Shown: positions 1 to 64,000, counted from the stretch's first letter. The stretch is DNA of 64,000 nt from Weeksellaceae bacterium TAE3-ERU29 (GCA_019218445.1 JAHUUM010000007.1:1-64000), one strand, 5' to 3'. Notes: generated by a model from the letters alone, not told the origin. Numbers and translations are program-made.

Positions 1-16
1 AATTTAAATTAATATT

Positions 17-163
17 TTACCATTTTTTAATAACTTTATTATTATCTGTTGTTCAATATATTGTTGTTTCAGTACTATCTACGTGTTGAAAGACTTTACA
101 TATAGGGTTGGTATAAGTTGTATTATCTTTTTTATTCACTCTTGCTTTAATGATATCTACTTT
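17..163 (-). pseudogene. possible decayed 3' coding fragment
   Basis: After the stop of the 103-residue gene, the minus strand has a protein-like frame with no start codon and an internal TGA at 53-55. It ends in the residues NNKVIKKW and a stop at 17-19. The residue mix looks protein-like, but I recognise no family. It may be debris of an eroded gene or chance. The rest of 1-177 holds nothing I recognise. Confidence 0.2.
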
Positions 164-177
164 TTAAACTTCAATTA

Positions 178-489
178 CTATCGTGTGTCTTTCCATTCCC
201 TTGTTTCAGATGAGTAAGTAAAGTATTCATCAAAGCCGATAGAAAAATATACTATATATCTTAAGCTGTCAATTTTTTTATAAAAAGGTCCGTTGCCCAT
301 CTCAAAGGTGAAATCTATATCTTCTTCCGATTTTGGGAGTTTATTGTGCTTTGCTTTGTATTCTTCCACTTTTTCTACTAAAATAGCTCCTTTATCTTTA
401 TAACTTTTATATTCTAAATATCCTAATAAACGAGTGGTAGTAAAACAAATTATAACTAATATCAATATTCTTAATATTATTTTTTTCAT
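178..489 (-). CDS. hypothetical 103-residue single-pass membrane protein
   Basis: Not recognised. It starts with a basic MKK and a hydrophobic stretch (about residues 5-24) that is either a signal anchor or an uncleaved signal peptide. A charged segment follows (about 25-60), then a compact C-terminal part rich in aromatics ending near FTYSSETREW. The layout, one N-terminal helix plus a small soluble domain closing on an aromatic strand, loosely recalls small pilin-like or periplasmic anchored proteins, but no motif settles it. It sits beside another small membrane protein gene on the same strand and beside gene debris, so this end of the window is accessory. Confidence 0.55.
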   Translation of the reverse strand: MKKIILRILILVIICFTTTRLLGYLEYKSYKDKGAILVEKVEEYKAKHNKLPKSEEDIDFTFEMGNGPFYKKIDSLRYIVYFSIGFDEYFTYSSETREWKDTR

Positions 490-559
490 TTTTATGGTTT
501 TAAAGATTGTCTTTTGTATAAACTAGTGTAGGTGTTTTTATTTTATTTTTCTATGTTAC

Positions 560-949
560 TCAACTATCTTTTAATATATACTTTTTCATTAACAAACCCG
601 TTATTCCTGCACTAAAAAAAGTAACTATAAAAATTTCAAGATCCCATTTGTAAAAAAAGGTAAGTAACCATACGGAATAAGTAAGGATAAAAGGTAAATA
701 ATTTCTTTTAAAATTTGTTTTACCTAATCGTGTAAAAATCCAAAGAGAGGCATATGCAACAAGAGTAAAGGGAATTAAATACATAACTGATAGAGTCATT
801 ACAAACCAAGCAAAGTCGAAAATATCAGAGAATTCAGGATTAGGAAAACGATTATTCACTATAGGACTTACTATACTAACTGTAATACCCATTACAACTA
901 TATATAGAAAACTACTCTTTAAACTTTTAAATAATAATGACCACTTCAT
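560..949 (-). CDS. hypothetical small integral membrane protein (start revised)
   Basis: Not recognised. From the ATG at 949 the product is 129 residues with four predicted membrane helices (roughly 9-32, 44-68, 82-100 and 104-122) and a basic end, MKKYILKDS. The open frame extends 17 codons further to 1000, but that extension has no membrane or signal character, and the basic MKWSLLFKSLK start is the more natural N-terminus. A degenerate copy of its C-terminus lies just upstream at 1058-1141, so the gene once had a tandem paralogue. Confidence 0.55.
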   Translation of the reverse strand: MKWSLLFKSLKSSFLYIVVMGITVSIVSPIVNNRFPNPEFSDIFDFAWFVMTLSVMYLIPFTLVAYASLWIFTRLGKTNFKRNYLPFILTYSVWLLTFFYKWDLEIFIVTFFSAGITGLLMKKYILKDS

Positions 950-1057
950 ACAATTGTTTTTAACTATTGAATGTGAGTATAAAAGTACTAATAATTTCAT
1001 AATAAATACTATATAAAAATGAAATTAGGAAGTACTCAATAAGACTTTGATATTAAT

Positions 1058-1141
1058 TTAGCTATATTTTAACATATACTTTTCATGAAAAAAACCGATT
1101 ATTCCTGAATTAAAAAAAGTAGTTAAAAGAAGAGAATCGGG
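1058..1141 (-). pseudogene. 3' remnant of a tandem paralogue of the neighbouring membrane protein gene
   Basis: Read on the minus strand, this stretch encodes FFNSGIIGFFHEKYMLKYS and a stop. It aligns residue by residue with the end of the gene at 560-949 (FFSAGITGLLMKKYILKDS). The nucleotides also match. The preceding residues PDSLLLTT still align with WDLEIFIVT, after which similarity ends and there is no start codon. I read it as the surviving tail of a duplicated gene. The stretch from here to about 1325 shows nothing else that I recognise. Confidence 0.6.
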
Positions 1142-1327
1142 CTTACTGCAAGAATTTTCATCTTGAAAAGAGCTTATAAATTTTTAGTACTTCTTTTTCT
1201 TTCAGAGGCAAAGAAAAAAGAAGAAAACATAAGTCTTGATTAGGTTTGGATTGTATATCTGGATTTAATTTACAATTAATAAAAAAACAAAGGTAATTTC
1301 TAAATCTATTATTTAAATCATACACTT

Positions 1328-1414
1328 TTATTCAATTTTTTTGAAAGCATAACTACTACCTTTCCGTCCTATTGTTACAATAAAATAATTATTTTCTTTT
1401 TTAAGAATTTTATA
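1328..1414 (-). pseudogene. in-frame continuation of the small secreted ORF beyond two stop codons
   Basis: Downstream of the 45-residue secreted ORF (stop 1427-1429) the same frame has a second stop at 1415-1417. It then reads YKILKKENNYFIVTIGRKG and six to eight more residues to a stop at 1328-1330. That looks like a genuine C-terminal protein segment. The simplest reading is an originally 75-80 residue secreted protein broken by two stops, with this part now untranslated. Chance is not excluded. Confidence 0.35.
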
Positions 1415-1426
1415 TTAATAGTTCCC

Positions 1427-1564
1427 TTAATAGCAAACCTCTTGTGAATTTGGATGTTCTCTACGGCAATCTTCTACGTGTTTTAAGGAAACTGTAGTTT
1501 GCGCATAGCAACTACTTATACCTATAACTAATAGGATTATGGTTGTTTTAATTGCGTTTTTCAT
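1427..1564 (-). CDS. small secreted or lipid-anchored peptide (45 residues), possibly a truncated gene
   Basis: ATG at 1562-1564 opens a 45-codon frame: basic MKNAIK, a hydrophobic core, then ISSCYAQ, which is both a signal-peptidase-like site and a lipobox-like Cys. The mature part would be about 25 residues with two further cysteines (EDC and EVC). It lies 26 bp downstream of the ArsC-like gene on the same strand and may be the last gene of that operon. The spacer is a palindrome (GAATTAGCTAATTC at 1571-1584). In-frame coding-like sequence continues after the stop, so it may be the 5' half of a broken gene. Confidence 0.45.
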   Translation of the reverse strand: MKNAIKTTIILLVIGISSCYAQTTVSLKHVEDCRREHPNSQEVCY

Positions 1565-1590
1565 TATGGAGAATTAGCTAATTCCCCAAG

Positions 1591-1944
1591 TTAAGAAATC
1601 CCGTATCTATTAACTAAAGATTCTTTAGCTTTAACACTACTCCCAACAGAAATAAAGTCATTATCTACCAAAACGGGACGTTGCAAAAATGTATAATGCT
1701 CCAAAAGATATTTTTTATAATCCTGTTCGGTTAAGTTTTTCTCTTTCAGATTTAATTTTTTGTAGAGTTGAGCTCGTTTAGAAAATAACTTTTCATAACT
1801 CCCCACTAAATCTTTCAATAAATCTAAATCACTTTCAGATAAGGGATTTTTCTTAATATCAATTAATTCAAAACCTTCTGTATTGATTGATGAAAGTATC
1901 TTTTTACATGTGTCGCAAGTGCTTAGATAATAGATTTTCTTCAT
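1591..1944 (-). CDS. ArsC/Spx-family thioredoxin-fold protein
   Basis: A 117-residue protein of the arsenate reductase/Spx superfamily. The redox CxxC lies right after the first beta strand (C10 and C13, in STCDTCKK). The conserved Arg before a cis-Pro-like segment is R89 (FLQRPVLV). The basic SKRAQLYK segment is in the usual place. Length matches the family (110-135). Flavobacterial members of this group are usually annotated as arsenate reductase family without proof of arsenic chemistry. No arsR, arsB or acr3 is nearby, which argues against dedicated arsenic resistance. Its start lies 3 nt after the stop of the 555-residue gene, so it is the third gene of an operon beginning at 4197. Confidence 0.8.
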   Translation of the reverse strand: MKKIYYLSTCDTCKKILSSINTEGFELIDIKKNPLSESDLDLLKDLVGSYEKLFSKRAQLYKKLNLKEKNLTEQDYKKYLLEHYTFLQRPVLVDNDFISVGSSVKAKESLVNRYGIS

Positions 1945-1947
1945 GGT

Positions 1948-3615
1948 TTAAGCTAAAATTTGTTCAATAATTTTACTTGTAATTAAATAAGTAGGTTTTA
2001 CTCCGGTAAGTCCTAGTCCGCCCGACGCTAATGTACTTCCTGTTTCCAGTGGATTATCAGATGCGTAATAAGCATATCTCACTTTTACATCTTCTTGAAT
2101 GTGACCTCTGATTTTACTTGCAATCTGAACTGCTTTTTGGTAATGAGCGCCTTCCATTTCCAGTCCCACACAATTCCAAGAGGTATCTCTAAAGAAATGC
2201 AATAAATCTTTATTTTGCAAAGAAGTACCTAAAACGGTAATCATCATACCTTCGTACACGCCTAAATCTTGATTTTCAAAATCAGTTAAAGACAATTCAT
2301 TATGAAAAGGATAATTATCTGCTGTTCCTTCAAAAACGTGAGAAGTAGGAACAATAATATCTCCCTTTCCACCTTCTAAAATCCCTGCTTTTCCCATGAT
2401 AGAAACACTTTTAATATTCATGTGGATTTTAGAATCGTTTAGTTTATAAGGTTTCAATAATTCATCTAATACCTCAAAAGCCTGTTCTCCAAAAGCGTAA
2501 TCCATTACTAATAAGACATCTTGCGAAGCTTTATTTTTACTGAATGGCGTGTTTTGTAAGTCTACCTTTGCCAAATCAATAATCTGAACATTTATATTAG
2601 CACCCGAAGTATCTTTAATTTTAATCATGCCCGAATTAGTAGCGAATTCAGTCACTTGTTCTCTTAATTCTTTGTTTCTTGTTTGCGAAAGGTTTTCGTA
2701 AATAGATAAATCATTATGAGATTCAAAAGTATGGTCTAAAGCATTATAAGCATACAGCATATTCATAACACTATGCATATTAGAACTGATGATATGCAAC
2801 GGACGATTAATTAAATCTTCCTCCCACAATACCTGTTTAATTTTATTTGCCCATTTTTCACCGGTCGCATGATGTCCGATTTTAGAAATTAGAGTAGACG
2901 TAAAAGAAATTTCACGGTGAATTTCTCCCAAAGCATCTAACTGACTAAGTTTCCCCATCCAATATACAATATGGAAAAGTCGGTCTTTTTCACCATTTAG
3001 ACTAAAGGCGTCACACGCAATCTTAACTTCCTCGAATGTTCTGCCTAAAATATCCGCTAAATGCATCATTGCAACAGCTCTTTCTTTTTCAGACTTTTCA
3101 GCTGTATTAAAAATAAATTCCTCTAGCTTTTGCCAAATTCTTTTAGGCTTTTTCAGATTTTCTCCAATGGCTTTATTTCTAATTTTATCACCCTCGTTAT
3201 AGAAAAAAGTAAGATGCGTAAGGACATCATAAATCTCACTTCTACCACGAGAAACCTCAATATTCATTTGTTCCTCATCTATTCTGTAACAATTTCTTCG
3301 TCTTTTTAACGGAACAATTGTTTCAAAAACCTCATTATCGTAACATTCGTCAGCCGTAAGGTTGATATAAGAACATTCTTCAATGCCTTTTGGAAGTCTG
3401 TCTAAAACATACAATAAACCGTTTAGTTCTACTTTATTAGGATTAGTGATAGAACCATAAATTTCGGGGTTTAATTTTAATAATAAATCGCGTAAAGAAC
3501 TACCCGACGTCCCGCTCACTTTAAACGAACCTCTGTAAAAAAGGTGTCGCATAGTTATGTAAAGCCTTTCTATTGCTCCTGTTGACTTCCTTGCTAAAGG
3601 TGAATTAGTTACCAT
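1948..3615 (-). CDS. conserved 555-residue protein with a nucleoside-phosphorylase-like C-terminal domain
   Basis: The N-terminal 330 residues are mainly helical and unrecognised. From about residue 400 the sequence resembles the purine nucleoside phosphorylase/MTA-SAH nucleosidase fold: a nucleoside-binding segment GLEMEGAHY (family pattern EMEG/EMES) and then a downstream Asp in YYASDNP where the family keeps its catalytic Asp. I believe flavobacterial relatives carry a DUF label (possibly DUF6909, from memory). The gene directly abuts the DUF3109 gene upstream and the ArsC-like gene downstream, so all three should be co-expressed. It is cytoplasmic, with no signal peptide. The function may be nucleoside or nucleotide scavenging, which is inference from the C-terminal motifs alone. 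Confidence 0.7.
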   Translation of the reverse strand: MVTNSPLARKSTGAIERLYITMRHLFYRGSFKVSGTSGSSLRDLLLKLNPEIYGSITNPNKVELNGLLYVLDRLPKGIEECSYINLTADECYDNEVFETIVPLKRRRNCYRIDEEQMNIEVSRGRSEIYDVLTHLTFFYNEGDKIRNKAIGENLKKPKRIWQKLEEFIFNTAEKSEKERAVAMMHLADILGRTFEEVKIACDAFSLNGEKDRLFHIVYWMGKLSQLDALGEIHREISFTSTLISKIGHHATGEKWANKIKQVLWEEDLINRPLHIISSNMHSVMNMLYAYNALDHTFESHNDLSIYENLSQTRNKELREQVTEFATNSGMIKIKDTSGANINVQIIDLAKVDLQNTPFSKNKASQDVLLVMDYAFGEQAFEVLDELLKPYKLNDSKIHMNIKSVSIMGKAGILEGGKGDIIVPTSHVFEGTADNYPFHNELSLTDFENQDLGVYEGMMITVLGTSLQNKDLLHFFRDTSWNCVGLEMEGAHYQKAVQIASKIRGHIQEDVKVRYAYYASDNPLETGSTLASGGLGLTGVKPTYLITSKIIEQILA

Positions 3616-4197
3616 TTAAATTAGATTTTGGTTAGACATTTCTTTTTGAGCAATCATTAATTGCTCGTACCATTCCTCTCCGAATTTTCTAATCAAAGCA
3701 TCTTTCGTAAATTCGGCAACGGTTACACCTAATTCTTGCCCCAAAGAACACGCTTTACTGCAAATATCCCATTTATCATAATTTACGGCTGTAAAATCTT
3801 TATACTCACTTAATCTTATCGGATAAAGGTGACAAGAAATCGGTTTTTTATAATCTATAACTCCGTCTGAATTTGCCTTTTCGATTGCACAACGCGTCAT
3901 TCCGTTATCCTCAAAAATCACGTATGCACATTCAGCATTATTAACCAACGGCGTAACCCAATCACCCTCAAAATCTTTTATATATCTTCCTTGTTCTTCT
4001 ATTGCCTCAATGCCCTCTTTCCGCATATAAGGCTTTACTTTATCGTATATATCGTCCAATATTTCCAGTTCATCCTCATTTAAAGGTGCACCGCTATCTC
4101 CTTCTACGCAGCATATTCCTTTGCAGTGCTTCAAATTGCACACAAATTCTTTTTTAAGCACATCAGTACTTATAACTGTATCATCTATCTGAATCAT
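3616..4197 (-). CDS. DUF3109 family cysteine-rich protein
   Basis: A 193-residue cytoplasmic protein with the cysteine signature of DUF3109/YkgJ-like proteins: C20, C25, C29 and C30 (FVCNLKHCKGICC), then Cys in AECAYV and TRCAIE, then ISCHLYP, and a DICSKACSLG pair near the C-terminus. The YkgJ superfamily is thought to bind zinc or an iron-sulfur cluster; the exact function of DUF3109 is not known to me. It is the first gene of a three-gene operon whose next start follows its stop with no spacer. A consensus -7 box lies only 5 nt upstream of its ATG, so the transcript is nearly leaderless. Confidence 0.85.
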   Translation of the reverse strand: MIQIDDTVISTDVLKKEFVCNLKHCKGICCVEGDSGAPLNEDELEILDDIYDKVKPYMRKEGIEAIEEQGRYIKDFEGDWVTPLVNNAECAYVIFEDNGMTRCAIEKANSDGVIDYKKPISCHLYPIRLSEYKDFTAVNYDKWDICSKACSLGQELGVTVAEFTKDALIRKFGEEWYEQLMIAQKEMSNQNLI

Positions 4198-4201
4198 TTT
4201 G

Positions 4202-4209
4202 CAAAGATA
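4202..4209 (-). promoter_or_regulatory. -7 box of the DUF3109 operon
   Basis: TATCTTTG on the minus strand matches the Bacteroidota primary-sigma -7 consensus TAnnTTTG. The ATG at 4197 is 5 nt downstream, so transcription would start at or within a few bases of the start codon. No TTG -33 element is obvious at the usual distance. Confidence 0.55.
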
Positions 4210-4296
4210 CTATTTTTAGGATTTAAGAAATATTAAATAATTTTAGATTTAATCTTGATTGAATGATAACTTCGCCTTGATTTATAAATTTATTTT

Positions 4297-4387
4297 GGGC
4301 GTGCCCCTATCGGGTCGGGCTATTCACTGCAAGTCCTCGTTCCGTTTTACTGCACTGTGGGCTTTCCGTTACTATCCCTCACGCGGT
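4297..4387. repeat. GC-rich structured intergenic element
   Basis: A roughly 90-bp GC-rich block in otherwise AT-rich DNA. Its ends can pair (GCGTG near 4299, CACGC near 4380), and there is an inner hairpin CCC-CTATC-GGG plus TCGGGC and GGGC runs. From memory, closely similar text (a GGGCGTGCCC...TCGGGTCGGGC...ATCCCTCACGCG layout) recurs between genes in many Flavobacteriia; I could not check this. It encodes no open frame. It may be a dispersed mobile repeat or a structured RNA remnant. It lies between divergently transcribed genes. Confidence 0.5.
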
Positions 4388-4470
4388 TCATAGAGCCTTG
4401 ACTTCCGTTCTTCAATTTCTTCAAATATTTTTATGAATCCCCTCTCCAAAGAAAAGAATTATCGGAGTAA

Positions 4471-4536
4471 TTGTCCCCCTCAAGGAAAGTCTTTTGAATA
4501 CTTGGAAAAGGAGTATGTGGTACAGGGGTGTTCTAC
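4471..4536. repeat. copy of a dispersed TTGTCCCC...AAGGAAAG repeat
   Basis: AATTGTCCCCCTCAAGGAAA at 4471 is closely matched by sequence at 49317-49335 and by both arms of the inverted repeat at 45906-45980. The right part ends in AGGGGTGTT, like the ends of the 45.9-kb copy. The three copies all lie between genes. Together with the GC-rich element it fills most of the 476-bp gap between the DUF3109 and prolyl oligopeptidase genes. Confidence 0.45.
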
Positions 4537-4641
4537 ATGGGTAATAGTATAGTAAATAAGGCTGATATTTAGAGAGAAACTCTAGGGATAACTTAAATTC
4601 CTGATGATTTAAGTTTAAATCCTGACGTTTTTAATTAAAAA

Positions 4642-4649
4642 TATTTTTG
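4642..4649 (+). promoter_or_regulatory. -7 box upstream of the prolyl oligopeptidase gene
   Basis: TATTTTTG fits TAnnTTTG, 24 nt before the ATG at 4674. I see no clear TTG -33 partner. This is a probable promoter by position and consensus only. Confidence 0.45.
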
Positions 4650-4673
4650 TATTTTGCTTGAAAATATAATTGA

Positions 4674-6806
4674 ATGAAGAAAACAATAATATTACTAAGT
4701 ACTATAGCATTTTGTGCATGTACTACTCAGAAGAAAGTTGTAAATAATAATGTTAATAATAGCATGAAATATCCTAAAACTAAAAAGGTTGAAGTAGAAT
4801 ATACTCACTTTGGGGAAACAGTAAAAGACCCTTATCGTTGGTTAGAGGACGATCGTTCACAAGAAACCGCAGAATGGGTGAAAGAACAGAATAAAATAAC
4901 TTATGATTATTTAAATAAGATTCCTTTCAGACAAAAAATTAAAGACCAATTGAAAGAAATGTGGGATTATGAAAAAATTTCAGTCCCGAGAGAACACGGC
5001 GATTGGATTTATTTTTATAAAAATGACGGATTGCAAGCACAATCGGTATTATATCGTAAAAAAGAGGGCGGAGAGCCGGAAGTATTTTTAGACCCAAATA
5101 AGTTTTCTGATGACGGAACAACTTCTCTTGCAGGAATCAGTTTTACAAAAGATGGAAGTTTAGCAGCATATCAAATATCTGAGGGTGGCTCTGATTGGCG
5201 AAAAGTAATCATTATAGATACCGAGAATAAAAAGCAGGTAGAAGACACTTTAGTCGATGTTAAGTTTTCAGGACTTTCTTGGAAAGGGAATGATGGTTTT
5301 TACTATTCTTCTTATGATAAACCAAAAGGGAGTGAACTTTCGGCAAAGACGAATCAACACAAATTATACTTTCATAAATTGGGAACACCTCAGAAGGAAG
5401 ATGAGTTAATATTTGGTGGAGAGAAAACTCCGAGAAGATATATCGGCGGAGATATTACCGAAGACCAAAGATATTTAATTATTTCTGCGGCACAATCAAC
5501 CAGTGGGCAGGAATTATACGTGCAAGATTTACAAAATCCTGATTCGGGAATAAAAAGTATTGTAAATAACTTTGATACGGATACAAATGTGGTGGATAGT
5601 AAGGGAGATACGCTCTATTTAATCACAAATTATAAAGCACCAAATAACCGATTGGTAAAAACAGATATTAATAATCTTTCTCCTGATAATTGGATAGACG
5701 TGATCCCGGAAACAGAGAATGTTTTAAGTGTTTCTACGGTGGGAGGATTCTTATTTGCTCATTATTTGCAAGATGCTAATACGCAAGTTTATCAATACAA
5801 TCATGACGGACGCAGAATTAGAAAAATAGAATTACCCGGTTTAGGTACTGCAAGTGGTTTTAGTGGAAAAGAAGAAGATAAAGAAACTTATTTTACTTTC
5901 ACCAATTATATTACACCGGGAACTACGTATAAATACGATGTAATTAGTGGAGATGTTGAAGTGTATCAAAAACCGGAAATTAAGTTTGATGAAACTAAAT
6001 ACACCAGCGAACAAATTTTTTATACTTCTAAAGACGGAACAAAAATCCCTATGACTATTTTCTATAAAAAAGGATTGGAAAAGAATGGTAAAAATCCGAC
6101 AATCTTATATGGTTATGGAGGATTTAATATCAGTTTAACGCCTTCGTTTAGTGTTGCGAGAGCTGTTTGGATAGAAAATGGAGGAGTCTTTGCCGTTGCA
6201 AACTTAAGAGGTGGAGGAGAATACGGAAAAGAATGGCATGATGCAGGAACGAAATTACATAAAAAGAATGTTTTTAATGATTTTATAGCTGCGGCAGAAT
6301 ATTTACAAAATAATAAATATACTTCACCTGAATACTTAGCCATTGATGGAAGATCCAACGGAGGATTGTTGGTAGGAGCAACAGAAACCATGCGACCTAA
6401 TTTATTTAAAGTTGCACTTCCCGGAGTAGGTGTTTTAGACATGTTGAGGTATCATACATTCACTGCCGGAGCGGGATGGGCTTATGATTATGGAACAGCA
6501 GAAGACAACAAAGAAATGTTTGAATATTTAAAATCTTATTCACCCGTGCATAATGTGAAGAAAGGTGTTTGTTATCCGGCAACTTTGGTACTTACAGGTG
6601 ACCATGATGATAGAGTAGTGCCGGCGCATAGTTTTAAATTTATTTCGGAGTTACAAGCAAAACAAAGTTGTGACAATCCTGTACTAATCAGAATTGATAT
6701 TAATGCGGGACATGGGGCTGGACGCTCTACTGACCAAGTAATTCAAGAATATGGAGATGCTCAAGCATTTGCCCTTTATGAAATGGGAATAAGAGAACTG
6801 AAATAA
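4674..6806 (+). CDS. prolyl oligopeptidase family serine peptidase (S9A), exported
   Basis: It cleaves short peptides after proline. The N-terminus has a signal peptide ending in FCAC (C16 a possible but non-canonical lipobox Cys), so the enzyme is probably periplasmic or membrane-anchored rather than cytosolic. Family landmarks are the DPYRWLED N-terminal motif (about 52-59), a seven-bladed propeller region to about residue 430, and a C-terminal alpha/beta hydrolase. The catalytic triad is visible: S561 in GRSNGG (usually GGSNGG), D645 in DHDDRVVP and H680 in AGHGAG. Length (710) is typical. It is monocistronic, followed by hairpins and a terminator at 6970. Confidence 0.95.
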   Translation: MKKTIILLSTIAFCACTTQKKVVNNNVNNSMKYPKTKKVEVEYTHFGETVKDPYRWLEDDRSQETAEWVKEQNKITYDYLNKIPFRQKIKDQLKEMWDYEKISVPREHGDWIYFYKNDGLQAQSVLYRKKEGGEPEVFLDPNKFSDDGTTSLAGISFTKDGSLAAYQISEGGSDWRKVIIIDTENKKQVEDTLVDVKFSGLSWKGNDGFYYSSYDKPKGSELSAKTNQHKLYFHKLGTPQKEDELIFGGEKTPRRYIGGDITEDQRYLIISAAQSTSGQELYVQDLQNPDSGIKSIVNNFDTDTNVVDSKGDTLYLITNYKAPNNRLVKTDINNLSPDNWIDVIPETENVLSVSTVGGFLFAHYLQDANTQVYQYNHDGRRIRKIELPGLGTASGFSGKEEDKETYFTFTNYITPGTTYKYDVISGDVEVYQKPEIKFDETKYTSEQIFYTSKDGTKIPMTIFYKKGLEKNGKNPTILYGYGGFNISLTPSFSVARAVWIENGGVFAVANLRGGGEYGKEWHDAGTKLHKKNVFNDFIAAAEYLQNNKYTSPEYLAIDGRSNGGLLVGATETMRPNLFKVALPGVGVLDMLRYHTFTAGAGWAYDYGTAEDNKEMFEYLKSYSPVHNVKKGVCYPATLVLTGDHDDRVVPAHSFKFISELQAKQSCDNPVLIRIDINAGHGAGRSTDQVIQEYGDAQAFALYEMGIRELK

Positions 6807-6830
6807 GTATGAAAGCGTGTCGCGAGTGCG

Positions 6831-6899
6831 ATGCTGAACTTGTTTCAGCATGGCATAGATAGAAGAATACATAGTGTTACCCTGAAATAAATTTAGGGT
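6831..6899. repeat. two small palindromes in the intergenic region
   Basis: ATGCTGAA-cttgt-TTCAGCAT (6831-6851) is a perfect 8-bp hairpin. A near-palindrome built on ACCCTGAAAT / ATTTAGGGT follows at 6879-6899. They resemble the short palindromes scattered between flavobacterial genes; a related TGCTGAA...TTCAG hairpin is at 13228-13260. The first may add transcript stability or termination after the peptidase gene. Confidence 0.45.
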
Positions 6900-6969
6900 C
6901 TCATAGCAATAAACAGAATAAAAAATTCGTCATTGCAAAAGCTTGCTCGAAGCACTCCTAAACAAGATT

Positions 6970-7000
6970 AAAATCAGCTTTGCAAAAGGCTGATTTTTAT
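6970..7000 (+). terminator. rho-independent terminator after the prolyl oligopeptidase gene
   Basis: Stem AAAATCAGC / GCTGATTTT with a 10-nt loop, followed by a T-rich run (TTTATATTTT). It lies between the peptidase gene and the DUF4476 gene on the same strand. Confidence 0.7.
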
Positions 7001-7053
7001 ATTTTAACTTTTTTTGGCACATAAAATGATTTTACATTTAAAAAATCAATGTT

Positions 7054-7905
7054 ATGAGAAAGTTATATACACTATTGGCATTAATGATTGTTTTTAGTTT
7101 AAATGCACAAAATAATCGAATAAAAGGAGAGCGATTTCCAAATGAAATGGGACAATTAAATCAAGAATTGTCATTGCTTCAAAAAATGGAAAAGGAAATT
7201 AAAGTAGAGGAAGAAACTAGTTTTAATTCTTCTTTCAAGAGAGATAGAAGGGAAACTTATCCTGATTGGGATTGGCAAAATAATAGAGATTATTCAGAGA
7301 TTTTTATAAGAGTTCCCGAAAGAGGCTATTTTACTATAGAGTTAAATGACCAAATGGTGGGAAATAGAAAAGGAATGTTCAGATTTTTTGATGTAAATGC
7401 AGGAACTAAGAATATTTCTATTTACAAAAATGGCTATTTAGTTTATAGAACAAAGATGAGAGTTCGTTCTAACAGTAGAATATTGCTGGATTTCTTTACT
7501 CGAGACGGACTTTATCTGGTAGATATTCTTCCTATAAATAATCAAAGAAATAACATTCCTTGGAATCCTAATAAATGGGAAATTCCTTCTCGAAATAATA
7601 GTTACTATGGTAATGTAATGAATAATGTTGAGTTTAATCAATTTTTTAATTATTATAAAGAAGAAGGAGATTTCGACAGGGAAAGGGTAAGTATTATAGA
7701 AAACCAAATGCAATCTTCTTTATTTACAGCAGGGCAAATAAGAGATTTACTAAAAGAATTCAGCTTTGACAGCAGTCGATTAGAAATAGCAAAACACCTT
7801 TTTGATAAATGTGTGGATAGACAAAACTTCTATATAGTGTATGATGTCTTTGATTTTAACAGTAATAAAAATGAATTGAGAAATTATACTTCCGGCAGAA
7901 GATAG
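7054..7905 (+). CDS. secreted DUF4476-domain protein
   Basis: 283 residues with a clear Sec signal peptide ending SLNAQ. The middle (about 85-155) is a beta-rich segment (YFTIELNDQMVGNRKG... IYKNGYLVYRT) like those preceding DUF4476. The C-terminal about 95 residues show the DUF4476 pattern: helices with a conserved F/L ladder, SRLEIAKHLFDKCVDRQN and a closing F-x-F...L-x-x-Y (FDFNSNKNELRNY). The domain is common in Bacteroidota exported proteins and has no known function. No lipobox or C-terminal sorting signal is seen, so it is probably periplasmic. It is monocistronic; a weak promoter candidate (TTG 7014-7016, TACATTTA 7033-7040) precedes it. Confidence 0.85.
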   Translation: MRKLYTLLALMIVFSLNAQNNRIKGERFPNEMGQLNQELSLLQKMEKEIKVEEETSFNSSFKRDRRETYPDWDWQNNRDYSEIFIRVPERGYFTIELNDQMVGNRKGMFRFFDVNAGTKNISIYKNGYLVYRTKMRVRSNSRILLDFFTRDGLYLVDILPINNQRNNIPWNPNKWEIPSRNNSYYGNVMNNVEFNQFFNYYKEEGDFDRERVSIIENQMQSSLFTAGQIRDLLKEFSFDSSRLEIAKHLFDKCVDRQNFYIVYDVFDFNSNKNELRNYTSGRR

Positions 7906-8061
7906 ATTTTCTGTTCTTAAATAAAGTTTTGCTCAGAATAAGTTATTCCAATAATATTTTTAAAAACCGTTTTGAAATTCTAAATTGAACCTGGTAAAAG
8001 TGTTAAAAAAAAAGAATTAAGAGGTTTCGCGTTCATAAAAAAGGGTTTCGTGCAAAGTCAG

Positions 8062-8092
8062 TTGTGATTTAGATGGGTTCATTATAAATTTG
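8062..8092 (+). promoter_or_regulatory. promoter of the BspA-like lipoprotein pair
   Basis: TTG at 8062-8064, a 20-nt spacer and TAAATTTG at 8085-8092 match the flavobacterial consensus TTG-N17-23-TAnnTTTG. It ends 25 nt before the first gene. No second promoter is seen in the 18-nt gap before the second gene. Confidence 0.65.
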
Positions 8093-8117
8093 CTTAATAA
8101 ACCTATAAATCTTTGTT

Positions 8118-11100
8118 ATGCAAATCAAAAATCCATTTCGTTCATTATTTAGTATACTTGTTGTACTTTTTGCTTTATTTTCAAGTTGTTCAGGAGATAG
8201 TGAAGGAGGTTCTACTCCAGCACCAACACCTAAAGAACATGCACCAACAGTACCAAAATTAAAAATCCCTGAGAATAAAACAGAACTAACTTCAGGGAAA
8301 AATATAAAGTTAGTATGGGGAGCAAGCACAGATGCAGATAAAGACCCTATAAAGTATAATGTATATCTTTCAGAAAAAGATAATGATAAGTTCCATTTGG
8401 AGAATGGAGCATTATCCAATACATTTTATATTTTAGATAGAGAACTGTCGGAAGGAGTTTATCAGTGGAAAGTAGAAGCAACAGATGGTAAAAATAAAGT
8501 AACTAGTGATGTTTTTATTTTTACAGTAAAAAAAGTAGAAAGTTTAGTTCTTTCTACTAATGAATTAAATTTAAAAGTAGGACAAAGCGCTACAGTAGAA
8601 GTAACTACGGGAAGTGGTAACTATACAGCGACAAGTGATAATGTGCTTAAAGCTACTGTAGAGATTAGTGGAGCGACAATAACAATAACAGGTAAGGCAG
8701 AAGGGCAGGCTACTATAACTGTAACAGATACAAAAAGTAAAGAAACACAAGATATAGTTGTGAAAATAGCGAAAGAAACTCCTGCTCCCATAAAAGATTT
8801 AGAGCTATCATCTAATAGCGTAACTTTACAAATAGGAGGGAAAGCTAAAATAAATATTGTCTCAGGAAGTGGGTCATATAGTATAGATGTAAGTAATTCA
8901 GTAATAGCAACAGCAGAATTAAATGATACTACAATTAATATAACTGCAAAGGCAGAAGGGGAAATAGACATAACAGTAACTGATACAAAAACGTGGCAAA
9001 AGAAAAAGATAAGAGTAGTTGTAAGAAGTTTAAAATTATCAGAAAACTCAGTAGTATTAAGTGTAAATGGAACATCAAGGGTAGAGATAACCTCCGGAAG
9101 TGGGAGTTATAATGTAAGTAGTAATAATACAAACGTAGCTACCGCGAGCATAAACGGCAATTCAATTACAATTACTGGTAAATCTAAAGGAACTGCTACA
9201 ATTACTGTGACAGATACTCAGACAGGAGAAGCACGAAATATAACTGTTAAAGTAAGTAACTTAGAATTATCAGAAAACAGTGTAATTTTAAAGGTAGGAG
9301 GAGCTACAAAAGTAAATATAACCTCCGGAAGTGGGAGTTATAGTGTAAGTAGTAATAATACAAACGTAGCTACGGCGAGCATAAATGGCAATTCAATTAC
9401 AATTACTGGTAAATCTAAAGGAACTGCTACAATTACTGTGACAGATACTCAGACAGGAGAAGCACAAAATATAACTGTTAAAGTAAGTAACTTAGAATTA
9501 TCAGAAAACAGTGTAATTTTAAAGGTAGGAGGAGCTACAAAAGTAAATATAACCTCCGGAAGTGGGAGTTATAGTGTAAGTAGTAATAATACAAACGTAG
9601 CTACGGCGAGCATAAACGGCAATTCAATTACAATTACTGGTAAATCTAAAGGAACTGCTACAATTACTGTGACAGATACTCAGACAGGAGAAGCGCAAAA
9701 TATAACTGTTAAAGTAAACAGTTTAGAGTTGTCTAAAAATAGTGTAACTATAGAAGAAGAGGAAACAACGACTGTAAAGATAACTTCGGGGAGCGGAAAC
9801 TACAATATACAAAGTAATAATGGAAATATTGCTACAGCCTCTTTAAGTGGGGAAACAATTACTATTACTGGAAAATCTCAAGGGACTACAAATATTAGAG
9901 TTACAGATACTCGAATACAGCAAACAGAAGAAATACAAGTTACGGTAAATACTAAATCTACATCTATACCTGAAGGAGTAGTTATTGAAAATGGAGTATT
10001 AAAGAGTTGGCCATGTAGCAAAATACCTGCAAATGGACATTTAGATATTCCAGATACTGTTACGAGTATAGGAGAAACTGTTTTTTATGATTGCTCAAAA
10101 TTAAGATCAGTTAATATTCCGAATAGCGTTACAAGTATAGGGAGAGGAGCTTTTGCAAGTTGTAATAATTTAACAACAGTAAATTTTTCAAATAGTTTGA
10201 AAAATGTAGGAGAGTTAGCTTTTTATAATTGCGTAGCTTTAACCTCTTTAGATTTGCCAAATTCTATAAAAACTATAGAAAAAGGAGCTTTTAGAGCAAC
10301 TGGATTAACTTCTATTACTATTCCAAATTCGGTAGAAATAATCAATGAAGATTTATTTAATGATTGTAAAAGTTTAATTACTGCAAGAATTGGTAACTCT
10401 GTAAAAGAAATAAAAGATTATGCTTTTTGGGGATGTGATAAATTAAAAAATGTATATCTCCCTAATTCTCTCAAAATTATGGGAAACTCAATTTTTTATG
10501 AGTGTATAGGATTAACTGAAATAGATATTCCAAATTCTGTTGTAACTATGGGGAATACTGTGTTTTATAAGTGCGAAAGTTTGAAGAATGTAAGATTAGG
10601 AAACTCTATAAAAAGCATTGGTGACTCTTTTTTTAACGGTTGTATAAGTTTGGTTTCTATTGAGATACCTGGTTCTATCTCTGTAATAAAAGGAAGTAGT
10701 TTTTGGGGATGTGATAAATTAAAAAATGTAGTTTTGAATGATGGAATTGAAAAGATAAAGTATGCTGCGTTTTATGGGTGCAAAAGTTTAAAAAGTATAG
10801 AGATACCAAATAGTGTTACGAGTCTAGAATTTGGTGTCTTCCAAGATTGTACAAGTTTAGAGTCTGTGAAATTATCTGAAAATTTAAAGGCTCTACCTAA
10901 TCAACTTTTTCAAAATTGTACAAGTTTATCTTCACTTACTATTCCTAAATCAGTTACAGAAATAGATCATACAGTTATTAATAACTATCCTGCCTTAAAG
11001 GTTGTCTATGTGAAATCAGCAGTTCCTCCTAATATACACAACTCTATGTTCTATACAGGAAAGTTAGTTGTTCCTAAAGGTAGTAGAGGGAGATATCTAA

Positions 11101-11147
11101 GACATAGCGTATGGGGTAGATGTAACCCAATTGTAGAGGAAGATTAA
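8118..11147 (+). CDS. large surface lipoprotein: Fn3-like domain, six Ig-like (BIG2) repeats, BspA-type LRRs
   Basis: 1009 residues. The signal peptide ends in LFSSC (lipid Cys) followed by GDSEGG and a Pro-rich linker, the acidic pattern of Bacteroidota lipoproteins exported to the cell surface. Next come an Fn3-like domain (about 45-135, with STDADKDPIKYNVYLSEKD), six Ig-like repeats of about 77 residues (TSGSGSYSV... ITITGKSKGTATITVTD), and from about residue 620 many 22-24-residue BspA-type leucine-rich repeats (IPNSVTSIGxxAFxxCxxLxS). The tail is CNPIVEED. Related BspA proteins bind host or microbial surfaces, so adhesion is the likely role. Three repeats are nearly identical at DNA level. 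The paralogue follows after 18 nt. Confidence 0.9.
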   Translation: MQIKNPFRSLFSILVVLFALFSSCSGDSEGGSTPAPTPKEHAPTVPKLKIPENKTELTSGKNIKLVWGASTDADKDPIKYNVYLSEKDNDKFHLENGALSNTFYILDRELSEGVYQWKVEATDGKNKVTSDVFIFTVKKVESLVLSTNELNLKVGQSATVEVTTGSGNYTATSDNVLKATVEISGATITITGKAEGQATITVTDTKSKETQDIVVKIAKETPAPIKDLELSSNSVTLQIGGKAKINIVSGSGSYSIDVSNSVIATAELNDTTINITAKAEGEIDITVTDTKTWQKKKIRVVVRSLKLSENSVVLSVNGTSRVEITSGSGSYNVSSNNTNVATASINGNSITITGKSKGTATITVTDTQTGEARNITVKVSNLELSENSVILKVGGATKVNITSGSGSYSVSSNNTNVATASINGNSITITGKSKGTATITVTDTQTGEAQNITVKVSNLELSENSVILKVGGATKVNITSGSGSYSVSSNNTNVATASINGNSITITGKSKGTATITVTDTQTGEAQNITVKVNSLELSKNSVTIEEEETTTVKITSGSGNYNIQSNNGNIATASLSGETITITGKSQGTTNIRVTDTRIQQTEEIQVTVNTKSTSIPEGVVIENGVLKSWPCSKIPANGHLDIPDTVTSIGETVFYDCSKLRSVNIPNSVTSIGRGAFASCNNLTTVNFSNSLKNVGELAFYNCVALTSLDLPNSIKTIEKGAFRATGLTSITIPNSVEIINEDLFNDCKSLITARIGNSVKEIKDYAFWGCDKLKNVYLPNSLKIMGNSIFYECIGLTEIDIPNSVVTMGNTVFYKCESLKNVRLGNSIKSIGDSFFNGCISLVSIEIPGSISVIKGSSFWGCDKLKNVVLNDGIEKIKYAAFYGCKSLKSIEIPNSVTSLEFGVFQDCTSLESVKLSENLKALPNQLFQNCTSLSSLTIPKSVTEIDHTVINNYPALKVVYVKSAVPPNIHNSMFYTGKLVVPKGSRGRYLRHSVWGRCNPIVEED
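9030..9722 (+). repeat. three tandem 231-bp near-identical repeats within the adhesin-like gene
   Basis: Units begin at 9030, 9261 and 9492, each 231 bp (77 codons). The second and third differ at only two positions over about 220 bp (AATGG/AACGG and GCACAA/GCGCAA) before diverging at the very end. The first is more diverged at its start. A diverged fourth unit begins at 9723. Exact in-frame spacing means unit gain or loss changes protein length without a frameshift. Confidence 0.9.
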
Positions 11148-11165
11148 ATTAATAAAAACATAATT

Positions 11166-13190
11166 ATGAACACAAAACAAATTCAATTATTATCGTTAAG
11201 TATATTTATTATACTTTTCGGATTTTTTTCAAGTTGTTCTTCGGATGACGAAAACACAAAAACAGAACAGCATGCTCCTACAGCTCCAAAATTAAAAATG
11301 CCGGAAAATAAGGCAGAACTAAATTTAGGAGAAGAAATTAAATTAATGTGGGAAGCAAGTACAGATGCAGATAAAGATCCCATAAAATATAATGTATATC
11401 TCTCAGAGAAAGACAAGAGTGAGTTAGAATTATTGAAAAGTGGTATAACATCAACTTTTTATAATATAGAAAAGACATTACCTGAAGGAACTTATCAATG
11501 GAAGATAGAAGCAACAGATGGTAAACATAAAACCTCAAGTGATTTATTTAGTTTTAAGGTAGAAAAAATTTATGGATTAGCTTTATCTACAGATAATGTT
11601 TATTTAAAAGTAGAAGGGACAAAGCAAGTAAATATAACTTCAGGTAGTGGTAATTATATTGTGAGTAGCAATAAAATGAATATTGCCACAGCAGATTTAA
11701 GTGGAACAACAATAAATATTACATCAAAATCAGAAGGTACAGCGGAGATAACAGTAACCGATACTAAGACAAATCAAAGTAAAAAGATAACAGTAACTGT
11801 AAAGAATTTAGTCATAGCAAAAGACCGATTAGATTTAAAAACAGGAGGAGAAATTTCAGTAGATATAGCTTCAGGGAGTGGGAATTACAGTGTGAGTAGT
11901 GATAAGCCGGATGTTGCGATGGTGGAATTAAGTGGAACAGAGGTGAAAATCACAGGAAAGACAAAAGGAATAGCAATAATAACTGTAACAGATAATCTAA
12001 CAGAAGAAACTAAACAAATTACAGTAAAAGTAAATAGTTTAGAGGTGTCTAATACAGAAGTTAGCGTAGAAGTAGATAAAGCTGTAACATTGCAAATCAC
12101 TTCAGGGAGTGGTGATTATAGTACAAGTATTGTTAAAAATAAGGAAGTAGCAACTTCGGAATTAAATGGTACCACTATAACTATTGCAGGAAAAGCAGAG
12201 GGAACCACTATAGTAACTGTTTTTGATAATATTTTAAGAGATAGAAAACAGATAAATGTAACGGTTACTGCTAAACCTGTAACTATACCAGATGGGGTAG
12301 TAATAGAAAATGGAGTGTTAAAAAGCTGGCCGTGTGATAAAATACCATCAAATGGACATGTAGACATTCCAAATACGGTTACGAGTATAGGAAAATACGC
12401 TTTTTCAGATTGTAAGAATTTAACTTCTTTAAATATCCCTGCTAGTGTTATAGAGATAGGATATGGTGCATTTATGAGCTCAGGTATAGCCTCTATAAAA
12501 ATTCCAAATTCAGTTACGAGTATAGGAAGTAGAGCTTTTTTAGATTGTCAAAATTTAAAGTCAATAGAAATACCTAATAGTGTGAAGGAAATGGGAGAAG
12601 ATGTATTTACTAATTCTAAGAATCTAGAGTCTGTAAAATTGTCAAATTCTATTAAAACTATAAAAGGGAATACTTTTTTTGGCTGTTCAAAACTAACTTC
12701 AATAGAAATTCCAAATTCAGTAAAGACATTGGGAAGCGGTGCTTTTGCCAATTGTACAAGCTTAACCTCAATTTCTATTCCAAGTAGTGTTACTAATATA
12801 GAAAGACACACTTTTCAACGATGTGAAGAGCTTAGATCAGTAACAATCCAAGGTAATTCATTAGTAAATATAGGGTACTGGGCTTTCTCTCGCTGCTCTA
12901 AGCTAGAATCAATAAATCTTCCGGATTCTGTTGAGTCAATTGAAGAAGGGGTTTTTTATGGCTGTTATAGTTTAATGGCTTTAGTAATTCCAAAAGGAGT
13001 TAAAGAGATAGGGAAAGATGCCTTTATTTATAGCAGTATAAGAGAAATTCATATTAAAGCTTTAGAGCCACCATTAATAAAAGAGGGAATAGTTTTTTCA
13101 AAAAAATTATTTGTTCCTAAAGGTACTAAAACAAAGTATGAACAAGCTAAAGGATGGAAAGAGTGTAATCCAATTGTAGAGGAGGATTAA
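11166..13190 (+). CDS. surface lipoprotein paralogue: Fn3-like domain, three Ig-like repeats, BspA-type LRRs
   Basis: 674 residues, same plan as its upstream neighbour. The signal peptide ends in FFSSC, followed by SSDDENTK, a good match to the acidic surface-export signal of Flavobacteriia lipoproteins. The Fn3-like domain (about 40-135) shares most of STDADKDPIKYNVYLSEKD with the paralogue. Three Ig-like repeats (about 140-370) replace the six next door. LRR_5/BspA repeats follow from about 375, closing on the same CNPIVEED. It is 18 nt downstream and co-transcribed. The pair clearly arose by duplication and differs mainly in repeat number. It is probably a surface binding protein; ligand unknown. 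Confidence 0.9.
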   Translation: MNTKQIQLLSLSIFIILFGFFSSCSSDDENTKTEQHAPTAPKLKMPENKAELNLGEEIKLMWEASTDADKDPIKYNVYLSEKDKSELELLKSGITSTFYNIEKTLPEGTYQWKIEATDGKHKTSSDLFSFKVEKIYGLALSTDNVYLKVEGTKQVNITSGSGNYIVSSNKMNIATADLSGTTINITSKSEGTAEITVTDTKTNQSKKITVTVKNLVIAKDRLDLKTGGEISVDIASGSGNYSVSSDKPDVAMVELSGTEVKITGKTKGIAIITVTDNLTEETKQITVKVNSLEVSNTEVSVEVDKAVTLQITSGSGDYSTSIVKNKEVATSELNGTTITIAGKAEGTTIVTVFDNILRDRKQINVTVTAKPVTIPDGVVIENGVLKSWPCDKIPSNGHVDIPNTVTSIGKYAFSDCKNLTSLNIPASVIEIGYGAFMSSGIASIKIPNSVTSIGSRAFLDCQNLKSIEIPNSVKEMGEDVFTNSKNLESVKLSNSIKTIKGNTFFGCSKLTSIEIPNSVKTLGSGAFANCTSLTSISIPSSVTNIERHTFQRCEELRSVTIQGNSLVNIGYWAFSRCSKLESINLPDSVESIEEGVFYGCYSLMALVIPKGVKEIGKDAFIYSSIREIHIKALEPPLIKEGIVFSKKLFVPKGTKTKYEQAKGWKECNPIVEED

Positions 13191-13227
13191 GTGCGAGTAT
13201 CTATTTTGTCATTCTGAATCTCATAAA

Positions 13228-13260
13228 TTTTGCTATGCTGAAAAATTCAGTATAGCAAAA
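13228..13260. repeat. inverted repeat in the convergent intergenic region
   Basis: Arms TTTTGCTATGCTGAA and TTCAGTATAGCAAAA flank a 3-nt loop with a single mismatch. It lies just before the terminator at 13264 and may reinforce termination, or be a copy of the small TGCTGAA/TTCAGCA palindrome seen at 6831. Confidence 0.55.
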
Positions 13261-13263
13261 TAT

Positions 13264-13306
13264 AAAAAAATCTTGAGAGGTTTAAAATCTCTCAAGATTT
13301 TTTTTA
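13264..13306. terminator. bidirectional terminator between the lipoprotein pair and the FAD gene
   Basis: Stem AAATCTTGAGAG / CTCTCAAGATTT around a 9-nt loop, with A-run upstream and T-run downstream. It can terminate transcription from both the plus-strand lipoprotein operon and the minus-strand oxidoreductase gene that converge here. Confidence 0.85.
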
Positions 13307-13330
13307 TATTCTATCTTAACTGCTTTTTTA

Positions 13331-14368
13331 TTAGTCTTGTTTAAATCTTTTCACATCTACATCAGCCGAAATTTCTTTTCCATTTTCTATATGCTCAAAA
13401 AGCTCTTTTGCCATTGCCGGCCCGTTAAATGTTCCTCGTGTTCCCAAGCCATTTAGTATATACATTCCCTTATGGATAGTATGCTCTCCTATAATTGGCT
13501 TTCTGTCTGGAACAGTAGGTCTCAGCCCTACTTTTTCATCTATTATTTGATATCTGCCTTTAAAAAATGACTCTAACTGTTCCTGTAATTTTTGTCTATC
13601 TTCTAACGTTGCTTCTTCATTTTCAAAGTCTACATTATAAGTAGCTCCAACATAATATTCATACCCTCCGATAGGCATCAAAAAACATTTAGACTTTATA
13701 ATAGCATTCGGCAACTCTGCTTCAGTTCTAATTTTTAACATCTGGCCTTTATTAGGCTCTAATGGTACAAAATTAAAAAATGGATTATTTAAAACCTTAG
13801 CTCCTTCAGCAAATACTATTTTATCGAAATTTATATCTCTGTAAGTTTTATTTTCTATATCAAGATCTTTATACTCTAATTTTTCATTTATAAAGTGCTC
13901 TTTATACTGATTTTTAAAATCTGCTAAAAGTTCTGTTATCTTAACATATCCTGTTCCTTTCATTTCTCCAAAACCATAATCTGCTTTTAGCACCTGATAA
14001 TCATTTGGTTTGATATCTCTTTTCAGGTATTCTTCCAAAATATGATTTTCTATTCTCTTTCTTTGCCAAATCTCTTTTTCTTTATCATTGGCTAAGATTC
14101 TATATGTAGGTAAATCTTTAAAATACTTTCCTCCTAATAAACCTTTGAACTCTTCGTAAGTTTTTTTTAATAAATCAACACGCTCTTTAGCTTTCCAAAC
14201 AGGACTAAATCTTTTTAACACAACAGGATTTACAACTCCCGCAGCAACATTAGATGCAGTCATTTTTTGGTCATCGTATATTATAAATGATTTATTATTT
14301 TCTATACAGTATTTTGCAAAACAAATATTGGCTAATCCATAGCCTACTAATAAATAATCGACTTTCAT
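13331..14368 (-). CDS. FAD-dependent oxidoreductase (DadA-like), conserved next to gldKLMN
   Basis: 345 residues. The N-terminal Rossmann segment YLLVGYGLANICFA gives the dinucleotide-binding glycines. SNVAAGVVNPVV (about 39-50) resembles the FAD-contacting region of glycine oxidase/DadA-type flavoproteins. The C-terminus has the expected second FAD segment (GLRPTVPDRKPIIGEH... YILNGLGTRG). The substrate is probably an amine or amino acid, which is inference from family. From memory, flavobacteria often carry such a gene next to the gld secretion genes. No signal peptide: cytoplasmic. A hairpin terminator (14388) separates it from gldN, so it is not simply part of that operon. Confidence 0.85.
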   Translation of the reverse strand: MKVDYLLVGYGLANICFAKYCIENNKSFIIYDDQKMTASNVAAGVVNPVVLKRFSPVWKAKERVDLLKKTYEEFKGLLGGKYFKDLPTYRILANDKEKEIWQRKRIENHILEEYLKRDIKPNDYQVLKADYGFGEMKGTGYVKITELLADFKNQYKEHFINEKLEYKDLDIENKTYRDINFDKIVFAEGAKVLNNPFFNFVPLEPNKGQMLKIRTEAELPNAIIKSKCFLMPIGGYEYYVGATYNVDFENEEATLEDRQKLQEQLESFFKGRYQIIDEKVGLRPTVPDRKPIIGEHTIHKGMYILNGLGTRGTFNGPAMAKELFEHIENGKEISADVDVKRFKQD

Positions 14369-14387
14369 AATGTAAATTTAAAACAAA

Positions 14388-14416
14388 TAATCCCGATTTA
14401 TAATAATATCGGGATT
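14388..14416 (-). terminator. terminator of the gldKLMN operon
   Basis: Stem AATCCCGAT / ATCGGGATT with a 10-nt loop; on the minus strand it is followed by ATTTGTTTTAAATTT. It lies 30-60 nt beyond the gldN stop and ends the motor operon before the FAD gene. Confidence 0.65.
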
Positions 14417-14446
14417 AAATTTATCATGTTTAATTTTTTTTAGATT

Positions 14447-15367
14447 TTAATAATTCCACATTTCGTTCTCTTTCTGTAGAATTTGTTCTTTTATCCTTCT
14501 ACTTTCCTCCATTTGAGATTGAGCATCTAATGGAATATATTGTTCTATACTTCTATTCCCTAAAGCATCACTAGTTTTATAAATTACTGAGTTAAACCTT
14601 CGGGCATTCAACATATCATCATACGTGATTTTAGACGAAGCATTTTTAGGGTTAAATACAGTATATTTATGTAATACATTTCTGGCATCAGGATACCAAA
14701 TCCAAAATAAATCCACATAATCATCTGCTCCTTCAAACCCTCTTCCCATAGATTGAGCATCAGGCCCCATCATTGCAATTCCTAATATACGATAACGCAT
14801 TTCACTCATACGTCTATCTATATACCACATTCCTTTTACTTTTATGAGCTTTACTTTATCACTTCCCACAGGATAACGGTCTATACCGGTATCGGTAACT
14901 TTAGACATATCTACTCCTTTCTCTTTTTGCTCATAATACCAGTCTGTAGTATCTGTTCTGGACAAGGAATTCATGGCATCTTGAGATGATAATTTATATT
15001 GAAAAAATTCATCATCATAAACTTCTCTTATTTCTCCGCTCTCGATTCCTTTTTTTAAAGCATCGAAAAGAGATAATGTTTTATATGCTACCCCATCTGT
15101 AGAGTTATAATAGGGTTGATTAATTTTCTCGTTTAAATCTATTACTTCCCAAACTACTTTAGACCAAATAACGTCTTTCTCGTTTATATAGCCATAAGGT
15201 AAGGGTTTGCTATCATCTTTTACCACTTCTCCTTCCGCGTTTTGAGTAAGGTTTTCTTCTCTCATTTTACGAAGCTCTTCCGGAGATTTAGCGTTGAGGA
15301 CAGACTGAGCATTTGCTGCAATCATACCAAACAAAACCAATGTTAAGCTTAAAATATTTAATTTCAT
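14447..15367 (-). CDS. gldN: GldN, type IX secretion/gliding motility periplasmic protein
   Basis: 306 residues with a signal peptide ending AANAQ. GldN forms, with the lipoprotein GldK, the periplasmic ring associated with the outer membrane in the type IX secretion system (T9SS). Recognised by its place as last gene of gldK-L-M-N and by GldN-like segments (YINEKDVIWSKVVWEVIDLNEKINQPYY; MWYIDRRMSEMRYRILGIAM; DLFWIWYPDARNVLHKY). Length is in the family range (about 290-330). It starts 56 nt after gldM and is followed by the operon terminator. Confidence 0.93.
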   Translation of the reverse strand: MKLNILSLTLVLFGMIAANAQSVLNAKSPEELRKMREENLTQNAEGEVVKDDSKPLPYGYINEKDVIWSKVVWEVIDLNEKINQPYYNSTDGVAYKTLSLFDALKKGIESGEIREVYDDEFFQYKLSSQDAMNSLSRTDTTDWYYEQKEKGVDMSKVTDTGIDRYPVGSDKVKLIKVKGMWYIDRRMSEMRYRILGIAMMGPDAQSMGRGFEGADDYVDLFWIWYPDARNVLHKYTVFNPKNASSKITYDDMLNARRFNSVIYKTSDALGNRSIEQYIPLDAQSQMEESRRIKEQILQKENEMWNY

Positions 15368-15423
15368 TTTATTTAATTCTTTTTTAAAAAGTGAAAAATC
15401 ACTTTAAAATTTATTTTAACTTT

Positions 15424-16953
15424 CTACTGTACATCTATTACTACCGGGGAAATATTTGGTATTCGTCCTTCTAATCCGGAAGCTGTTGCTTCTATATCGA
15501 ATATATTTACTGCATCGCCAGATTGTACTGCTCTTAATACTCTTTCTGCACCACTTAAACTGTTTCCGTTTACCTGTATTGTTTTTTGCCCGGGAACTTT
15601 TACTTTAAAGCTTGTTACATTAAAAGTTACAGGGAATTCAAAATCAGGAATAGCAGCATCTACTGTTAATCTTGTTAATGAACTAACTGAAGTAGTTAAA
15701 GCATTTTTACCTCTAATTTGCCCTTGTGGTGGTGGTACAGGTTTAATTCTAAACTCTTTTTTCTCTGTTACCGTACTTCCACTGGATGTTTTTGCACTTG
15801 CAGTAAATACAACTTTATCACCTGAAGAAACTCTATACGTATATTTCCCGTTAGAACCGCTTAAAACACCTGTAGAGACTGTCATATTAATTGGTCCGTC
15901 TGCTCCATTAATTGTAGCAGTCATAGGGTTACTTACTCCTCTATAAACTACATTCATTTTATCAGCTGCAATAGATCCTCCTGTTGGTGCTTTTGCTAAT
16001 GTCTCGCTTACTACGGTATATGTTCTTTCAAAAGGCATTGTCTCTGTAGTACCATCCGGTTTTTGATAAGACATTGTTCCTTTTATAGTTTGCGTTCCGT
16101 CTGCACTTGTGTTCAAATCAAATGTAGCTCTACCATCTGTTAACGGAATATTTCGTCCGTTAAGACTTACTGAACCTTTTAAACTATTATCATACGCTCC
16201 AAAAGCAATATTTGCCAATACTTTGTCCCCTTTTCTTACTACCGGAGGAATATCAACAATCGGCTGGAATGCTTTCAGCTCTATCTCATCTTGTAGTTTA
16301 TTTGCTAATAAAGTACGTACTAAATTCCCTTCCTCTGTTCTTACATCAGACTGTAACTTAGTCATATTCGTTAAAGCTGCAACCATTGGTTGATTATAAA
16401 ACATTCTATATAACCAACTTACATTGTTTTTATCTTCTGTATTAAACAACGCATTTACTCTTTCTTTATCTCCCACAGAAGAATATTTTTGTAATAAAAA
16501 GTTTTTATAGGCATTTATTTTATCTATCAATAACTGCCCCTCTTCAGTTGGCTTATCTCCATTAAAGAATAAATTAGTAGCTACCTCAACATTCTGAAGC
16601 GAATTATAATTTATTTCTTCACCTTCTTTTGGTGGTTGAAAATCAGCGTCTTTTATTAAACGTTGTTTTACTTGTTCTATTTCATCATACACTTTGTTAG
16701 ACTCCTCTCTAACTGCAACTGCATCATTTTCTATTTTTCTGTAATCAGTGTCTTGAGCTGCTTTGCTCTTTATTTGATCATAGAAAGTAGCGTTATTTTT
16801 AGTCGTTAATGCCGTAGCATCTGTAAGTGATTCATTTATGCCCTCGAAGCTTCTCAAAACCTCTCTATCTACCTGCATAGCCATCATAGCTATAAAGATA
16901 AGATACATTAGGTTTATCATCTTCTGGCGTGGTGGTAATTTTCCCTTTGCCAT
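15424..16953 (-). CDS. gldM: GldM, T9SS/gliding motor periplasmic shaft protein
   Basis: 509 residues. One transmembrane helix near the N-terminus (about 14-30, LMYLIFIAMMAMQV) anchors it in the inner membrane, where it pairs with GldL. The rest is periplasmic: a helical region (about 35-220), then beta domains (GDKVLANIAFGAYD..., PTGGSIAADKMNVVYRGVSNP..., a final Ig-like part ending VVIDVQ). This is the layout of the rotating shaft that carries proton-driven motion from GldL to the GldK/N ring. Length and order match the family (about 510-520). It lies 34 nt after gldL. Confidence 0.95.
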   Translation of the reverse strand: MAKGKLPPRQKMINLMYLIFIAMMAMQVDREVLRSFEGINESLTDATALTTKNNATFYDQIKSKAAQDTDYRKIENDAVAVREESNKVYDEIEQVKQRLIKDADFQPPKEGEEINYNSLQNVEVATNLFFNGDKPTEEGQLLIDKINAYKNFLLQKYSSVGDKERVNALFNTEDKNNVSWLYRMFYNQPMVAALTNMTKLQSDVRTEEGNLVRTLLANKLQDEIELKAFQPIVDIPPVVRKGDKVLANIAFGAYDNSLKGSVSLNGRNIPLTDGRATFDLNTSADGTQTIKGTMSYQKPDGTTETMPFERTYTVVSETLAKAPTGGSIAADKMNVVYRGVSNPMTATINGADGPINMTVSTGVLSGSNGKYTYRVSSGDKVVFTASAKTSSGSTVTEKKEFRIKPVPPPQGQIRGKNALTTSVSSLTRLTVDAAIPDFEFPVTFNVTSFKVKVPGQKTIQVNGNSLSGAERVLRAVQSGDAVNIFDIEATASGLEGRIPNISPVVIDVQ

Positions 16954-16987
16954 TATTTAAATCTTTGTAGAATTAATAATTAATTTT

Positions 16988-17674
16988 TTAAACGCCCGGT
17001 TGTCTCATTGCTGAAAGCATACCACCATAAACTTTATTTAAATCGTTTACGTTTTTAGTCAATTTATTCATTTCTGCCATGAATTGCTCTGATCCTGTTG
17101 CAGATTTTTGCATTTCATCAATGAATTTTCTATTTAATTCCACTTGTTTTTTTCCGTTCTCTAATTGAACTTGATAAAGAGAATTTAAAGATTCCATATG
17201 ATTAGCCGCCAAAGCTAATTGATCTCCATATTTTTGAGTATTTCTGGAAGCATCAACTGTTTTATTCATATCATTTACAGAGTTACTGAAATTATCTATT
17301 CCGTCTCTCAATCTACTAATTAAAGCTGAATCTAATTTAGCCTCTGCTAACATTTTATCTAATTTAGAGCTTAATCCTTCTCCTGTATTAATTTCTACCG
17401 GAGCTACTGTTTTTCTTGCTATTGGTTTTGCATTTGGATCTGCTAATTCAGGATGAACTCTTTCCCATTCATACTCTCCAGCCGGTGGATCAAACGCAAA
17501 TATAATAAATATAAGCATTTCTGTTACTAACCCTGCCGCTAATATATAAGCCCCATCTATTCCTAAAAGAGACCAGTGATTAATTTTTAATAATGCTCCT
17601 AAAATTACTATGGCCGCTCCTAAGGAGTATACCATATTTAAAACTTTATCTTTTTTACTTGCTTTTGCTGCCAT
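16988..17674 (-). CDS. gldL: GldL, proton-driven motor protein of T9SS/gliding
   Basis: 228 residues with two membrane helices near the N-terminus (about 12-28 and 42-60) and a cytoplasmic tail (helical, 100-228). The residues known to matter for proton use in Flavobacterium johnsoniae GldL are present: a Lys (K30) and His (H33) in LLKINHW, and the Glu in the second helix (E52, in GLVTEMLIF). With GldM it forms the inner-membrane motor. The operon position between gldK and gldM is as in other flavobacteria (34-nt gaps on each side). Confidence 0.95.
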   Translation of the reverse strand: MAAKASKKDKVLNMVYSLGAAIVILGALLKINHWSLLGIDGAYILAAGLVTEMLIFIIFAFDPPAGEYEWERVHPELADPNAKPIARKTVAPVEINTGEGLSSKLDKMLAEAKLDSALISRLRDGIDNFSNSVNDMNKTVDASRNTQKYGDQLALAANHMESLNSLYQVQLENGKKQVELNRKFIDEMQKSATGSEQFMAEMNKLTKNVNDLNKVYGGMLSAMRQPGV

Positions 17675-17708
17675 AAAATCAGTTAATTATATTTTTTGAT
17701 TTAATTTT

Positions 17709-19145
17709 TTATTGTTTTGTTCTTTTATATCTCACTTTTGCTCCTTCCGGAATAGATTGTACTGTTCTAAACCCAATATAACTTCTTGCTGAGTCTTTAT
17801 CTTCATAATCTCTATTTCCCACCATAAGCATATAACCTACATCTTTCCAAGAACCTCCTTTTACAGTTTTATTTCTGCTTTGTTTAGCTGTTCCTAAATA
17901 AGGATTTAATGTTGATGTATATTCATTAGAAGCTGTTATATAAGGTGATTGAGTCCACTCTGCAACATTTCCGGACATGTCATATAATCCGTAATCATTT
18001 GGAAGGAAGCTTTTAGCAGGTGCTGTATAAATAAAGCCTTTCTTTTTAGATTTCGAACAACAATCCTCTACATAATCTCCTCTTTTAGGTTTAAAGTTTG
18101 CTAAATAACAACCTCTACTATCAACTAAATATGGTCCTCCCCAAGGATATGGAGCATCATCTAACCCACCTCTTGCGGCATACTCCCACTCTACTTCTGT
18201 TGGTAATCTATAGGCAATTACGTCTCCTTTGTTTTTACGTGAAGCATTGTATTTTTTATGTTTATCTGTTCTATACGCACAGAATGCTCTTGCCTGATCC
18301 CAACTTACTCCTACTACAGGATAATCTGAATAAGCAGTATTCCAGAAATAATCTTGGTGCAACGGATCATTATACGCATAATTAAAATCTCTTACCCAAA
18401 CTGTTGTATCAGGATAAACATTAACTGTATCTGTCGTTACAAAATCTTTTCTTGTTTTGTTAGTTGCTCTCGCTGCCTTATTTTTATCTATTTCGGTAAA
18501 AACATAATTCAATTTACGAACATCCATCAAACGCTCTCCATTAAATCTATCTTCCGGCGGATAATATAAACTCTCCATTACTTCTACATAATCTCTATCC
18601 GGATATTGGTATTTATCCCAAATAATAGGTTCATCCCAATTTAACTGACGCTCAGATTCATATCCACTTCTACCATCTGCCATTTCATTAATATAGTCAT
18701 CATATGCAGAAACATTTCCTTGGTTATTTGTTCTTACTTTAAAAGCATAATCAGCTATTCCTGTTTGCCCTGTGGTATTTTGACCTCCGCTAAACCCTAA
18801 TTCATAAGCTCTTTCTGCCAATCGTTGTCTTACAATTGAATCTCTTACGTATTCTACAAAAACGCGATATTCTGCATTAGTGATTTCTGTATCGTCCATA
18901 AAGAAGCCTGATACAGAAACCGTTTTTGGTGTTGCATTCTGCTGTTCTGCAAAATCGTAATCGGTTTGTCCCATTACAAAAGACCCTCCGGGAATTGGCA
19001 CCATTCCGTAGGGACGCTCCGGAGTAAAGGCTTTTGATTTAGTTTTGGCAACTATCATTCCTCTGTCATTAGACTTCTTACCACTGAACATGTTACAAGA
19101 AGTTAATGCAAAAACTATAATTACAACTATGGATATTCTCATCAT
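17709..19145 (-). CDS. gldK: GldK, T9SS/gliding lipoprotein (start revised)
   Basis: The outer-membrane lipoprotein ring component that partners GldN. From the ATG at 19145 (MMRIS...) the product is 478 residues with a canonical lipobox ALTSC (C17). The open frame extends 18 codons to 19199, but that extension has no signal character and would displace the signal peptide, so I reject it. The body carries the formylglycine-generating-enzyme/sulfatase-modifying fold of GldK: MVPIPGGSFVMG, RLPTEVEWEYAARGG and GLYDMSGNVAEWTQS. It is the first gene of gldKLMN. A possible -7 box (TAATTTTG, minus strand, 19197-19204) lies about 52 nt upstream. Confidence 0.95.
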   Translation of the reverse strand: MMRISIVVIIVFALTSCNMFSGKKSNDRGMIVAKTKSKAFTPERPYGMVPIPGGSFVMGQTDYDFAEQQNATPKTVSVSGFFMDDTEITNAEYRVFVEYVRDSIVRQRLAERAYELGFSGGQNTTGQTGIADYAFKVRTNNQGNVSAYDDYINEMADGRSGYESERQLNWDEPIIWDKYQYPDRDYVEVMESLYYPPEDRFNGERLMDVRKLNYVFTEIDKNKAARATNKTRKDFVTTDTVNVYPDTTVWVRDFNYAYNDPLHQDYFWNTAYSDYPVVGVSWDQARAFCAYRTDKHKKYNASRKNKGDVIAYRLPTEVEWEYAARGGLDDAPYPWGGPYLVDSRGCYLANFKPKRGDYVEDCCSKSKKKGFIYTAPAKSFLPNDYGLYDMSGNVAEWTQSPYITASNEYTSTLNPYLGTAKQSRNKTVKGGSWKDVGYMLMVGNRDYEDKDSARSYIGFRTVQSIPEGAKVRYKRTKQ

Positions 19146-19194
19146 TTTTACTCTTATTTTTAGAGTTTGTAAAACTATTATATTTTTTCTAACT

Positions 19195-19212
19195 CCCAAA
19201 ATTAAATTTGGG
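19195..19212. other. short hairpin between the arginase-fold gene and gldK
   Basis: CCCAAA-ATTAAA-TTTGGG is a perfect 6-bp stem, 43-60 nt after the stop of the upstream gene and 50 nt before the gldK start. It overlaps the candidate -7 box TAATTTTG of gldK, so it may be an operator or a weak terminator. No T-run follows on the minus strand. Confidence 0.35.
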
Positions 19213-19254
19213 ACTATGTTTTTAACGATATTTAATCGCTATTATTATATCTGA

Positions 19255-20358
19255 TTAATAAAACTTTTTAAAAAACTTCAACCACTTATCTGGCAAATCA
19301 CCTTTTAAGGTGTTTAAATAATCTGATTCATTACACGGAATCTTCTTCAACGCATCATCTACAAAAACTTGTATCCACCATCTTTCTGAGTTTTTTGACT
19401 TAAAAAAGACAATTTCTTGATCATCGAACAATACTCTATAAGTTTCTAAATCAACGTCACTTTTTTGATTGTTTTTAGCATCTATCAAATACCAAAGCAT
19501 TTCCGAAACTAAAAAAGCATCCTCCTCTGTATCAATTAATCCGTTAGAAATATGAATCTTTTTTAAAGATTCACTTAATCCACAATAGCGCATAATTCCG
19601 CAAATTTCTCTTTCGTTTAAGCCATTTGGTGTTTTTACTAAAGCAGAAGAGAAAGAACTCCTTTGTAAAACGCCAAGATCCACAGAAACTAAATCCATTT
19701 CTCTAAGCAGTGGCTCGGCAATAGAAATACTCTCTGTTACTTTTCCCAATCTCACATTCTCGAAATTCAATTGTTCCAATATATCAAATTCCTCTGTAGC
19801 ATTATACGGTGCTTGACTTCCTATATTTACGTACTCTAACAATTTTTGTTCCTCATCTAAAATCATATGAGTTATAAAATTCCTGCTATTTAGTTTTTGT
19901 ACGCTGGCATCCATATCTAATTTAAAATCTATGGTTGCTACATTTATATATTTTTTCTTGATTCCTTTATATATAATGTAGCTCAATGCTTGAGTACCTC
20001 CTATAAAAACAACAGTAATTTTTCTTTCAGAAAACTGAGAAACTATATTGTGCAGAGCAAAGCAAGTATCCTCAAAAGTCTCTCCGGGTAGTATTGTTCC
20101 TAAATCATAAATACTCCTTTTCCAATTGCTATAAGCCAACTGATAAAATTGCTCTCTCACTTTTGAATAAAAAAAGTCTGAATCTTCCTCTATTTCTAAG
20201 GTATGCTCTTGTGGTAAAGAAATTAATACAATTGAGTTTTCATTTATTTCCTCATCTATATCAAACTTTATATGCCCTCCGATTGAAAATTTATTTTCCC
20301 TATTTATATTCTCTCTTATCTCAAAGGGAACTGAAACCAAAAAATCCTCTAAATCCAT
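19255..20358 (-). CDS. arginase-fold protein (formimidoylglutamase-like) lacking metal ligands
   Basis: 367 residues with the ureohydrolase (arginase/agmatinase/formimidoylglutamase) layout, and likely annotated as formimidoylglutamase by similarity. The three metal motifs are degraded. GGDH is GGTQ (120-123). DAHxD is DFKLD (144-148), His replaced by Lys. SxDxDxxDP is SVDLGVLQR (225-233), losing the second Asp and the DP. At least three binuclear-manganese ligands are gone, so hydrolase activity is unlikely and a structural or regulatory role is more plausible. No other histidine-degradation gene is in the window. It sits between topA (3 nt) and gldK, an arrangement I recall in other flavobacteria. 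Confidence 0.8.
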   Translation of the reverse strand: MDLEDFLVSVPFEIRENINRENKFSIGGHIKFDIDEEINENSIVLISLPQEHTLEIEEDSDFFYSKVREQFYQLAYSNWKRSIYDLGTILPGETFEDTCFALHNIVSQFSERKITVVFIGGTQALSYIIYKGIKKKYINVATIDFKLDMDASVQKLNSRNFITHMILDEEQKLLEYVNIGSQAPYNATEEFDILEQLNFENVRLGKVTESISIAEPLLREMDLVSVDLGVLQRSSFSSALVKTPNGLNEREICGIMRYCGLSESLKKIHISNGLIDTEEDAFLVSEMLWYLIDAKNNQKSDVDLETYRVLFDDQEIVFFKSKNSERWWIQVFVDDALKKIPCNESDYLNTLKGDLPDKWLKFFKKFY

Positions 20359-20361
20359 ATA

Positions 20362-22905
20362 TTATTTAGTTTTCTTTTTAGATTTAGGTTTAGCTTTTAC
20401 TTTCGATTTAGCTTTAGTCTTTGGCTTGGCTTTGGTTTTTGACTTAGGTTTGGCACTTTCTATTAGATTTTTAGCTTCTTCCAGTGTCATATTTTCCACA
20501 TCCACTTCCTTACTTACCTCTACTTTGGTCTTACCTTGAATAATATTATGTCTCTTCCAACGAGCTTTTTCAATTCTAATTCCTTCTTCTTTCCAAACTT
20601 TTACAACTTTCTCCGCTTCTTTTTTCTTTTTAGCTTCAATCAGTTCTTCTATATCACTCTGGGAAAGATTATCAAAATCATATTTTTTATTGACGTTAAT
20701 AAACCAATCATTCCATTTAATAAACGGACCAAAACGTCCTTTCCCTCTTGTAACATCCAGTCCCTCATATTGAGCAATAGGAGCATCTTGTTTTAATTTA
20801 ATGTCTATTAATTCTTTTGCCCTTTCGAAAGTCACCTCAAACGGATCTTCGCTTTTTGGTAAAGAGATATAACTTTTCCCGAATTTAATATAAGGTCCAA
20901 ATCTTCCTATATTCACCTCAACCGGCTCTTCTTTATATTTTCCTAATTCTTTTGGTAATTCAAATAATTTTAAAGCTTCTTCTATCGTAATTGTAGAAAT
21001 ATTCTGTTCCGGATTTAGTCCTGCAAATTTAGGCTTCTCTTCATCTTCTACCTCTCCAATTTGTACCATTGCTCCGTATCTTCCTATTCGGGCATAAATA
21101 TTTTTTCCGGATTTAGGGTCTACGCCTAAAAGTCTTTCTCCTGTAGCTCTATCTGCATTTTCAGAAACATCCTCTACATTTTCGTGGAAACCTTTATAAA
21201 AGTTATCTAATACTTTAAACCAGTTTTCTTTTCCTGCTGCAATCTCATCAAAATTTTCTTCTACTCTTGCCGTAAACTGATAGTCCATAATATTTTTGAA
21301 ATATGCTACAAGAAAATCATTTACAACAATCCCAATATCAGTAGGTTTTAATTTATTTTTATCTGCTCCAAACCTTTCAGTTTCATCAACTTCTTTTACT
21401 TCTCTATTTTTTAAAACTAAAGTTCTAATGTTTCTTTCCTCTCCATCTAAATTAATCAACTCAACATAATTTCTTTTCTGAATGGTTGAAATGGTAGGTG
21501 CATAAGTAGATGGACGACCAATTCCTAATTCCTCTAATTGACGCACTAATGTCGCCTCCGAATACCTTGGTGCATGACGAGTAAATTTCTCTATCCCTTT
21601 TATTAATTGAGCCTCTAACGGTTCTCCCACTTTAACTTTTGGTAAAATCGTCATTCCTCTTGGTTGAATTACTTCGTCATCGTCATCACTGCTTTCTTGG
21701 TACACTTTTAAAAATCCATCAAATAATAAAACCTCTCCTTTTCCTCTGAATATATGTTTTTCCTCTTTATTGCTTTCTACGCTAATGGTTGTTTTTTCTA
21801 ACTTAGCATCAGTCATTTGGCTGGCTAAAGTTCTTTTATAAATTAAATCGTATAATCTGTTTTTTGAAGGGTCAGATCCCGCTCTTTTTTTAGATAAATC
21901 AGTAGGTCTTATCGCTTCATGAGCTTCTTGTGCTCCTTTCGATTTACTTTTATATCTCCGTGTTTTTGCATATTTTGCTCCATATTCGTTTTTTATCACT
22001 TCATTTGCAGCACTTAAAGCATCTTCTGATAAATTTTCACTATCAGTTCTCATATATGTAATTAAACCTTGCTCATATAATTGCTGAGCCACACTCATTG
22101 TGCGAGATACCGAAAAACCTAATTTTCTTGAAGCTTCTTGCTGTAATGTAGACGTAGTAAATGGGGCTGCCGGAGTTCTTTTTCCCGGTTTTGTTTCTAT
22201 GTCTGAAACTTTAAAATCTACCTGAGCACATTTTTCTATAAATTCTTTAGCCTCATCATAAGTTTTAAATTCTGTATTTAAATTAGCTTCAAAAACTTCT
22301 CCCGATTGTAATTTAAATTCTGCTACAAACCTAAAGCTATTCTCTGGCTCAAAATCCCTTATTTCTTTCTCCCTCTCTACAATCAATCGTACCGCTACCG
22401 ACTGAACTCTCCCCGCAGAAAGTCCCGGCCTCACTTTTTTCCAAAGAACAGGAGACATTTCAAATCCCACAAGTCTATCTAATATACGCCTAGCTTGTTG
22501 AGCATTTACTAAATCTTCATCTATTTTCCTTGGATTTTCTACTGCTTTTAAAATTGCTTTTTGAGTTATCTCATTAAAAACAATTCTTTTAGCATTTTTC
22601 TTTTTTAAATCAAGTTGATTATATAGATGCCATGCTATCGCTTCTCCCTCACGGTCCTCATCAGATGCTAACCAAATAACATCTGCTTTATCAGATAATT
22701 TTTTTAATTTTTTAACTATATCCTTTTTATCCGGAGAAATTACATAATTCGGTTTAAATTTATTCTCTATATCTATCCCCATATTTTTTTTTGGCAAATC
22801 CGCAATGTGCCCAAAACTGGACTCTACTTGAAAATCTTCTCCTAAATATTTTTGAATAGTTTTGGCTTTTGCCGGTGACTCTACGATAACTAAATTTTTG
22901 GGCAT
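20362..22905 (-). CDS. topA: DNA topoisomerase I
   Basis: 847 residues. Type IA topoisomerase that relaxes negative supercoils through a 5'-phosphotyrosine. Toprim domain at the N-terminus: LVIVESPAKAKTIQKYLG and the metal site SDEDREGEAIAWH. The active-site Tyr is Y284 in LITYMRTDSENLS. The C-terminal half carries repeated zinc-less TopoI repeats (GRFGPYIKFG, GRFGPFIKW) and ends in a Lys/Pro-rich tail that likely contacts DNA nonspecifically. It starts behind a consensus -7 box (22923-22930) and appears co-transcribed with the arginase-fold gene 3 nt downstream. Confidence 0.97.
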   Translation of the reverse strand: MPKNLVIVESPAKAKTIQKYLGEDFQVESSFGHIADLPKKNMGIDIENKFKPNYVISPDKKDIVKKLKKLSDKADVIWLASDEDREGEAIAWHLYNQLDLKKKNAKRIVFNEITQKAILKAVENPRKIDEDLVNAQQARRILDRLVGFEMSPVLWKKVRPGLSAGRVQSVAVRLIVEREKEIRDFEPENSFRFVAEFKLQSGEVFEANLNTEFKTYDEAKEFIEKCAQVDFKVSDIETKPGKRTPAAPFTTSTLQQEASRKLGFSVSRTMSVAQQLYEQGLITYMRTDSENLSEDALSAANEVIKNEYGAKYAKTRRYKSKSKGAQEAHEAIRPTDLSKKRAGSDPSKNRLYDLIYKRTLASQMTDAKLEKTTISVESNKEEKHIFRGKGEVLLFDGFLKVYQESSDDDDEVIQPRGMTILPKVKVGEPLEAQLIKGIEKFTRHAPRYSEATLVRQLEELGIGRPSTYAPTISTIQKRNYVELINLDGEERNIRTLVLKNREVKEVDETERFGADKNKLKPTDIGIVVNDFLVAYFKNIMDYQFTARVEENFDEIAAGKENWFKVLDNFYKGFHENVEDVSENADRATGERLLGVDPKSGKNIYARIGRYGAMVQIGEVEDEEKPKFAGLNPEQNISTITIEEALKLFELPKELGKYKEEPVEVNIGRFGPYIKFGKSYISLPKSEDPFEVTFERAKELIDIKLKQDAPIAQYEGLDVTRGKGRFGPFIKWNDWFINVNKKYDFDNLSQSDIEELIEAKKKKEAEKVVKVWKEEGIRIEKARWKRHNIIQGKTKVEVSKEVDVENMTLEEAKNLIESAKPKSKTKAKPKTKAKSKVKAKPKSKKKTK

Positions 22906-22922
22906 AGGTTATAAATTTGGTG

Positions 22923-22930
22923 CAAAAATA
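22923..22930 (-). promoter_or_regulatory. -7 box of topA
   Basis: TATTTTTGCA on the minus strand fits TAnnTTTG with the frequent CA after it, 17 nt before the topA ATG. The 279-bp spacer to the divergent plus-strand gene is very AT-rich with only weak palindromes (AATATTAT/ATAATATT near 22967). I see no other signal there. Confidence 0.55.
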
Positions 22931-23184
22931 AATACATTTTTTTAATGCACTATAAATTACATGAATATTATACCATAAATATAATATTATTACTGAATAA
23001 TGTACTGTATTAATAGCTGAATCTCAAAAAATAGAGAAACATATAATGCTTAATGCCTGAATTTTATCATAAAAAATAACTTTTTTAAAGAATCTATGAT
23101 ATTTTCTTTAAAATTTTATACTTTAATTAATTCAATTTATATATATTCGCATCATAATAATGTTAAATATAGTTATCAGAAAAA

Positions 23185-23694
23185 ATGAGTGGTACAATTA
23201 AATTCTTCCATCCGGAAGAAACTTTTGTTTACAATGTAGACAAATCATTTTGTAAAGTGGTTTATTTAAAGAAGAAAAATTGTTTAGTCTTAGAGATTGA
23301 ATCTAATGAAGATTTAGACCACTTGGCCGAAGATTCTCTTCAAAACGAATTTCCAAAAGTAGTCCTTACTATCGATGATTTCCCAATTGATGTTGACTCC
23401 AAAAAGAGATTAGCCGGAAAATCTTATGAAATTCCGGAAAGCACTATTGAGGTAGAAGATGAAGAAGGAGAATTAGAGGAAATTTTTTATACCAATTTAA
23501 TTGTAAATGAAGATGATTTTGAATTAAATAACAATCATTTAAAATTTACTGAAAAAAATGGAAAACTACAATTACTCTGGACAGGGGAAGTGGATGATTT
23601 TACAGAGGAGACAGATGATGTTATCCCTTTCGAAGTTAAATGCAATCTTATAGATAAAAAAATTGTGATTAAGGAAGAAACTTATAACGAGTAA
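23185..23694 (+). CDS. hypothetical acidic cytoplasmic protein (169 residues)
   Basis: Not recognised as a named family. The protein is strongly acidic (runs such as VEDEEGELEE and DDFTEETDD), with no signal peptide or membrane helix. It alternates hydrophobic strands and turns throughout, suggesting an all-beta fold, and ends on a short strand pair (VKCNLIDKKIVIKEETYNE). It is monocistronic, between topA (divergent) and nadE (convergent), with a strong terminator after it. A clean start (GAAAAAATGAGTGG) and terminator support a real gene. Confidence 0.75.
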   Translation: MSGTIKFFHPEETFVYNVDKSFCKVVYLKKKNCLVLEIESNEDLDHLAEDSLQNEFPKVVLTIDDFPIDVDSKKRLAGKSYEIPESTIEVEDEEGELEEIFYTNLIVNEDDFELNNNHLKFTEKNGKLQLLWTGEVDDFTEETDDVIPFEVKCNLIDKKIVIKEETYNE

Positions 23695-23707
23695 TCTTTT
23701 AATATAT

Positions 23708-23741
23708 AAAGCCGTTTCATGCATGAAACGGCTTTATTGTT
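23708..23741. terminator. strong terminator after the acidic hypothetical gene
   Basis: A perfect 28-nt palindrome (arms AAAGCCGTTTCATG and CATGAAACGGCTTT, 23708-23735), followed by ATTGTTTTTT on the plus strand. It sits 13 nt after the stop. The minus strand lacks a comparable T-run, so it serves mainly the plus-strand gene, although nadE converges on it. Confidence 0.85.
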
Positions 23742-23814
23742 TTTTACTGTATAATCACAGTAATAATATTAAAATCTTAAGGTCTTATAGATATAAAAAA
23801 CCATTTTTATTTTC

Positions 23815-24606
23815 TTATTTAGACTTTAAATTATCAGGAATTTCGGCAACAGGAATAGGGTTTATTTTATGTTGCATCGCTCTATTGAATTTATTGAATA
23901 TCTTTAATACTTCTTGTTTTCTCCCTTGAAAATCTTCCGGGTCATAATCTTGATAAACGGACATTGCCCATTCCAACTCGTCATAAGTTGCGCCTAATTG
24001 GTCTTCGTCTGTTCGGTCATCGTTCCACAAGCCGTCGGTTGGTTTTGCTGTTTGAATAGATTCAATAATGTCTAATTCTTTTGCTAATTCGTAAACCTCA
24101 CTTTTCAATAAATCGCCAATGGGTGAAATATCTACACCTCCATCTCCGTATTTTGTAAAGAACCCCACGCCAAAATCTTCTACTTTATTTCCTGTTCCCA
24201 CTACTAAATATTTATTTATTCCTGCATAATAATAAAGTGTCGTCATTCTAAGTCTTGCTCGAGTGTTTGCCAAAGCTAAACCTGTATTAGAATCAGAATT
24301 ATCTACATTTACAGCATTTGAAAGCGAATCAAAAGTTTCAGTTAAGTTCACAGATAAACCCGTAACATTATCGAAATTATTTTTAAGCCAATTGATATGG
24401 TCTTTTGCTCTTGTAACTTGGTCTTCCGCTTGATGAATTGGCATTTCTAATACTAATAAAGGAAACCCTGTCTTAGCCGCCAAGGTGGAAACTACCGCAG
24501 AATCTATTCCGCCGGAAACTCCCATAACCCAGCCTTTCATACCGGATTCTCTTAAATAATAGCCCATCCAATCAACTATATAGTCAATAACTTCTTTTGT
24601 ATGCAT
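23815..24606 (-). CDS. nadE: NAD(+) synthase
   Basis: 263 residues. It amidates nicotinate adenine dinucleotide to NAD, the last step of NAD synthesis. The ATP pyrophosphatase P-loop SGGIDSAV is at 31-38, with the downstream synthase motifs ALANTRARLRMTTLYYYA, GTGNKVEDFGVGFFTKYGDGGVDISPIGDLLKSEVY and KPTDGLW. There is no nitrilase/glutaminase domain, so it is the short, ammonia-dependent form or takes ammonia from a partner. It is divergent from gldB, a pairing I recall in other gliding flavobacteria, with a 43-bp shared promoter region. Confidence 0.95.
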   Translation of the reverse strand: MHTKEVIDYIVDWMGYYLRESGMKGWVMGVSGGIDSAVVSTLAAKTGFPLLVLEMPIHQAEDQVTRAKDHINWLKNNFDNVTGLSVNLTETFDSLSNAVNVDNSDSNTGLALANTRARLRMTTLYYYAGINKYLVVGTGNKVEDFGVGFFTKYGDGGVDISPIGDLLKSEVYELAKELDIIESIQTAKPTDGLWNDDRTDEDQLGATYDELEWAMSVYQDYDPEDFQGRKQEVLKIFNKFNRAMQHKINPIPVAEIPDNLKSK

Positions 24607-24623
24607 AATTATCTGTATTTTTG
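24597..24623 (+). promoter_or_regulatory. gldB promoter
   Basis: TTG at 24597-24599 and TATTTTTG at 24616-24623 with a 16-nt spacer, one base under the usual 17-23 range. The -33 part overlaps the first codons of the divergent nadE. Confidence 0.55.
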
Positions 24624-24641
24624 AACTTTTAAAAATATATT

Positions 24642-24649
24642 CAAAGATA
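24642..24649 (-). promoter_or_regulatory. nadE -7 box abutting the gldB start codon
   Basis: TATCTTTG on the minus strand, 36 nt before the nadE ATG, with its last base next to the gldB ATG (24650). The two divergent promoters therefore overlap face to face. Confidence 0.5.
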
Positions 24650-25624
24650 ATGCAAATAAAATTAGTTTATCCATTATTATTAATATTAGTGTTTTCTTGT
24701 AATAAAAAAGATGATAGATTCACTAAAGAAGTCCCTGATTTACAAGAAACTATTACAGTAAATAATGTATCTGAGAAATACTATGATTCCTCTGTAAATA
24801 ACCAAAGTTTGGTAAATTCTTATCCTGATTTCTTCAATAATATTCCGGATAGTATTTTAACTTCCAGACGAGCAGACAGTATTTCGCTTGTATTAAATAA
24901 AGCCGTAGAAAAGGAATTTAACAATAAATCTTTAGTAGATTCTTTAAATTCTGTATTCAAATACGTAAAATATTATTATCCTGATTTCGTTCCGCCTACT
25001 GTTTACACCTTTACGGGAGAACTTCCATACATGAACCCCGTTGCATACTGGCGACAAAGTAATGATATGGTAATCGGTCCGGATTGGTTTTTAGGAAAAA
25101 ATTATCCTATTTACGAACAAATGGGAATCCCTGCCTATCTCCGCGAAAATATGCAGCCTAAATATTTTAAAGTTGCAATTGCAGAAAGTATCGCAAAACA
25201 ATACATCCCCATAGATATTACAAAAAGAAAGTTTGTAGAAAGAATGATTTATGCAGGGAAAGTGCTAATTGCAACACAAGCCTTTTTACCCGATAAATCT
25301 CCACAAACTATCATTGGTTACACGCCGGAACAATGGCAATGGAGCAAAGAAAATGAAGTCAATGTCTATATTTACTTTACTGAACAGGAATATCTATTTA
25401 GCGAAGATAAAAAGTTAAGCGAAAGGTTTATAGAACCTGCACCATTTTCTAAATTCTTTAGTGACAATGATAAAGAAACTCCTGGCAAAATCGGAGCATG
25501 GGTAGGTATGCAAATTTGTAATGCTTATTTAGAAAAGCACCCTGATGTAGATTTAGTCACATTCTTAAACGACACTAATTATTTAAAAATATTCAACGAA
25601 TCAAAATATAAACCAACAAAATGA
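24650..25624 (+). CDS. gldB: GldB, gliding motility lipoprotein
   Basis: 324 residues with a lipobox VFSC (C17) followed by NKKDD. GldB is a lipoprotein required for gliding in Flavobacterium johnsoniae; its biochemical role is not known to me. Recognised by family segments (YWRQSNDMVIGPDWFLGKNYPIYEQ; IPAYLRENMQP; FFSDNDKETPGKIGAWVGMQI) and by gldC following with overlapping stop and start. Length is typical (about 320). It is transcribed from the compact divergent promoter shared with nadE. Confidence 0.93.
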   Translation: MQIKLVYPLLLILVFSCNKKDDRFTKEVPDLQETITVNNVSEKYYDSSVNNQSLVNSYPDFFNNIPDSILTSRRADSISLVLNKAVEKEFNNKSLVDSLNSVFKYVKYYYPDFVPPTVYTFTGELPYMNPVAYWRQSNDMVIGPDWFLGKNYPIYEQMGIPAYLRENMQPKYFKVAIAESIAKQYIPIDITKRKFVERMIYAGKVLIATQAFLPDKSPQTIIGYTPEQWQWSKENEVNVYIYFTEQEYLFSEDKKLSERFIEPAPFSKFFSDNDKETPGKIGAWVGMQICNAYLEKHPDVDLVTFLNDTNYLKIFNESKYKPTK

Positions 25625-25944
25625 TGAAATCAGAAATAAAAATTGAAATCGAATTAGACGAAAACAATGTACCGGAAAATTTAAGCTGGACCGCTAAAGA
25701 CGGTGGCGTGGAAAATGAACCTACAAAAGCCGTTTTACTTTCTTTTTGGGACGATGATAAAAAAGAAGCTTTAAGAATTGATTTATGGACGAAAGATATG
25801 CCGATGGATCACATGAAAATATTTTTTCATCAAATATTTAATGCAATGGCAGATACTTACAGCAAGGCTACTTCTGAAGATGATGTGGCTAAAATGATAA
25901 GGTTATTTGCCGAAGATTATGCACATGCGTCCAAAATAAAATAA
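25621..25944 (+). CDS. gldC: GldC, gliding motility protein
   Basis: 107 residues, cytoplasmic, acidic. GldC is a small soluble protein that improves gliding efficiency in F. johnsoniae. Conserved segments are IEIELDENNVPENLSWTAKDGG and ALRIDLWTKDMPMDHMKIFFHQ. Its first ATG overlaps the gldB stop (ATGATGA), indicating translational coupling; the second ATG at 25624 is equally possible. Confidence 0.93.
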   Translation: MMKSEIKIEIELDENNVPENLSWTAKDGGVENEPTKAVLLSFWDDDKKEALRIDLWTKDMPMDHMKIFFHQIFNAMADTYSKATSEDDVAKMIRLFAEDYAHASKIK

Positions 25945-25952
25945 TACAAATC

Positions 25953-27128
25953 ATGAAATACGATTTTAACGAAATAGTCGATAGAAAAGGCTCTGATGCG
26001 CTAAAAGTAGAAGCACTTTTGCCTCGCTGGGGGAGAGAAGATTTATTACCTATGTGGGTGGCTGATATGGATTTTAAAGCACCTCCTTTTGTGGTAGAAT
26101 CTGTAAAAAAACGATTAGATAACGGAATTTTCGGATATACTTCTATTCCAAAAGAGTGGTATAATTCTATTATAAATTGGCACGACAAAAGAAATCAATG
26201 GAATATAAATGAGTATATGATTACTTTTTTACCGGGCGTTGTTCCCGGGTTATCCGTTGCTGTACAATGTTTTACAAATCCCGGAGATAAAGTATTGATT
26301 ATGCCACCGGTATATTACCCTTTCCGTTTGGCAGTAGAAAATAATGGTCGAGAATTAGTGAATAGTCCATTAGAATTAAAAAACGGAGAATATCATATAA
26401 ACTTTGAAAAATTCGAACAAGATATTAAAGGTTGTAAACTATTTTTATTCTGTAATCCTCATAATCCGGGCGGAAAGGTTTGGACTAAAGATGAATTAAT
26501 TAAAATCGCAAAAATCTGTAAAGAAAACGGGACATTAGTAATCTCAGATGAAATTCACTCTGATTTAACTTTCGCTCCGCATAAACATCACGTTTTTTCT
26601 AATACTTGTCCGGAAGCTAAAGAAAATAACATCACTTTAAACGCTCCGAGTAAAGCTTTTAACCTTGCAGGATATTGCTCTGCTTATGCCATTACAGAAA
26701 ATACAGATTTAAGAAAAAAACTGAATAAATTCTTAGAAGAAAAAATGCTTGGTGACCCAAATGTTTTTGCTTACATCACCACTATTTCTGCTTATAAAAA
26801 CGGGGAAGAATGGTTAAAAGAAGTGAAAGATTATATCTTTAGTAATATTCAATTTTTAGATGAATATTTAAAAGAACATACGCCAAAAATAAAAGCTATA
26901 ATTCCACAAGCCTCTTATTTGGTGTTTTTAGATTGTAGAGAACTGAATTTAACACAACCTGAATTAGTTGATTTCTTTGTAGATAAAGCTCATTTAGCCT
27001 TAAATGACGGAGCAAGTTATGGCGAATCGGGAAAAGGTTTTATGCGAATTAATTTAGCTACGCCAAGAAAAATTGTAGAACAAGCACTACAACAGATAAA
27101 AGAGGCGTACAATCAACAAGGATTTTAA
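25953..27128 (+). CDS. PatB/MalY-type PLP aminotransferase or cystathionine beta-lyase
   Basis: 391 residues, fold-type I PLP enzyme. N-terminal family signature: DFNEIVDRKGSDALK... DLLPMWVADMDFKAPPFV. FCNPHNPGGKVW binds the cofactor phosphate region, SDEIHSDLTF holds the Asp that contacts the PLP pyridine, and K234 (APSKAFNLAGY) is the Schiff-base lysine. C-terminal Arg is in MRINLATPR. PatB/MalY members are C-S beta-lyases acting on cystathionine or cysteine conjugates, some also regulators. It lies 8 nt after gldC and is probably co-transcribed, though functionally unrelated. Confidence 0.92.
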   Translation: MKYDFNEIVDRKGSDALKVEALLPRWGREDLLPMWVADMDFKAPPFVVESVKKRLDNGIFGYTSIPKEWYNSIINWHDKRNQWNINEYMITFLPGVVPGLSVAVQCFTNPGDKVLIMPPVYYPFRLAVENNGRELVNSPLELKNGEYHINFEKFEQDIKGCKLFLFCNPHNPGGKVWTKDELIKIAKICKENGTLVISDEIHSDLTFAPHKHHVFSNTCPEAKENNITLNAPSKAFNLAGYCSAYAITENTDLRKKLNKFLEEKMLGDPNVFAYITTISAYKNGEEWLKEVKDYIFSNIQFLDEYLKEHTPKIKAIIPQASYLVFLDCRELNLTQPELVDFFVDKAHLALNDGASYGESGKGFMRINLATPRKIVEQALQQIKEAYNQQGF

Positions 27129-27172
27129 AATTTTATTTAGTTTAATTATCTATGTATACAAAATATTAAAGC

Positions 27173-27658
27173 ATGAAAAAAATATTATTTGCATTTGTGA
27201 TAATACTTACAGCTTGTAACAGTAAAAACACTCATAATAATTTATTAGATGAAAACCAATCTATACCTGCTGAAGAAAAGTTTTTCTTTTCAAAAGAGAA
27301 TAGTTGTGCCGAGCAAATAGAAAATTACGACAATACCGGTAAACTTACCTTTTATTTTTTCGATTCCGAAGGAATGCTTCCTGAAGACATGTATGAAACA
27401 TCTCCCAGTAATATTCTTAAAAAGGAACTTAGAGAGGATTCTGTTTTCGTAAACTATGCAAAAAAACATTTCAACTTTTTTGTTTTTGACCAAGCCTGTG
27501 ATGTCGGAAGAATTAAAGCTTCAAATTTTGATATAAAAATTACCCCTACAATGTTGTTAGTGGATGAAAATGGAGAAGTTTTGCTTACAAAGATAGGTCC
27601 ACACATACCGGCAGAATTAGTTGAGGAGATAAAAGAGGTTTTACAAAACAATGATTGA
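27173..27658 (+). CDS. thioredoxin-fold lipoprotein without CxxC
   Basis: 161 residues with a lipobox ILTAC. The body looks like a thioredoxin-like domain: strand LTFYFFDSEGML, a helix, strand NFFVFDQACDVG, then a cis-Pro loop and beta hairpin ITPTMLLVDENGEVLLTKIGP as in TlpA-like proteins. There is no CxxC in the expected place; two isolated Cys (NSCAEQ, QACDVG) remain, so classic disulfide exchange is doubtful. It is in the cell envelope. It follows the PatB-like gene by 44 nt. Confidence 0.7.
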   Translation: MKKILFAFVIILTACNSKNTHNNLLDENQSIPAEEKFFFSKENSCAEQIENYDNTGKLTFYFFDSEGMLPEDMYETSPSNILKKELREDSVFVNYAKKHFNFFVFDQACDVGRIKASNFDIKITPTMLLVDENGEVLLTKIGPHIPAELVEEIKEVLQNND

Positions 27659-27697
27659 ATAACTTACAAAAAATCTAATAACTAATAATAATTTTAC

Positions 27698-27705
27698 TAT
27701 CTTTG
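27698..27705 (+). promoter_or_regulatory. -7 box of the trigger factor gene
   Basis: TATCTTTGCAAC is a textbook flavobacterial -7 box with start region, 20 nt before the tig ATG at 27726. No TTG is seen at the -33 distance. Confidence 0.55.
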
Positions 27706-27725
27706 CAACCCAAAATTTTAATGGA

Positions 27726-29072
27726 ATGAATGTTACACACGTAAACGCAGATGATTTAAGTGCCGTTTTAACGGTTTCTATAGATAAAGCAGACTATACT
27801 GATAAAGTAAACTCAGCTTTAAAAAACTACAAAAAAAATGCGAATGTTCCCGGCTTTAGAAAAGGGCACGTTCCTATGGGACTTATCAAAAAACAATACG
27901 AAAAACCACTGATTTACGAAGAAGTAAATAAATTATTACAAGAAAACGTAGATAAATATTTAACCGAAAATAAAATCGAAATTTTAGGTCAACCATTACC
28001 AAAAGAAGACAAAAGCTTTGATTGGGATAACGATACTTTAAAATTCGAGTTTGAATTAGGTTTAGCTCCTCAGTTTGATGTAAATTTAGAGGAAATCACT
28101 TTACCTTATCACAAAATCCAAGTATCTGACGAAGATGTAGACAAATACATCGAGAACTTCAGAATGCGTTATGGTAAAATGTCTGAGGCAGAAACTGCAG
28201 CAGAAGGTGCTTATTTAAAAGGTATTTTCTACGAATTAGACGAAAACGGAGAAGAAACAGCAGAACATTATCATGCAACTATCGCTTTCAACGATTTAAA
28301 ATCAAAAGAATTATTTGAAGGTAAAAAGAAAGATGATAAAGTAGAAGTTGATGCTAAAGAAGTTTTTGAAGATGATGATAAATTAGCTGCTACTTTTGGT
28401 TTAGAAAAAGAAGAAGTTGCTGATTTCAACAAAAAATTAGTTTTCAAAATTCAAAGTATTACTAATCACGAAAAAGCAGAAATGAATCAAGAATTCTTCG
28501 ATAAAATTTACGGAGAAGGTGAAGTAGATTCAGAAGAAGCTTTTAGAGCGAAAGTAAAAGAAGAGTCAGAAAAAATGTACGTCGAAGAAGCTGATAGAGT
28601 TATGCTTACAAACGGACTTTTATATTTAGTAGAAAATACTAAGTTTGATTTACCTAAAGATTTCTTAGTTAAATGGGTTCAGTTCTCTAATAAAGAGGCA
28701 GACTCTCCGGAAAAAGCAGAAGAAATGTACGAAGGTGCAGAAAAAGGTATGCGTTTCCAATTAGTTGAAGGTAAAGTTGCTAATAAATTTGACATTAGTG
28801 TAACCAAAGAAGATATTGAAAGTCAAGCAATAGAAATGGTTAAAAAGCAAATAGCAATGTACGGTGCAGGAATGAATTTTGATGATGCTATGCTTAAAAA
28901 CATTGCACAACAAGCATTACAAGATGAAAATCAGTACCGCCAATTAGCTGACCAAGTTTTTGCAGGTAAAATGTTACAAGTGTTTAAAGACAACGTAAAA
29001 TTAGAAGAAAAAGAAGTTAGTTTTGATGAGTTTTTAGAAGATGTAAAAGCTCAAAACGAAAGAACTAAATAA
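27726..29072 (+). CDS. tig: trigger factor (ribosome-bound chaperone and peptidyl-prolyl isomerase)
   Basis: 448 residues. The N-terminal ribosome-binding domain carries the signature GFRKGHVPMGLIKKQYEKPL (about 42-62). A divergent FKBP-like domain follows (about 150-240), then the long helical C-terminal domain (about 260-440). Bacteroidota trigger factors are diverged from the E. coli form but keep this signature. It binds nascent chains at the exit tunnel. It is monocistronic, with its own -7 box and a terminator right after. Confidence 0.95.
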   Translation: MNVTHVNADDLSAVLTVSIDKADYTDKVNSALKNYKKNANVPGFRKGHVPMGLIKKQYEKPLIYEEVNKLLQENVDKYLTENKIEILGQPLPKEDKSFDWDNDTLKFEFELGLAPQFDVNLEEITLPYHKIQVSDEDVDKYIENFRMRYGKMSEAETAAEGAYLKGIFYELDENGEETAEHYHATIAFNDLKSKELFEGKKKDDKVEVDAKEVFEDDDKLAATFGLEKEEVADFNKKLVFKIQSITNHEKAEMNQEFFDKIYGEGEVDSEEAFRAKVKEESEKMYVEEADRVMLTNGLLYLVENTKFDLPKDFLVKWVQFSNKEADSPEKAEEMYEGAEKGMRFQLVEGKVANKFDISVTKEDIESQAIEMVKKQIAMYGAGMNFDDAMLKNIAQQALQDENQYRQLADQVFAGKMLQVFKDNVKLEEKEVSFDEFLEDVKAQNERTK

Positions 29073-29098
29073 ATAAATTTCCATAACTTAACTAGATT

Positions 29099-29138
29099 AA
29101 AAAGCTACTGAATTCATTTTTAGTAGCTTTTTTCTTAA
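29099..29138 (+). terminator. terminator after tig
   Basis: Stem AAAAGCTACT / AGTAGCTTTT with a loop around AATTCATT, followed by TTTCTT. It lies 27 nt after the tig stop. Confidence 0.8.
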
Positions 29139-29153
29139 TTAGATATATAATAC

Positions 29154-30947
29154 ATGCAATACACAAAACGGCTTATTTTATCAATGATTTTACTTTTCAC
29201 AGCGATGATTTCATTTGCTCAAACTCATGCCATTGATGATACTTTAAATCAAATTGATAATTTAGATACGGAAGGCAAAACAGAACAAGTCAAAAATCAA
29301 CTTTCAGAGTTAGAAAGACAAAGTCAAGCCAACAATAATCAAGTAGATTTAGCAAAAATCTATATGATGTATAGTAAAGTGTACACTCGAAAAAATGATT
29401 TTACTAAGGGAAAAAAATATGCTGATTTATCTTTAGAAATAGCTGAAAAATCTAAATCTCCGTTAGCATTAGCCTACGCATATTATAGTTATGCCTTTTA
29501 TTATCATTTCTTAGACATAAAAGATTTATGTTCGGAATATACCAACAAAGCCCTCGAAATCTTACCTAAAAACAAAGACCCTAAACTCGAGATACTTCTT
29601 TATTACAGATTATATGGCTTATATTCTAACTGGGATAATTTGGAATTGACCGAGAAATACGCCAATAAAGTTATTGATTTAGCAAAAAAACATAAAGAGT
29701 ATGACTTACTTGCCAATGGGTATTCTGCCAAATCTACTGTAATGCGAATTTATCATAAAGAAACCGAAAAAGGACAATACAGAGATAGTGTTCTTAATTA
29801 TCTAATGAAAGCCAATAAAATAGCTCAAAAATATCCTAATCAAGTTTATAAACGAACGCAGGCTATTTTAACAACCAATCTTACCAACCTTTATTATGAA
29901 AAATGGAACTCTAATCATTCTGATGAATTTAAGGATAGTATTCAAAAATATCTAAACATCACCGAAAAAACATTAAAGAATGTATACAATAAGGGAGAAA
30001 TCTTAGCAAATATCAAAGGTATTTCTTCTGAATTAGCACTCAATGAAGGAAACACAATAGAGGCTGAAAATTTATTACAAACTGCGTATAATGAGTTACA
30101 ATCAGAGAAAAGCCCTCCTTTTTATACAATGACTAATATTAGCGAAGGGCTAAGTCGGCTTTATAAAAACAAAGGCGATTACAGAAATGCTTATCTTTAC
30201 AAAGAAAAAAAGGAGAGTTATAAAGATTCCATTTATAAACAAAATCAAATGGAACAAACGGTGCGTTTGGAGGCTATTTACCAAAACAAACAAATCAAAA
30301 AAGAATTGGAACTCATTAAGGAAACTGCTAATCAGCGTAAAATCAGTAATTATTTATTGGTAGTGGCAGTACTTTTCCTTATCGGATTATTATTTTTCAT
30401 TGTTCGAAATTTTAAAAATAAATCCAATCTTCAAAAAGAGAAGGCCCACCGACTTCAAATGGAAAAAGAGGAGGCTCAAATGCGGATTAAATTCGAGCAA
30501 GAAGAGCAACGCCGATTGCGTACCGAACAAGAACTTCTTAAAGTCAAAAATCAGCAAATCGAAAAAGAAGTTTTAGCCCATTCTCTTCAAATCGAACGAA
30601 AAAATGAACTACTGGAAAAATTAGACAATGGAGAAAATCAAACAGTAAAACAAATTCTAAAAGAAGAAAAACGCATTGATAAAAGTTTGAATAAAAATCT
30701 CAATGAGTTTAAAAAAGTTAATCCTAAATTCTTTGAAAGAATAGATGAATTATCCGAAGGTAAACTTACCAATTTGGATAAAAAATATTGTGCTTATCTC
30801 TATTTAAAATTATCTAATAAGGAAATTGCTACCATTTTTAATGTAGAACCCAAAAGTGTGCGAATGACAAAATACCGAATTAAACAAAAATTAAATTTGG
30901 ATAAAGCAACAGATTTAGAAGAATTCTTACATAACCTCTTAGTATAA
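29154..30947 (+). CDS. TPR sensor with transmembrane helix and C-terminal LuxR-type HTH
   Basis: 597 residues. Signal peptide ends ISFAQ. Periplasmic TPR-like helical repeats run from about 30 to 390. A single membrane helix follows (about 397-417, YLLVVAVLFLIGLLFFIV). Next is a highly charged cytoplasmic coiled coil (to about 500), and at the C-terminus a helix-turn-helix (LSNKEIATIFNVEPKSVRMTKYRIKQKL) of the LuxR/GerE kind. This is a common Bacteroidota one-component membrane regulator type; its target genes and signal are unknown. It has no kinase or receiver domain. Its gene is followed after 136 nt by the SPFH operon, a possible target (inference). Confidence 0.85.
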   Translation: MQYTKRLILSMILLFTAMISFAQTHAIDDTLNQIDNLDTEGKTEQVKNQLSELERQSQANNNQVDLAKIYMMYSKVYTRKNDFTKGKKYADLSLEIAEKSKSPLALAYAYYSYAFYYHFLDIKDLCSEYTNKALEILPKNKDPKLEILLYYRLYGLYSNWDNLELTEKYANKVIDLAKKHKEYDLLANGYSAKSTVMRIYHKETEKGQYRDSVLNYLMKANKIAQKYPNQVYKRTQAILTTNLTNLYYEKWNSNHSDEFKDSIQKYLNITEKTLKNVYNKGEILANIKGISSELALNEGNTIEAENLLQTAYNELQSEKSPPFYTMTNISEGLSRLYKNKGDYRNAYLYKEKKESYKDSIYKQNQMEQTVRLEAIYQNKQIKKELELIKETANQRKISNYLLVVAVLFLIGLLFFIVRNFKNKSNLQKEKAHRLQMEKEEAQMRIKFEQEEQRRLRTEQELLKVKNQQIEKEVLAHSLQIERKNELLEKLDNGENQTVKQILKEEKRIDKSLNKNLNEFKKVNPKFFERIDELSEGKLTNLDKKYCAYLYLKLSNKEIATIFNVEPKSVRMTKYRIKQKLNLDKATDLEEFLHNLLV

Positions 30948-31027
30948 TCGTCTACGCAATAAAACACAAAAATCTAATAAACAACATATTAAAAAATAAT
31001 GTAGTCGTTTTGTAGACGCTTACTTTT

Positions 31028-31057
31028 TTGTACAAGACCAAAAATCATTGATATTTG
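31028..31057 (+). promoter_or_regulatory. candidate promoter of the SPFH operon
   Basis: TTG at 31028-31030, a 19-nt spacer and GATATTTG at 31050-31057 (one mismatch to TAnnTTTG). Its -7 part overlaps the left arm of the inverted repeat at 31053-31092. Confidence 0.45.
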
Positions 31058-31092
31058 CCATTGAAACCAATTTATAAAAATCAATGGCAAAT
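31053..31092 (+). promoter_or_regulatory. perfect 12-bp inverted repeat overlapping promoter and start codon
   Basis: ATTTGCCATTGA (31053-31064) and TCAATGGCAAAT (31081-31092) are exact reverse complements with a 16-nt spacer. The right arm contains the start codon of the SPFH gene (ATG 31084), and the left arm overlaps the candidate -7 box. It could be a two-half-site operator, or an RNA hairpin hiding the start codon if transcription begins further upstream. Confidence 0.6.
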
Positions 31093-32070
31093 CCGGACTC
31101 AAAACTTCCTTTTTTGGAAATCATCGAATGGGTGGAAGAAAACCCTAATTTATTGATGAGAAAAATCTGTGATTCCGATAAGGAAATCAAAAATGGAGCA
31201 AAACTCATCGTGCGAGAAAGTCAAAAAGCAATGTTTCTCAATGAGGGAACAATTGCCGATATTTTTGAGGCGGGAACGCACACACTCAAAACTCAAAATA
31301 TTCCTGTTTTAAGCAAATTAAAAGGCTGGAAATACGGTTTTGAAAGTCCGTTTAAAGCGGATATTTATTATTTTTCGGTTACACAATTCGTTAATTTAAA
31401 ATGGGGAACGCCCGCCCCGATTTTGATGCGAGACAGTCAGTTTGGGCAAGTCCGTATCAAAGCCTTTGGAAGTTACAATGTTCGTATTAAGGATATTGCC
31501 AAATTTTTCAAGGAATATGCGGGTACTTTTCCGATTCTGACCATTTTTGAATTGGAAAATCAGTTACGAGATTTCATTGCCCCCAAATTTGGCGAAGTGA
31601 TTGCCCAGTCGGGAATTTCCGTATTGGATTTGGCGGGAAATATGACAGAATTAAGTGCGAAAATTCGTCCGCTTATCACGCCTTATTTTGAAAATCTGGG
31701 TGTAGAAGTTACGGAGTTTGCCGTGAGTTCCGTAACCCTTCCTACCGAAGTTACCAAGCATTTTGACGATGTTACGAGTATGAATATGGTCGGCGATATG
31801 AATCGATACACGCAATTTCAAACCGCAAAAGCCATTGGAGAAGAGGGAAATCCATTGCAAAACAATGTGCAACAAGGCACAGCTATGGGAATGATGCTCG
31901 GTGCAATGCAACAACAAATGCAAAATTCAAATTCTTCTCAAAATCAGTCTAATGCACCCACCGATGATGTAGCCTCTCGTTTGCAAAAACTCAAAACACT
32001 TTTTGAAAACGGATTAATAGACGAGGAAGAATTTAAGGCAAAAAAAGCAGAGATTATTGCTGAATTGTAA
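31084..32070 (+). CDS. SPFH/Band-7 domain protein with C-terminal SHOCT domain
   Basis: 328 residues. It resembles the Bacillus YdjI/virion-core-protein-like SPFH family: FLEIIEW near the N-terminus, the ESQKAMFLNEG... FEAGTHTL segment, SPFKADIYYF, and KAFGSYNVRIKDIAKFF. A Gln/Asn/Met-rich linker (about 265-300) leads to a SHOCT motif (SRLQKLKTLFENGLIDEEEFKAKKAEIIAEL), a short helical oligomerisation module. There is no membrane helix; such proteins attach to membranes peripherally and oligomerise. It is first of a seven-gene cluster. Local G+C is high for the window (28 and 29 of 60 in 31381-31440 and 31561-31620, against 15 of 60 in 27781-27840). Confidence 0.88.
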   Translation: MANPDSKLPFLEIIEWVEENPNLLMRKICDSDKEIKNGAKLIVRESQKAMFLNEGTIADIFEAGTHTLKTQNIPVLSKLKGWKYGFESPFKADIYYFSVTQFVNLKWGTPAPILMRDSQFGQVRIKAFGSYNVRIKDIAKFFKEYAGTFPILTIFELENQLRDFIAPKFGEVIAQSGISVLDLAGNMTELSAKIRPLITPYFENLGVEVTEFAVSSVTLPTEVTKHFDDVTSMNMVGDMNRYTQFQTAKAIGEEGNPLQNNVQQGTAMGMMLGAMQQQMQNSNSSQNQSNAPTDDVASRLQKLKTLFENGLIDEEEFKAKKAEIIAEL

Positions 32071-32087
32071 TTTTTAATTAGGGAAAA

Positions 32088-32345
32088 ATGCAAGAAGAAA
32101 ACAAAAAACCGCTTTCACTTGTGGAGCGAATGAAACTCAAAGCACAACAAAACTCAAAATACGGTGGACAATTTGTCGAAAAAAAGGCAGAAGTTTCTGC
32201 TCAAGATTGTCCGAATTGCGGTGCGGGACGAGCCAAACACGAGGGCGTAACGCATTGTGCGTATTGTGGTTTTGAATTTATTCATCAAAAAATAGAAGAC
32301 GGAATTCACTTAAAAAAAGACGATAATTCAAAGCGATTTCTATGA
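32088..32345 (+). CDS. small zinc-ribbon protein
   Basis: 85 residues. The N-terminal half is basic and Gln/Lys-rich. The C-terminal half holds one zinc ribbon, CPNCG...CAYCGF (Cys pairs about 20 apart). Zinc ribbons like this commonly accompany SPFH-SHOCT proteins, probably as protein-binding modules. It overlaps the next gene by 4 nt (ATGA), so translation of the two is coupled. Confidence 0.75.
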   Translation: MQEENKKPLSLVERMKLKAQQNSKYGGQFVEKKAEVSAQDCPNCGAGRAKHEGVTHCAYCGFEFIHQKIEDGIHLKKDDNSKRFL

Positions 32346-33364
32346 CAAAATCCTATTTAGAACTGAAAGAATTGCAACAACGTTCCCAAGTGTTTTTACA
32401 AAAATTAAAAGTAAAAGCCAACGAATTGGAGGCAGAAGCACGCAGTATCGCTCAATCGGTTTATGACGAAGATACCGAGCGTTACAAACGTGCGTTCTAT
32501 AATTTTGAATTGGGAATAAAAGGGCAATTCAAGAGCATTCGGGAGAAAGCCAATGAGATTTATAAAAAACAAATTATGCCCCGTCGAGGTGGTTGGGACG
32601 AGCAAGGTGATTATGGTAATTTGTACAACGAAATTGTCCAACTTTTTCAAGATTTTGACAACGAAATACAAAACCAAATGTACTCGATTTTTGATTCGGT
32701 GCAGAAAATCAGTCCCGAAGTGTATTTGAAACAAGCCTTGGACGAATACGAACAAGTGAAAGACGCTTTTTCTTGTTCACAATGCGGTGCACCCATTCAT
32801 ATCGACCAACTTTATTTTGTTTCGACCTATATTCCTTGTCCGTATTGTAAAACGCAAAATACGTTTGTTCCCGGTACACGAATGGGCGAGGTGGAAGGTT
32901 TGACAAGGGAAGTAGGCGAAGAACGACACAAAGATTTGGAGCGAATTTATGATGAATTAAAGTCCGAACAAACCGCCGAATCGCTTTGGGCATATTTCAA
33001 ATATCGAGCGTTTGTATGGTTGGAAAAATCGAAAATTCTGCCTGTTTTTAAAGATGAAAATTTAAAAGTTTTTTATCGAGAAGTTCACGATGAACAAAGG
33101 TATTCTCATAATTATGACTACGAAAAACACCCCGAAATCTATCAAAAAATCGTAGAGAAATTAGGTTTTGAGAAAGATTTTTCAGAAAAAATACAGTATG
33201 CTACCGATGCAGAAAAATCAGCTTTAAAATCCGATTGGGATTTGATGTTGTATTTGTCTTTGGGTTATCTCGAAAAAATTGGTGATTTCGGGAAATATCA
33301 AACCATTTATCAGCAAAATCACGAACGATTAACAAATTTAAAATCGAAACTAAACGAATTATAA
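32342..33364 (+). CDS. coiled-coil protein with a central zinc ribbon (340 residues)
   Basis: Not recognised as a named family. The N-terminal 135 residues are a charged helical or coiled-coil region. A zinc ribbon sits at about 145-175 (CSQCGAPIHID... CPYCKTQNTF). The C-terminal half is helical. It is cytoplasmic, with no membrane helix. It is coupled to the small zinc-ribbon gene upstream and followed 10 nt later by a membrane protein gene. The context suggests a complex with the SPFH protein at the membrane (inference). Confidence 0.75.
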   Translation: MTKSYLELKELQQRSQVFLQKLKVKANELEAEARSIAQSVYDEDTERYKRAFYNFELGIKGQFKSIREKANEIYKKQIMPRRGGWDEQGDYGNLYNEIVQLFQDFDNEIQNQMYSIFDSVQKISPEVYLKQALDEYEQVKDAFSCSQCGAPIHIDQLYFVSTYIPCPYCKTQNTFVPGTRMGEVEGLTREVGEERHKDLERIYDELKSEQTAESLWAYFKYRAFVWLEKSKILPVFKDENLKVFYREVHDEQRYSHNYDYEKHPEIYQKIVEKLGFEKDFSEKIQYATDAEKSALKSDWDLMLYLSLGYLEKIGDFGKYQTIYQQNHERLTNLKSKLNEL

Positions 33365-33374
33365 AATTATAACT

Positions 33375-33830
33375 ATGAAAAATTACAAGTACGTAAAATT
33401 ATCGTCAGGAATGACCTATTTAGCCTTTATCGGATTTCTGTTTGCCATACTCATTATGGCTCTTATTGGTGTGGCTCAATTTGCCTATCAAATTTTTGAG
33501 GTTAACACATGGGTGTTTTTGTTGGTGGTAGCTGTTTTCATTGGATTATTTGCTTTAATGGCGGTATATTTAGCTAAGGCTGAAATCATTGACAATGAAT
33601 TTCATTTAAGAAAATTTTTCGGAAAGAGAGAAATTTTTGACATCAAACAGCTTTCTCATATTTACACAATGGGTGACCACAGAGGGACTTCCGTACTGCT
33701 TACCATTGACAACAACGGAAAGAAAGAACGATATTATATATTCACTTCCAATCTGATTTTTGAAAATACAAAAACCGATAGTGCAACGATTTTACAAGAT
33801 ATTTTGGAAGAAAATAAGAAAAATAAGTAG
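33375..33830 (+). CDS. two-helix membrane protein with a PH-like cytoplasmic part
   Basis: 151 residues. Two adjacent membrane helices (about 15-40 and 46-68), then a soluble domain of short strands (AEIIDNEFHLRKFFGKREIFDIKQLSHIYTM... SVLLTIDNNGKKERYYIF). The layout resembles bacterial PH-domain (YcxB/bPH2-like) membrane proteins, but this is by pattern only. It is fourth gene of the SPFH cluster, closely spaced (10 and 29 nt). Confidence 0.7.
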   Translation: MKNYKYVKLSSGMTYLAFIGFLFAILIMALIGVAQFAYQIFEVNTWVFLLVVAVFIGLFALMAVYLAKAEIIDNEFHLRKFFGKREIFDIKQLSHIYTMGDHRGTSVLLTIDNNGKKERYYIFTSNLIFENTKTDSATILQDILEENKKNK

Positions 33831-33859
33831 CTAAATTTCAATTATTAAAACTTAGATGT

Positions 33860-34360
33860 ATGAGAAAAAATGTAGTATTTGGCTTATGCCTTTTAATTTT
33901 CGGATTGCTTTCAACCGAGGCACACGCACGAAAAAGAATTTCCATAGGAACGAGCGAAAAACTGGAAACGGTGGCTCAATTACCTAACACAGAAGAATAT
34001 TTATTAGACAATGGCGATTATCTGAATTTGGGTGTCCTTTACGAGCGATTTGAAATTGCAGGAATGCCTTTGTGGGTTACGGAAGAACCTAAAATCGTGG
34101 GTGTTAATACTTTTAAAAGAGATATTTATTATGATTTAGACGATGAAACCATTCAAGCAATCATAGAAGAAAATAACTTACCAAGTGTCGATGAATTAAA
34201 ACATATTGGCTTTTTAGACCGTTATTCGGGTGCAATTATTTTATTGGTAGTCATCGGATTATCTACTATTTATGTTCTCTTTTTTAAAAAAAATACACCT
34301 AATGAAATTGAGGAAATAGAAGATACAAAAGAAGAAAATCAAACGAACATAAATCAATAA
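33860..34360 (+). CDS. exported single-pass membrane protein, function unknown
   Basis: 166 residues with a signal peptide ending AHA, a soluble extracytoplasmic part (about 24-120) with a short helical segment (LDDETIQAIIEENNLPSVDEL), then one membrane helix (about 126-143, GAIILLVVIGLSTIYVLFF) and an acidic cytoplasmic tail. I recognise no family. It is in the SPFH operon, 29 nt after the previous gene and 32 nt before the DUF805 gene. Confidence 0.7.
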   Translation: MRKNVVFGLCLLIFGLLSTEAHARKRISIGTSEKLETVAQLPNTEEYLLDNGDYLNLGVLYERFEIAGMPLWVTEEPKIVGVNTFKRDIYYDLDDETIQAIIEENNLPSVDELKHIGFLDRYSGAIILLVVIGLSTIYVLFFKKNTPNEIEEIEDTKEENQTNINQ

Positions 34361-34392
34361 TAATTTTATAAATAACTAAAAAAACAACGACT

Positions 34393-34734
34393 ATGAAAGA
34401 AAAATTCGACATGTATTTCGTAAACATTTTGAAGAACAATTATGCTAACTTCAAAGGCAGAGCAAGAAGAGCCGAATATTGGTATTTTGTGCTGTTTAAT
34501 GTGATTATCGCTTTTGTACTTGGATTTATTTTTGGTCTTCTTGACTTATCATTTGTGGCAAGTCTTTATTGGTTAGCCGTTTTTGTTCCTTCTATTGCTC
34601 TTGGATTTAGAAGAGTGCAAGATGTAGGAAAACCGGGTTGGTTTATTTTTATCCCAATTTATGGTTTTATCCTTACCCTTCAAGAAGGCGAAAAAGGAGC
34701 AAACGAATACGGAGCAGACCCAAAAGGTCTATAA
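34393..34734 (+). CDS. DUF805 family membrane protein
   Basis: 113 residues. Typical DUF805: the FKGRARRAEYWYFVLF start, membrane helices (about 28-50, 54-75 and 84-97), the ALGFRRVQDVGKPGWFIFIPIYG block with conserved R-x-x-D-x-G-x-xGW, and a GANEYGADPKG tail. Length is standard. DUF805 proteins are inner-membrane proteins of unknown function. It is the last gene before a terminator-like hairpin in the cluster. Confidence 0.92.
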   Translation: MKEKFDMYFVNILKNNYANFKGRARRAEYWYFVLFNVIIAFVLGFIFGLLDLSFVASLYWLAVFVPSIALGFRRVQDVGKPGWFIFIPIYGFILTLQEGEKGANEYGADPKGL

Positions 34735-34742
34735 ATCAAATA

Positions 34743-34780
34743 GAAAGTGATAGTAATTTTATTATCACTTTCTTCATTTT
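34743..34780 (+). terminator. terminator or attenuator inside the SPFH cluster
   Basis: Perfect 10-bp stem GAAAGTGATA / TATCACTTTC with a 10-nt loop, followed by TTCATTTTTC. It lies between the DUF805 gene and the 366-residue gene (66-nt gap), so expression of the latter may be lower or separately driven. Confidence 0.7.
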
Positions 34781-34800
34781 TCAATTAAAAAAACAAAATT

Positions 34801-35901
34801 ATGAGTAATTACAACGACGAATTTCAAGGCGGTTGGAACGAAGAAGAAGGCGTATATTATGCCAAAGGTTCGTACGACAACGAGGTGGAATATTATAACG
34901 AAATCATTTGTTATACTAATTTCTTAAACGGCTATTTACCGGCGATTATACAAAGTCCTTCACAAGCGGAAAAAATGGCTCTTATTGACGAGGTAAAAGC
35001 AATGATTGCAGAAAACAAAGAACATATCACCAATTTGGGTGATTATGAGGGCGATGATAACTTGATGAACAAAGCCCAAGAATATTTGAACACGACGCAA
35101 GAAAGAATCGGCGAATGGAAACAACTATTCGAAGATTTGAAATCTAATAAGTTGGACGAAAATTCTGTTACCCCCGTTTTTGAGGATTTAAGACAACGAA
35201 CTGAAAACGATTTGATGCCACTACAAGAGGCACTTAACGAGTTTGAAAATTCGTATTTTGATAATGACGACGATGATGAAGATTTTGATTTCGAAAGTTA
35301 CGGAGAGGTTGATTTTTCCAATCCAACCATGGAACACATCGATTTTGACGAAAACAATCCGCTTTTACAGCCTATTCATGGTATCCGCTTAGAGGATTAT
35401 GCGGCGGCAGCTTCTCGATTGGCAAACGGAATGACAGAGGAGCAAGTAGCTAAAGCCTTAGGCGTAGAACGTCCGCAATGGGACGAGGCTAATCAGCTAT
35501 GGATAAAGCGTATGCAACAAGACACAGATTTTGTAGTTACCGGACTTTACGGACAATATTTCGCTACTGCCGACAGCCACCCGAAATTCCAAGATTTAGA
35601 GGAAGATTCTTCTATGCCGACCAATCAGGAGAATTTACAAAAAATCAATTCTGACCCGTATTTTTATTATGAATTGGCGGGAGCAATACAAGCCGCCTAT
35701 GAATACGGAATGGACGGAGCTCAATGGTTACGAGATAATTACGGACTTTCTATCGGGGAATTTCAAGGAGTTGCCATGAAATGGATGACCACTACCGATA
35801 TGTCTAAAATGCTTGGTTATCAAGAGCAGAAAGCTAAAGAATACGGCGAGAAATTTGCAAAAGAACAAGGCGGAAATATCGCTGATGATGTAGAGTTTTA
35901 G
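34801..35901 (+). CDS. acidic 366-residue protein of the SPFH cluster (possibly DUF6620)
   Basis: Cytoplasmic and strongly acidic, with no signal or membrane helix. The N-terminal 155 residues are helical. A poly-Asp/Glu linker (about 157-170) follows. The C-terminal half contains a conserved-looking helical segment HGIRLEDYAAAASRLANGMTEEQVAKALGVERPQWDEANQLW, then repeated motifs of similar helical type (FYYELAGAIQAAYEYGMDGAQWL). I recall similar Bacteroidota proteins under DUF6620 but cannot verify it. The TEEQVAKALG segment looks helix-turn-helix-like without being clearly DNA-binding. It ends 6 nt before the first copy of the 51-bp repeat. Confidence 0.7.
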   Translation: MSNYNDEFQGGWNEEEGVYYAKGSYDNEVEYYNEIICYTNFLNGYLPAIIQSPSQAEKMALIDEVKAMIAENKEHITNLGDYEGDDNLMNKAQEYLNTTQERIGEWKQLFEDLKSNKLDENSVTPVFEDLRQRTENDLMPLQEALNEFENSYFDNDDDDEDFDFESYGEVDFSNPTMEHIDFDENNPLLQPIHGIRLEDYAAAASRLANGMTEEQVAKALGVERPQWDEANQLWIKRMQQDTDFVVTGLYGQYFATADSHPKFQDLEEDSSMPTNQENLQKINSDPYFYYELAGAIQAAYEYGMDGAQWLRDNYGLSIGEFQGVAMKWMTTTDMSKMLGYQEQKAKEYGEKFAKEQGGNIADDVEF

Positions 35902-35907
35902 TAGGGC

Positions 35908-35958
35908 GTTTCTATATTTTTTAATCTTAAAACTCTCTTTGGAAACAAGGGGAGTTTT
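35908..35958 (+). repeat. 51-bp direct repeat, left copy
   Basis: Matches 41471-41521 at 49 of 51 positions; the first 41 are identical. It starts 6 nt after a stop codon. Its right half can fold (AAAACTCTCT / GGGGAGTTTT with two G-U pairs), so it may act as a terminator. The rest of the 195-nt gap to the Sel1 gene holds only a weak -7-like TTAATTTG at 36074-36081. Confidence 0.92.
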
Positions 35959-36096
35959 AAACAAATTTCAACAGAAGAAAAAGGGAATGCGTTTCTTTAA
36001 ATCATTAGAAATTAAACCTATTTCTCTCTCGTTAAAATTTTCTTAATCACTTTTACAACACCTTATTTATCGTTAATTTGCTTTAAAATTTATGGC

Positions 36097-38601
36097 ATGA
36101 GAAAAGACACCTACCAACCCAAAGAATATACCATTACCGAAATTCAAAATTTACTATCAAAACACGAAAAAAATATTGATACATTTGATACCCAAATCAT
36201 TAATGAACGGCTTACTCTTTTAGTCAATGCCCTAAAAAACGATTATTTTAATGATTCAGTTAAAAACGTATATGATTCATTATATAAAAAAAGACGTTTG
36301 GTTTCCTCCTGTATATGGCTTTCTGAAGAGGAATATCAAAAATGGTTTAAAGATGCGTATCAGCTAAACCTTGATTTTATTGAAAAAGGACATACAATTG
36401 CCTATTCCAATCAATTTGATTTGATAGACATGCGACGTACCACCATTGATAAAACCATGCAAGACGCCCTTGCTTTTATTGAAAAAGGAATAGAGAAAAA
36501 AGACCCTGATTGTCTTTGTTTAATGGCGTACTTTTTAACCTTTGGTTATTTTGACAGACCCATTGATAAAGAAAAGGCACAAGCCTATCTACAAGAAGTC
36601 AAAGACATGGATTTCAAAGACGTAGATTTCTTTGAATTTATTATTCAATTAAGAGGAGAGCAAGACCAAGAAAAAGGCGAAGAACTGATTCAAGAATACC
36701 GAAAACAACCACGAGAGGAGAATCCGGCAAACTTTGTGATTGCTGAATTTTATTTACGTACACAACAACCCGAAAAAGCACTCCCTTATTTAGAGGAAGG
36801 GAAAAAAGAAAATGAATTTTATTGTTATCATATTTGGGGAATCGAGGTAATCAACGGTAATATTCCGGTAGAAAATCCGGAACAAGAAGGTTTAGAAGCC
36901 TTACGTACTGCGTTTGAACATGGCACGATGTATTCCGGGTATTTGTATGGAACTCGTTTGCTTTACGGAGAAAAGCCCGAGAAAAAAGAAGAAGGACTTA
37001 CTTATATAAAACAAGCGGCTTTATTTAATGAGCCGACCGCACAATATGAATTGGGAACTTTCTACCTCTTTAATGAAGATGAAAAAGATGTTGCCCAAGG
37101 TTTACGTTACTTAGAACAAGCTGTTCAAAACGGAAATTCCAGAGCCGAAGTAGAAATGGGGATCCTCCTATTAGACCCTGAAAGTCCTGTGGGAGAAAAC
37201 AGGGAAGAAGCTTTCCGATTATTTCAAAAAGCCTATAAAAGTGGAAATCCACATGCCGCATTTCGTTTGGGATACGGATATCAGAACGGAATTTGGGAAG
37301 AAGACATTAATTTGGATAAAGCATTGGAATACTATGATATTGCTGCTGAAGGAATGGATTTATACGGTTTGGAAAATGCAGGAAAATTCCATTTGTACGG
37401 TTGGACAGGAGAGCCTCAAATCGACAAAGCCATTGACTATTATACCAAAGCGATGGAACACTACAACTCTGCTTTTGCCATGGTAGAATTGGCGATGTGT
37501 CATGAGAATGGAACAGGTGTGGAATGTGATTTACTTCGTGCCGAGGAATTGTATTTAAAAGCCTTGGAACAAGATTATATTTATGCGGCTTTACGTTTGG
37601 GCTACTTATATAGAAATCCTGAATTTGAAAATCATAATGACGAAAAAGCCTTTACTTATATTCAACGTGCTGCCGAACATGAATTTGCCGAAGCATTGAA
37701 TGCCTTAGCACTTTGCTACCACCGAGGAACAGGAACAGAACAAGATTTGGATCAAGCATTTACTTATTATCAAAAGGCAGCTGAAGCGGGTTATGTACCG
37801 GCGTATGTAGATTTAGCCTTTTTCTATGAATCCGGCGAAGGAAGTGTATCCGAAGACGAAAATAAAGCCTTTGAATACATGGAAAAAGCAGCTGATGAGG
37901 GTTATCATTATGCACAATTCTGCTTAGGTGGCTATTATGCCAACGGAATCGGTACAGAACCCGACGAAGAAAAAGCCTTAGCATGTTTTCAACAAGCCTA
38001 TGAAAACGGCTCACCTTGGGGGGCTTATCGATTAGGCGAATATTATTTATATGATTTAGGCGGAGAAAACGAAGAAGAAAAAGCCTTCCCATATTATCTT
38101 TACGCCTATGAAAATGGTCTTACTACCGAAGATTTAGGTATCTGTTATGAGTTCGGTATTGGAACGGAAACCGATGTCAAAAAAGCCTTTGAAATTTACA
38201 AAGAATACGCTGACCAAGGACTTTCTACCTCCATGTACCGAGTGGCATTGTGCTATTATAAGGGCGAAGGAACCACTACCGATAAAGTAGAAGCCTATGA
38301 TTATTTCCAAAAAGCAGCTGACTTAGGCGACGTGATTTCTATGAGTTATGCAGGGAAAATGCTCGTGGACGGCGAAGGAATAGAACAAAATCCAGAACAA
38401 GGTATTGCGTTGCTCAAAAATGCGGCAGAAAACAACGAAAGCATGGCATTATACGAATTAGGAAACTGCTATTTAACAGGTTTGGGTGTGGAAGAAGATT
38501 CCGATACCGCCATGGTATATTACCAAAGAGCTGCAGAACAAGGCCATGAAAAAGCCGGAAAAATCATAGGACGTACCGGAAGTAGAAGAAGAAAATTTTA
38601 A
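36097..38601 (+). CDS. large Sel1-repeat (SEL1-like TPR) protein
   Basis: 834 residues. After an N-terminal helical region (about 1-180) it is almost entirely Sel1-like repeats of about 36 residues from about 185 to 825 (A-x-x-x-LGxxYxxGxGxxxDxxKAxxYYxKAAExG), for example CHENGTGVECDLLRAEELYLKALEQ and LCYYKGEGTTTDKVEAYDYF. There is no signal peptide, so it is probably cytoplasmic, unlike the many secreted Sel1 proteins. Sel1 repeats are protein-interaction scaffolds. The HSP90 gene starts 11 nt after its stop and a second helical-repeat gene follows, so I infer a chaperone with repeat-protein partners. Confidence 0.9.
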   Translation: MRKDTYQPKEYTITEIQNLLSKHEKNIDTFDTQIINERLTLLVNALKNDYFNDSVKNVYDSLYKKRRLVSSCIWLSEEEYQKWFKDAYQLNLDFIEKGHTIAYSNQFDLIDMRRTTIDKTMQDALAFIEKGIEKKDPDCLCLMAYFLTFGYFDRPIDKEKAQAYLQEVKDMDFKDVDFFEFIIQLRGEQDQEKGEELIQEYRKQPREENPANFVIAEFYLRTQQPEKALPYLEEGKKENEFYCYHIWGIEVINGNIPVENPEQEGLEALRTAFEHGTMYSGYLYGTRLLYGEKPEKKEEGLTYIKQAALFNEPTAQYELGTFYLFNEDEKDVAQGLRYLEQAVQNGNSRAEVEMGILLLDPESPVGENREEAFRLFQKAYKSGNPHAAFRLGYGYQNGIWEEDINLDKALEYYDIAAEGMDLYGLENAGKFHLYGWTGEPQIDKAIDYYTKAMEHYNSAFAMVELAMCHENGTGVECDLLRAEELYLKALEQDYIYAALRLGYLYRNPEFENHNDEKAFTYIQRAAEHEFAEALNALALCYHRGTGTEQDLDQAFTYYQKAAEAGYVPAYVDLAFFYESGEGSVSEDENKAFEYMEKAADEGYHYAQFCLGGYYANGIGTEPDEEKALACFQQAYENGSPWGAYRLGEYYLYDLGGENEEEKAFPYYLYAYENGLTTEDLGICYEFGIGTETDVKKAFEIYKEYADQGLSTSMYRVALCYYKGEGTTTDKVEAYDYFQKAADLGDVISMSYAGKMLVDGEGIEQNPEQGIALLKNAAENNESMALYELGNCYLTGLGVEEDSDTAMVYYQRAAEQGHEKAGKIIGRTGSRRRKF

Positions 38602-38612
38602 TAAAAGTTTTG

Positions 38613-40388
38613 ATGAATAAAGAAAACCACCCGTATAAATTTCAAGTCAATATGAAGGGAATGATTTCCCTTTTGTCGGAGCATATTTACAGCTCACCCG
38701 ATGTTTTTATCCGTGAGCTTTTGCAAAATGCTATTGATGCCATTACGGTACGCCGAAGCATTGACCCCGAATTTATACCCGAAATAGAAATCACACTACA
38801 AGAGAACACGCTGAAATTCAAAGACAACGGAATCGGGCTCAGTCCACAAGATGTGCACGAGTTTCTCTCTGTTATTGGGCAAAGTTCCAAAAGCGGAGAA
38901 CTTGCCGACAAAGAATTAATCGGTAAATTTGGGATTGGTTTATTGAGTTGTTTGGTCGTAAGTGAAGACATTCGTGTAGAATCTCGTTCGCTTATCAAAG
39001 ACGAATCTGTGGTGTGGATTGGTTACTCGGATGGTACATACGAAGTACAAATCCCCGAACAACCGTTGGAAGTAGGAACACAAGTGATTTTACATGCCAA
39101 AAAAGAACATACTTCCCTTTTTCAAAAAGAAACTTTAATTGAAAAAATCCGTTATTATGGAGATGCTTTGCCTTTTCAAATTTATTTTAAAGACGGAGAT
39201 AATAAAGAATTAATCATTGACGGAAAACCTATTTGGTTAAACCCCGATGCCTCCAAAGAAGAATTATTGAAATTGGGTAAAGAAGTTTTTAAAACTAAAT
39301 TTTTAGACGTATTTCCCATTTCTTCGGATACAGGAGAAATCCAAGGTGTTGCCTACGTTATTCCGAGAAAAGTTAATACAACGGTACAACCTACACACCG
39401 AATTTACGTCAAACGTATGTTCTTAACCGAGCAAGCAGGACATTTACTTCCTGAATGGTCATCTTTTGTGCGTTGCATTATTAATACCAATGCGCTGCAA
39501 CCTACTGCCTCACGGGAAACTTTAATGAACAATACGCTTTTGCAATCGGCTAAAAACGATTTAAAGTCGTGTTTTAAAGAATATTTAAAACTGCTTTCTG
39601 TGACTAAAACTGACACTTTGCAACGCATCATCGAAGTTCATCATTTACACATCAAGGCGTTAGCGTCTATGGACAAGGAAATTATGGAAACCTTTATTCC
39701 GTATTTACCTTTTGAAACCAACCAAGGACTTATGACGTTAAATGATATGAGAAATATTTATTCTACACTTTATTACACGCCTTCATTAGATGATTTTAGG
39801 CAAATTAGACGAATTGCAGGCTCTAAAAATAAACTCGTTATCAATGCAGCATACAGTTATGAAGCAGACTTAATCGAAAAACTGAAGCAAAATAGTAATG
39901 ATGACATCAAACAGATATATCCTGAGGATTTACTGGGTGGGTTTGAGTCGGAAGTAGAGGAAGACGAGAATATTCGACGTTTTATACAATTGGCTAATCA
40001 ATCTTTAAAAAATCATTTTTGTGAAGCAAAAATTAAACGTTTTGAACCCAAAGATACGCCTGCTCTTTATGTTGCAAATGATAAAATGATTAGCCAAAAA
40101 AATATTCGGCAAATGAGTCCGAAAAATAATCCATTCGCTAAAGCATTGGGAAAAACAGCACCAGAAGAAGAAAAACCTATTCTCTGTTTTAATTATGATA
40201 ATGAGATTATTACGCATTTACTTAAAATAAATGATCCACTTTTGGTGGAAGCATTTATTATGGTTTTTTATGTGCAAGCACTCATGCTGGGCGGATACAG
40301 TATCAATCAAAGAGAAATGAAAACCTTTAATGAAGCGCTTTATCAATTAATGGTATTGGGGATGAGCGATTTTTTACCTAAAATTTAA
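38613..40388 (+). CDS. HSP90-family ATPase (HtpG-like, divergent)
   Basis: About 591 residues. GHKL ATPase N-terminal domain: E-L-L-Q-N-A-I-D-A (Bergerat N-box, about 35-43), KDNGIGLS (about 71-78) and IGKFGIGLLSCLVV (lid glycines, about 104-117). The middle domain keeps the catalytic-loop Arg in QPTASRETLMNN. The C-terminal dimerisation region is short and divergent. This fits the compact bacterial HSP90-family group rather than standard htpG. ATG at 38613 is preferred over the TTG one codon earlier. It lies between the Sel1 gene (11 nt) and a helical-repeat gene (11 nt). Client proteins are unknown; partner repeat proteins are the obvious candidates. Confidence 0.9.
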   Translation: MNKENHPYKFQVNMKGMISLLSEHIYSSPDVFIRELLQNAIDAITVRRSIDPEFIPEIEITLQENTLKFKDNGIGLSPQDVHEFLSVIGQSSKSGELADKELIGKFGIGLLSCLVVSEDIRVESRSLIKDESVVWIGYSDGTYEVQIPEQPLEVGTQVILHAKKEHTSLFQKETLIEKIRYYGDALPFQIYFKDGDNKELIIDGKPIWLNPDASKEELLKLGKEVFKTKFLDVFPISSDTGEIQGVAYVIPRKVNTTVQPTHRIYVKRMFLTEQAGHLLPEWSSFVRCIINTNALQPTASRETLMNNTLLQSAKNDLKSCFKEYLKLLSVTKTDTLQRIIEVHHLHIKALASMDKEIMETFIPYLPFETNQGLMTLNDMRNIYSTLYYTPSLDDFRQIRRIAGSKNKLVINAAYSYEADLIEKLKQNSNDDIKQIYPEDLLGGFESEVEEDENIRRFIQLANQSLKNHFCEAKIKRFEPKDTPALYVANDKMISQKNIRQMSPKNNPFAKALGKTAPEEEKPILCFNYDNEIITHLLKINDPLLVEAFIMVFYVQALMLGGYSINQREMKTFNEALYQLMVLGMSDFLPKI

Positions 40389-40399
40389 ATTTTAACCTC

Positions 40400-41464
40400 A
40401 TGAATCACACGTTAGAAATACAAAAAATATTATTAAAAGTTGAAAAATTACCTCACTATAAAGACAAAGTACAATGGCTAAAAGAAGCCATTGCGATTGC
40501 CGATAAAAACAACGATATAGAATGGGGATTTGATTTACGTGTAGAGCTTATTAATAATGAAATACACACCTCTTCTTCACACGAATCTTTTCAAGCCTTT
40601 GCGTGGCTTTTGGACGTATGCGATACCTATCCCGAAGAATTCAATGATGAAGAAATCCTTTGGGAATATAAATGGATGGTGGGTTCTGCTTACCGAAATA
40701 CGCGTATTTCTTTTGAGCAAATAGAACACATCACAGAGGATTTAAAAAATCGATTAGAAAAAAACGGTTATACGCTGCGTGCTTACTATAATGTGATGAG
40801 TAATTGGCGACGTTTTGCAGGAAAAGAGGAAGAAGCGCAGCAACTTATCCGCTTAGTGGAGCAGGAATCTCGCGACAATATGTCTAACTGTGAGGCATGT
40901 GAAACAGATGCTAAAGTAGGGAATTTACTTAAACTGAATCAAACCGAAAAAGCATTGGAAGAGGCTCGTCCTTTAATAGAAGACCGACTGTCTTGTTATG
41001 CCGTTCCGTTCCGTTCATTTGCCACATTAGCCTATGAATTGTTATTACAAAATCACCCGCAAGCCGAAGAGTTTTATCAAAAAGCACTGGATGCGGACGA
41101 TCCTGAAAAAGACTATCAGCAATCGGAATTGGTAGCTTGGACCAAACTCATGTTTTACCAATGGAAAACAGGTACGGGCGACGCCTGGAAACAGTTTGAG
41201 AACAATACACTTATGGAGTGTGAAGCAGAAGATGATCTGAAATTATATTTTGCACAACATGCACTTGCGATGCTTAAAAACGAAGACTCTTTGGAATTAA
41301 ACATTTCGTCTCGTCAGCCTTATTATCAGCCTAACGGAGTTTATAGTGCACAAGCGTTATACGACTATTATAAAGCACTTGCCGAAACTTTGGCTAAACA
41401 CTTTGACGAACGAGAAAGCACCACGTATTTCAGTGATACGTTACAACAATTTTTAACGTATTAA
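40400..41464 (+). CDS. helical-repeat (TPR-like) protein, putative HSP90 partner
   Basis: 354 residues, cytoplasmic, all-helical. Helix pairs recur at roughly 34-40-residue spacing (KVQWLKEAIAIADKNNDIEWGFDLRVELINNE; EEAQQLIRLVEQESRD; TEKALEEARPLIEDRL; AEEFYQKALDADDPEKDYQQSELVAWTKLMFYQW), which fits TPR-like repeats too diverged for certainty. It follows the HSP90 gene by 11 nt and ends 6 nt before the right copy of the 51-bp repeat. In eukaryotes TPR proteins dock on HSP90 as co-chaperones; applying that here is inference, as no EEVD-type tail is seen on this HSP90. Confidence 0.75.
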   Translation: MNHTLEIQKILLKVEKLPHYKDKVQWLKEAIAIADKNNDIEWGFDLRVELINNEIHTSSSHESFQAFAWLLDVCDTYPEEFNDEEILWEYKWMVGSAYRNTRISFEQIEHITEDLKNRLEKNGYTLRAYYNVMSNWRRFAGKEEEAQQLIRLVEQESRDNMSNCEACETDAKVGNLLKLNQTEKALEEARPLIEDRLSCYAVPFRSFATLAYELLLQNHPQAEEFYQKALDADDPEKDYQQSELVAWTKLMFYQWKTGTGDAWKQFENNTLMECEAEDDLKLYFAQHALAMLKNEDSLELNISSRQPYYQPNGVYSAQALYDYYKALAETLAKHFDERESTTYFSDTLQQFLTY

Positions 41465-41470
41465 CAGAGT

Positions 41471-41521
41471 GTTTCTATATTTTTTAATCTTAAAACTCTC
41501 TTTGGAAACAAAGGAAGTTTT
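41471..41521 (+). repeat. 51-bp direct repeat, right copy
   Basis: Right copy of the element at 35908-35958, starting 6 nt after the stop of the helical-repeat gene. Its fold is weaker than the left copy's (AAAACTCTCT / AGGAAGTTTT) but a T-run follows. It also supplies the -33 TTG of the next gene's promoter. Confidence 0.92.
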
Positions 41522-41534
41522 TTGTGTATATTTG
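41502..41534 (+). promoter_or_regulatory. promoter of the ParB-like/methyltransferase operon
   Basis: TTG at 41502-41504, a 22-nt spacer and TATATTTG at 41527-41534 fit TTG-N17-23-TAnnTTTG. The -33 part lies inside the direct repeat; the left repeat copy has no -7 box at the matching place, so only this copy is a promoter. The translated start at 41570 is 35 nt downstream. Confidence 0.65.
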
Positions 41535-41569
41535 TCATTATTTCTTATATAACCAAGTATTATAATACT

Positions 41570-43096
41570 ATGAATAAGCATACTTTAAAAAATATAAAAT
41601 TAGAAGAACTCGTATTAGATAAAGAAAATCCAAGATTTGCTGAATTATATAGTGGAAGCGATAAGGAACAAGATTTAATAGAATATTTATTATTTACTGA
41701 GTCTGCGGAAGAGGTTGCTAATGCTATATCTGAGGCTAACGAATTTTATCCTGATAGGCCTCTTTGGGTTTTACAAAAAGGAAGTAAATATATAGTTAAA
41801 GATGGGAATAGGCGTTGTGCTTCTGTTAAAGCATTGAAACACCCTAAAAAATATGGGCTTGATTTGCCTAAAATGGAGATAGATGAATTACCAGTTTTAA
41901 TTTATCATAATGAAAGTGATTTAGATATCAGAATTAGACAAGAACACACAGGTAGTCTGTTCAAAAAATGGGGACGAATTGCAAAGGCTTTAGAAATTTA
42001 TAGGTTGCTTACTTCAGGAAATTCTATAGAATCATTATCCAAAATCGATTCTAATCCTAGAGACTTTATAAAAATAGCCTCTTTTTACCATGAAGCTGTA
42101 CAGCAGAAAGGTGAAAATTTCAAAAAGCTTGTTCGAGAAGGAAGAGGGAAAATGGGAGGAAAAACAATTATCTTTGAAAGATTATTTAGAGAAAGAAAAG
42201 AATGTGGATATAACTTTGGAACTAAAGATGGAAGAATTTTAATTAAGGATAAACATTTATTTGAATCTTATATTAATGCTATTGTTGCTTATTTAATAAA
42301 TCATCCTGATACTACTTCTCGTAAAATGGATGAAATATATAGAAAAGGTGAATCATTTTTAGATCTTCTAAAACCTTATGGTTTTCCACCTCAATTAAAT
42401 AACTCTTCTTCTGATAACTCACAAAAGATAAACACGGATATTATTCAGAGTAAAGAATCTCTTGCTAATAATGATTTAGATAATAATTCTCCTTTTGAAA
42501 AGCCATATGCTTCAAATACAAATAATTCCCCTATCCCACAAAATACAAATAATTCTTCAACACCAAATCAGGATAAAGACACTTCATCCGCTTCAAATAA
42601 ACCTAGTAAAAGGCATAGTATAAAAACTAAACCTACATTAAAAAGAAAAGGAATACCTAGAGCACTGACAACTTTAATTAGAGAAACTTATGACTTAAAT
42701 CAAAATGATTTTGCAAATGCAAAAACAGCTCTTACACGTGTAACTTTTGAATGTATTCTAAAATATATCATTGAAAATACTAATAAACCTAATGGAAAAA
42801 AACTTAAAGAGTCAAATCATTTTTCTTTAGCTTATAAAAATAAGAGAGGAGAACCTTTACCTTATACAAACTTTGACACTTTAAAATCTAAATTTACTGA
42901 ATTAATTATTGATACGGGAATAAAAAAGGCTTTTGAAAATTTTGATCTCCAAAACTCTCATCAGATAATACACAATTATAGAGTAGGTGCAATACCTGCA
43001 GATGCAAAAGGACTTTGTGACAATTTAATTGACTTGGTTGAGTTTATGCTACAAGATGAAGCTGATTTATTAAACTCAATAGACCTACCTAACTAA
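41570..43096 (+). CDS. ParB/sulfiredoxin-superfamily protein with a helical C-terminal domain
   Basis: 508 residues from the ATG at 41570. The open frame begins at 41522, but that extension overlaps the promoter, so I trimmed it. The N-terminal ParB-like domain has KLEELVLDKENPRF and the active-site-type loop KDGNRRCASVKAL (D78-G-N-R-R82). A basic helical segment follows, then a low-complexity Asn/Ser/Pro linker (about 280-345) and a distinct C-terminal helical domain (about 365-508) with HQIIHNYRVG, reminiscent of HEPN-like domains but not proven. The methyltransferase gene starts 8 nt later, so they form a pair. It probably acts on DNA; nuclease, NTPase or adaptor function is open. Confidence 0.75.
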   Translation: MNKHTLKNIKLEELVLDKENPRFAELYSGSDKEQDLIEYLLFTESAEEVANAISEANEFYPDRPLWVLQKGSKYIVKDGNRRCASVKALKHPKKYGLDLPKMEIDELPVLIYHNESDLDIRIRQEHTGSLFKKWGRIAKALEIYRLLTSGNSIESLSKIDSNPRDFIKIASFYHEAVQQKGENFKKLVREGRGKMGGKTIIFERLFRERKECGYNFGTKDGRILIKDKHLFESYINAIVAYLINHPDTTSRKMDEIYRKGESFLDLLKPYGFPPQLNNSSSDNSQKINTDIIQSKESLANNDLDNNSPFEKPYASNTNNSPIPQNTNNSSTPNQDKDTSSASNKPSKRHSIKTKPTLKRKGIPRALTTLIRETYDLNQNDFANAKTALTRVTFECILKYIIENTNKPNGKKLKESNHFSLAYKNKRGEPLPYTNFDTLKSKFTELIIDTGIKKAFENFDLQNSHQIIHNYRVGAIPADAKGLCDNLIDLVEFMLQDEADLLNSIDLPN

Positions 43097-43104
43097 AGTA
43101 TAAA

Positions 43105-43998
43105 ATGTTTTATTCTCCACTTAGATATCCGGGCGGGAAAAATAAACTTTCTGCATTTATTGCCAAAATCTGTATTGATAATAATATTAATGGACACTAT
43201 GTCGAACCTTATTCCGGAGGGGCGTCAGTTGCTTTATTTTTATTAATGGAAGGATATGTAAATAAGATTACTATCAATGATAAAGACCGATCTATTTATG
43301 CTTTTTGGTATTCTGTTTTAAATAAAACCAAGCAATTGTGCGAGTTAATCTCTAATGCAGAACTAAATATTGAGGAGTGGAAGAAACAAAAGGATATTCA
43401 AAAAAATAAAAATGATGTAGACTTACTTACTCTAGGGTTTTCTACTTTCTATTTAAATAGAACAAATCGGTCTGGTATAATAAATGCCGGCGTAATTGGA
43501 GGAATGGAGCAAAAAGGTAATTATTTAATGGACTGTAGATTCAATAAAGCTGACTTAATCAATCGTATAAAGATTATTGCAAAGAAGAAGAAATATATTA
43601 GACTTTATAAAAAAGATGCGATTGATTTAATTAACCTGATAGAAGAGGAAGCAAAAAGCGACAATATCATTTTTTATTTTGATCCTCCGTATTTTTGTAA
43701 GGGAAGTACATTATACATGAATCATTATCAAGAAAATAATCATAAAGAAGTAAGCGAAAAAATTAAAGCAATCAGAAATATAAAATGGATTGTTTCTTAT
43801 GATAATGTTCCTGAAATCAAAGATTTATATAGCGACTGTCCTAAAAAAGAATTCTCATTTAAACATACTGTATATGAGAGTAGAATTGGAAAAGAAATAT
43901 TATTTTTTAGTAATAATATAAAAGAACCTGAAATTGAAAATTATGACCCTATAAAATTCAAAAAGGAAAGGGAAACAAACAATATTTTTTATCTATAA
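43105..43998 (+). CDS. D12-class DNA adenine N6-methyltransferase (Dam-like)
   Basis: 297 residues. Class D12 motifs in order: SPLRYPGGKNKL (SAM-binding start, about 4-15), YVEPYSGGASVALFL (about 32-46), and the catalytic DPPY at 193-196 (FYFDPPYFCKG). Length is near standard (about 270-300). It transfers a methyl group from SAM to adenine N6; the target sequence cannot be read from the protein. No restriction endonuclease of known type is adjacent. The ParB-like gene just upstream is the only partner. The pair could be an orphan modification, phage-derived or defence-associated unit. Confidence 0.92.
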   Translation: MFYSPLRYPGGKNKLSAFIAKICIDNNINGHYVEPYSGGASVALFLLMEGYVNKITINDKDRSIYAFWYSVLNKTKQLCELISNAELNIEEWKKQKDIQKNKNDVDLLTLGFSTFYLNRTNRSGIINAGVIGGMEQKGNYLMDCRFNKADLINRIKIIAKKKKYIRLYKKDAIDLINLIEEEAKSDNIIFYFDPPYFCKGSTLYMNHYQENNHKEVSEKIKAIRNIKWIVSYDNVPEIKDLYSDCPKKEFSFKHTVYESRIGKEILFFSNNIKEPEIENYDPIKFKKERETNNIFYL

Positions 43999-44003
43999 TA
44001 TCA

Positions 44004-45125
44004 ATGAAAAACCTCCTAATCCTTTCCCTCTTTATATTCACTTCTTGCCAAGCACAAAACAAGCAAGAATTTCATTTAAGCATTTCGCCCGCCATTGACA
44101 AAATGGAGATTGAAAATAAAGAAATCATTTCTATTATAAGTGATTTTTTACAACATAAAAATGATACTTCGTGGGAAAATCCATATTGGATAAAATCGGA
44201 TAAGGAGAAATTTATTGAGCCTTATCAAGATATTATCGGGATAGAGAGAAGTCCTCGATTTGGAGAGAATTATTATCAACCTTCTCTTATGGAAATTATC
44301 AAAATTTCCGATATGCAACGTCTTGTGAAGATTGCTTTTATCGGCGTTAATGAAGAAACCAACGACCGATTTGTTCGTGCGATTTATAATATTATGGCTC
44401 AAAAAGAAAATAATCATTGGAAACTCAAACGAGCTACTGATTATTTGACACAAGATTGGCAAATTCTAAAAGAAGGAACGATAAAATATATCATTCCACC
44501 ACATAGAAAACCCAACCGAGAAGAAATAGAAAAACAGAAGGACGACATTCAAAAAATTAGTAATTTCTTTGAAACGCCACCCATTGAAACCATTACGTAT
44601 TATTCTTGCGACACGCCTAAGCAAATCCTTGAAATCAAAGGATTTGATTATTTGCCCAATATGTATTTCGGAACAACGGGCGGATATGCTGACTTAGGAC
44701 AAATTATTTATTCGGGAAATCAATCCGAGTTTTATACTCACGAGATTATCCATATTTATAGACATAAACTATTCCCACATTTAGACCCGCTTTTGGATGA
44801 AGGCATTGCCACTTATCTCGGTGGTTCAGGCAAAAATGATTACGCTTGGCACAAAGCAAAATTCAAAGAATTCCTTTCCCAAAATCCAAATATAGATATA
44901 GCCGAACACCTCGACCCGTACGAGCGTTTGTATTATCAAGAAGAAACCTCAATTCCGTATATTATGGGGGCTTTAATTTGTGAAATCATCATCAAAAAAC
45001 ACAGAAAAGAAAAATTACTTCAAATTTTTCAATCCAAAAATGATGTATGGACAGAACTTAACAAAATCGGATTGACAAAACAGAATTTGACAAAGGAAAT
45101 TAGAAAAGAATTGAAAATAAAATAA
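44004..45125 (+). CDS. lipoprotein with gluzincin-type metallopeptidase motif
   Basis: 373 residues. Signal peptide with lipobox FTSC followed by QAQNKQ. The N-terminal half (about 25-170) looks like an SnoaL/NTF2-like or similar alpha+beta domain. The C-terminal half has the zinc motif HEIIH (246-250) and a third-ligand Glu at 266 in LLDEGIATYLGG, as in peptidase MA-like gluzincins. It is probably attached to the cell envelope and hydrolyses peptides, if active. It begins 5 nt after the methyltransferase stop; the spacing suggests co-transcription despite the apparently unrelated function. Confidence 0.8.
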   Translation: MKNLLILSLFIFTSCQAQNKQEFHLSISPAIDKMEIENKEIISIISDFLQHKNDTSWENPYWIKSDKEKFIEPYQDIIGIERSPRFGENYYQPSLMEIIKISDMQRLVKIAFIGVNEETNDRFVRAIYNIMAQKENNHWKLKRATDYLTQDWQILKEGTIKYIIPPHRKPNREEIEKQKDDIQKISNFFETPPIETITYYSCDTPKQILEIKGFDYLPNMYFGTTGGYADLGQIIYSGNQSEFYTHEIIHIYRHKLFPHLDPLLDEGIATYLGGSGKNDYAWHKAKFKEFLSQNPNIDIAEHLDPYERLYYQEETSIPYIMGALICEIIIKKHRKEKLLQIFQSKNDVWTELNKIGLTKQNLTKEIRKELKIK

Positions 45126-45136
45126 TTACTTAACCT

Positions 45137-45778
45137 TTACGGAATCCTTAAAACTTTATGTGTTTGTAAAGAAATTTTCCATTTAGGATTAGCTAAAACA
45201 TAATCAATGATTTTAGGAGTCACAATATCCTTTTTACTCCATTCAGGCTGAAGGTATAACTGACACGAATCACTTACTTTTGCTGCATTTTCTTCGGCAA
45301 ATTTAAAATCATGATTATTGAAGATAATTACTTTTAATTCACTTGCTTTGTCCAGAACTTCTTGTTTAGGCAATTGTCTTTTTTTAGGAGAAAGACAAAT
45401 CCAATCTAACTCTCCACTCAATGAATGAGAGCCAGAAGTTTCAATATGGATTCTACAATTGTGTTCTTTTAGCTTTTTAGTTAAATAATCAAGATTCCAC
45501 ATAAGTGGCTCACCACCTGTAATGATAATTGTTTTACAATATTTTACAGCTCTCTCCACTAACTCATCTACATCGGTAAGCGGATGTTTAGAGGCATCCC
45601 AACTTTCCTTAACATCACACCAATGGCAACCTACATCGCAACCGCCAATTCTTATAAAATAAGAGGCTGTTCCTGTGTATGCTCCTTCTCCCTGAATGGT
45701 ATAAAAATCTTCCATTATAGGAAGTGTTTTACCCTCGTTCATCAATCTTTTTTGTTCTTCTGTTAATGAGTGAACCAT
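45137..45778 (-). CDS. queE: 7-carboxy-7-deazaguanine synthase QueE
   Basis: 213 residues. A radical SAM enzyme that contracts 6-carboxytetrahydropterin to 7-carboxy-7-deazaguanine, an early step of queuosine (and 7-deazaguanine DNA) synthesis. The cluster motif CxxxCxxC is C47-x3-C51-x2-C54 (GGCDVGCHWCDVK). The YTIQGEGAYTGTASYFIRIGG start and the IITGGEPLMW SAM-contact segment are typical. No other queuosine gene is in the window. A hairpin terminator lies 29 nt upstream, so it probably has its own promoter or depends on readthrough from folD. Confidence 0.95.
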   Translation of the reverse strand: MVHSLTEEQKRLMNEGKTLPIMEDFYTIQGEGAYTGTASYFIRIGGCDVGCHWCDVKESWDASKHPLTDVDELVERAVKYCKTIIITGGEPLMWNLDYLTKKLKEHNCRIHIETSGSHSLSGELDWICLSPKKRQLPKQEVLDKASELKVIIFNNHDFKFAEENAAKVSDSCQLYLQPEWSKKDIVTPKIIDYVLANPKWKISLQTHKVLRIP

Positions 45779-45806
45779 AAATTATCTTCAATTTAAAGCA
45801 AATAAA

Positions 45807-45840
45807 ACGTGCCCCAAACTACGTTGTGGCACGTCTAATT
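45807..45840 (-). terminator. terminator upstream of queE (after folD)
   Basis: Stem ACGTGCC / GGCACGT (45807-45813 and 45828-45834) with a 14-nt loop; on the minus strand TTTTATTTG follows. It is the likely end of the folD transcript. I checked for a preQ1 riboswitch because of queE and see no matching pseudoknot layout. Confidence 0.6.
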
Positions 45841-45905
45841 CTTTATGCAAAGTTACAAATTATTTATTCAATCTCGTTGTGGATTATGATATTTTTTAGT
45901 AAACC

Positions 45906-45980
45906 AACACCCCTAAAGTCCCCTCAAGGGGACAATTAATTGTGAAAAATTCCACCTTGAGGGGGATATAGGGAGTGTTT
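45906..45980. repeat. 75-bp imperfect inverted repeat with CCCCTCAAGG arms
   Basis: Left arm from AACACCCCTAAAGTCCCCTC, right arm CCACCTTGAGGGGG through AGGGAGTGTT; the arms pair over about 28 bp with a few mismatches, around an AT-rich centre. The arm core recurs at 4471-4490 and 49317-49335. No transposase is nearby; it resembles a non-autonomous palindromic repeat. It lies between folD and queE. Confidence 0.65.
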
Positions 45981-46001
45981 TATAATCATTGTGTGAAAAA
46001 A

Positions 46002-46886
46002 TTATTTATTCAAATAAAATCTTTCGTAAGCTAAAAGTGTATTTTCCAATAGCATGGCACGTGTCATCGGTCCTACTCCACCGGGAACCGGCGTAATAAA
46101 AGAAGCTTTCTCTGCAACATTCTCGTAATCCACATCACCTACTAATTTATAGCCTCTCGCCTCTTTTTCATCGTCTACTCTATTGATTCCTACATCAATA
46201 ATTACAGCTCCTTCTTTCACCATTTCAGCTGTTAAAAAACTTGCTCTGCCCAAAGCAGCAATTATAATATCAGCATCTTTTGTGAATTTTTCCAAATCTT
46301 TAGTCCCACTATGGCAAAGCGTAACAGTACTATTTCCCGGATTGTTTTTTTCACTCATTAAAATACTAATCGGTCTACCCACAATATTACTTCTACCAAT
46401 TACTACACAATGTTTTCCTTGTGTTGGCACTTCATATCGCTCTAACAAACGCATGATTCCGTAAGGAGTTGCCGGTAAAAAAGTCTCCATCCCGAGTGTC
46501 ATTCTACCTACATTCTGAGGATGAAATCCATCTGCATCTTTTTTAGGATCTATAGCTAATAATACTTTCTCTTCATCAATATGTTTTGGCAAAGGCAATT
46601 GGATAATAAAACCATCTAAAGTTTTATCATTATTTAAATCATTAATTAAATTTAATAATTCTTCTTCTGTAATATTTTCATCTTTTTTACAAAGAGTAGA
46701 TTTAAAGCCAACTTGTTCACAATCTTTTATCTTCATTCCCACATAGGCTTTACTCGCAGGATTTTCTCCTACCAATACCGCTGCCAAATGGGGCGCACGA
46801 TTTTGTCCTTTGATATAGTCAGAAACTTTTTCTTTTATATTTTTCTTAATTTCTTTGGAAAGTTTTACACCGTCTAAAATTTTCAT
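46002..46886 (-). CDS. folD: FolD, methylenetetrahydrofolate dehydrogenase/cyclohydrolase
   Basis: 294 residues. Bifunctional one-carbon enzyme interconverting 5,10-methylene-, methenyl- and 10-formyl-tetrahydrofolate. Signature segments: VGENPASKAYVGMKIKDCEQVGF with the catalytic Lys in YVGMKIK, GFIIQLPLPKHID, DADGFHPQNVG, VVIGRSNIVGRPISILM (NADP binding) and TPVPGGVGPMTRAMLLENT. Length is typical. It is monocistronic behind a full-consensus promoter. Confidence 0.97.
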   Translation of the reverse strand: MKILDGVKLSKEIKKNIKEKVSDYIKGQNRAPHLAAVLVGENPASKAYVGMKIKDCEQVGFKSTLCKKDENITEEELLNLINDLNNDKTLDGFIIQLPLPKHIDEEKVLLAIDPKKDADGFHPQNVGRMTLGMETFLPATPYGIMRLLERYEVPTQGKHCVVIGRSNIVGRPISILMSEKNNPGNSTVTLCHSGTKDLEKFTKDADIIIAALGRASFLTAEMVKEGAVIIDVGINRVDDEKEARGYKLVGDVDYENVAEKASFITPVPGGVGPMTRAMLLENTLLAYERFYLNK

Positions 46887-46900
46887 GATTAGAGTTTTTA

Positions 46901-46930
46901 CAAAGATAAGTTTATAAAATAACGAAGCAA
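46901..46930 (-). promoter_or_regulatory. folD promoter
   Basis: On the minus strand TTG (46930-46928), a 19-nt spacer and TATCTTTG (46908-46901), exactly the flavobacterial consensus, 15 nt upstream of the folD ATG. Confidence 0.7.
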
Positions 46931-47042
46931 AGTTTTTTGTTTTTCTACACTTAATTATTTAGTTAATTGTATTTGATAAAATATTATGAAAATATGAAAA
47001 AAAATAATTACTTTAGCATTTAATTAATAAAAAATAAAAGGT

Positions 47043-47585
47043 ATGAAAAAATTCTTATTATTATTAAGTATTGCATTTGCAGGAAGTGTTTGTTTACAAG
47101 CACAGCAAGAACGCAAAAATGTTGTCAAAACGAATCCATTAGGGTTACTTTTTGGTAGTTTTGGACTAACTTATGAACGAGCATTTACAAACAATGTTTC
47201 GGGAGAGTTAGGGTTAGAAATTGCAAGTACTAAGGTTAAATCTAATACAGAAGAAGTTAAAGCAAATGGCTTTGGAGGAAGAGCAGCTATTCGTTACTTT
47301 TTTGGTTCACATGGAGCACCCAAAGGTTGGAATATTACACCACAAATAAGTTATTCTTCTGCAAGTGCAGAATTTAAATCAGAGAAAAATAAGGATACAA
47401 ATGTTAACGTGTTTGCTGTTGGAGTTATTGGTGGATACCAATTTCTTACTACAGGAGGTTTTGTAGCAGATCTTGGTTTAGGAGCTGGTTATTATAACTT
47501 TGATTCTGACGGAAATACTGATTTAACATTCCAATTTAATGGAATTGGTCCAATGGCAAGAATTGGTTTAGGTTATGCTTTCTAA
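47043..47585 (+). CDS. small outer-membrane beta-barrel protein
   Basis: 180 residues with a signal peptide ending CLQAQ. The mature part is alternating strands with Gly and aromatic residues (NPLGLLFGSFGLTYERAF; GFGGRAAIRYFF; ITPQISYSSASAEF; GGYQFLTTGGFVADLGLGAGYYNF) and ends in GLGYAF, with the terminal Phe favoured for outer-membrane insertion. It is consistent with an eight-stranded barrel of the DUF3575/OmpA-barrel-like type. Role unknown. It is monocistronic, divergent from folD, with a good terminator. Confidence 0.82.
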   Translation: MKKFLLLLSIAFAGSVCLQAQQERKNVVKTNPLGLLFGSFGLTYERAFTNNVSGELGLEIASTKVKSNTEEVKANGFGGRAAIRYFFGSHGAPKGWNITPQISYSSASAEFKSEKNKDTNVNVFAVGVIGGYQFLTTGGFVADLGLGAGYYNFDSDGNTDLTFQFNGIGPMARIGLGYAF

Positions 47586-47603
47586 GCAATAAAATAACAA
47601 ACT

Positions 47604-47640
47604 AAAAAATCCGTTGTAGAATATTTACAACGGATTTTTT
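47604..47640. terminator. bidirectional terminator between the barrel protein gene and guaB
   Basis: Stem AAAAAATCCGTTGTA / TACAACGGATTTTTT with a 7-nt loop, with A-run and T-run on both sides. It serves both converging genes. Confidence 0.9.
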
Positions 47641-47659
47641 AGTTTTTATAATTAAACTT

Positions 47660-49129
47660 CTAAATAGAATAATTTGGAGCTTCTTTAGTAATTACAATAT
47701 CGTGCGGATGACTTTCTTGTAAACCTGCATTTGTTATTTTCACTAATTTGCCGTCTTTGTTTAAATCTGCAATAGTTTTAGTTCCGCAATATCCCATTCC
47801 GGCACGTAAACCTCCACATAATTGGTAGATAACTTCTTTTACAGGACCTTTATAAGGTACTCGTCCTTCAATTCCTTCCGGCACTAATTTTTTAGCATCA
47901 CTTGCTTCAGTTTGGAAATATCTGTCTTTACTTCCACGTTTCATAGCGGCTAAAGATCCCATTCCTTGATATGTTTTGAACTTTCTTCCTTGATAGATAA
48001 TTTCTTCTCCAGGAGCTTCATCTGCACCTGCAAATAAACTACCTAACATCACACAACTTGCACCACAAGCAATTGCTTTTACAATGTCACCGGATAATTT
48101 TATACCACCATCGGCAATTACACCAATATTCCTTGTTTTAGCATATTCATACACGTCATAGACTGCAGATAATTGAGGCACTCCAACTCCGGCAACCACA
48201 CGAGTTGTACAGATAGAACCGGGCCCTACTCCTACTTTCAAAGCACTTGCTCCGGCATCTATTAATGCTTTTGCAGCTTCTGCTGTTACTATGTTCCCTC
48301 CCACAATATCTAAATCAGGATAAGCATTTCTTACTTCTTTAATTTTTGAAATAACTCCCTGAGAATGCCCATGAGCTGAATCTAAAGCGATAATATCCAC
48401 TCCGGATTTTACTAAGGCATCTACTCTCTCTAAGGTATCTGCTCCTACTCCTACTCCAGCTCCTACTCTTAATCTTCCCGTAGAATCTTTACAAGCATTT
48501 GGGAATTCAGTTAAGTTATCTATATCTTTAATGGTAATTAAACCTAACAATTTATTCTCTGAATCTACAATAGGTAATTTTTCAATTCTATTTTTTAATA
48601 AAATTTCTTTAGCATCTTCCAATCCGGTACTAATATCAGAGGTAACTAATGGCATTTTAGTCATAACATCTGTTACCCTTTGCTTCATATTTGTTTGATA
48701 ACGAATGTCTCGATTAGTTAAAATACCGATTAAAGTTCTGTCTTCTTCTATAATAGGCAAACCACTTATTTTATAAGTACGCATTAGCAATTCTGCATCT
48801 TCTAAAAGTTGATTAGGTTTTAAGGTTATAGGATTAGCAATCATTCCGTTTTCAGAACGTTTTACAATATCTATTTCCTTAGCCTGTTGCTCTATACTCA
48901 TATTTTTATGAATAAAAGCAAGACCTCCTTCTCGAGCTAAAGCTATAGCAAGTTTAGACTCAGAAACAGTATCCATTGCGGCACTCACAATCGGGATATT
49001 AAGTGATATTTTTTCGGTTAATTTTGTTTTTAAATCAACCTGAGAGGGTAATGTATTTGAATACGCAGGGACTAATAATAAGTCATCGAATGTGTATCCT
49101 TCCTGAATAATTTTGTCTGATAAGGGCAT
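47660..49129 (-). CDS. guaB: inosine-5'-monophosphate dehydrogenase
   Basis: NAD-dependent oxidation of IMP to XMP, the committed step of GMP synthesis. Start at 49129 (MPLSDKI...) gives 489 residues. An earlier in-frame ATG at 49144 (MAKKY) exists, but the best -7 box (TAATTTTG, 49153-49146) would put the transcript start past it, and MPLSDKI lines up better with family N-termini. Two CBS domains (about 90-200) are inserted in the TIM barrel. The catalytic Cys loop is [35 protein letters not shown] and MLGSLFAG bind substrate. The flap is [10 protein letters not shown]. Complete. Confidence 0.96.
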
Positions 49130-49294
49130 ATATTTTTTTGCCAAGCAAAATTAAAGAATATAATTGAATTAAAAAAATTGTTACTCTTTCGTTCTCTTTA
49201 CTTAATTTTAAATGAAGAGTCCGTTGTACATTTAAATAGTTTCAAAATATTAATATTCTCTTTCGTATGAAAAAATAAAGCACTCTTTGTTAAC

Positions 49295-49336
49295 TCTCAA
49301 GAGGGAATTAATATCAATTGTCCCCTTGAGGAAAGG
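49295..49336. repeat. third copy of the TTGTCCCC...AAGGAAAG repeat
   Basis: Imperfect inverted repeat CTCAAGAGGGAATT / AATTGTCCCCTTGAG, continuing GAAAG as at 4471. The surrounding 49145-49472 gap (328 bp, guaB and argS divergent) otherwise shows only promoter boxes. Confidence 0.45.
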
Positions 49337-49440
49337 CTACAAAGTAGAATATGTTTCTTTCTCTTAAAATTAATTTAGACCGTTATTCTTTTTCTAATGA
49401 GATTTTATTTGCTAATAGTAAATAAAACATTCAAAATCCT

Positions 49441-49448
49441 TATTTTTG
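49441..49448 (+). promoter_or_regulatory. -7 box of argS
   Basis: TATTTTTG fits TAnnTTTG, 24 nt before the argS ATG at 49473. The nearest TTG upstream (49409-49411) is too far for a normal spacer. Confidence 0.45.
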
Positions 49449-49472
49449 TGAATTGAATCAGAAATTGAAAAG

Positions 49473-51227
49473 ATGAATTTAAAACAACATATCGCAGAAA
49501 CTGTACTTTCCACTTTAAAGGAGAAATTCAATTTAGAACCGGAATCCGTAGAAATTCAAATAACGAGAAAGGAATTTGAAGGAGATTATACTTTGGTTGT
49601 TTTCCCTTTGGTTCGTTTCATGAAAATGAAACCTGAACAAGCCGGAGAGGCAATTGGTGAAGCTCTTTTAGAAAATGATATTTTCTCTAAATTCAATGTT
49701 GTAAAAGGTTTTTTAAATTTAAGTCTTTCCAATGAATTTTTCAGTCAGTTTTTAACTGATTTAATAAATGGTGAAGAAAATACAACCAAAAAGCAAAAAT
49801 TGATGGTTGAATATTCATCTCCAAACACCAATAAACCTCTGCACTTAGGACACATTAGAAATAATTTATTGGGATATTCCGTAGCTCAAATTTTAAAAGC
49901 TGCCGGAAATGAGGTTATGAAAACTCAAATTATTAACGACCGAGGAATTCATATCTGTAAATCCATGTTGGCTTGGCAAAAGTTCGGCGAAGGAGAAACT
50001 ACTGAATCTTCCGGCATGAAAGGTGACCATTTAGTGGGAAAATATTATGTTATTTTTGATAAAGTTTACCGCGAAGAAATTAAACAATTAATAGCCGAAG
50101 GTAAAACTGAGGAAGAAGCGAAAAAAACAGCTCCGGTTTTCTTAGAAGCTCAGGAAATGCTAAGAAAATGGGAAAATGACGATGCTGAAATTCGTGCCTT
50201 ATGGGAAAAAATGAATCAGTGGGTTTATGACGGATTTGATATAACTTATAAGCGTTTAGGTGTTGATTTTGATATGGTTCAGCACGAGAGTGAAACTTAT
50301 TTACTTGGGAAAGATTTAGTAAATGAAGGTTTAGAAAAAGGTATTTTTTATAAAAAAGAAGACGGCTCGGTTTGGATTGATTTAACCGATGAAGGTTTAG
50401 ACGAAAAATTAGTTTTACGTTCAGACGGAACTTCTGTTTACATGACTCAGGATTTAGGTACGGCGGTAGAACGTTTTAAAAAATATGATATAGACGGTTT
50501 AACTTATGTTGTTGGTAACGAGCAAGATTATCATTTTAAAGTATTATTTTTAATTTTAGAGAAATTAGGTTTTGATTGGGCAAATCAGTTGCATCATTTA
50601 TCTTATGGAATGGTAGAAATTCCGGACGGAAAAATGAAATCAAGAGAGGGTACCGTGGTTGATGCCGATGACTTAATGGAAGAAATGAAACAAACTGCCA
50701 AAGAAATCGCAGCCGAAGCCGGAAAACTTGACGGACTAAGCGAAGAAGAAAAAGATGAGTTGTATGAAATCATTGGTTTAGGGGCATTAAAATATTTTAT
50801 TCTGAAAATCGACCCTAAAAAGCGAATCATGTTTAAACCTAAAGAAAGCATTGATTTTAATGGAAATACAGGTCCTTTTATTCAGTATGCTTATGTAAGA
50901 ATTCAATCGGTATTGAGAAGAGAAAAACCTCAGCCGATAGAAAATATAAATTATGAATTCAGCCAAACAGAAAAGGATTTATTAAAAAATATAAACGATT
51001 ATCAGGAAACTGTTCAAAAAGCGGCAGAAGAATTGAGTCCTGCTCTAATAGCAAATTATGTTTATGATTTGGTAAAACAATTTAATTCATTCTATCAAAA
51101 TCATAGTATAATTCATGCAGAAACCAATGAGCAAAAACAAGTTCGTTTACATTTGGCTGAGCAGGTTGCACATAAGATTAAAGACTCTTTAAATTTATTG
51201 GGAATTGAAGCTCCACAAAGAATGTAA
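49473..51227 (+). CDS. argS: arginyl-tRNA synthetase
   Basis: 584 residues, class Ia aminoacyl-tRNA synthetase charging tRNA-Arg. The N-terminal additional domain (about 1-105) is followed by the HIGH-like motif in SPNTNKPLHLGHIRNN. DRGIHICKSML is the usual next block. A KMSKS-like loop reads DGKMKSREGTVV. The C-terminal helical anticodon-binding domain (about 460-584) ends EAPQRM, the usual end of the family. Complete and monocistronic, with a -7 box upstream and a strong terminator downstream. Confidence 0.97.
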   Translation: MNLKQHIAETVLSTLKEKFNLEPESVEIQITRKEFEGDYTLVVFPLVRFMKMKPEQAGEAIGEALLENDIFSKFNVVKGFLNLSLSNEFFSQFLTDLINGEENTTKKQKLMVEYSSPNTNKPLHLGHIRNNLLGYSVAQILKAAGNEVMKTQIINDRGIHICKSMLAWQKFGEGETTESSGMKGDHLVGKYYVIFDKVYREEIKQLIAEGKTEEEAKKTAPVFLEAQEMLRKWENDDAEIRALWEKMNQWVYDGFDITYKRLGVDFDMVQHESETYLLGKDLVNEGLEKGIFYKKEDGSVWIDLTDEGLDEKLVLRSDGTSVYMTQDLGTAVERFKKYDIDGLTYVVGNEQDYHFKVLFLILEKLGFDWANQLHHLSYGMVEIPDGKMKSREGTVVDADDLMEEMKQTAKEIAAEAGKLDGLSEEEKDELYEIIGLGALKYFILKIDPKKRIMFKPKESIDFNGNTGPFIQYAYVRIQSVLRREKPQPIENINYEFSQTEKDLLKNINDYQETVQKAAEELSPALIANYVYDLVKQFNSFYQNHSIIHAETNEQKQVRLHLAEQVAHKIKDSLNLLGIEAPQRM

Positions 51228-51249
51228 GATGATATTAGCATTAACTAAT

Positions 51250-51292
51250 AAAAAAGACGCACAGAAATAAGTATTTAGTGCGTCTTTTTTAT
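51250..51292. terminator. bidirectional terminator between argS and hisE
   Basis: Stem AAAAAAGACGCAC / GTGCGTCTTTTTT with a 15-nt loop, between the converging genes. Confidence 0.9.
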
Positions 51293-51303
51293 TTGGAATT
51301 AAA

Positions 51304-51612
51304 TTACTCTTTATTTTTTCTTCCGTTTTTATTTCTATCTTCAAGAATAAGCAGAACATCTTTTATTGAATATCCTCTATCATGAAGTGCTAATAAAAAA
51401 TAGTAAAACATATCAGCAGATTCCTCTAAGAAATCTTTATCACTTTCTTTACCTGATGCAATTACCATTTCTACAGCTTCCTCACCCATTTTTTTGGCTA
51501 ATTGATGTGGCCCCAAGTTTAATTTCCTCGCAAGGCGATTTGACTTGGATGTGCTCTTTGCTTCTTCTATTTTTTTTTCTAACTTTTTTAAAAAAGGAAA
51601 AGTTTTAGACAT
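51304..51612 (-). CDS. hisE: phosphoribosyl-ATP pyrophosphatase (HisE-type), stand-alone
   Basis: 102 residues. All-alpha NTP pyrophosphohydrolase domain: LGEEAVE-like motif KKMGEEAVEMVIASG (about 40-54) and the second acidic helix DFLEESADMFYYFLLAL with the E-E-x-x-D metal site. This matches HisE, which converts phosphoribosyl-ATP to phosphoribosyl-AMP in histidine synthesis. In many Bacteroidota HisE is fused to HisI in the his operon; here it is a single-domain gene with no his neighbour. A MazG-like house-cleaning role is an alternative. Confidence 0.8.
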   Translation of the reverse strand: MSKTFPFLKKLEKKIEEAKSTSKSNRLARKLNLGPHQLAKKMGEEAVEMVIASGKESDKDFLEESADMFYYFLLALHDRGYSIKDVLLILEDRNKNGRKNKE

Positions 51613-51696
51613 ATATAATTTTTAAAAGGGTGCAATTTATAAATTATTCAATAAAAATGAAATTTTATTAATTATTCACGTTTATTTAGAATGATT

Positions 51697-52584
51697 TTAA
51701 TATTCGTTATTATGGTACATATACTGAATCATTCCGTCTGTTAACCCTATTTTCGGCACATGCATTTTCTTTGCCTTGGCAAAACGCATAACAGCTGTAT
51801 AGATTTCTAATGCAGGAACGATAACATCGGCACGGTCAGGTTTCATATTGTAAATAGAAAGCCTATCCTCAAAATTTAAAGCACTTAGGATTTTTCTTTG
51901 TTGATTTAAATAAGTATAATTCAATGATTTTTTCTTACCGGAATATTTATAGATATGGTTGATGTTTCCACCCGAACCTATTATTTCTATATTTCCTAAA
52001 TCTTTACAGTTTTCTATAATCCAAGGTTTTACTTCGTTTACTAAATAAGACGGATCTACTTTCCCATTTAACCAACGTACTGTTCCAACATTAAAAGAAC
52101 GCGTATTCAATACTTTACCGTGAGCTAAAACCGTAAGTTCCGTACTTCCTCCACCAACATCTATATAAAGATATGAGTTTTTATCGTTCACATATTCTCT
52201 CAACTCAGTTGCAAAAATGATTTTACCTTCTTTTTGTCCATCGATTATTTCTAAATTAATTCCGGCTTCTTCTTTTATTTTCTCTCTGATTTTTTTACCA
52301 TTTTTCACCTCTCTCATAGCTGAAGTTGCATAAGCAGAGTAATCTTCTACTTGATGGATATCCATTAAGAGTTTATAAGCTTTCATGGCTTTTATTAATC
52401 TCTTTTCATTATCAGATGATATTTTCCCCCTAACAAAGGCATCTTCTCCTAAACGAACCGGAACTCGGATTAAACTGGTTTTATTGAAGGTTATTTTTTC
52501 ATCTTCTCTATAAATAGAACTTATTAATAATCTTACGGCATTAGAGCCTATATCTATAGCGGCGAGTTTAGTTATTTTCATCAT
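51697..52584 (-). CDS. ppx: Ppx/GppA-family exopolyphosphatase
   Basis: 295 residues. ASKHA fold: first phosphate loop AAIDIGSNAVRLLI (about 8-21), DAFVRGKIS and ATSAMREVKNG segments, second loop YIDVGGGSTELTV and a later GSGGNINHIY segment. It has only the core Ppx/GppA domains, without the C-terminal HD domain of the long E. coli Ppx. It degrades polyphosphate from the chain end or hydrolyses pppGpp. It overlaps ppk1 by 17 nt on the same strand, so synthesis and breakdown of polyphosphate are translationally coupled. Confidence 0.93.
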   Translation of the reverse strand: MMKITKLAAIDIGSNAVRLLISSIYREDEKITFNKTSLIRVPVRLGEDAFVRGKISSDNEKRLIKAMKAYKLLMDIHQVEDYSAYATSAMREVKNGKKIREKIKEEAGINLEIIDGQKEGKIIFATELREYVNDKNSYLYIDVGGGSTELTVLAHGKVLNTRSFNVGTVRWLNGKVDPSYLVNEVKPWIIENCKDLGNIEIIGSGGNINHIYKYSGKKKSLNYTYLNQQRKILSALNFEDRLSIYNMKPDRADVIVPALEIYTAVMRFAKAKKMHVPKIGLTDGMIQYMYHNNEY

Positions 52585-54724
52585 ACAATTTTTTATAATA
52601 TTCGTAAATACTTATTTGCGAACGATTTTTAGGTAAATTATTTTTTTGGTATTCACCGTTCACACTATTTTGGATTCTTCCTTTCACATTGTCGTTAAAA
52701 CTCAATTCAAAGGTATCCATTACTTGTTTTTTTATCTCATCATCGTAAATAGGACAACCTACTTCTACACGGTGATCTATATTACGAGGCATTAAATCCG
52801 CCGAAGAAATATAGACAGCATCTTCTCCTGCGTTTTTGAACCAATAAATTCTCGGGTGTTCTAAAAATTTATCAATTACACTTATAGCTCTTATGTTTTC
52901 ACTTAAATTAGGAACGCCTTGGAGCAAGCAACAAATTCCTCTAATAACTAAACGTATTTCTACTCCTGCACAGCTGGCCTCGTAAAGTTTATCTATCATT
53001 CTTTTATCTGAAAGACTGTTAACTTTAATATTAATTTGAGCCGGTTTTCCTTGTTTTTTATTTTCTATTTCCTGTCTTATGAGTTTATACAATTTATTTC
53101 TCATCTCAAGAGGCGATACAATTAAATGCTTATAAGGTTTTATTTTATAATTAAACTCAAAGAAATCAAATACTTGTGCTACTTCTTTTGTAATTTCCTC
53201 TCTTGCTGTTAATAAAGTAAAATCAGTGTAAATTCTGGCAGTTTTCTCATGGAAGTTCCCTGTGCTTATAAATGAAATTTGCTTCTCTTTTCCATCTTTT
53301 TGATAGGTAATAAGACCTACTTTGGAGTGTACTTTTAAATCAGCTACTCCAAATATTACTTGAACACCTTCATCTTGTAATGCTTTAGACCAATTTACAT
53401 TATTTGCCTCATCAAATCTAGCTCTAAGCTCTAAAACAGCCGTTACTTTCTTACCATTTTTAGCTGCGTTTATAAGAGCACTCATTATTTGAGATTTCTT
53501 AGCAACCCGATAAACAGTCATCTTTATAGATTTCACTTTCGGGTCTATTGCTGCTTCTCTCAAAAACTTAAGCAATACGGAATAATCTACATAAGGAGCA
53601 TACAGCATATGATCCTGTTTTTCTATTGCTTTTATATAGCTTTTTACTCCTCGTAATGCAGACGGAATTAATGGCTCTATTTTATCAAACTCTAAATCAG
53701 ATCTTCCTAAGTTTGGAAAACCTATAAAATCTCGTTTGTTATTATATTTACCTCCCGGAGACAACGTATCGTAAGGATCTATATGCAAAATTTCTTTTAA
53801 ATAACTCAACATATCCTCAGACATATCTCTGTCGTAAACCAAACGAACAGGCTCTCCTCTTCTTCGGCGTTCTACACTTTTAGAGATTCTTTCCATAAAA
53901 CTTTCTTGAACATCTTGATCTAAATCCAAGCCTGCATCTTTCGAGGATTTAAACGAATGTGCCTCTATATGATCATAATCAAAAATATCAAATATCTCAT
54001 TTAAATTATACCTTACTACATCCTCCAACATCATTATATAATTTTTATTCTCATCTCTTTTTGGCAACACTACAAATCGTGAAAATAAATGTGTTGGAAC
54101 CTCTATTATTGCATAAGTATTAGTAGATACCGATTTATTTTGTTTTTCTAAAGAAATCCAATCTTTTGTTTTTTTAACAATTCCGGAATTCTCTACTGTA
54201 TTATTATTTTCTGTATCGGAATACCTAACCATTTTCACTGCTAAATAATTAGCCCCTTCTTTAAGTTCCGGAATTTTATCTATGTTCGGTTCCCATAAAT
54301 AAACTGCAATTGTATGGCTTAATTTATTTTGATAATATGTTTTTATATACTTTTCATATTTCTCATCTACTTCCTTATCATTTATGAAATAAATTCCTTC
54401 TTTTCTGAGCTCTGATAGTATCTCTTCATAAGCAGAATCATACGTATCCTGTTGCAAAGAAACAGTTTCTTTAATATCATTAAGTAAAGTTTTTACAGAC
54501 TGTCCTTTAATAATATTGGAATAAGCACTATGATCCAACTGCAAAGCACGTAATACAGTGGCATAACGTACTTTGTAAAACTCATCTAAATTATTAGAAT
54601 AAATCCCCAAAAACCTTAAACGCTCTAATAGAGGAACTGTTTTATCCCGAGCTTCTTGTAACACTCTGGCATTAAATTCCAACCAAGTTATCTCTCTATT
54701 TATATACTTGTGGCGACTGTTCAT
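52568..54724 (-). CDS. ppk1: polyphosphate kinase 1
   Basis: 718 residues. It polymerises the gamma-phosphate of ATP into polyphosphate through a phosphohistidine. N-terminal helical domain: YINREITWLEFNARVLQEA and LGIYSNNLDEFYKVRYA. Head domain: about 110-320. Two phospholipase-D-like C-terminal domains contain the catalytic histidine segment DLKVHSKVGLI and STGNFHEKTARIYTDFTLL; the second has SSADLMPRNIDHRVEV. It is the first gene of ppk1-ppx. A promoter (54781-54814) lies upstream. Confidence 0.97.
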   Translation of the reverse strand: MNSRHKYINREITWLEFNARVLQEARDKTVPLLERLRFLGIYSNNLDEFYKVRYATVLRALQLDHSAYSNIIKGQSVKTLLNDIKETVSLQQDTYDSAYEEILSELRKEGIYFINDKEVDEKYEKYIKTYYQNKLSHTIAVYLWEPNIDKIPELKEGANYLAVKMVRYSDTENNNTVENSGIVKKTKDWISLEKQNKSVSTNTYAIIEVPTHLFSRFVVLPKRDENKNYIMMLEDVVRYNLNEIFDIFDYDHIEAHSFKSSKDAGLDLDQDVQESFMERISKSVERRRRGEPVRLVYDRDMSEDMLSYLKEILHIDPYDTLSPGGKYNNKRDFIGFPNLGRSDLEFDKIEPLIPSALRGVKSYIKAIEKQDHMLYAPYVDYSVLLKFLREAAIDPKVKSIKMTVYRVAKKSQIMSALINAAKNGKKVTAVLELRARFDEANNVNWSKALQDEGVQVIFGVADLKVHSKVGLITYQKDGKEKQISFISTGNFHEKTARIYTDFTLLTAREEITKEVAQVFDFFEFNYKIKPYKHLIVSPLEMRNKLYKLIRQEIENKKQGKPAQINIKVNSLSDKRMIDKLYEASCAGVEIRLVIRGICCLLQGVPNLSENIRAISVIDKFLEHPRIYWFKNAGEDAVYISSADLMPRNIDHRVEVGCPIYDDEIKKQVMDTFELSFNDNVKGRIQNSVNGEYQKNNLPKNRSQISIYEYYKKLYDENN

Positions 54725-54780
54725 AGTTATCTTTTATAAAGCTATATTAATGATTTTTTCTGATTAAATCAACTTTATTA

Positions 54781-54814
54781 CAAATTTAATCAAAATAGAT
54801 TCAACCCTCAACAA
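54781..54814 (-). promoter_or_regulatory. ppk1-ppx promoter
   Basis: On the minus strand TTG (54814-54812), a 23-nt spacer and TAAATTTG (54788-54781), about 57 nt upstream of the ppk1 ATG. Confidence 0.55.
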
Positions 54815-54842
54815 AAAAGCAGCCAAAAGGAATATTTAATAA

Positions 54843-55010
54843 TTATTTATTTTGTTGAGATCTAATAGCTATAAAAATTAAAGTAAATAAAAAGATAACT
54901 AAAACTATTAATAAGAGTATAATCCCATAATATATTCTTATATCTACATTTATCCAAAACTTACCTATGTTTATAACCTTAGATTTTGCTAAGAGTGAAA
55001 TTATTTTCAT
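54843..55010 (-). CDS. 55-residue single-pass membrane protein
   Basis: ATG at 55008-55010 opens a 55-codon frame: a short amphipathic basic N-terminus (MKIISLLAKSKVINIGKFW), one strongly hydrophobic helix (about 28-49, IIYYG...IFIAI-like), and a polar tail RSQQNK. No homologue comes to mind. Support for a real gene is a consensus -7 box (TATTTTTG, 55034-55027 on the minus strand) 16 nt before the ATG, the uninterrupted hydrophobic helix, and the otherwise unexplained 450-bp gap. It is probably an inner-membrane micro-protein. Confidence 0.5.
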   Translation of the reverse strand: MKIISLLAKSKVINIGKFWINVDIRIYYGIILLLIVLVIFLFTLIFIAIRSQQNK

Positions 55011-55026
55011 AATTAAATTCTTTATT

Positions 55027-55034
55027 CAAAAATA
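55027..55034 (-). promoter_or_regulatory. -7 box of the 55-residue gene
   Basis: TATTTTTG on the minus strand fits TAnnTTTG and lies 16 nt before the ATG at 55010. No TTG -33 element is evident. Confidence 0.4.
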
Positions 55035-55174
55035 AGAACTAAATGTATTTTGAGGAAATCTATACTAAATAAAATATCCGAAATATTAATGCTTAATCTT
55101 TTTATTACCATATAAAATATATATTTTTACATCCCATAACCTATTGGTTATTTCATATAATAATTTAAAGTATA

Positions 55175-55822
55175 ATGCAATATAATACACTAAGAAAAAA
55201 ATTAGTAATCCCTGAATACGGAAGACATATTCAAAAAATGGTTGATTACTGTAAAACAATTGAAGACAGAGATGAAAGAAATGATTTTGCACAAGCAATC
55301 ATAAGTGTAATGGGAAATTTAAATACTCATTTACGAGATATTTCAGACTTTCATCATAAATTATGGGATCAGCTTTTTATAATGGCAGATTTTGATTTAG
55401 ATGTAGACTCTCCATTTCCTATCCCTACACGAGAAGAATTAACTTCTAAACCTAATAGAGTAAAATACCCCTCTTATATTCCGCGATACAGATATTACGG
55501 GAAAAATATAAAGAAAATGATAGATGTAGCCATCAGTTGGGAAGATGGAGATGAAAAAATGGGACTGGTAAAATCCATTGCTAATCAAATGAAGAAAAGT
55601 TATCTTTTATGGAATAAAGATACAGTAGATGATAAAGTGATTTATAAAGAATTAAAAGACTTATCTAACGGACTTTTAGATATTGAAAAAATGGAATCTG
55701 AAAGTGAACACGATATCAATCTATCTTCCGGAAAAGATTTAACAGGCGGAAACTATCAGTCAAGAACTCGCCCTACAAGAAGAAAACCTTATAAAAAAAT
55801 CTATAAAAAGAAGAATCAATAA
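55175..55822 (+). CDS. DUF4290 family protein
   Basis: 215 residues, cytoplasmic. Recognised as DUF4290, a family I know only from Bacteroidota: MQYNTLRKKLVIPEYGRHIQKMVDYCKTIEDRDERN, the LWDQLFIMADFDLDVDSPFPIP block and YGKNIKKMIDVAISWEDGDEKM. The C-terminus is a basic tail (RRKPYKKIYKKKNQ) that could bind nucleic acid or membrane. Function unknown. It sits 18 nt upstream of murA, an association I recall across the group, suggesting a role linked to the cell wall or its regulation. Confidence 0.92.
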   Translation: MQYNTLRKKLVIPEYGRHIQKMVDYCKTIEDRDERNDFAQAIISVMGNLNTHLRDISDFHHKLWDQLFIMADFDLDVDSPFPIPTREELTSKPNRVKYPSYIPRYRYYGKNIKKMIDVAISWEDGDEKMGLVKSIANQMKKSYLLWNKDTVDDKVIYKELKDLSNGLLDIEKMESESEHDINLSSGKDLTGGNYQSRTRPTRRKPYKKIYKKKNQ

Positions 55823-55840
55823 ACTTCCACTAAATTATCT

Positions 55841-57163
55841 ATGGCAATATTCGAAATTAACGGCGGAAAATCTTTACATGGCGAAATAAAACCTCAAGGT
55901 GCAAAAAATGAAGCCTTACAAATCCTTTGTGCTGTTTTATTAACAGACGAACCCGTAAGAATCAAAAATCTTCCTGATATTAAAGACATTAATCGTTTAA
56001 TTGATATTTTAAAAAATTTAAGTGTTAAAGTTACAAAAAACAAACAAGGAGATTTTACGTTTCAAGCAGATGACCTTAATTTAGATTACTTGAAATCAGA
56101 GGAATTTAAAAAAGACGGAGCATCGCTAAGAGGTTCTGTTATGCTAATGGGAGCTATTCTTACAAAATTTGGATTTGCTTATATGCCAAAGCCGGGAGGA
56201 GATAAAATAGGAAGACGTAGATTAGACACGCATTTCCAAGGCTTTATAGATTTAGGAGCAGAATATTTTTACGATAAAAAACAAGAAATGTATTGCTTAA
56301 AAGTTCCTGAAGAGGAAAAACTCCAAGGAACTTATATGCTTTTAGAAGAGGCGTCTGTAACAGGGACTGCAAACATTATTCTTTCAGCTGTTTTAGCAAA
56401 AGGAAAAACAACTATTTATAATGCCGCTTGTGAGCCTTATATTCAGCAACTTTGTGAAATGCTTGTAAGAATGGGAGCAAAAATAGACGGAATTAAATCT
56501 AATTTACTTACCATTACAGGGGTAGAAAAATTACACGGAACAGAACATACTTGTCTTCCCGATATGATTGAAATCGGGAGCTGGATTGGTATGGCAGCCA
56601 TGACAAAATCAGAGCTTACCATTAAAAATGTAGGATGGGAACATCTGGGAATTATTCCGGAAGTTTTTAGAAAATTAGGAATAAAATTAGAACGCAGAGG
56701 TGATGATATTTTCATTCCGAAACAAGAGCATTATAAAGTAACTCATTTTATGGACGGCTCTATTCTGAGTATATCAGATGCTCCTTGGCCGGGATTCACG
56801 CCCGATTTATTAAGTATTATTTTAGTGGTTGCAACCCAAGCGAAAGGAAGTGTTTTAATTCATCAAAAAATGTTTGAAAGCCGTTTATTCTTTGTAGATA
56901 AATTAATAGATATGGGAGCACAAATTATTTTATGCGACCCACACAGAGCTACTGTTATCGGGCTAAATCACGAAACAGAACTTAGAGGAACAACTATGTC
57001 TTCGCCTGATATTAGAGCCGGAATTGCTTTATTAATTGCAGCAGTTTCTGCTCAAGGAAAAAGCATAATTCACAATATAGAGCAAATCGACAGAGGTTAC
57101 GAAAATATAGAGGAAAGATTAAGAAATATAGGTGTAGATATTAAGCGTATAGCTCTCAATTAA
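55841..57163 (+). CDS. murA: UDP-N-acetylglucosamine 1-carboxyvinyltransferase with Cys-to-Asp active site
   Basis: 440 residues. It adds enolpyruvate to UDP-GlcNAc, the first committed step of peptidoglycan synthesis. EPSP-synthase fold: GAKNEALQ with the conserved Lys-Asn at about 22-23, ASLRGSVMLMGAIL, and RAGIALLIAAVSA near the end. The loop that carries Cys115 in E. coli reads MPKPGGDKIGRR here, with D121 at the Cys position. Asp variants are known to be active and not alkylated by fosfomycin. It is second in DUF4290-murA-DUF368-DUF368-aroE. Confidence 0.96.
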   Translation: MAIFEINGGKSLHGEIKPQGAKNEALQILCAVLLTDEPVRIKNLPDIKDINRLIDILKNLSVKVTKNKQGDFTFQADDLNLDYLKSEEFKKDGASLRGSVMLMGAILTKFGFAYMPKPGGDKIGRRRLDTHFQGFIDLGAEYFYDKKQEMYCLKVPEEEKLQGTYMLLEEASVTGTANIILSAVLAKGKTTIYNAACEPYIQQLCEMLVRMGAKIDGIKSNLLTITGVEKLHGTEHTCLPDMIEIGSWIGMAAMTKSELTIKNVGWEHLGIIPEVFRKLGIKLERRGDDIFIPKQEHYKVTHFMDGSILSISDAPWPGFTPDLLSIILVVATQAKGSVLIHQKMFESRLFFVDKLIDMGAQIILCDPHRATVIGLNHETELRGTTMSSPDIRAGIALLIAAVSAQGKSIIHNIEQIDRGYENIEERLRNIGVDIKRIALN

Positions 57164-57165
57164 AA

Positions 57166-58182
57166 ATGAAAAACTTTAAAGATTATTTTTTAGTTTATTT
57201 AAAAGGAATCGCTATGGGTTCCGCAGACGTTGTACCCGGTGTATCAGGAGGAACTATTGCCTTTATTTCCGGAATTTACGACAAATTAATAGAAAGTATA
57301 AGTGCCATAAAACCCGAATTAATCAAAGATTTATTTAAAGGAAACTTTAAATTGGTTTGGCAAAAAATAAACGGGAGTTTTCTTTTTACACTCTTGGCAG
57401 GAATTGCTACAAGTATTTTTTCGTTGGCAAAAATTCTTACATTTTTAATGCAATATTACCCGATACAACTATGGTCATTTTTCTTTGGGTTGATTTTGGC
57501 AAGCATTGTTTATGTAGGAAAGCAAGTTAAACACTGGAATATCGGAAGTATTTTAGGAATTATCTTAGGAACATTTTTTATTTATTACATATCATCTGTT
57601 CCACCGCTTTCACCCGAAAATTCTTATTTATATTTATTTTTCGCAGGTTCACTCGCCGCTTGTGCCATGATATTGCCGGGAATTTCGGGGAGTTTTATTT
57701 TATTATTACTCGGAGCTTATACAGCGGTAATTTCCGCTATTGGCAATCATGATTTTGTAACAGTGGGCGTTGTAGGATTAGGTGCTGTAACAGGACTGAT
57801 TTTATTTTCTAAATTATTAAATTATTTATTAAATAATTATCATAATACACTTATAGGTGTTTTAACAGGTTTTTTAATTGGTTCTTTATGGAAAATTTGG
57901 CCTTGGAAAATAAATGAAACCGTTTATATAAAAGAACAAGGCGTACGAACTTTTAGTGATTTTTCAGGCGGATTCCAAAGCCTTTCGGCTTATATGCAAG
58001 AGCAAGGAAATGAGCAATTTAAAAATATAAGCTCGTATATAGAGAAAAACGTTTCGCCATTTACTTATGAACTGGTAAACAACGGAATACCACACAATTT
58101 AATGTATTCAATAATATTCTGTATTTTTGGATTTTCTTTAATATTTATAATAGAGTACATCGCAAAACTAAAAAATGTATAA
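57166..58182 (+). CDS. DUF368 membrane protein, probable undecaprenyl-phosphate translocase (first copy)
   Basis: 338 residues, about eight to ten membrane helices. Signature motifs of DUF368: MGSADVVPGVSGGTIAFISGIYDKL near the N-terminus and the matching second half ILPGISGSFILLLLGAY, the paired re-entrant motifs of an inverted-repeat transporter. DUF368 proteins (PopT) were shown to return undecaprenyl phosphate, the cell-wall lipid carrier, across the inner membrane. The gene starts 2 nt after murA. A soluble insert of about 45 residues (about 260-305) lies between late helices. Confidence 0.9.
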   Translation: MKNFKDYFLVYLKGIAMGSADVVPGVSGGTIAFISGIYDKLIESISAIKPELIKDLFKGNFKLVWQKINGSFLFTLLAGIATSIFSLAKILTFLMQYYPIQLWSFFFGLILASIVYVGKQVKHWNIGSILGIILGTFFIYYISSVPPLSPENSYLYLFFAGSLAACAMILPGISGSFILLLLGAYTAVISAIGNHDFVTVGVVGLGAVTGLILFSKLLNYLLNNYHNTLIGVLTGFLIGSLWKIWPWKINETVYIKEQGVRTFSDFSGGFQSLSAYMQEQGNEQFKNISSYIEKNVSPFTYELVNNGIPHNLMYSIIFCIFGFSLIFIIEYIAKLKNV

Positions 58183-59179
58183 ACGAAACTTTGTAGATTA
58201 TCTAATTCTTTGGCTAAAAGGCTTATTAATGGGAACAGCCAACAAAATCCCCGGAGTTTCCGGTGGAATGATTGCCTTAGTAACCAATTTTTACGAGGAA
58301 TTAATCTATTCTTACCAAAAATTAAATATAAAAGCCTTTAAACTATTTATTTCAGGGAGATTTAGAAAGTTTTTTGAATACATTAATTTTAAGTTTCAGT
58401 TTGCAGTGAACTTTGGATCAGTTTCTGCATTTTTCTCCATTTCCTTACTGATTGATTATCTCATGCGAACACGTGCAACCGGAGGTTTAGGCTTGGAAAC
58501 AGAGGTATGGAGTTACTTTTTCGGACTGATTATAGGCTCAATATTTTATGTTTCAAAAAAAATAACTCATTGGCAAAAATCTGTTTATTTCGGAATAATT
58601 GCAGGTGCAATCTTAGGCTTAACCATTTCCTTTATGGAACCAATGGCCCCGAATGATAATTATTGGTTTATTGTCTTATGCGGAATCATAAGTGTTTCCG
58701 GAATGACGTTGCCCGGGTTTTCAGGCTCATTTATTCTTATCATAATAGGGAATTATAACTTACTGTTAGTAGACAGTGTAAATAATTTATTCTATACAAT
58801 TTTAGCATTATTAGACGGTGATTTTTATATGCTCGGCACACAAAATCTCATAGAAAGAGCAGCCCGAATACGTATGCTATATATGGTAGGATTTTTCGCT
58901 CTCGGTTCTTTTATAGGGCTTATCAGTTTTTCAAAAATAATGGGTTATTTATTAAGGAATTTCCACAATATTGTATTGGGATGGCTTATTGGTTTTATTA
59001 TTGGTTCATTAGGAGCTGCATGGCCTTGGAAAACAAAAGACCTCAACGAAGTAGGTAATTTAGTAGGTTACACTCGTTATTTACCTGAAATAAATATAAT
59101 GTTTGGAGTAGATATAATTTGTATTGCTTTAGGAATTACATCTATTTTATTAATTTATAAATATGAGAGAAAAGCATAA
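58175..59179 (+). CDS. DUF368 membrane protein, probable undecaprenyl-phosphate translocase (second copy)
   Basis: 334 residues. Paralogue of the gene just before, overlapping it by 8 nt. First motif KGLLMGTANKIPGVSGGMIALVTNFYEEL; second motif TLPGFSGSFILIIIGNYNLL. The AD of the first copy's motif (SADVVPG) is AN here (TANKIPG), and the soluble inserts differ, so the two have diverged in function or act as a heteromer. aroE overlaps its end by 17 nt. Confidence 0.9.
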   Translation: MYKRNFVDYLILWLKGLLMGTANKIPGVSGGMIALVTNFYEELIYSYQKLNIKAFKLFISGRFRKFFEYINFKFQFAVNFGSVSAFFSISLLIDYLMRTRATGGLGLETEVWSYFFGLIIGSIFYVSKKITHWQKSVYFGIIAGAILGLTISFMEPMAPNDNYWFIVLCGIISVSGMTLPGFSGSFILIIIGNYNLLLVDSVNNLFYTILALLDGDFYMLGTQNLIERAARIRMLYMVGFFALGSFIGLISFSKIMGYLLRNFHNIVLGWLIGFIIGSLGAAWPWKTKDLNEVGNLVGYTRYLPEINIMFGVDIICIALGITSILLIYKYERKA

Positions 59180-59894
59180 AATTTTTGGACTAATCGGAAA
59201 AAATATTTCTTATTCTTTTTCCCCAAATTACTTTAATAATAAATTTAAAGAAGAAGATATAGATGCCGAATACAGGTTATTTGATATTGATGAAATTAAT
59301 AAGGTAAAAGGTGTTTTCAATCAATCGGTAGGCGGATTAAATGTCACTATTCCTTATAAAGAAGAAATTATACCGTTTTTGGATGAAATAAGCGGTGCAG
59401 CCAAAGAAATAAATGCGGTAAATACCATTCAGTTTAAAGATTATAAAATCATCGGGCATAATACCGATGTTATTGGTTTTAGAAAATCTATTGAACCATT
59501 ATTAAAAGCTCATCATAAAAAGGCTTTAATTTTGGGAACGGGCGGAGCGTCCAAAGCTGTAAAATATGTTTTTAAAGAATTAAACATTGATTTTAAAGTA
59601 GTTTCGCGTTCAGACAAAGCGGATTTTACTTATGAAGATTTAAATGAGGAAATCTTATCTGAATACTTAATTATTGTAAACTGCACTCCTCTGGGAACAT
59701 TCCCAAATGTAGAAAAAACACCAAATATTCCTTTTGAGGCAATTACAGATAAACACTTAGTTTATGATTTAATTTATAATCCAGAAAAGACAACTTTCCT
59801 CAGAAAAGCCGAAAATAACGGAGCTACCATAAAAAACGGATTAGAAATGTTACAAAAACAAGCCGATGTTGCTTGGGAAATTTGGAATAGGTAG
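59163..59894 (+). CDS. aroE: shikimate dehydrogenase
   Basis: 243 residues. It reduces 3-dehydroshikimate with NADPH in the aromatic amino-acid pathway. FGLIGKNISYSFSPNYFN holds the substrate-binding Ser pair. GLNVTIPYKEEIIPFLDE has the catalytic Lys. NAVNTIQ...GHNTDVIGF has the catalytic Asp. The NADP-binding loop is ILGTGGASKAV. YDLIYNPEKTTFL and NGLEMLQKQA close the fold. It is a short but complete form. It is last of the murA operon, and its start lies inside the preceding gene. Confidence 0.96.
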   Translation: MREKHKIFGLIGKNISYSFSPNYFNNKFKEEDIDAEYRLFDIDEINKVKGVFNQSVGGLNVTIPYKEEIIPFLDEISGAAKEINAVNTIQFKDYKIIGHNTDVIGFRKSIEPLLKAHHKKALILGTGGASKAVKYVFKELNIDFKVVSRSDKADFTYEDLNEEILSEYLIIVNCTPLGTFPNVEKTPNIPFEAITDKHLVYDLIYNPEKTTFLRKAENNGATIKNGLEMLQKQADVAWEIWNR

Positions 59895-59914
59895 AAACAA
59901 CAAATCAAATATAA

Positions 59915-59952
59915 AAAATAGCCGATATAAAATTGTATCGGCTATTTTATTT
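59915..59952. terminator. bidirectional terminator between aroE and the propeller lipoprotein gene
   Basis: Stem AAAATAGCCGATA / TATCGGCTATTTT (59915-59927, 59936-59948) with an 8-nt loop, between converging genes. Confidence 0.88.
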
Positions 59953-59969
59953 AAGCATAAAAAGGTTGA

Positions 59970-61025
59970 TTATTTATTCTTTATAAAACCACTTACACCA
60001 TTTCCTACGGTATAAGTAGCCGTTTTTTCACCTTTTAAATTATAAACATCAATTTTGCTATCTCCTGCGAAATTTCCTTTTCCATTATAGATTTTTTCGT
60101 CTATTACATTAAATCCGTAAAAGTTATATACATACGTTTCACTTTTATCGATTGTAGTTTTCACAATAGGATTTTCATCTACAGCATCTTTTGTAGGATC
60201 TAAATGATATACATTTTTTCCTTCTCCCACAAAATAAACTTGATTTTTATCTACAGCCATTTTACTTGTCCATGTTCCTTCTATAGTAGTTGCCCACTCT
60301 TTTGTGACTTTGTTGGTTTCAGTAGAAATTTGGAAAATATGAGAGCCTTCTCTTGGAGCACAAAAAGCATATAAATTACTCTTATCTGAATTGAATTTAA
60401 TACCTCTTAAGCTTCCTTTATCCAGAATAATTGAGTCTTTTTTATTATTTGTTCTGGAGTCTAAAATCATGATTTTATTTCCTGATCCATAAGAAGCTAA
60501 CATTACATAAACTGTATTATCCTTAGAGATAATATCTTCCGGAGAATTAGTCATAGGGAGTGTTTCTAAAAATTCATACGTATCTGCGTCATAAACATTT
60601 ACACTTTTAGATCTATTATTAGTCACATATAATTTATCTCTGCTCACAGTTGCGTATCTCGGCAAAGAAAGATTCTTTGTAATTACCGCTAACTTTTTAA
60701 AATTATGGCGATCTACCACCACTACTTTATTAGAATTATTAATTACTAAAAAAGCCTTGTCTTTATAAAATGTAATTCCCTGTAAAACATCGCCTAAAAT
60801 CTCATTAGCATTATTATTTCTATAAATATTATTTTCTACTTTTCCGTTCGGACTTATGTAGGAAACTTCAGCTAAAACTTTTTTTAAAGCTCCTTCGTTT
60901 AGTACAATAATTCCATTGTCGTAGTTGTCTGTGGTAGGAGTAGGAATGTCTAATGTTTCGTCGTCGTTGTTACAAGCGGTTAATAATAAACCGAACATTG
61001 CTAAATAAAATAGTTTTTTCATCAT
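59970..61025 (-). CDS. beta-propeller lipoprotein, probable BtuG-like cobalamin-capture protein
   Basis: 351 residues. Lipobox LLTAC followed by NNDDETLD, the acidic surface-export pattern. The rest is a YncE/DUF5074-type propeller: repeating blades such as KAFLVINNSNKVVVVDRHNFKKLAVI, KLYVTNNRSKSVNVYDADTYEFLETL and VYFVGEGKNVYHLDP. In Bacteroides, BtuG is a surface propeller lipoprotein encoded with the BtuB receptor that binds vitamin B12 very tightly. Here the gene overlaps the end of a TonB-receptor gene and lies in a transcript that begins with a cobalamin riboswitch, which supports the same role. Confidence 0.82.
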   Translation of the reverse strand: MMKKLFYLAMFGLLLTACNNDDETLDIPTPTTDNYDNGIIVLNEGALKKVLAEVSYISPNGKVENNIYRNNNANEILGDVLQGITFYKDKAFLVINNSNKVVVVDRHNFKKLAVITKNLSLPRYATVSRDKLYVTNNRSKSVNVYDADTYEFLETLPMTNSPEDIISKDNTVYVMLASYGSGNKIMILDSRTNNKKDSIILDKGSLRGIKFNSDKSNLYAFCAPREGSHIFQISTETNKVTKEWATTIEGTWTSKMAVDKNQVYFVGEGKNVYHLDPTKDAVDENPIVKTTIDKSETYVYNFYGFNVIDEKIYNGKGNFAGDSKIDVYNLKGEKTATYTVGNGVSGFIKNK

Positions 61026-62857
61026 ATAAATTGAATTTTAATTTTTAATAAATATTGTCTTGGTGGCATATATCTGTTTGGCATAGATTGATAAATTTTA
61101 TTGGTTAAATTGTAAACATCCACTCCAATATTAAACTTATTTTCTCGCCCGAAAGCATAATATAAACCTGTGTTTAAAATGGTATAAGCCTTAACTTTAT
61201 TCGTCTCAGACTCATTTATTCTGAATTCATCTACATATAAATTTTGCAGATAAAAATTCCAGTTTTTATAATCTGAACTTATTGTTCCGTTAAATTTATT
61301 TTTAGGAACATAAGGTAAAAGCTCATTATTTTGTTTGTTAATTGCTTTTGTATAAGCATAATTTGCGTTCAATTTTAAATTGAAATCTTTAGAAGAATAA
61401 AGTTTAGCATTCAAATACGTTTCAAATCCTTTAGATTCTACATTATGTGTATTTTCCGGAGCCCAATAGCCTTTTAACGTTGGAACCCAGCGAATCATAT
61501 CTTCTATCTTATTGTAATACAGAACAACATTAAAATCTATCTTTCCATTATTAAACTCATTGGAAATTTCTAATTGATTTGTAGTTTCTGCTTTTAAGTT
61601 GATGTTTCCTCCCGGTTGCCAAAATAAGTCATTAAACGTTGGCATTCTAAAGTTTTTGGAATAATTGATTTTGAACTTTAGATTTTTTAAATATTCATAA
61701 TTAAAGCCGAGAGAATACAATAACGGACTTTTAAAATCATTGGAAAATTCTTTTCTGATTCCCGCCTCATAATACAATTTTGAACTGACTTGATGAGATA
61801 ATAAAGTTGCTATACTTTCCCCAAGTCGCTCTTCTTTTCCTATTCCTGAGCCGTCGCCTTTGGCATAACTTTTTTGAACTTGACCTAAAACAGAAAGATT
61901 CAAATTTTTATAAAAAGTATGTCGATAATCTGTTTTTAAAACTAAACTGGAAACTGTTCCGCTCGAAAGATAATTGGTAGCATCAACATCATCAAAATAT
62001 CTGAACTTTTCGTAAATATATCCTGCTTTTACATTAGCTTTATTTTTCACAGAATTAAAATTCCAATGCACAAGATTCCTGATATTATCGTTATAATATT
62101 TCGTTTTATTTTCGGTAGGTTCTATTAGTGAAAAATGCCTTAAATCTGAATGAGCTTGATTATAAAAAAATAATTTTTGATGATTATTAATTTTATATCC
62201 GACATTAAATCCTAAAGTATTTGCATAAAACTTTCCGTTTAGGTTTTTATAATTTTTCTTTTTGATTTCAAAATCATTTTTAGATTGATTTCTATTTAAA
62301 ACTAAATTAAACGCCCATTTATCTTTTCCGGATTTCAGTTTATATCCCATTTGAGCCGTTCCGAAACTTCCACCCAAAAGATTAACTTCGTGTTCTGTTT
62401 GTTGATTAAAATTTAATTCATTATTTAAATGAATACTTCCCCCGATTGCTCCACTTCCGTAAACCACGCTTCCGCCACCAAGTTTCACGGCAATCTCCTC
62501 GTAATCATAAGAATTAATCGTATTAAAATCTGACTGACCTAAAAACAATGAATTAACATTTATTCCGTTCCAAAATACCGAAGTTTGTTGTGCTGATGTT
62601 CCTCTAAAAGAAGGAGATGAAACCATACCGTAACCATCTTCTTTAAAGAATACGGGACTGTTTAACTTCAATAAATCAGTTAGAGAATAAGGACTTTTTT
62701 GAATGACAGAATCAGAAATTAATAAAACATTCTGCACTTTATCTGCCTCAAATATAAAGACATCCGAAACGACTAAATCTTTTAGACGAATGGTATCTTG
62801 TTGAGCTTTAAGACTTATAAAACTCAATAATAATAAAAGTAAAAATTTATTTTTCAT
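61022..62857 (-). CDS. btuB: TonB-dependent receptor, BtuB-like (cobalamin uptake)
   Basis: 611 residues with a signal peptide ending LKAQ. Plug domain (about 30-150): PYSLTDLLKLNSPVFFKEDGYGMVSSPSFRGTSAQQTSVFWNG and VKLGGGSVVYGSGAIGGSIHL. The beta-barrel ends in KIKIQFI, with aromatic-rich strands and the FRMPTFNDLFWQPGG segment typical of BtuB-class receptors. Length (about 610) matches BtuB and is far shorter than SusC. There is no carboxypeptidase-like N-terminal extension. The cobalamin riboswitch directly upstream makes vitamin B12 or another corrinoid the probable substrate. Confidence 0.9.
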   Translation of the reverse strand: MKNKFLLLLLLSFISLKAQQDTIRLKDLVVSDVFIFEADKVQNVLLISDSVIQKSPYSLTDLLKLNSPVFFKEDGYGMVSSPSFRGTSAQQTSVFWNGINVNSLFLGQSDFNTINSYDYEEIAVKLGGGSVVYGSGAIGGSIHLNNELNFNQQTEHEVNLLGGSFGTAQMGYKLKSGKDKWAFNLVLNRNQSKNDFEIKKKNYKNLNGKFYANTLGFNVGYKINNHQKLFFYNQAHSDLRHFSLIEPTENKTKYYNDNIRNLVHWNFNSVKNKANVKAGYIYEKFRYFDDVDATNYLSSGTVSSLVLKTDYRHTFYKNLNLSVLGQVQKSYAKGDGSGIGKEERLGESIATLLSHQVSSKLYYEAGIRKEFSNDFKSPLLYSLGFNYEYLKNLKFKINYSKNFRMPTFNDLFWQPGGNINLKAETTNQLEISNEFNNGKIDFNVVLYYNKIEDMIRWVPTLKGYWAPENTHNVESKGFETYLNAKLYSSKDFNLKLNANYAYTKAINKQNNELLPYVPKNKFNGTISSDYKNWNFYLQNLYVDEFRINESETNKVKAYTILNTGLYYAFGRENKFNIGVDVYNLTNKIYQSMPNRYMPPRQYLLKIKIQFI

Positions 62858-62899
62858 ACACTAAATAACCTTTATTCCCGAAGGTTGATTTTGGGTTAT

Positions 62900-63070
62900 G
62901 TATTGGCAGGTCTCCTGACTTATTTCTTTTATTATGCCTTCCCAATTTTATAAATCAGTGGCTTTGTATAATAAAATTATGAAATTTTACAGTTGCGGGT
63001 ACAGTAATGGATTTTCACCATTTTCCCTTTTAAGTTTTATCTTAAAATAAGATAAAACACCAAATACTTG
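62900..63070 (-). ncRNA. cobalamin (B12) riboswitch
   Basis: Read on the minus strand, the conserved blocks occur in the canonical order: GGTG near the 5' end (about 63062), GGGAAAATGGTGAAAATCC (about 63029-63010), CCCGCAACTGTAA (about 62999-62985), the B12 box GCCACTG (62962-62956), GGGAAGGC, and AGTCAGGAGACCTGCC (62919-62904). The structure ends about 45 nt before the receptor start, so ligand binding probably blocks translation initiation. Feedback repression of uptake when corrinoid is plentiful is the expected logic. Confidence 0.95.
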
Positions 63071-63071
63071 G

Positions 63072-63079
63072 CAAATATA
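63072..63079 (-). promoter_or_regulatory. -7 box of the riboswitch-btuB-btuG transcript
   Basis: TATATTTG on the minus strand fits TAnnTTTG and lies just upstream of the riboswitch 5' end. No clear TTG at -33. Confidence 0.5.
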
Positions 63080-63111
63080 ATGGATTTATTTATTAAATGA
63101 TAAGTGATTTG

Positions 63112-64000
63112 CTAATGTTTACGCTCGACAACGTAATTTAGTAAAGTTTTTAGAGATTCTTTAGCTTCAGACTCTTCAAACTCATCTAAAATACGTAATG
63201 CTTTATCTCTATAATCATACATAGCTTGTTCGGCATAATTCAATCCTCCATGATTTTTTACGTATTCTATGACTTCTCGTACCCGTTTTTTGTTATTATT
63301 ATATTTTTTAACAGAGCGGATAAGCCAACGCCTTTCGCTTTTGGAAGCGGTATTTATACTATAGATTAATGGGAGTGTCATTTTTTGTTCTTTAATGTCT
63401 ATCCCAATCGGCTTCCCAATAATATTGGTGCTGGTATAATCAAATAAATCATCTTTAATTTGAAAGGCTATTCCGACTAATTCGCCAAAACGATACATTT
63501 TTTTTGCAATGTCTTCATCTGCTCCTACAGAACGTGCTCCAATTTCACAACAAGCAGAAAGTAAAGCAGCGGTTTTTTGTCTGATGATTTCAAAATAAAT
63601 ATCTTCTGTAATATCAAGATTTTTCGCCTTCTCAATTTGTAATAATTCGCCTTCGCTCATTTCTCTTATGGCATTAGAAACAACCGTAAGTAAATCGAAA
63701 TCTTTATTTTCTGAGGCTAACAAAACACTTTTTGATAATAGATAATCCCCGACTAAAACAGCGATTTTATTTTTCCACATGGCATTAATAGAGAAAAATC
63801 CTCTGCGGAGATTACTGTCATCTACCACATCATCATGTACCAAAGAAGCTGTGTGAATAAGCTCTATCATAGATGCACCGCGATAAGTTCTTTCTGTGGT
63901 TTCACCAAGTAATTTTGCAGTTAAAAAAACAAACATCGGACGCATTTGTTTACCTTTTCTACGAACGATAAATTGCATTATCCTATCTAATAGTGAGACA
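63112..64000 (-). CDS. polyprenyl diphosphate synthase, cut by the window edge
   Basis: The C-terminal part of an all-trans polyprenyl synthase (octaprenyl/IspB-like, precursor of the menaquinone side chain). First Asp-rich motif LVHDDVVDDSNLRRG, second Asp-rich motif FQIKDDLFDYT, and the GKQMRPMF substrate segment. An ATG at 63978 is internal: the open frame continues in phase to the window end (VSLLDRIMQF), so 30-40 N-terminal residues lie beyond it. The btuB transcript starts in the same direction downstream of this gene. Confidence 0.92.
   Translation of the reverse strand, partial: VSLLDRIMQFIVRRKGKQMRPMFVFLTAKLLGETTERTYRGASMIELIHTASLVHDDVVDDSNLRRGFFSINAMWKNKIAVLVGDYLLSKSVLLASENKDFDLLTVVSNAIREMSEGELLQIEKAKNLDITEDIYFEIIRQKTAALLSACCEIGARSVGADEDIAKKMYRFGELVGIAFQIKDDLFDYTSTNIIGKPIGIDIKEQKMTLPLIYSINTASKSERRWLIRSVKKYNNNKKRVREVIEYVKNHGGLNYAEQAMYDYRDKALRILDEFEESEAKESLKTLLNYVVERKH

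Follow-up and report, generated by a model that had tools for sequence, protein, structure and literature searches.

A PRK14083-lineage HSP90 and its conserved TPR-like neighbor: a candidate dedicated HSP90 system in bacteria

The three-gene locus and its HSP90

The window analyzed here is a 64,000-nucleotide stretch of DNA from Weeksellaceae bacterium TAE3-ERU29. An earlier note on this DNA had placed a Sel1-repeat gene, an HSP90-family gene, and a TPR-like gene, in that order and with 11-nt gaps, at positions 36097 to 41464, and the open reading frames (ORFs), their sizes, and the gaps were as claimed. The mechanical call put the HSP90 ORF at 38610 to 40388, the likely start is the ATG at 38613, and both intergenic gaps (Sel1 to HSP90 and HSP90 to TPR) came to 11 nt when counted on the DNA with this start. 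A 51-bp direct repeat, present once on either side, encloses exactly these three genes. The features are as follows.

35908-35958, + strand: left copy of the repeat, 7 nt past the stop codon of a DUF6620-like gene; 49/51 identical to 41471-41521
36097-38601, + strand: ORF for a Sel1-repeat protein, 834 aa (PF08238, E = 9.5e-87), with end-to-end orthologues at 12 other Bacteroidota loci (27-37% identity)
38613-40388, + strand: HSP90 of the NF010683/PRK14083 lineage, 591 aa, with N-terminal ATPase, middle, and C-terminal domains
40400-41464, + strand: TPR-like helical solenoid, 354 aa, the conserved HSP90 partner gene, directly 3' of HSP90 at 45/45 loci
41471-41521, + strand: right copy of the repeat, 7 nt past the TPR stop codon, with a weaker hairpin than the left copy

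The window HSP90 scored 616 bits against NF010683 (PRK14083, "HSP90 family protein"; curated cutoff, 455 bits) and 192 bits against the canonical HtpG model NF003555, which is below the curated cutoff of 371 bits. Its identity to canonical HtpGs was 20 to 26%, and the HSP90s of this kind (module HSP90s) formed a clade apart from HtpG in a FastTree analysis of 125 sequences (support, 0.96). The N-box Glu and Asn, the DxGxG motif, the GxxGxG lid, and the catalytic Arg of the middle domain (SRE) were all present. Specifically, residues E35, N39, D71, G73, G75, G104, F106, G107, G109, and S300-R301-E302 were invariant in 28 relatives. Thus, the Bergerat motifs were intact, as first noticed, and the window HSP90 is expected to be an active ATPase because its catalytic residues (Glu, Asn, Asp, and Arg) and lid glycines do not vary among these relatives.

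The earlier note had also called the C-terminus of this protein compact and divergent, which was correct. Because the family profile (residues 5 to 575) aligned to residues 7 to 613 of E. coli HtpG, and because the predicted fold (pLDDT 83) matched full-length HSP90s in Foldseek with E values of about 1e-40, we consider the C-terminal domain to be short but present. The MEEVD motif was not found in the window HSP90, whose tail reads FLPKI, nor was it found in the tails of the 28 relatives.

Excerpts of Chen et al. (2006; PMC1525184) split bacterial HSP90s into Groups A, B, and C, give IGQFGVGFY and PLN as Group A signatures (Table 4), and report that Bacteroides fragilis and Streptomyces coelicolor have a second HSP90, of 588 aa and 615 aa, respectively. 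The names hsp90B and hsp90C come from Press et al. (2013), and excerpts of that paper indicate that both were left out of its coevolution analysis (PMC3708813). The window HSP90 has the HSP90 fold, the Bergerat motifs, and the catalytic middle-domain Arg in common with canonical HtpG. However, canonical HtpG carries IGQFGVGFY and PLN, whereas the window HSP90 reads IGKFGIGLL and LQPTASRE (TASRE without PLN), so that neither Group A signature is found, and it has partner genes. Group C/hsp90C, as the same excerpts portray it, resembles the window HSP90 in having a length of about 590 aa, in forming a clade apart from HtpG, and in often being a second HSP90 alongside HtpG; the HSP90 of the Bacteroides module is 588 aa, the same length as B. 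fragilis HTPG2. The window HSP90 probably belongs to the ancient paralogue HTPG Group C/hsp90C, an assignment made with a tree that had no named Group C reference.

In the case of the window's own genome (99.95% complete), this gene was the only HSP90 gene, and canonical HtpG was not found. The earlier note had allowed that the gene might turn out to be the sole ordinary HtpG of its genome. Sole it was, but ordinary it was not, given the score of 192 bits versus a cutoff of 371. In addition, 24/27 other genomes that carry a module HSP90 also encoded a full canonical HtpG elsewhere in the genome. We therefore ruled out a sole ordinary HtpG; judged by its sequence, the window protein is an HSP90 with an intact ATPase that is not an ordinary HtpG. 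Three congeners had neither kind of HSP90 at an E value of 1e-3, and two of them also had none by the HtpG model, and canonical HtpG was over the cutoff in 38/60 sampled members of the family. Since the congeners have neither protein and these family members have HtpG, the probable history is that the genus lost HtpG and that the species of the window gained the module HSP90.

The TPR-like partner gene and the Sel1-repeat gene

The TPR-like protein of the window had no Pfam match of its own. AlphaFold2, run with a 47-sequence alignment, predicted an all-helical TPR-like solenoid with a mean pLDDT of 96, and a few relatives of the protein matched Pfam TPR models, both of which uphold the initial description of this 354-residue protein. 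The conserved features of the family are WxxKW, DCxACE (a CxxC motif), a third Cys followed by Pro, and a C-terminal FDxRN (DxR). The TPR profile, run against solved structures, matched nothing but designed PPR proteins and generic solenoids of other kinds, so that no close solved relative was found. A fold search with the TPR model returned only generic TPR superhelices, with the quorum sensor NprR among the weak matches.

The Cys triad (C164, C167, and C199) was complete in 42/47 TPR sequences. The remaining five sequences all came from loci with at least two tandem TPR genes, where another copy kept the CxxC motif. Because triad loss was confined to copies at tandem loci, the sequences suggest that one copy may be held by function at such loci while the others are free to change. 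Tandem duplications were present at about a dozen loci. Arrays of two to four TPR paralogues lie 3' of HSP90 at L069 (11791-16230), L075 (11761-15102), and L063 (9815-11783), and some of these copies do not have the Cys triad. In Actinomycetota, the TPR family covers the N-terminal region of a protein that extends beyond it.

The pairing of HSP90 and TPR genes was assessed in unselected samples totaling 795 genomes: 396 Bacteroidota, 148 genomes of an Actinomadura's class (Actinomycetes), and 251 genomes of a Paenibacillus's class (Bacilli). The HSP90 family was over the cutoff in 2/396, 14/148, and 26/251 genomes, respectively. A TPR gene was located directly 3' of HSP90, on the same strand, at all 45 of the HSP90 loci in these 42 genomes. 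The TPR family was matched in every one of the 42 genomes; the Fisher p value of about 1e-60 is optimistic given the relatedness of the genomes. Ten genomes of the unselected samples had TPR matches and no HSP90, and these matches were weaker (E values of 1e-13 to 1e-30); strong TPR matches were confined to genomes with HSP90.

We also assembled a similarity-selected set, which consisted of 80 loci from a scan of 84,980 species, the window, and 4 further loci, and which was ranked by likeness to the window. At the 83 loci where the contig allowed a judgment, the TPR gene was directly 3' of HSP90 in 75 cases and directly 5' in one more (L087). It was not found at the other seven (L074, L093, L103, L105, L109, L121, and L127). 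The pairing in this set spanned Bacteroidota, Bacillota, Planctomycetota, Myxococcota, Acidobacteriota, Actinomycetota, and a proteobacterium. In many of the pairs, the HSP90 and TPR genes share 1 or 4 nt, an overlap suggestive of translational coupling. HSP90-TPR gene fusions, which would have proved interaction directly, were not found at the loci. The long HSP90 ORFs of GC-rich genomes represent upstream extensions. Among the neighbors of the loci, no other gene family was as widely common as the TPR family, and there was no constant third gene.

The protein encoded by the 5' gene matched PF08238 over the cutoff with 282.8 bits and nine repeats. It contains these repeats and an N-terminal helical region, and it appears to be cytoplasmic based on the lack of an evident signal peptide. 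Orthologues of 826 to 857 aa, aligned end to end, were located directly 5' of HSP90 at 13 loci: the window, five Myroides, one Flavobacteriaceae metagenome-assembled genome, two Pedobacter, Olivibacter, two Bacteroides, and Bernardetia. They were not found at other loci of the similarity-selected set. Sel1-like repeats (PF08238) are shared with other proteins, but this orthologue group differs in its length and in being found here solely at the position directly 5' of this HSP90, within a single clade of Bacteroidota. Because the HSP90s of the Sel1 loci form one clade (support, 1.0), which also includes L074, where the contig is cut off upstream, the Sel1 gene was, most simply, added once. Membership of Sel1 in a universal core was ruled out by this confinement. 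Judging from the sequences, the conserved core is the HSP90-TPR pair, and Sel1 is an addition in one clade.

Random variation of the neighbors in relatives was looked for, and the neighbors were not random: TPR lay 3' at 45/45 and 75/83 loci, and Sel1 lay 5' at 13 loci. The idea that this HSP90 belongs to a defined bacterial system with partner genes of its own therefore held at the genomic level for HSP90 and TPR, and it had to be narrowed in two respects, since Sel1 is not part of the core and earlier work had recognized the HSP90 lineage as a paralogue.

Co-chaperone and other readings of the HSP90-TPR pair

The reading that we favor, with a probability of roughly 0.6, is that the pair is a dedicated bacterial HSP90 system with a TPR co-chaperone or adaptor. 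In this model, the PRK14083-lineage HSP90, a paralogue of HtpG, would act as an ATP-driven dimeric chaperone, and the TPR solenoid, produced together with it, would be its obligate co-chaperone or client adaptor. The solenoid would bind a part of HSP90 other than the MEEVD tail, which is missing here, and would deliver or select clients or set the HSP90 cycle. In the one Bacteroidota clade, the large cytoplasmic Sel1 protein would probably serve as a further scaffold or client receptor. The physical complex, the dimer, the direction of control, and the clients are elements that we infer. A broader version, in which a second bacterial HSP90 lineage acquired an obligate TPR co-chaperone in several phyla, independently of the eukaryotic MEEVD-TPR arrangement and with a Sel1 scaffold in Bacteroidota, has in our estimate about an even chance of being right.

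Eukaryotic HSP90 working with Hop, FKBP51/52, CHIP, and PP5 is similar in that an HSP90 is paired with a TPR solenoid. However, co-chaperones of the eukaryotic type bind a C-terminal MEEVD through a carboxylate clamp, and the bacterial HSP90 has no such tail. In addition, the bacterial TPR proteins have only the generic fold in common with the eukaryotic ones, the partner gene is fixed beside the HSP90 gene, and the bacterial pairing probably arose independently of the eukaryotic one. Two observations count against the co-chaperone reading. In the solved-structure and fold searches, the TPR family was unlike any known HSP90 co-chaperone beyond a generic solenoid, and the 7/83 HSP90 loci without a detectable TPR gene count against an obligate co-chaperone.

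To our knowledge, bacterial HSP90s are usually described as having no dedicated co-chaperones, and such partners are usually credited to eukaryotes only. The eukaryotic co-chaperone Hop is reported to have no bacterial orthologue (PMC7688965). In the excerpts noted above, Chen et al. (PMC1525184) and Press et al. (PMC3708813) treat the lineage as a bare paralogue and do not mention TPR and Sel1 partner genes. We found no description of the HSP90-TPR pairing in the open-access library searched. Thus, the HSP90 lineage is already known, and the pairing, for which the genomic case is strong, is new as far as that library goes, where we found no partner reported. The pair at L063 is presumably lmo0942/lmo0941 of Listeria, going by the gene names. 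lmo0941 has been termed a hypothetical protein of unknown function (PMC6901971).

The near-constant adjacency of TPR across several phyla suggests a dedicated partner protein for some bacterial HSP90s. If so, the pair would be a minimal HSP90-TPR machine of two small proteins, in which the question can be tested directly, and it would offer a way to ask whether TPR partners joined HSP90 more than once. It would also provide a handle on the hsp90C paralogue that, according to the excerpts, earlier coevolution work set aside (PMC3708813).

A conserved operon by itself cannot tell a co-chaperone from a client or effector, and the main rival, which we consider unlikely although clearly the strongest, is that HSP90 would fold, hold, or switch TPR (and Sel1) as its dedicated clients or effectors, rather than being acted on by them as co-chaperones. 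A client and its chaperone would be just as likely to show an obligate pairing. The tandem TPR copies, some without the Cys triad while a sister keeps it, are what one would expect of diversifying clients or receptors, and in Actinomycetota the TPR domain is confined to the N-terminal region, with further protein after it. On the other hand, the HSP90 keeps its full ATPase and three-domain layout, with a generic fold, and the TPR protein is more divergent than HSP90 and yet was never strongly detected without it.

We regard it as improbable that the pair is a regulatory switch or signaling sensor rather than a general chaperone. TPR solenoids often sense peptides or partners, the weak fold match to NprR is in line with this, and general chaperone duty is already covered in the 24/27 carriers with canonical HtpG. 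However, the core pair has no DNA-binding or enzymatic output domain, the weak fold matches were mostly to generic solenoids, and no third gene was constant.

Surroundings of the module

Upstream of the module in the window is a seven-gene cluster (31084-35901) that encodes an SPFH/Band_7_1 protein with SHOCT, zinc-ribbon proteins, small membrane proteins, a DUF805 protein, and a DUF6620-like protein. The cluster is kept in the same order in a congener (G003), where it is followed by a type I methyltransferase gene, specificity genes, and an AAA ATPase gene. Because the 51-bp copies bracket the three genes and the congener differs after the seven-gene cluster, the three genes look like one cassette that was added as a unit at a variable site. 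The left 51-bp copy contains a strong terminator-like hairpin (-18.3 kcal/mol; z, -6.2). A dispersed repeat was rejected as the source of the copies because a search of the window and of 685 kb of its genome revealed no further copy.

Downstream, positions 41522 to 43998 encode a ParB-like protein and a Dam-family methyltransferase that resemble PD-Lambda-5 (component A, weak, E = 2e-18; component B, E = 5e-118). The Dam gene of the congener G003 is 79% identical to that of the window, and its partner matches over 85 residues only, which indicates that the ParB-like part varies. A short sequence at 45906-45983, between the genes at 45137-45778 and 46002-46886, has many partial copies elsewhere in the genome.

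These neighbors raise the idea that the module is an antiphage defense system, which we think has a very small chance of being correct. The module of the window precedes the PD-Lambda-5-like pair, the congener carries the type I methyltransferase, specificity, and AAA ATPase genes at the same spot after its DUF6620-like gene, and the module is absent from three congeners. Elsewhere, however, the surroundings are stable and of a housekeeping kind. Specifically, rbfA and a LolC/E-like permease gene precede the module at six related Bacteroidota loci (five of them Myroides), genes for shikimate kinase and arginine decarboxylase flank it in Bacteroides, and ribosomal-protein genes are nearby in Bernardetia. 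The housekeeping surroundings in Myroides and Bacteroides in particular argue against a specialized defense role, and PADLOC gave the HSP90 weak ATPase-domain matches only. That the genes are merely coexpressed stress genes with no functional dependence is hardly credible; the seven loci with no TPR gene fit this idea, but adjacency at 45/45 loci in three phyla, at about 34% (HSP90) and 25% (TPR) identity, goes far beyond unselected gene order.

A phage or plasmid origin of the module was also considered and rejected, since the "phage" matches were small unannotated scaffolds resembling host chromosome and the pair had few plasmid matches. The "phage" matches included a high-GC scaffold with an actinobacterial gene layout and Listeria records. 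The phage-labeled records with an HSP90-TPR pair (L066 [MT837560], H1, H3, and H5) resemble host chromosomal DNA, and records of this kind may be the source of the PHROGs families to which these proteins correspond. On a Pseudanabaena plasmid (L067, 7935-12798), the HSP90 is 877 aa long and has an extra C-terminal domain resembling the product of the next gene. This HSP90 gene is near a TIR-domain gene and is followed by the gene for another TPR protein, and the locus represents an HSP90-TPR neighborhood of a different kind.
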